Position numbers and translations under genes: made by a program
Notes under the pieces: model-generated
The model's database searches: none
The model's input: only the letters and a program-made list of their open reading frames with translations
Told to the model about the DNA's origin: nothing
Origin: Candidatus Hodarchaeota archaeon
GTDB taxonomy: Archaea; Asgardarchaeota; Heimdallarchaeia; Hodarchaeales; YT1-039
NCBI GenBank assembly: GCA_016840025.1
Contig: JAEOTF010000196.1
Span: 1 to 15,522, forward strand
Length of the DNA stretch: 15,522 nucleotides
Reading direction: 5' to 3'
Part shown: positions 1 through 15,522 of the stretch, in pieces
How the letters are laid out: the number at the start of each line of letters is the position of its first letter
Position numbering within the stretch: position 1 is the first letter of the stretch

Positions 1-147
1 GGAAGTGCGATAAGCGGTTTCGGCTTCCTTTATCCTTCTTTGTTGAAATAGAAGAATTCCCAAATCATCCCATGCTTCGTAATTAGAAGGATCATGTTCA
101 ATAAGTTCACGAAGAGTTTTTTCTTTTTCTTTCTCCTTTCCTTTCAA
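1..147 (-). CDS. TPR-repeat protein, N-terminal part only
   Basis: Minus-strand reading frame open to the left edge, so only the first 49 codons are seen. After a lysine/glutamate-rich start the translation contains HDPSNYEAWDDLGILLFQ followed by RRIKEAETAY. This fits a tetratricopeptide repeat: Trp, then Leu-Gly, then Ala and Tyr at the usual spacing. TPRs are helical hairpins that bind other proteins; the partner is unknown. The start is taken as TTG at 147 because a ribosome-binding-like GGAGAGGT lies five bases upstream and no ATG is available in frame. An AT-rich possible promoter (TTAAAAATTATAG on the minus strand) lies just before it. The rest of the protein, and any catalytic domain, is outside the window. 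Confidence 0.7.
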   Translation of the reverse strand, partial: MKGKEKEKEKTLRELIEHDPSNYEAWDDLGILLFQQRRIKEAETAYRTS

Positions 148-629
148 TATATACCTCTCCAAATTCTATAATTTTTAACCACTTTTCTATTTATTCCTTC
201 TTAATGGATTATTGGATTAAAGTTGTATACTCAAGTCCTACATCTCATTCAATGTTTTATTGTCTAGTGGATAGTGAAAATCCCTTATTCTTTGAAATTT
301 CTCACTAAATAACTGATTGATCATAATACAGCTTTTTTAGGCAATATATACTACCAGTTAAATTATCTTAGATGAAAAAATTACCATTTGAATCTCCCAC
401 CTTACTTCATTGACTAATTAAGGAAAATAGGATATTTCCTGAAGGTTCCTATATTTAAATGATCTAAAAGGGTAAGTATTCTTATAATCCTTTGAGTCAT
501 TCTCTTTTCAACGGAGATACAAGGTCTGCGGAAATGATGGAACACGTAACCCTTTATGGAGTTTTTCATACCAATCAAAAGGTACCTCTGCCCAATTATT
601 CTCATATACCAAAACTAGGACTTATCAAA

Positions 630-659
630 ACAGCAGTTAATATTAATTAATATCGCTGT
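630..659. repeat. AT-rich inverted repeat upstream of the gene at 798
   Basis: Arms ACAGC (630-634) and GCTGT (655-659) enclose the 14-base perfect palindrome ATATTAATTAATAT (640-653). It could be an operator-like dyad or a chance AT-rich palindrome with a short GC clamp. It lies about 140 bases before the start at 798. Confidence 0.4.
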
Positions 660-770
660 ATTTTGAGTATTACCGTATAAATGTCAAAAAGGAATGAGAA
701 AAATAGAATAGTAAAAACTTATCAGTAACTCAATTATTACAGACGAGAGAAAGAAAAAGATGGGGCTTGT

Positions 771-792
771 GTGTAAGAATACACCTAGGTGT
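771..792 (+). promoter_or_regulatory. Overlapping alternative hairpins at a ribosome-binding site
   Basis: GTGTA (771-775) can pair with TACAC (780-784) over an AGAA tetraloop. ACACCTAGGTGT (781-792) is a perfect 12-base palindrome. Both structures use bases 781-784, so in RNA they exclude each other. The palindrome contains the only ribosome-binding-like sequence (AGGTG) before the ATG at 798. One state would hide that site and the other expose it. This is an inference from sequence only. Confidence 0.35.
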
Positions 793-797
793 GAAGT

Positions 798-1658
798 ATG
801 AGCTCTGAAGATGAATTAATGCCTGATGAAGAAGAAACTGAAATAGAAAAAGCCTTAAAATTAGGGTTTCGTGTCCCCAAGAAAGACCCTGTTCGATCTA
901 TAAGAGTTGATCTCTGGAAAACCCGATTTCACCGAGATAAGATGGGGATAAAGAAACAAGACGAATTTATGGCCAAATCTCGACAATGGAATCGAGATCT
1001 AAGTCAAATTGGGGATATTAGCGAAAAAGATAAGAATTTCGGCAAGATTGCCATTCGTGAGGGATTTTGGGATGATGTTAAAGATAAACAAAGTCGAAGA
1101 CTGGTTTTAAAGCTTTTTAGTGATTCAATATCTTGGCTTGGCACTCTTGAAGAAATGGTGGGCGAGGAATTAGAAGGAGAGTACGCACGTAGCAAGACTA
1201 TGATTAAACATACTGTAAAACCGTATTTTAAAGTGGTATCGGCAAAATATAGTTATGTAACGCCCTTACGTCAAGAAAGAAAAAGGATTTTTAAATTTCA
1301 TAAAGTTGATGCCAAAGAGAAATCCATAGAGCTCTTCGTACTGAAAGAAACCCGTTGGAGTCGTGGTGACGACTGGCATGTCTATTCCTCTAGGGGAAAT
1401 GTAAAGGTGGCTGAAGTTGATGGTAAACTCTTTGATATCGGTGGTGAATATACCGTTAAGATATTCGACGAGAAATTGGCTAAAGATAGAATGTTCATCA
1501 ATGTTTTGATTTTTTTTGCCACTAGCCGCCGCTATCAGAATGATATCAAGAAAAAAATCACAGATATTAGAAAAGACATGCTGAAGGGAAAATTTACACC
1601 CAAAGCGACTATAGCAGAACTAAACCTCTCAACTAATCCTCGTAGGTTAAGACGGTAG
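798..1658 (+). CDS. Hypothetical protein with possible LURP-one/tubby-like C-terminal domain
   Basis: A 286-residue protein with no signal peptide and no clear membrane segment. The first 20 residues are very acidic, and residues 20-150 are charged and mostly helical in character. Residues 160-250 alternate beta-type stretches. They contain WHVYSSRGNVKVAEV, then GKLFDIGGEYTVKI, and finally a hydrophobic helix-like run near 230-242 (RMFINVLIFFAT). That layout, a strand-rich barrel with a 'GKLF' turn ending in a buried hydrophobic helix, resembles the LURP-one-related/tubby C-terminal fold shared with phospholipid scramblases. The match is by eye and weak. The C-terminus is basic. ATG at 798 follows AGGTG by six bases, inside a palindrome. 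The next gene lies 161 bases on, so it may be transcribed separately. Confidence 0.6.
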   Translation: MSSEDELMPDEEETEIEKALKLGFRVPKKDPVRSIRVDLWKTRFHRDKMGIKKQDEFMAKSRQWNRDLSQIGDISEKDKNFGKIAIREGFWDDVKDKQSRRLVLKLFSDSISWLGTLEEMVGEELEGEYARSKTMIKHTVKPYFKVVSAKYSYVTPLRQERKRIFKFHKVDAKEKSIELFVLKETRWSRGDDWHVYSSRGNVKVAEVDGKLFDIGGEYTVKIFDEKLAKDRMFINVLIFFATSRRYQNDIKKKITDIRKDMLKGKFTPKATIAELNLSTNPRRLRR

Positions 1659-1684
1659 ATTTTCTTCCTCCGTTTTTTCTTCTT
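1659..1684 (+). terminator. Possible pyrimidine-rich terminator
   Basis: Directly after the stop codon at 1656-1658 there is a run rich in T with C (TTTTCTTCCTCCGTTTTTTC). Archaeal RNA polymerase often terminates at T-rich tracts without a hairpin. No strong stem is visible. Confidence 0.3.
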
Positions 1685-1819
1685 TAGCGATTTTCAACTT
1701 CTTTCTTAAGTTTAGAGATAACCATAGTTTTATTTACTTTTCCTTCCTTAGAATCACGGGATTGCCTGAGAAACTAGTTACTTTTGAACCTTAGTTTATT
1801 GGTTTCATTGGAGCCTTCT

Positions 1820-2650
1820 ATGATGCCCACAGAGGAAGAAGTCATTGATAAGGTAATGGAGACCATACGAGAGAGGAAAAACCTCAAAGAGCTCAAAAGA
1901 GCTCTCAGACATAAAGATAAGAAGTTATTGGAACGTATTCTCGACGATATTTGTCATTTATTTCAGCCTAACTATACAGCGAGAATCTCATTGCGAGATT
2001 CACTAGGAGAAGAAATTTGTACTCGGGGAACTGCTGTTTCTGAAATAGGAATAGAATATCCAATTATAGACAGAGATCAAGATATTAATGTGTTCTTGCG
2101 CACTACCATCTCTCTTAAAGCTGAAACGGATAAAAAAGTTAACATTCTTCTTGTAGGCTTATTCTATGCGGGTAAAACCACTATTATGCGCTCTATTCAA
2201 AGTGGTTATTTAGAAAAAACAGATCCAACAACAGGCATGGAGATACAGATTTTTGATTATAAAAAATTAAGATTCAGTGTTCAGGATATGGGGGGCCATG
2301 AATCATACCGCACTCTCTGGAATTCTATGTTGGAGTACTCACAACCGAAGGTTATTTGTTGGGTTGTTGATGCAACTGATCATGCAACCTTTGAAGAATC
2401 ATTAAATGCTTTAGACAAGCATATTCTTAGGTTAAATAAAACCAAAGCTGTTCCAATCATTTTAATAGCAAATAAGCAGGATCTTCCATTGGCAACAACC
2501 CCAAATGAGATATCTGAAATATTTGAGGCTTCAAAACGATTTCAAGGGAGAAAGTGGAAAACGATTGGGGCAAGTGCAAAAGATGGTACGGGTCTAGCAG
2601 AGCTATTAAGTGTTCTTCGTACTTTTTGTAGTCTAAATGATGAAGATTAA
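1820..2650 (+). CDS. Arf/Sar1-like small GTPase with N-terminal extension
   Basis: A GTP-binding switch protein of 276 residues when started at ATG 1820. A longer TTG start at 1784 exists, but GGAG lies six bases before ATG 1820. Residues 1-105 are an extension: a charged helical part (about 5-50), then a strand-rich part (about 55-100). The G domain follows: P-loop GLFYAGKTT (113-121), a switch I Thr in TDPTTG (about 134-139), DMGGHES (156-162), NKQD (218-221) and ASAK (251-254). The LW following switch II (DMGGH...YRTLW) is typical of the Arf/Sar1 branch. His replaces the Arf glutamine after GG, as in Sar1. There is no N-terminal glycine for myristoylation and no amphipathic Arf helix, because the extension takes that place. 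The extension may be a regulatory or partner-binding domain. The GTPase call is firm; the role is unknown. Confidence 0.9.
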   Translation: MMPTEEEVIDKVMETIRERKNLKELKRALRHKDKKLLERILDDICHLFQPNYTARISLRDSLGEEICTRGTAVSEIGIEYPIIDRDQDINVFLRTTISLKAETDKKVNILLVGLFYAGKTTIMRSIQSGYLEKTDPTTGMEIQIFDYKKLRFSVQDMGGHESYRTLWNSMLEYSQPKVICWVVDATDHATFEESLNALDKHILRLNKTKAVPIILIANKQDLPLATTPNEISEIFEASKRFQGRKWKTIGASAKDGTGLAELLSVLRTFCSLNDED

Positions 2651-2693
2651 GACGAAACCGCTCTAGATAAGTTTGGGGCTAATTTCAGTTTTT

Positions 2694-3584
2694 TCACGAT
2701 TTTCTTCTTTTCAATCCCGCTAAGGCTTCAAATATCGTTTTGACACATAGAAATCCAGTTATATCTGCAATATCTTCAGGTGGAGCATACTCAACAATAT
2801 CCATCCCTATTACATTTACCTGAGTAAGAAGTTCCCGGATAGTAATAAGAAGCTCGTAAGAAGTAATTCCACCAGGGTCAGGGATTCCTGTACCTGGGGC
2901 AAAAGCAGGATCGACTACATCAATATCTACTGTTAAGTAAGTCCGCATATCGCGATTGACCGCTTTAAGGATTGATGAAATGCCTTGTTCGCGAAATTCA
3001 TCTACAGTCCAAGCACTTATCTTAGGATGAGATAGCATCTCTAGTTCTTCTGCTTCAAGACTTCTAATTCCAATGAGATATGCTTTCTGTAGGTTTGGAA
3101 GCTCGATGATGCGTCTTAAAACATTTGCATGTCCAAGTCGATGGCCAAGAAAAAGATCAAGTAAATCGGCATGAGCATCTAACATAATTATATTAGTGGG
3201 AGCTTCATGGGCGAAACCAGCGACGAGTGGAATAGTAATGGAATGGTCTCCACCTAAAAAAATTGGTAAAGTAGGGTATTTGGTGAGTTTTCTTGCTTCT
3301 TTTAGAATAAGTGTATAATTTTGTTCAATGTTTTCGCTTAAAGACATATTTCCTAGATCTTTTAAAATTAAATTGGTGATATCGACACGAGAAGAACCAA
3401 TTGGGGACATAACAGCTGCTAATTCACGAATTTTTGCAGGGGCTTCATGGGCACCTTTCCGATAGAAAGCGCTTTTTGCAAAGGGAACACCAAGAATAAT
3501 CACATCAGTTTCTTTTATAGTCGCACTTGGATGTTCTAATCCTCCCCAAGCCCATTCACCCTTATTAATCTCAATATTATCCAT
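2694..3584 (-). CDS. speB: Agmatinase-type ureohydrolase
   Basis: Arginase/agmatinase family, binuclear Mn enzymes that release urea from a guanidino compound, here probably agmatine to putrescine. With the start at ATG 3584 (296 residues) the metal-binding motifs are GGDHS (111-115), DAHAD (136-140) and DIDVVDP (220-226), followed by AFAPGTGIPDPGG. The late segment GMDIVEYAPPED contains the family's conserved acidic residue. ATG 3584 is preferred to GTG 3593 because AGGTGA lies five bases before it. The ORF overlaps the end of tiaS by eight bases (ATGGATAA), so the two are translationally coupled. TiaS consumes agmatine, which supports agmatine as substrate here too. Substrate is inferred; other guanidino compounds are possible. 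Gene symbol is by family and context. Confidence 0.88.
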   Translation of the reverse strand: MDNIEINKGEWAWGGLEHPSATIKETDVIILGVPFAKSAFYRKGAHEAPAKIRELAAVMSPIGSSRVDITNLILKDLGNMSLSENIEQNYTLILKEARKLTKYPTLPIFLGGDHSITIPLVAGFAHEAPTNIIMLDAHADLLDLFLGHRLGHANVLRRIIELPNLQKAYLIGIRSLEAEELEMLSHPKISAWTVDEFREQGISSILKAVNRDMRTYLTVDIDVVDPAFAPGTGIPDPGGITSYELLITIRELLTQVNVIGMDIVEYAPPEDIADITGFLCVKTIFEALAGLKRRKS

Positions 3585-4923
3585 GAAGGTCACCTAAACA
3601 CCAAAACTTGCCCGATTTAAGTAATTTATGCCCAGAAAAGGGTTTTTTCTTTTCCTGACCATATCGTATTGGAGGTTTTGCCAAATGTCTATGAGAACCA
3701 GCGGGAACAACGAATTGTGAATTTTCTTTTAAAGATAAGGGTACTTTTTTAACTATCCGAGCATTTTCGGGTAGTTTACTCTTACAAACTTCACATTGAA
3801 AACCTTTATTTCTACCTTCGGACTTCATTCGCTTTCCACATTCACAAACTGGATTTTGTACCTCAATCCTTTCAATGAGTTTAATGATTTTAATCATTTC
3901 AAGATTTAATGCCTTTTTTTTTGTTTTTTTGTTGAGGTGTACTCCACCCCAAACATGAATTGTATCACCAATTTTAAGCTGGATGATGATATCTCTAAAT
4001 GATTTTGTTGGTTCATAGGCACAGCACAATATTTCGCCCGAATTGTCCGTAATTTTGAAGAAAACATGACCTCCTTGGATTTTTTTAGGAGCAGTAATTA
4101 TTATACCTGAAAAATTTGCTGGAGTATACAGACTCAATCGGGCGATAATGGTTGGTTTTTCAAAGTGCTGATCTGTTCCTTGGTTTGTCCTAAAAATAAC
4201 CCATCTTTCAATAGATTCTAAAGGCTCAATTATTTTCCATGCGCTTAATACTGCTTCAGGCGTTTCACCGCGAATTCCAGCGAACACAGGATCTGGACCA
4301 TGGGGTGTTATCAGAATTTTTCTTTTTCGATAATCAAGATTAGTAAAAGTCAATGGTTTGGTCAGTTGATCTGCTTTAAAGACAGATTGTTGGTCAATTC
4401 TCCTGTTAGATGGAATTCCTCGGTTTTTGGCTATACGATAAGATATGAGTTCATAGGTAAAATCATGAAAAGGAAGCCCTATTGCAGCTATCGCGCCCAC
4501 TATTCCTCGTTTTTCATTATAACCCTTTATTATACAGCTTCGGGGGTCAATTGCTCTTTCTACATCCTGTAGTGGGACAAAAGATCTAAGAGCTTTCCAA
4601 GCGATATTTTCAAGGTGTGAATCTATTGAACCTTTTACTAAACAGAGACCTGGATTCGTATTTGAAAAGTCTAAATGCGCCATTTTCATTAAAATGGATT
4701 CAGCGATGTCCCAAACCCGTTCAGGATTATTAGATTCAAGATGAAATGCCACAGCGGCATTTCCCTTAGTTTTAAATGGTATATTTGGATTTAAACGAAC
4801 CAAACGTGGGAAATCTTTGAATTCACAAAAAGAAACAAGTTGCTCAAGAATTATGGCAGCAAGATAAGTAGTACACATTCCTTTTGGAGAATCCGTATCA
4901 TCTATACCAAGGTGCAGTTCCAT
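3577..4923 (-). CDS. tiaS: tRNA(Ile2) 2-agmatinylcytidine synthetase TiaS
   Basis: TiaS joins agmatine to C34 of the AUA-decoding tRNA-Ile, using ATP, so that the CAU anticodon reads AUA instead of AUG. The protein has 448 residues. It opens with the signature GIDDTDSPKGMCTT (6-19). GIVGAIAAIG (140-149) and ILITPHGPDPVFAGIRGE (203-220) belong to the catalytic region. FRTNQGTDQH (245-254) leads into an OB-fold-like tRNA-binding region (about 257-345). A zinc ribbon follows with Cys360, Cys362, Cys377 and Cys380. The C-terminal tail is lysine-rich. Start ATG 4923 has AAGGA about ten bases upstream and a likely TATA element at 4970-4980. The downstream ureohydrolase overlaps the end by eight bases. 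Family and reaction are firm. Confidence 0.93.
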   Translation of the reverse strand: MELHLGIDDTDSPKGMCTTYLAAIILEQLVSFCEFKDFPRLVRLNPNIPFKTKGNAAVAFHLESNNPERVWDIAESILMKMAHLDFSNTNPGLCLVKGSIDSHLENIAWKALRSFVPLQDVERAIDPRSCIIKGYNEKRGIVGAIAAIGLPFHDFTYELISYRIAKNRGIPSNRRIDQQSVFKADQLTKPLTFTNLDYRKRKILITPHGPDPVFAGIRGETPEAVLSAWKIIEPLESIERWVIFRTNQGTDQHFEKPTIIARLSLYTPANFSGIIITAPKKIQGGHVFFKITDNSGEILCCAYEPTKSFRDIIIQLKIGDTIHVWGGVHLNKKTKKKALNLEMIKIIKLIERIEVQNPVCECGKRMKSEGRNKGFQCEVCKSKLPENARIVKKVPLSLKENSQFVVPAGSHRHLAKPPIRYGQEKKKPFSGHKLLKSGKFWCLGDLHG

Positions 4924-4969
4924 ATTGTTAATTCCTTTTCTTATTCTTCCTAATTCATGATCTCCCCGA

Positions 4970-4980
4970 TTTAATTAAAG
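4970..4980 (-). promoter_or_regulatory. Possible TATA box of the tiaS operon
   Basis: The minus strand reads CTTTAATTAAA here. The usual archaeal spacing of about 26 bases puts the transcript start near 4948, giving a leader of about 25 bases that contains AAGGA before the tiaS ATG at 4923. Confidence 0.4.
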
Positions 4981-5026
4981 AATCTTCCTCAACTAGTTTC
5001 ATGAGGACAGTTTTAATTTTAAAATA

Positions 5027-5596
5027 TCATTCTTGTTTTTTCCTAGGGTCTATTCTTTGAAGAAAGCCCGTATCAAGAATTAATTTGCCTAGGTTTTCTA
5101 TAACTTCAGTAGTATTCCAAATTTTGAGCGCTGAAATCTCTATGAACGAAATTTTTCGACCCATTTCCTTAGATAGCCACTCCGAGAAATCTCTGCCTTC
5201 TTCCGCAGTAACCTGGATTTCATTGGCTAAATCGATCTTATTCCCCACTAAAACTGCAGGAATTTTTCCTACAACTGATTTGAGTTCCACTACCCACTTT
5301 TGGAGATTGAAGAACGAACTTCTCATGGTTACATCATAAACAAGAACTGCACCATGGGAACCTGCGTAAAAAGCTTTCCTAACAGAAGCAAATGCATCTT
5401 GACCCGAGAGATCCCAAAACTGGAGGGTTAATAGTTCTCCTGAGGAAAGGCGGAGGTTTTTCACAGAGATATCTGCGCCTACAGTCGCTAGATACTCCGA
5501 ATCTATCTTCTCTTCCAAAAAAGATCGTAATAAAGTTGTTTTCCCTACAGTTGCATCTCCAAGGAAGATAGTTTTTAGCAGAAGGGGATGTGCCAA
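5027..5596 (-). CDS. Rab/Ras-like small GTPase
   Basis: A 189-residue single-domain GTPase. From TTG 5596 the motifs are P-loop GDATVGKTT (13-21), switch I Thr38 in YLATVGADI, DLSGQD with the catalytic Gln (62-67), NKID (119-122) and SALK (155-158). The WDxSGQ form and the GKTTLLRSFLEE stretch place it with Rab/Ras rather than Arf. The C-terminus (PRKKQE) has no cysteine, so there is no prenylation site and membrane association must come from a partner. A longer frame back to 5674 exists, but its first 26 residues are an out-of-frame reading of the upstream acidic repeats. TTG 5596 lies one base after the upstream stop and six bases after GGTGGGG. It is the last gene of an operon with a coiled-coil and a Roadblock-like protein. 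Confidence 0.9.
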   Translation of the reverse strand: MAHPLLLKTIFLGDATVGKTTLLRSFLEEKIDSEYLATVGADISVKNLRLSSGELLTLQFWDLSGQDAFASVRKAFYAGSHGAVLVYDVTMRSSFFNLQKWVVELKSVVGKIPAVLVGNKIDLANEIQVTAEEGRDFSEWLSKEMGRKISFIEISALKIWNTTEVIENLGKLILDTGFLQRIDPRKKQE

Positions 5597-5597
5597 C

Positions 5598-6860
5598 CTA
5601 TTCCCCACCTTCTTTCTCTTCCACTGGTTCATCCTCCTCTTTCTCTTCCACCGATTCATCTTCCTCTTTCTCATCTGGAAAATCTTTCAACTTGGTCGAA
5701 AGATCAATAACTGGAACGGATGGACTGGGAACAGGAGGAAGCTGAAGTTGTAGGACCATTGTTTTAAGTTCTTCTGCCTTATTGACAGTTTTACTGAGTA
5801 CATCAAATACGAAATCGAATTTTTCATTAACACGGCGCTCAATGAGGGCTTGTGTTTCGTCTCTAAAAACTTTGTAGTCTTCTTTGTATTGACTCATTGT
5901 CTCAATTGCCTGGTTCAGTAAATCCCTGAAGTCAGCCATACCCTCACTAAGCCCTTTCACCATTTCAGCGCGAATTTCATCTGCTTTTTGACGAATCTCT
6001 TTATCCAGTGCATCTACCCGCGTAAAAATTTGTTGAGCATCATCCTTCTGGAAAAAAAGATCTTCAGATTCATTTCGCCACTCCTCTAGCATTTGGCGCG
6101 ACGATTTTCCGATTACGATGACTTCACTTCTTATGCTTTCTTCTAAACCTGTTAGAATGCGTTGGAAATATTGCATTTGTTCCGCTTGTTCATTCTTCAG
6201 CATATTGGTATATTTAGGTAGGTCTTGGCGTATTTGATTCAGTATATCAGCATGTGACTGTAAGGTTGTTCCATAGTTTTCTAATATCTTATAAAATTGC
6301 TGACTTGCTGCTTTTAAGGTCCCAATCCCACTTACATTCACCTCTATAGAATTTTCGAGTTCTTCACGATTCTTTATTTGTTGTCCATGAAGTTCATCAA
6401 CTCTTTCTGTGATAGTACCGAATTCTTCATCCAGACGGGTTGTCAGTTCACTCCTTAATTTATCCACCTTTTCTGTGAGCTGCTTAAAAGCAGCCATCAG
6501 ATTTTGGATAAGTTCCATTGCTTCCTCGTTTTGATCATTAACTTGAGATTGGAGAGTAGCTAAACGTTCATCAACTGATATTTTAAACTCATTTAAAGCA
6601 GTTGACTGATTCGCAATCGCTGAGGCTTTTTCTTCGATGACATACTTATTTTTGGTAAATTGTTCCTCAAACGTAGTTATCTTAGATAAGATTTCTGAAA
6701 GTTTTGTTTCATGGTCTTCAAAGCGGTCATCAAACTTAGAAAGAAGCGATTCAATCTTTTTGGTTTCTTCTTCCCTGTCCTTGAGTTGAGTACTTACCTG
6801 AGTTATTTTGTCTTCTAAGTTTTTGAGTTCTTTTTGGATATGTTCTACATTTTCAGACAC
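5598..6860 (-). CDS. Long coiled-coil protein with acidic repeat tail
   Basis: A 420-residue soluble protein that does not match a family I can name. Residues 1-370 are almost entirely heptad-like, rich in Glu, Lys, Gln and Leu, with breaks near 175-195 and 250. This predicts a long, probably oligomeric coiled coil. A proline-rich hinge follows (LPPVPSPSVPVIDL, about 378-391). The tail is acidic, with two copies of a nine-residue unit EEDE(S/P)VEEK. There is no signal peptide or membrane segment. GTG 6860 is the start. Its ribosome-binding site AGGTGA contains the stop codon of the upstream Roadblock-like gene, and the Rab-like gene begins one base after this gene's stop. A role as tether, scaffold or effector of that GTPase is inferred from operon structure only. 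Confidence 0.8.
   Translation of the reverse strand: MSENVEHIQKELKNLEDKITQVSTQLKDREEETKKIESLLSKFDDRFEDHETKLSEILSKITTFEEQFTKNKYVIEEKASAIANQSTALNEFKISVDERLATLQSQVNDQNEEAMELIQNLMAAFKQLTEKVDKLRSELTTRLDEEFGTITERVDELHGQQIKNREELENSIEVNVSGIGTLKAASQQFYKILENYGTTLQSHADILNQIRQDLPKYTNMLKNEQAEQMQYFQRILTGLEESIRSEVIVIGKSSRQMLEEWRNESEDLFFQKDDAQQIFTRVDALDKEIRQKADEIRAEMVKGLSEGMADFRDLLNQAIETMSQYKEDYKVFRDETQALIERRVNEKFDFVFDVLSKTVNKAEELKTMVLQLQLPPVPSPSVPVIDLSTKLKDFPDEKEEDESVEEKEEDEPVEEKEGGE
5614..5667. repeat. Two tandem 27-base repeats encoding an acidic tail
   Basis: Units at 5614-5640 and 5641-5667 differ at only four positions, with a partial third copy after 5667. On the minus strand each unit encodes nine residues of the form EEDE(S/P)VEEK in the coiled-coil protein. 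In-frame repeat expansion or contraction would change only tail length. Confidence 0.85.
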
Positions 6861-6864
6861 GAAA

Positions 6865-7308
6865 TCACCTTCTTGAATTTACTTTCTCACCTAGAGTTAT
6901 TAATTGATTTTTAGTTATGCTAAAGTGCTCATCGATGTCCTCAATCACTTTTAAAATTCGAGTTTCTAGGCTTTCGTCAGCTACTATTCGTTGAGTAGGA
7001 ATTGATTTAATAATGAACTTTTTTTGTCGTTTCCAATGATTTGCAACCATTTGAAAGCTCTTAGCCTCTGCTACCAAAGCTATTTCAACTCCCTCAGTAA
7101 TTGGTTCTATTGCAGCTGTGAATTCGGTATTATCTAAGAGAAGATCTAAAATTCCTTTTTTCAATTCTGAAATATGTTTTCGGAGAACGAGAAGACCTTG
7201 AGGATCTTTTTCTTCAAGGGGGATGATACGTCCCGATTTATGGAGATAAATCCCACAAACAGGAAATCCTTGGACAAATTTTGTTACTAATTTTGAGACT
7301 TTAGACAT
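6865..7308 (-). CDS. Roadblock/LC7-like protein
   Basis: A 147-residue protein from ATG 7308; GTG 7356 would add 16 residues. The layout resembles a Roadblock/LC7 domain. A first helix (SKVSKLVTKFVQ) leads to GFPVCGIYLHKSGRIIP, matching the family's 'pGVxGxxxxxxxGxxI' strand pair. A long helix follows (about 42-58), then the strands EFTAAIEPI and VEIALVAEA. After about residue 105 a charged helical tail extends beyond the domain. Roadblock proteins such as bacterial MglB dimerise and act on Ras-like GTPases, and a Rab-like GTPase lies two genes downstream. ATG 7308 is chosen because it begins directly at the domain and because a TATA-like box at 7373-7382 predicts transcript start near 7351, below the GTG. 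The family call is by eye. A longin-type fold is the main alternative. Confidence 0.65.
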   Translation of the reverse strand: MSKVSKLVTKFVQGFPVCGIYLHKSGRIIPLEEKDPQGLLVLRKHISELKKGILDLLLDNTEFTAAIEPITEGVEIALVAEAKSFQMVANHWKRQKKFIIKSIPTQRIVADESLETRILKVIEDIDEHFSITKNQLITLGEKVNSRR

Positions 7309-7372
7309 GCTAATGGGTTCACAACCATCATCAAGAGATTTCAGATACTTTAGCACTATAAAGAGCCATATG

Positions 7373-7382
7373 TATTTTTAAA
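7373..7382 (-). promoter_or_regulatory. TATA-like box of the Roadblock/coiled-coil/GTPase operon
   Basis: The minus strand reads TTTAAAAATA. At usual archaeal spacing the transcript would start near 7351, giving a leader of about 43 bases to ATG 7308. No other gene lies between, so this would drive all three genes. Confidence 0.45.
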
Positions 7383-7590
7383 GTTTGAACTTCTGTTGTA
7401 AGCGGATAAAGATGACCTTATTGCGTGTTTTTTTATCTATATGCAAAAGGGATAAGTTGGTTCAAGTGGATTTTTCTTACATAAATCATAACATTGATTT
7501 ATGGATAAGAGTTTCATTTTATTCTATACTTTTCCTTTTAACATTGGAGGCTTAACATTTTTTTTGTTAATAAAAAATTATCTTTAATGG

Positions 7591-7598
7591 TTTATATA
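7591..7598 (+). promoter_or_regulatory. TATA box giving a probably leaderless transcript
   Basis: TTTATATA is centred about 24 bases before ATG 7618, so transcription should begin at or next to the start codon. No ribosome-binding sequence precedes that ATG. Both facts fit a leaderless mRNA, which is common in archaea. Confidence 0.6.
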
Positions 7599-7617
7599 AC
7601 ATTAAAGAGCGATTCTG

Positions 7618-8349
7618 ATGAAAATTTTCATTGTGATGCCAACATATAACGAACGAGAAAACATGGAAAAGATGATTCCTGCTTTAAAAACCCTTTTTGA
7701 GCAGAATCAACTTGATGGTCATGTACTTGTTGTTGATGATAACAGTCCTGACGGAACAGCAGAAGTAGTTGAGGCTTTTCAAGAAAAGGATCCAGAATAT
7801 ATCTATCTGTTATCCCGATCAGGAAAGTTAGGATTGGGGACTGCCTATAAAGCAGGTTTTCAGAAAGCACTTGAGTTAGGCGCTGATGTTATCTTTGAAA
7901 TGGATGCTGATTTTAGTCATGATCCAGCGATGATTCCAATTATGGTAGAGGAAATTGGTGAATATGATCTCATAACAGGATCCCGAAGAATAAAAGGTGG
8001 TGGAGTAGAAAACTGGGGATTTCATCGTAAACTAACCTCTTGGGGCGCTACTACACTTGCAAGAATTGTCTTAAGATTAAAAACAAAAGACGTTACCACA
8101 GGTTATCGAGCATATAGACGAGAAATACTAGAACAACTTGATTTTGATTCTATTAAAAGCAATGGCTATGCTTTCCAGCTAGAGCTTATCCATAGAGTAG
8201 AAAAAGAGCTGAAAGGTAGAACGAAGGAAGTCCCGATCATCTTTAAAGATCGTGAATTAGGTAAATCAAAATTAGGGCTTGGAGATATTACTGAATTCTT
8301 CGGGATGGTCTTTCGGCTCCGATTAAGAAGATATAAAAAATCAAACTGA
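7618..8349 (+). CDS. Dolichol-phosphate mannosyltransferase (DPM1-like, GT2)
   Basis: Transfers a hexose, usually mannose from GDP-mannose, to a polyprenyl/dolichyl phosphate at the cytoplasmic membrane face, supplying sugar for N-glycans or lipids. The 243-residue protein has the family-2 glycosyltransferase fold. Visible motifs are PTYNER (8-13), VDDNSPDGT (39-47), EMDADFSHDP (94-103, the DXD-type metal site), TGSRRIKGG (120-128), TTGYRAYRR (160-168), NGYAFQLEL (182-190) and FKDRELGKSKLG (209-220). It ends at a basic RLRLRRYKKSN with no C-terminal membrane helices. It is therefore of the short soluble type like human DPM1, which needs partner proteins for membrane anchoring; no such partner is visible here. 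The exact sugar is not provable from sequence. It is transcribed from its own TATA box, probably without a leader. Confidence 0.92.
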   Translation: MKIFIVMPTYNERENMEKMIPALKTLFEQNQLDGHVLVVDDNSPDGTAEVVEAFQEKDPEYIYLLSRSGKLGLGTAYKAGFQKALELGADVIFEMDADFSHDPAMIPIMVEEIGEYDLITGSRRIKGGGVENWGFHRKLTSWGATTLARIVLRLKTKDVTTGYRAYRREILEQLDFDSIKSNGYAFQLELIHRVEKELKGRTKEVPIIFKDRELGKSKLGLGDITEFFGMVFRLRLRRYKKSN

Positions 8350-8353
8350 TATT

Positions 8354-8455
8354 CTAGGTTACTAAACATGTCCTCATGAACCGGCAACAGCCAAACGTTT
8401 TGTTTAACAGAGTGCCCTGTGCTTTGTTCGGATAAAGGCGGAATTTAAAGGCTTT
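8354..8455 (-). pseudogene. Decayed TnpB (IS605/IS1341-type) N-terminus
   Basis: From 8455 down, the minus strand translates as KAFKFRLYPNKAQ, then GTLLNKTFGCCRFM, then stops at TAG (8354-8356). This is the unmistakable start of TnpB, the RNA-guided nuclease of IS200/IS605 elements, whose usual form is 'MKxxKxRLYPNxxQxxLLxxxFGxxRxxxN'. The normal initiator Met position is His (CAC), and the rest, including all RuvC catalytic residues, is missing. It is therefore a non-functional fragment. It lies between two convergent genes. Confidence 0.75.
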
Positions 8456-8560
8456 GTGGGTGAGCACAGCCAAGTCAGTCCTGAGGGAACTACCCCTCAC
8501 TAGACTTCGGGCGGCAGGGGTTAAATAGCAACTCAAGGGATATCTCCAAGTGAACCGGCA
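8377..8560. mobile_element. Remnant of an IS605-family element with short flanking direct repeats
   Basis: The ten-base direct repeat TGAACCGGCA occurs at 8377-8386 and 8551-8560. Between the copies lie the TnpB fragment and, 5' of it on the minus strand, a GC-richer block with hairpins. One is GAGGG/CCCTC at 8482-8497 around AACTAC. A second, GGCT/AGCC with an inner GTG/CAC, spans 8450-8471. The minus-strand text GCCCGAAGTCT followed by GTGAGGGGTAGTTC resembles the right-end/omegaRNA scaffold of TnpB elements. That resemblance is recalled, not aligned. The boundaries are uncertain. Confidence 0.5.
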
Positions 8561-8722
8561 GGAATTTAGGCGAGTATCTCTTCTTTCGTGCGTTTTTGCC
8601 AAGTTAGGGTAGAACTAGGGCTGAGATCACGAATCAGGGGGGGATGTCCACTGCAATTCATCCATCCCTTAAAAAGAATGGTTTTCTTGCAGTATATCAG
8701 ATAAAAAATGATTTAATATAGT

Positions 8723-9892
8723 TTAAAAGCGATCTTGTCGTTTTATTGAAATATAAAATAAGAAACAAACAATTAGTCCCATAATATATGATCCTGACAG
8801 CTTAGAAGGTACATGAGAAGCTTCTTCTTCCGTTGTAGCAGCCCACAAAAGAAAACGTTCAATAGTTACATTCCCTACAGACCATTGAGTTAACTTGAGT
8901 GAGATAAGACGCCCTGTTTTCAGATCAAAAATCCCTTCAGCGTCATTTGAAGGTAGTTGAAGCATTAAACTTTCTTTAGAGAAAAGAACTCGAAATCCCA
9001 TAATTTCTAAAAGTTCCAATGTAGAAAAATCATCTAAAGTATCTAATTGAAGAAAGAAGGGAAAATAACCGCCTGACAACACACTAAGAACCTGTATGCC
9101 GTCATTATTATCTGTCTCAACATACCCTAAAATGCGACTTTTTTCTACATATGAAACCTGTATCTTTAGGTTAGTATCATTGGAAAACATTAAATTATTG
9201 ATTTTAATTTCAGAATTTCGCTCCGAAAGCCAAACTTTAGTTTTATAGTAAAAATTCTGATTTTCTTGAGCACTAAAAACAGTTTGTTTTAGTTCAAGCC
9301 AGATCTTTTGATAATAAAGAGGATTTCCTCCAATTGGTTGAACCTTAGCATTATGAAGCTTAAGGGAAAGGACATGATAAGTTTGAGAAGCTAATATAAT
9401 CTCAAATGTATCTGCACTTTCAATCCGTAACTCTGGGAATAAAGACAATCCAGTTGAATTAGAGACAACATGACCTGTTATCTTAATTTTATCCCCATCC
9501 CACGTTACATTAATAGATTCAGTTGAGTATGCGCTATTTTTCAACTCATTTAGGGTATTATTTGAATAAATCCACCCAGAAAGATCAATTGGTCCTGCAA
9601 TCTGATTCTGTGATAAAAGATAGCCTTGGTTCACAGGGGTAATTCGAGAGATAACAATAGAGATTAAATCTCCCCTTTTGATATCAAGGAGACCTCCGAT
9701 TATAAGATAAGTGTTTGTAGGACTTTTTAGTTCCTGAACAAGATAATTTAATCGTTCCATTGGCTGAAGTGTATTAACATCTTCCACTGTAAAGGGAAGG
9801 GGAGTTGAATCACTTAAAGTAGCCATACTAGACTCAAATGGATTGAGAGGAAAGATGAACAAGAATAATATGCCTATTAAATATGGACGCAT
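8723..9892 (-). CDS. Secreted protein with C-terminal membrane anchor
   Basis: A 389-residue protein of no family I recognise. Residues 4-17 are a hydrophobic signal-type segment after Met-Arg, so the chain is exported. Residues 368-383 are a C-terminal membrane helix followed by the basic KRQDRF, giving an external domain with a short cytoplasmic tail. The ectodomain (about 25-365) is strand-rich. It has five N-glycosylation sequons at Asn111, 128, 145, 238 and 341, and no cysteines, which fits a surface protein. ATG 9892 has GAGGT six bases upstream. The gene lies 28 bases after the TFB gene on the same strand, so it is probably read from the same transcript. Its function is unknown. Confidence 0.75.
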   Translation of the reverse strand: MRPYLIGILFLFIFPLNPFESSMATLSDSTPLPFTVEDVNTLQPMERLNYLVQELKSPTNTYLIIGGLLDIKRGDLISIVISRITPVNQGYLLSQNQIAGPIDLSGWIYSNNTLNELKNSAYSTESINVTWDGDKIKITGHVVSNSTGLSLFPELRIESADTFEIILASQTYHVLSLKLHNAKVQPIGGNPLYYQKIWLELKQTVFSAQENQNFYYKTKVWLSERNSEIKINNLMFSNDTNLKIQVSYVEKSRILGYVETDNNDGIQVLSVLSGGYFPFFLQLDTLDDFSTLELLEIMGFRVLFSKESLMLQLPSNDAEGIFDLKTGRLISLKLTQWSVGNVTIERFLLWAATTEEEASHVPSKLSGSYIMGLIVCFLFYISIKRQDRF

Positions 9893-9920
9893 GGAAGAAC
9901 CTCATGCTAGATTGGCTGTC

Positions 9921-10847
9921 TTAATATTGTAGCGATGTAGTATACAATTCATTGAGGTCTAAAGCTGTTTTCAGTTCTTTATAGCCCTTCCTAATTGTGA
10001 CTGAGGTTACTTTTGCAGTATCACCAATCACGCCTTGAGTCCGTCTTTCACCAGTCAAAATACCAGCAGCATAGAGAATTGAAGCTGCAATGGACGCTGG
10101 ATTCTTACCTGTTGTTATTCCAGCCTCTTTGGCCTTTTCATAAATATGAGCTCCGAGGATTTGAGTTCTCATGGATAGTTGTAATTCATTCCCAAGTCTA
10201 TAGATTAAATTCTTGGGATCTGAAGCTTCAAATGTTTGATTGATTCCTGTTATTAAAATTCTTACAGCCTTTCCGAGTTCTTTCAGTGAATAATTAGGAG
10301 CTATTTCCTCAAAGTCCTTCAAAGTTTTTGGTATCTTATTTTGTCGACAAGCAAGATATAAGCTAGCTGCTACAAGTAGATCAGATGAACGACCCCTGAG
10401 AATATCCCTTTCAGAGGCTTTTCGAAAGAGTTCTGCTGCGGTTTCCCAGACAGGAGAGGGAAGCTCTAGTTGACTTGCCAATCTACGGAGTTCATTGAAA
10501 GAACGGCGGAGTGTTCTAGCTTTTCCCTCATCTCTACTATCCAATGAAGATAACCGTGAGAATTTCTTTTTATCTTCGGGACGTAATGCTTTCCCTTGAG
10601 CATCTTTCATCCCAGGGGTTAGATAAGTTCTGAGTCCGCCGCCTGAACTGAGAGGAGTCACTGGGGGACCAGCTCTTTCTCGTGATGAAGTACTTTCGGA
10701 AAAACTTCTCCATTCAGGGCCTGTTTCGAGTTGTGTTTCTATAACTATTCCACAGTTTGCACAGATAATCTCAGAGGTAGTAGGATCTAAAACTAGTGAA
10801 GTACTTTGACATTCGGGACACACGCGACCAGATTTTTGAGAGTCCAC
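9921..10847 (-). CDS. tfb: Transcription initiation factor TFB (TFIIB homologue)
   Basis: TFB bridges the TBP-TATA complex and RNA polymerase and sets the start site. The 308-residue protein begins with a zinc ribbon (Cys10, Cys13, Cys29, Cys32). A B-reader/linker with GPEWRSF (44-50) follows, then two cyclin-like repeats (about 110-200 and 205-300). The second ends with the BRE-recognition-type helix VTSVTIRKGYKEL. Length and all domains are normal. Start is GTG 10847; an ATG a few bases upstream is out of frame. GAGGG lies seven bases before the GTG. It follows a four-cysteine protein by 39 bases and precedes a surface protein by 28 bases. Asgard genomes often carry more than one TFB, so this may be a main or an accessory copy. 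Confidence 0.96.
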   Translation of the reverse strand: MDSQKSGRVCPECQSTSLVLDPTTSEIICANCGIVIETQLETGPEWRSFSESTSSRERAGPPVTPLSSGGGLRTYLTPGMKDAQGKALRPEDKKKFSRLSSLDSRDEGKARTLRRSFNELRRLASQLELPSPVWETAAELFRKASERDILRGRSSDLLVAASLYLACRQNKIPKTLKDFEEIAPNYSLKELGKAVRILITGINQTFEASDPKNLIYRLGNELQLSMRTQILGAHIYEKAKEAGITTGKNPASIAASILYAAGILTGERRTQGVIGDTAKVTSVTIRKGYKELKTALDLNELYTTSLQY

Positions 10848-10886
10848 AGAATATCCCTCATGTTGCCCCGAAAGAAAACCTGTATA

Positions 10887-11204
10887 TTACTCTAAAGGTT
10901 TTTCAATCTTTTTTTGGGGCTCTTTACTGGCAAGAGAAAGATCATCCTTTTTATGAGAAAGGTGTTGTTGTAGTTCTACTTCACTCCATGCTGTAAATGA
11001 AAGGGAAGAACCAGTATTGCATCCTTCATCTAAGCCTTTGGTTGGATTATTGCAAGTGGGGAGTAAAGCACAATTTCTACACTGAACAAGCTTATTAGAC
11101 TCAATTTGAGTGAGCAAATGTTTCATTGAATCTTCGGGGGAAAAGTTTGCTTCAAAATGGGAACGAGGGAATCGACTTCTCACGCCTTCTAACCTCAAAA
11201 TCAT
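10887..11204 (-). CDS. Small four-cysteine, probably metal-binding protein
   Basis: A 105-residue protein of no recognised family. Residues 42-62 hold four cysteines (Cys42, 45, 51, 62) in a CX2CX5CX10C pattern suited to zinc or an iron-sulfur cluster. The N-terminal part has a short helix (about 26-38). The C-terminal 30 residues are Lys/Glu/Ser-rich and probably disordered. No good ribosome-binding site precedes ATG 11204; the AT-rich GTTTATTTTT about 20 bases upstream may be a TATA box for a leaderless transcript. It sits 39 bases upstream of the TFB gene on the same strand, so co-transcription is likely. A link to transcription is inferred from position only. Confidence 0.6.
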   Translation of the reverse strand: MILRLEGVRSRFPRSHFEANFSPEDSMKHLLTQIESNKLVQCRNCALLPTCNNPTKGLDEGCNTGSSLSFTAWSEVELQQHLSHKKDDLSLASKEPQKKIEKPLE

Positions 11205-11383
11205 GTTTCACAATCGCAAAAATAAACCTACTTGAACATTAATACATAATAGTATTAACGTAGAAATTTTAGCTATATCTCAGCTGTGATATGATATGAA
11301 GTTACACAAAGGGAAGAAAGAGGAGAATTTAATGTATTGTTTTTTTTTAAAGCTTAATTTTTGTTTTATTTGATTTCTGAGAG

Positions 11384-11665
11384 TTATTTTGTTTCTAACT
11401 CGAAAAATAATCTGTTTAAATGTGTTTCAAGATCTATCCCGTGTTGGGCAGCAACAAGGAGTGTATTAAGAAAGTTATTTATCAATTGTTCTTTAATCAT
11501 TGCTTTTTTTGTCTTGATAACCTCATCATTTGTAAGTTCTGAGAGATGCGCTATTGCTGCTTGGATAACTGTGGGTAGTTGGTTGACACGGTTTTCGGAT
11601 ACAGCTTGACTAGCGACATTACTCATCCGTTGTTGATATTCACTAACAGGACAGAAATACTGCAT
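11384..11665 (-). CDS. Small helical hypothetical protein
   Basis: A 93-residue, almost fully helical protein with one Cys, no membrane segment and no family I can name with confidence. The last third (INNFLNTLLVAAQHGIDLE, then THLNRLFFELE) loosely resembles the end of MazG-like nucleotide pyrophosphohydrolases. The metal-binding EExxE pattern of those enzymes is absent, so I do not call it one. ATG 11665 has GGATGGT about ten bases upstream. It is separated from the four-cysteine gene by 179 bases. Base composition and codon use look like the neighbours. Confidence 0.55.
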   Translation of the reverse strand: MQYFCPVSEYQQRMSNVASQAVSENRVNQLPTVIQAAIAHLSELTNDEVIKTKKAMIKEQLINNFLNTLLVAAQHGIDLETHLNRLFFELETK

Positions 11666-11906
11666 CTCTTATGACCATCCAATGACTTTGATAATATAAC
11701 TGAGGATAAGGCTATAGAAAAGACTTTACACTCCAAATGTAATAGAAAATCTTGAACACAGGCGAATTAAGCATTAAAGCTTGACTAAATTACAGTAAAA
11801 TCGCAGGAAGTATAAATTGTGGAGAGGAAACAAAGGGGTCTCTAGGGGAAAGTAATAATTAAATAAGCGATTTCGATGCTTTGTCGCTTTTTGGGGGTAA
11901 TCTCTA
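11666..11906. other. Divergent intergenic region
   Basis: Upstream of the minus-strand gene at 11665 and the plus-strand HAD gene at 11907. ATTAAATA around 11858-11865 is a plausible TATA box for the HAD gene, predicting a transcript start near 11888. AAGCGA (11865-11870) and TCGCTT (11884-11889) form a 6-base dyad with a 13-base spacer just before the ribosome-binding GGGGGT. It could act as a DNA operator over the promoter rather than as an RNA hairpin. Confidence 0.35.
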
Positions 11907-12539
11907 ATGAGAAAGCTGAAATTAGTTGCATTTGATCTTGATGGTACACTTTTGGAAGAAACAAGTTGTTGGAACACTCTCCATGCAAAATTTGGAACTC
12001 TTGAAAAAACAAAGAAAAATATGGAAGCCTACTGCGTAGGAAAAATAGACTATCCTGAATTTGTACGACGTGATACCAAACTATGGAAACCAACCCCTTC
12101 CCTTAATGAAATAGAGAAATCTCTTAGGAATTATACTCTCAAACCGTTTGCAAAGGAAGTGTTTGCTTACCTCAAGGAAAAACAAATAAAAAGTGCAATA
12201 ATCACTTGTGGATTAGAGGTGTTAGCTAATAAAGTGGGGAACGAATTAGGAGCTGACCATATAGTGGCCAATAAGTTACTCATCGATGAAAATGGATTTA
12301 TTACTGGAGAATCTGATTCACCTGTAGATTTACTCCGGAAAGATAAAGCATTTCGTCAGTTATTGAATGACTTGGAAATTGAGCCCCAAGCATGCCTCGC
12401 GGTCGGAGATAGCAAATTTGATTGTGAATTTCTTAAAGTAGCAGGACATCGTGTAGCAATTGGTGGTTCTAAAGAATTACATGAAATAGCAGACTACGTT
12501 ATCAAAGATCTCCGAGAATTATTCACGATCCTAGATTAA
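11907..12539 (+). CDS. HAD-family phosphatase, phosphoserine phosphatase-like
   Basis: A 210-residue hydrolase of the haloacid dehalogenase superfamily, which removes phosphate through an aspartyl-phosphate. Motif I is DLDGT (10-14; Asp10 nucleophile, Asp12 acid/base). Motif II is Thr100 in ITCG. Motif III is Lys145 or Lys147 in RKDKAF. Motif IV is GDSKFD (167-172; Asp168 and Asp172 bind Mg). The helical cap lies between residues 15 and 80, the C1 position typical of SerB-like members. In motif IV Phe replaces the more usual Asn before the last Asp. The substrate is unknown; a SerB-like or sugar-phosphate activity is possible. ATG 11907 has GGGGGT eight bases upstream. Its stop shares TTAA with the stop of the convergent GcvH-like gene. 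Confidence 0.85.
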   Translation: MRKLKLVAFDLDGTLLEETSCWNTLHAKFGTLEKTKKNMEAYCVGKIDYPEFVRRDTKLWKPTPSLNEIEKSLRNYTLKPFAKEVFAYLKEKQIKSAIITCGLEVLANKVGNELGADHIVANKLLIDENGFITGESDSPVDLLRKDKAFRQLLNDLEIEPQACLAVGDSKFDCEFLKVAGHRVAIGGSKELHEIADYVIKDLRELFTILD

Positions 12540-12964
12540 TGTATGTGTTTTTGCTTTAAAAGATTCTTTTCTACAATTTTAACAAATTCACGAGTCGTTA
12601 GAATCCTTTTTTCCACCTGCCCCTCAATTTTAAGAAGCCAACCTTCTCCATAAGGATCTACATTTATCAAATAAGGCTTTGAAAGTATGACAGGATTTCT
12701 AGCAAGGACTCGACCTTTTATAGGTGAAATAATTCCAAAAACGTCGCTTGAGCTTTCAGCAACCCCAATTTCTTCATCAGGTTCAACAAATTGTTGTTCT
12801 AAAGGCAAAGTAATTTCAGTTATATCACCTAGTGTTTCTACTAGATATGCTGATAAGCCAATGACACATTTACTCCCTTCAATAGAAATCCAAAGACCTG
12901 TTTCTGTGAATTGAAAAGTTTTAGGAAATTTTAGATTGACAGCACCCATAGTAACTTCTATCAT
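12536..12964 (-). CDS. GcvH-like protein lacking the lipoyl lysine
   Basis: A 142-residue relative of the glycine cleavage H protein. It shows FTETGLWISIEG, VIGLSAYLVETLGDITEITLP, then GVAESSS, ISPIKGRVLARN and NVDPYGEGWLLKIE, in the same order and spacing as GcvH. In GcvH the turn reads 'VESVKA' and its Lys carries lipoate; here the same position is Ser73 (AESSSD). It therefore cannot be lipoylated there and cannot shuttle aminomethyl groups in the normal way. It may be a structural, regulatory or other binding version. ATG 12964 has AGGAAG eight bases upstream and fits the family length better; TTG 12994 would add ten residues. No other glycine cleavage gene and no lipoate ligase is in the window. 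Confidence 0.82.
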   Translation of the reverse strand: MIEVTMGAVNLKFPKTFQFTETGLWISIEGSKCVIGLSAYLVETLGDITEITLPLEQQFVEPDEEIGVAESSSDVFGIISPIKGRVLARNPVILSKPYLINVDPYGEGWLLKIEGQVEKRILTTREFVKIVEKNLLKQKHIH

Positions 12965-12994
12965 TTCGGAAACTTCCTGAATATCAACTTTCAA

Positions 12995-13284
12995 TTCATT
13001 GACATCTCGAATCTTAATTTAGAGAGTTTCCTACTCTTAAAAATAAAAAACCTTTGAAAAATACTATTAAGGATATCTGATAGTAAATGTTCACAAAATA
13101 AAGCATGAAAGTCATATTATTTAATGTATCTTACTTAGAGGTTTTTAAAGATAGATTTCTTTATATCGGGGCGAAAAACAAACCGATACTAGGAATTTAT
13201 AGATTTCGGTACCTATACGCGAAGGATGTATAACTAACATGAGTTATTCATCCAATTCTAATATAATAAAAGCGTGGGATTTAA
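12995..13284. other. Divergent intergenic region of about 290 bases
   Basis: Upstream region for the GcvH-like gene (minus) and the second HAD gene (plus). It contains the inverted repeat at 13224-13253 and a plausible plus-strand TATA element (TATAATAAAA, 13262-13271). On the minus strand a T-rich element near 13039-13050 may serve the GcvH-like gene. A weaker ACCGA/TCGGT pairing is seen near 13180-13210. No tRNA was recognised. Confidence 0.35.
13224..13253. repeat. 30-base near-perfect inverted repeat
   Basis: Arms GGATG-t-ATAACT (13224-13235) and AGTTAT-t-CATCC (13242-13253) pair over a six-base loop AACATG, with a single T-T mismatch. No T-run follows on the plus strand, so it does not look like a standard terminator. 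It lies 31 bases before the HAD gene's first codon and could be an operator or a structured leader. Confidence 0.65.
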
Positions 13285-13956
13285 ATAACAAAACAAGAAA
13301 TCATTATTTTTGATTTTGATGGTACTTTGGTCAATACAACTGCATCTTACTATCAAGCTGCGAGATGTGCCGCAAAAACCGTTTTTAATGAGGAGATCTC
13401 AGAAAAACACGCGTTGACCTATGCAAAGATTCTTGAATTAACAGGAAACCCGATAAAAGCTCTAAACACAATATATAAAACAGCTGATAAATCAGAGTGT
13501 CTGGAATTTCTTCAAAGATGGGCTGAGGCTTTTGATGGACCAACAACACAGCTTTTGAGACCTATAAGGGATGCAAAAAGTGTTCTTACTGCTTTTGCAG
13601 AGAAATATCTAATTGCGGTGGTTTCTCAGCGACACCAACACCACACCTGGCTTCAGGAAAAATTGGAAGAATATAGACTCATTGATTTTGTTGATTGTTC
13701 CATTACTCGTTTAGATGTGCAGGAAGGAAAACCAAATCCTGAAGGAATACTTCTTGCTCAAGCTAAATTACAGGCAAAACCAATTTTAATGATTGGAGAT
13801 GCACAAAATGATATCATCGCAAGTCAAAAGGCACAACTAATAAGTATAGGAGTAGTTACAGGCTTGTCAACCTATGAAGAATTGGTTACCGCTGGAGCAA
13901 ACGTAGTTGTTTTCACATTAACTGAGGCATTAAATTGGTTTAAAACAAACTATTGA
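13285..13956 (+). CDS. HAD-family phosphatase, phosphoglycolate phosphatase-like, with no standard start codon
   Basis: The frame encodes ITKQEIIIFDFDGTLV at its start, a normal HAD N-terminus with motif I DFDGT (Asp10, Asp12). Motif II is Ser114 in VVSQRHQ. Motif III is Lys149 in GKPNPE. Motif IV is GDAQND (171-176). The helical cap between residues 15 and 90 is the C1 type of phosphoglycolate phosphatase/beta-phosphoglucomutase relatives. The frame is closed by TAA at 13282-13284, and no ATG, GTG or TTG lies between that stop and motif I. The first in-frame normal start (TTG 13327) would remove both catalytic aspartates. ATA 13285 stands exactly where ATG is expected. It may be a non-standard start, a mutated start or a sequencing error. 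The end overlaps the convergent membrane protein gene by seven bases. Confidence 0.75.
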   Translation: MTKQEIIIFDFDGTLVNTTASYYQAARCAAKTVFNEEISEKHALTYAKILELTGNPIKALNTIYKTADKSECLEFLQRWAEAFDGPTTQLLRPIRDAKSVLTAFAEKYLIAVVSQRHQHHTWLQEKLEEYRLIDFVDCSITRLDVQEGKPNPEGILLAQAKLQAKPILMIGDAQNDIIASQKAQLISIGVVTGLSTYEELVTAGANVVVFTLTEALNWFKTNY

Positions 13957-14945
13957 ATTGGTTGGTTGACTTGGTCTAGGACTTCATTAAATTTCTCTGT
14001 AGGTTTAGGTTTATTTTTTTCTTCTTTTTCATACCAACGAAAAGTAAGGATTCCTGAAATGAGTATTATAATTGAAAAATAAGCCATTACAGGACTAAGA
14101 AGCAACGCTTCATTACGTCCATATTCAAAGCCCCCATAACCGTAACCGCCATAATTCATTCGGCGATTCATTCCATATAAGAAGAAAACACGGATAAGAT
14201 AAAGAGAGATCGATGAAGGTAATAATAGGCAAAAAGCTAAAATATCTAGATTCAGATCATAGAATTGATCGAATGATTCACCTATAGTGGTAGGGAGTGC
14301 AGGTAGACCAAATGGGGCATCTTGATAATTAAAAAAGGAAAAAATCGGAAAATAATAGCTTGAGGAAATCAAAAGAAAATAGAGAACCACTAATGAGAGT
14401 ACATAACCATATCGATATTTATTTGTCACAATAGACATGAAAAGAGTCAATCCAAACATGAATGCAGCTGCAGAAACCAAAAATATAGGTATATATGTAA
14501 TATAGAAGAAAGAAAAATGGAATTTTTCAATGATGCCTGTAAAGGAAAGGCCAACAACCACGGGAATACAAATAAGGATTATGAATGAATTTCGAATCGT
14601 AGAAGCTATAAAACGTGCAAAAACGCGTGGAAGAAGGGAATTAGATGTTTTAGCTACATCATGCTCCTTAAAGATAAGAATAGAATCTCTATATGAAGAA
14701 TTCCAAAGCATCCAAAACAGAAATCCACACACTAATGATTCAGGGAACACATCAAAAAATTCTGGAGATCTGCTTGTCCACTCATTTTTTGTGATAATGA
14801 GGAAACTAAAAATGAGTAAATCAATAATTACCCAGTAATAAGACATTAATAAAGCTCTACGTTCTTGAAAATCAGATTTTAGTTCTAAAAATATAATTTG
14901 AAGAATCTCTTCCATTTTTTGAAATAGCTTGAGTTCTTTTGCCAT
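13950..14945 (-). CDS. Multi-pass membrane protein, ABC-2 permease-like
   Basis: A 331-residue integral membrane protein. Hydrophobic segments lie at about 35-53, 70-85, 118-138, 145-172, 178-203, 232-258 and 283-302. An amphipathic N-terminal helix (about 8-25) precedes the first. This order (N-terminal amphipathic helix, then six or more helices) resembles ABC-2 type permeases. A loop at 263-278 is rich in Gly and Tyr (NYGGYGYGGFEYG). The C-terminal tail is charged. There is no nucleotide-binding partner in the window, so transport is only suggested. ATG 14945 has GAGGT five bases upstream. The HEAT-repeat gene lies 53 bases upstream on the same strand and is probably co-transcribed. Confidence 0.72.
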   Translation of the reverse strand: MAKELKLFQKMEEILQIIFLELKSDFQERRALLMSYYWVIIDLLIFSFLIITKNEWTSRSPEFFDVFPESLVCGFLFWMLWNSSYRDSILIFKEHDVAKTSNSLLPRVFARFIASTIRNSFIILICIPVVVGLSFTGIIEKFHFSFFYITYIPIFLVSAAAFMFGLTLFMSIVTNKYRYGYVLSLVVLYFLLISSSYYFPIFSFFNYQDAPFGLPALPTTIGESFDQFYDLNLDILAFCLLLPSSISLYLIRVFFLYGMNRRMNYGGYGYGGFEYGRNEALLLSPVMAYFSIIILISGILTFRWYEKEEKNKPKPTEKFNEVLDQVNQPIQ

Positions 14946-14998
14946 AATTTACCTCAATTTACATGTTCCTTTTTTTGTCTTATTTGAAGAGTAGTTGT

Positions 14999-15522
14999 TT
15001 ATCCTGGTATTTTCTTTGAGGGATTCATGACATTAAGCTTCTTACATTCTGAACAATCAAAAAAACGATCATGAATTTCTTCTGAAAAGAAATCAGAATC
15101 TACTAACCAGCTTTCACAATTTCCACATGCCCAATGCATCTCGCTTTTTTTCTTAATCAAGCCGAATTTTTCTTCAAGCTGTTTTGCTTTGAAGATTTCC
15201 GTTTCCATTTCTCCAAGAGCATAAGCAGCCCAGATTCGAACTTGAGAATCTTTGTGTCTAAGATTTCGTTGAAAATAGGGGATTGCTCTTGGATCCTTAA
15301 TATGAGCCAGAGCATACATACCCCAACGTCGAATATCTGAACTGGTTTCAACTAACGTGCGTTCAATAATCCTTAAAACCGCTGTATTCTCTTTTCTGCC
15401 GAGAGCTTTGGCTGCTATCATTTTTAGATATTCGTCAGGCTCAAAAATTCCATCTATTAGACTATCGACGCTTAGGATATTTAGAGGTCCTTTCCACCCT
15501 TTATCAATAAAAAGAGTGCCAA
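14999..15522 (-). CDS. HEAT-repeat protein with C-terminal zinc ribbon, N-terminus outside the window
   Basis: The minus-strand frame stays open to the right edge, so the start is not seen. At least 173 residues are visible. The middle carries HEAT-like helical repeats: EYLKMIAAKALGRKENT, then SSDIRRWGMYALAHIKDPRA, then DSQVRIWAAYALGEME. Each has the A-L-G or A-L-A turn typical of HEAT/PBS-lyase repeats. The end has two cysteine pairs, CGNC and CSEC, about 30 residues apart, forming a zinc-ribbon-like knuckle. HEAT repeats are protein-binding scaffolds. It stands upstream of the permease-like gene in the same direction, so the two may act together at the membrane. An internal ATG at 15421 is not the likely start because the repeat pattern continues before it. 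Confidence 0.72.
   Translation of the reverse strand, partial: GTLFIDKGWKGPLNILSVDSLIDGIFEPDEYLKMIAAKALGRKENTAVLRIIERTLVETSSDIRRWGMYALAHIKDPRAIPYFQRNLRHKDSQVRIWAAYALGEMETEIFKAKQLEEKFGLIKKKSEMHWACGNCESWLVDSDFFSEEIHDRFFDCSECKKLNVMNPSKKIPG

Follow-up and report, generated by a model that had tools for sequence, protein, structure and literature searches.

Two adjoining genes, for a small protein and a long coiled coil, recur next to Ras-family GTPase genes in Asgard archaea

Until now, a contig of Candidatus Hodarchaeota archaeon (JAEOTF010000196.1; all 15,522 nucleotides of it are called the window here) had been read from its sequence only as carrying a three-gene GTPase module. We found that the genes for the small protein and the long coiled-coil protein of this locus recur as adjacent genes in 12 of the 227 Asgard genomes searched (11 complete, one truncated at the end of its contig), which takes the locus beyond chance, and that the first gene to follow the coiled coil on its strand encodes a Ras-family GTPase in 12 of the 13 loci, window included. 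The type of GTPase differs between lineages, so that the conserved unit is the pair and not the triple, and the core is the small protein plus the coiled coil, with a GTPase slot that probably changed hands. The features of the window discussed below are as follows.

5027..5596, minus strand: gene for a Rab-like small GTPase, 189 aa, TTG start (ORF, Pfam Ras)
5598..6860, minus strand: gene for the long coiled-coil protein, 420 aa, GTG start (ORF)
5781..5870, minus strand: most conserved block of the coiled coil, residues 331-360, motif I-[DE]-R-[KR]-V-N-E-K-[FY] (alignment A4)
6865..7308, minus strand: gene for the small partner protein, 147 aa (ORF)
7309..7617: divergent intergenic region, 309 bases, with a weak TATA-like TTTAAAAATA at 7382 (minus strand)
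7618..8349, plus strand: divergent family-2 glycosyltransferase, a neighbour outside the module (Pfam Glycos_transf_2, synteny)

The three genes and their products

The three minus-strand genes are as tightly packed as the sequence-only reading had described them, the small gene being separated from the coiled-coil gene by 4 bases (TTTC) and the latter from the GTPase gene by a single base. The motif AAGGTGA lies ahead of the GTG start of the coiled coil and AAGGTGG ahead of the TTG start of the GTPase, and both are plausible ribosome sites for these starts. In P0003, the protein most similar to the GTPase (81% identity, on a 2,863-bp metagenome contig), the listed sequence begins at the equivalent leucine, although this listed start may not be the true one. 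For the small protein, an alternative upstream GTG at 7356 would give a length of 163 aa; in the alignment, the N-termini of its relatives lie near the ATG at 7308, with the exception of locus L142. A TATA-like box had also been proposed ahead of the genes. The plausible TTTAAAAATA is present 74 bases ahead of the small-gene ATG, but the promoter claim is weak, as the 309 upstream bases contain 7 A-box-like matches where shuffled sequence gives 4.4.

The GTPase belongs to the Ras superfamily (Pfam Ras, 1.5e-39), its nearest solved structure by sequence is the Thorarchaeota Rab 7ezb (6.7e-33) and all five G-boxes are intact (GDATVGKT, T38, WDLSGQ, GNKID, SAL), which agrees with its earlier naming as Rab-like. 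Its remarked lack of a C-terminal cysteine extends to the whole protein, since none of the 189 residues is a cysteine, and it thus differs from eukaryotic Rabs, which are recognised by a prenylated cysteine at the C-terminus.

The prediction of a long coiled coil was confirmed by a hydrophobic periodicity of 3.4-3.65 residues over residues 1-375 of the window protein, with a z of about 11 over shuffled sequences. The same periodicity stands 6-13.5 s.d. above shuffles in 11 relatives, and the controls gave -0.8 (GTPase), -0.3 (TiaS) and 2.2 (small protein). After about residue 372 the protein ends in a proline-rich, acidic tail. Conservation is concentrated in residues 331-360, with a mean identity to the window of 0.44 against 0.08-0.23 in other blocks of 30 residues. 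In the 12 rows of alignment A4, I340, R342, V344, N345, E346 and K347 are invariant, and so are K222, F232, E241, R244 and E246 outside the block. Judging by this pattern, residues 331-360 would be the best candidate for a binding site. Matches of the coiled-coil protein in Pfam (below threshold) and PDB are to generic coiled coils only; 29 PDB chains (apolipoproteins, myosin, keratin and other coiled coils) were taken as composition matches, and so was a profile match in genome G088 (2e-12, model positions 34-143 only, 20 genomes searched). E-values of this protein are unreliable by themselves because of such matches, and we take its relatives as homologous because their genes adjoin that of the small protein and because certain positions are conserved.

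The small protein had been read as Roadblock-like, and this part of the earlier reading found no support. Together with 11 relatives, 23-32% identical to it, it forms alignment A3, to which genome G002 adds a truncated member. Searches of Pfam and NCBIfam with the 12 members returned chance-level matches (best E 0.0015 and 0.0025), no longin- or TRAPP-type profile of either database was among them, none of the 12 matched Robl_LC7 even with E up to 10 allowed, and a sequence search of the PDB gave no relative above chance. An AlphaFold2 single-sequence model was unusable (pLDDT 39.8). The protein belongs, by these comparisons, to a family without described relatives in Pfam, NCBIfam and PDB.

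It may be asked whether it is nonetheless a very divergent Roadblock, longin or profilin fold, which as a dimer would act as a GAP or GEF in the manner of MglB or TRAPP, with the coiled coil as tether. We consider this possible but doubtful. A crude propensity method predicts helix-strand-strand-(?)-strand-strand-strand-helix-helix, which is close, except for the second helix, to the Roadblock order alpha-beta-beta-alpha-beta-beta-beta-alpha given in the part of PMC10933270 used here. The propensity tables are approximate, and the same predictor finds most elements in two Roadblock groups while missing some, so that it is imperfect even on true Roadblock proteins. Profile-profile comparison by hhalign was made with 30 Roadblock ORFs (of 54 matches) from seven pair-carrying genomes, divided into 3 groups. 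The best local match to one subgroup is in register on helix 1 and strands 1-2, and is not significant (P 0.3). Against this fold, the local probabilities were 0.2-0.5% for the 3 groups and for all of them together, whereas Roadblock subgroups compared with one another reached 95.9 and 97.9% in two of three controls (2.3% in the third), and the global scores fell below the mean of 30 column-shuffled controls.

Elsewhere in the window we observed an Arf-like GTPase domain (1784-2650, plus strand; Pfam Arf, 2.8e-35) behind an N-terminal extension of about 110 residues, preceded by a gene for a 286-aa protein (798-1658, plus strand) with no Pfam or NCBIfam match above chance. A TiaS gene (3577-4923, minus strand) has matches in 113 of the 227 Asgard genomes at E up to 1e-30, with a patchy distribution; the window protein is at most 47% identical to the TiaS of those genomes and its position in a tree of 32 is unsettled. 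The lineage of the window is probably poorly sampled within the Asgard archaea.

Recurrence and surroundings of the pair

Single-query protein searches had recovered the small and coiled-coil proteins of the window and no others (in one of them among 7993 candidates scored), no copy of the module was found at the 80 GTPase loci kept out of at least 305 relatives, and IMG/VR scans found nothing. Weak matches at GTPase loci (L017, L024 and L075 are examples) were dropped. As a side observation from these loci, the contigs of L006 and L007 are titled Bathyarchaeota and bear Asgard-type Rab-like GTPases; the title of L007 is probably wrong. The whole-genome searches overturned the resulting view of both proteins as orphans. 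With the small protein as query, 11 matches (E from 5e-20 to 3e-5) were kept on the double requirement of E < 1e-4 and an adjacent coiled-coil gene; 30 of the 227 genomes had matches at E up to 0.1, and the 19 dropped ones (E from 3e-4 up), which include a 150-aa frame in G130 (E 0.086), were mostly broken or oversized frames. The coiled-coil search at E up to 1e-5 found the identical 11 genomes, at adjacent positions, a co-occurrence that holds for the at most seven places that were scored in each genome; coiled-coil genes that lack the small gene may exist beyond these. A search with a profile built from the small proteins matched 15 genomes, of which three (E about 0.008) were dropped and 12 kept, adding G002. 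There, the truncated small gene is followed by a gene for a coiled-coil protein of 224 aa, in which the motif takes the form IERKINEK, and then by a GTPase gene.

The two genes are adjacent and on the same strand in all 12 genomes, and, when each is read from its first start codon, 10 of the 11 complete loci show an overlap between them. The carriers with names, five of the 12, are Heimdallarchaeota bin6, bin272 and S146_22, Hodarchaeum mangrovi FT_5_011 and Hodarchaeota YT1_021; from these we infer that the pair belongs to Hodarchaeales and near kin. In the other 215 genomes, including Hodarchaeota CSMAG_10 (G060), no match was kept. Since the relatives form one related group, the 12 loci amount to few independent events.

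The order small gene, coiled-coil gene, GTPase gene, which the sequence-only reading could attach to no named system, recurs in 11 of the 12 other pair-carrying genomes, and its idea of a compact GTPase system in archaea that includes a long coiled coil stands to this extent. Ten genomes (L138-L147) share an arrangement in which GTPase A and a divergent family-2 glycosyltransferase precede the small gene, the coiled-coil gene, GTPase B (171-176 aa) and GTPase C (184-192 aa), these last four on one strand. GTPase A is seen in nine of the ten, the contig ending first in L145, and in L139 an extra opposite-strand gene lies between it and the glycosyltransferase. The overlap of the small and coiled-coil genes, read from the first start codon, is 4-47 bases in all ten; 52-170 bases separate the coiled coil from B and 13-32 bases B from C. 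The exception to the order is G061 (locus L148), where the pair lies 58 bases apart, the coiled coil has 231 aa and no GTPase gene is adjacent, a C-like one being found about 2.6 kb downstream. A glycosyltransferase of the same family as that of the window occupies the equivalent place in 10 relatives, with 32-36% identity. Orthology was rejected as a reading of this synteny, and we claim it at family level only, because G002 and G061 have more similar glycosyltransferases (51-54%) at other places.

Downstream of the module, a same-strand gene for a protein of 1191-1202 aa follows in nine of the ten Hodarchaeales-type loci (L138 and L140-L147; the contig ends first in L139), with an opposite-strand gene before it in L138, L140 and L147 (an MFS transporter in L140). 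The one such protein scanned, that of L140, is an SMC protein (SMC_N). A gene for 281-298 aa also follows the module in nine of the ten loci, with no Pfam match in L140. The SMC neighbour may point to a chromosome- or division-related role of the module in these loci; its absence from the window and from L194 means that it is not part of the module core.

These surroundings bear on whether the GTPase is a bystander, the pair being a structural (cytoskeletal or nucleoid) assembly that shares its transcript with a chance GTPase. The SMC neighbour would suit such an assembly, as would the change of GTPase type between lineages and the solitary pair of G061, and GTPases are plentiful in these genomes (13-29 matches each at E up to 1e-30). 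Nevertheless, the presence of two GTPase clades at one slot would be hard to obtain by chance if GTPases make up roughly 1-2% of genes, a rough estimate from 44-78 candidate places per 3-5 Mb genome with about one gene per kilobase assumed, and we regard a bystander GTPase as improbable.

The GTPase beside the pair

GTPase trees were used to place the genes that occupy the slot. In the first tree, of 136 rows, the window GTPase and P0003 stood apart and unplaced, while in two thinned trees (89 and 57 rows) they grouped with D-type GTPases, with an SH-aLRT of 99 in both. GTPases B and C together form one clade in all three trees (SH-aLRT 97-99). A possible explanation without any exchange is that the window GTPase descends straight from an ancestral module GTPase, B and C being its duplicated, fast-evolving orthologues. 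The branches are long, and a constraint uniting the window, B and C in one clade was not rejected (p-AU 0.44 with 89 rows and 0.26 with 57), for which reason we hold a change of GTPase to be likely and not proven. The grouping of the window with the D-type in both thinned trees and the separate B and C clade speak against common descent at the slot, although the larger tree left the window unplaced, and we rate it as unlikely. That the GTPase type changed beside a constant pair is thus, from these trees, the likelier course.

D-type genes occur elsewhere in at least nine of the 12 pair-carrying genomes. In eight of nine loci, the D-type GTPase gene is preceded by another conserved gene, of 93-109 aa, which is a candidate for a second GTPase-linked partner. 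This gene, whose product ends in ...LLQEGHKYR, was observed at L003:5674-5955, L013:5646-5927 and L017:1585-1914 and in loci L222-L226 and L228-L230.

The B and C GTPases also share a substitution, Glu in place of the catalytic Gln of DxxGQ, in all 20 sequences of L138-L147; L194 has it in its B-like gene and L148 in its C-like gene. The tree set contains 120 further GTPases, picked for their likeness to the window GTPase, and none of these has Glu (108 have Gln, 5 other residues and 7 were unread). In Ras, the same change from Gln to Glu speeds intrinsic hydrolysis.

A proposed role for the pair

The small and coiled-coil proteins are probably dedicated partners of GTPases, since their genes stand side by side and nearly always before a switch gene. 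Constant pairing and tight linkage, together with a GTPase that is nearly constant in its presence and changeable in its type, fit a scaffold or regulator pair with GTPase clients. We therefore propose, at about even chances, that the two proteins form a two-subunit scaffold or regulator complex for small Ras-family GTPases, the neighbouring GTPase being its client. The coiled coil would form a long rod, on which the small protein would dock through its own C-terminal helix. The client would be the D-type Rab-like GTPase in the lineage of the window and the tandem B and C GTPases in Hodarchaeales; having no lipid anchor, the GTPase could bind to the conserved block near the C-terminus of the rod, to the small protein or to both, and be positioned and read out in this way. 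In this sense, we infer the complex, its docking site, an effect on the nucleotide cycle, the cell location, the binding of the GTPase and any tethering from the genes and their conservation. Against clients of this kind it counts that the pair of G061 has no adjacent GTPase, that the 12 loci are few independent events and that in ten loci the first GTPase begins at the distance from the coiled coil given above.

Compact clusters with a Ras-family GTPase beside small partner genes are known from MglA/MglB of bacteria and from the conservons of Streptomyces, where a Ras-like GTPase shares an operon with a Roadblock partner (PMC13343842, PMC11016934). The present locus differs from both in that its partner cannot be recognised as a Roadblock protein, in the constant presence of a long coiled coil and in the lack of a histidine kinase gene beside it. 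With the Asgard Rab-like GTPases treated in PMC10933270, in the sections cited here, the window GTPase shares its closeness to the Thorarchaeota Rab and, as in MK-D1, the absence of a C-terminal cysteine. According to the same sections, GTPase genes of MK-D1 are generally not in operons with RB, longin or TRAPPC3 genes; in contrast, partner genes of the window type are linked to the GTPase and come from undescribed families. The idea of a small adaptor, an extended protein and one or more GTPases is shared with the eukaryotic Ragulator-Rag and TRAPP assemblies as portrayed there, and Rags form heterodimers where B and C are a tandem pair (PMC10933270). No sequence relation to these assemblies was found, and in Pfam the B and C proteins of L140 fall to Ras, with no match to Gtr1_RagA (E up to 0.001). 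Golgins and other coiled-coil tethers are recruited by Rabs. The likeness of our locus to them consists in a long coiled coil adjoining a Rab-like GTPase, here by gene order, while its matches to solved coiled coils are generic.

Searches of the open-licence literature on Asgard GTPases, their partners and their gene context, at the level of titles and abstract openings, brought up no description of this module; the remark on MK-D1 in PMC10933270 comes nearest. GTPase gene modules as such are known, and what is new here is that such a module of a prokaryotic small GTPase includes two partner families not described before. Whether operons reveal the targets of Loki GTPases was put as an open question in a 2016 review (PMC4917890, in the part cited), and a 2024 structural study states, in its cited sections, that the layout of genomes is of little help in assigning regulators to GTPases (PMC10933270).

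A wider reading, which we think rather unlikely, is a pre-eukaryotic system of switch, adaptor and rod, in which the constant pair of new families would hold unanchored, lineage-specific Rab-type GTPases, including the Gln-to-Glu pair, which might hydrolyse GTP without a classical GAP. The pair has been found so far only in a small Heimdallarchaeia-type group that surrounds the order reported to be the sister of eukaryotes, and Hodarchaeales are given as closest to eukaryotes in the cited part of PMC10307638. Asgard archaea have many Rab-like GTPases, and the conserved pair supplies concrete candidates for their working partners. Furthermore, the coiled coil is relevant to the question of whether Rab-type switches had rod-like partners before eukaryotes arose.
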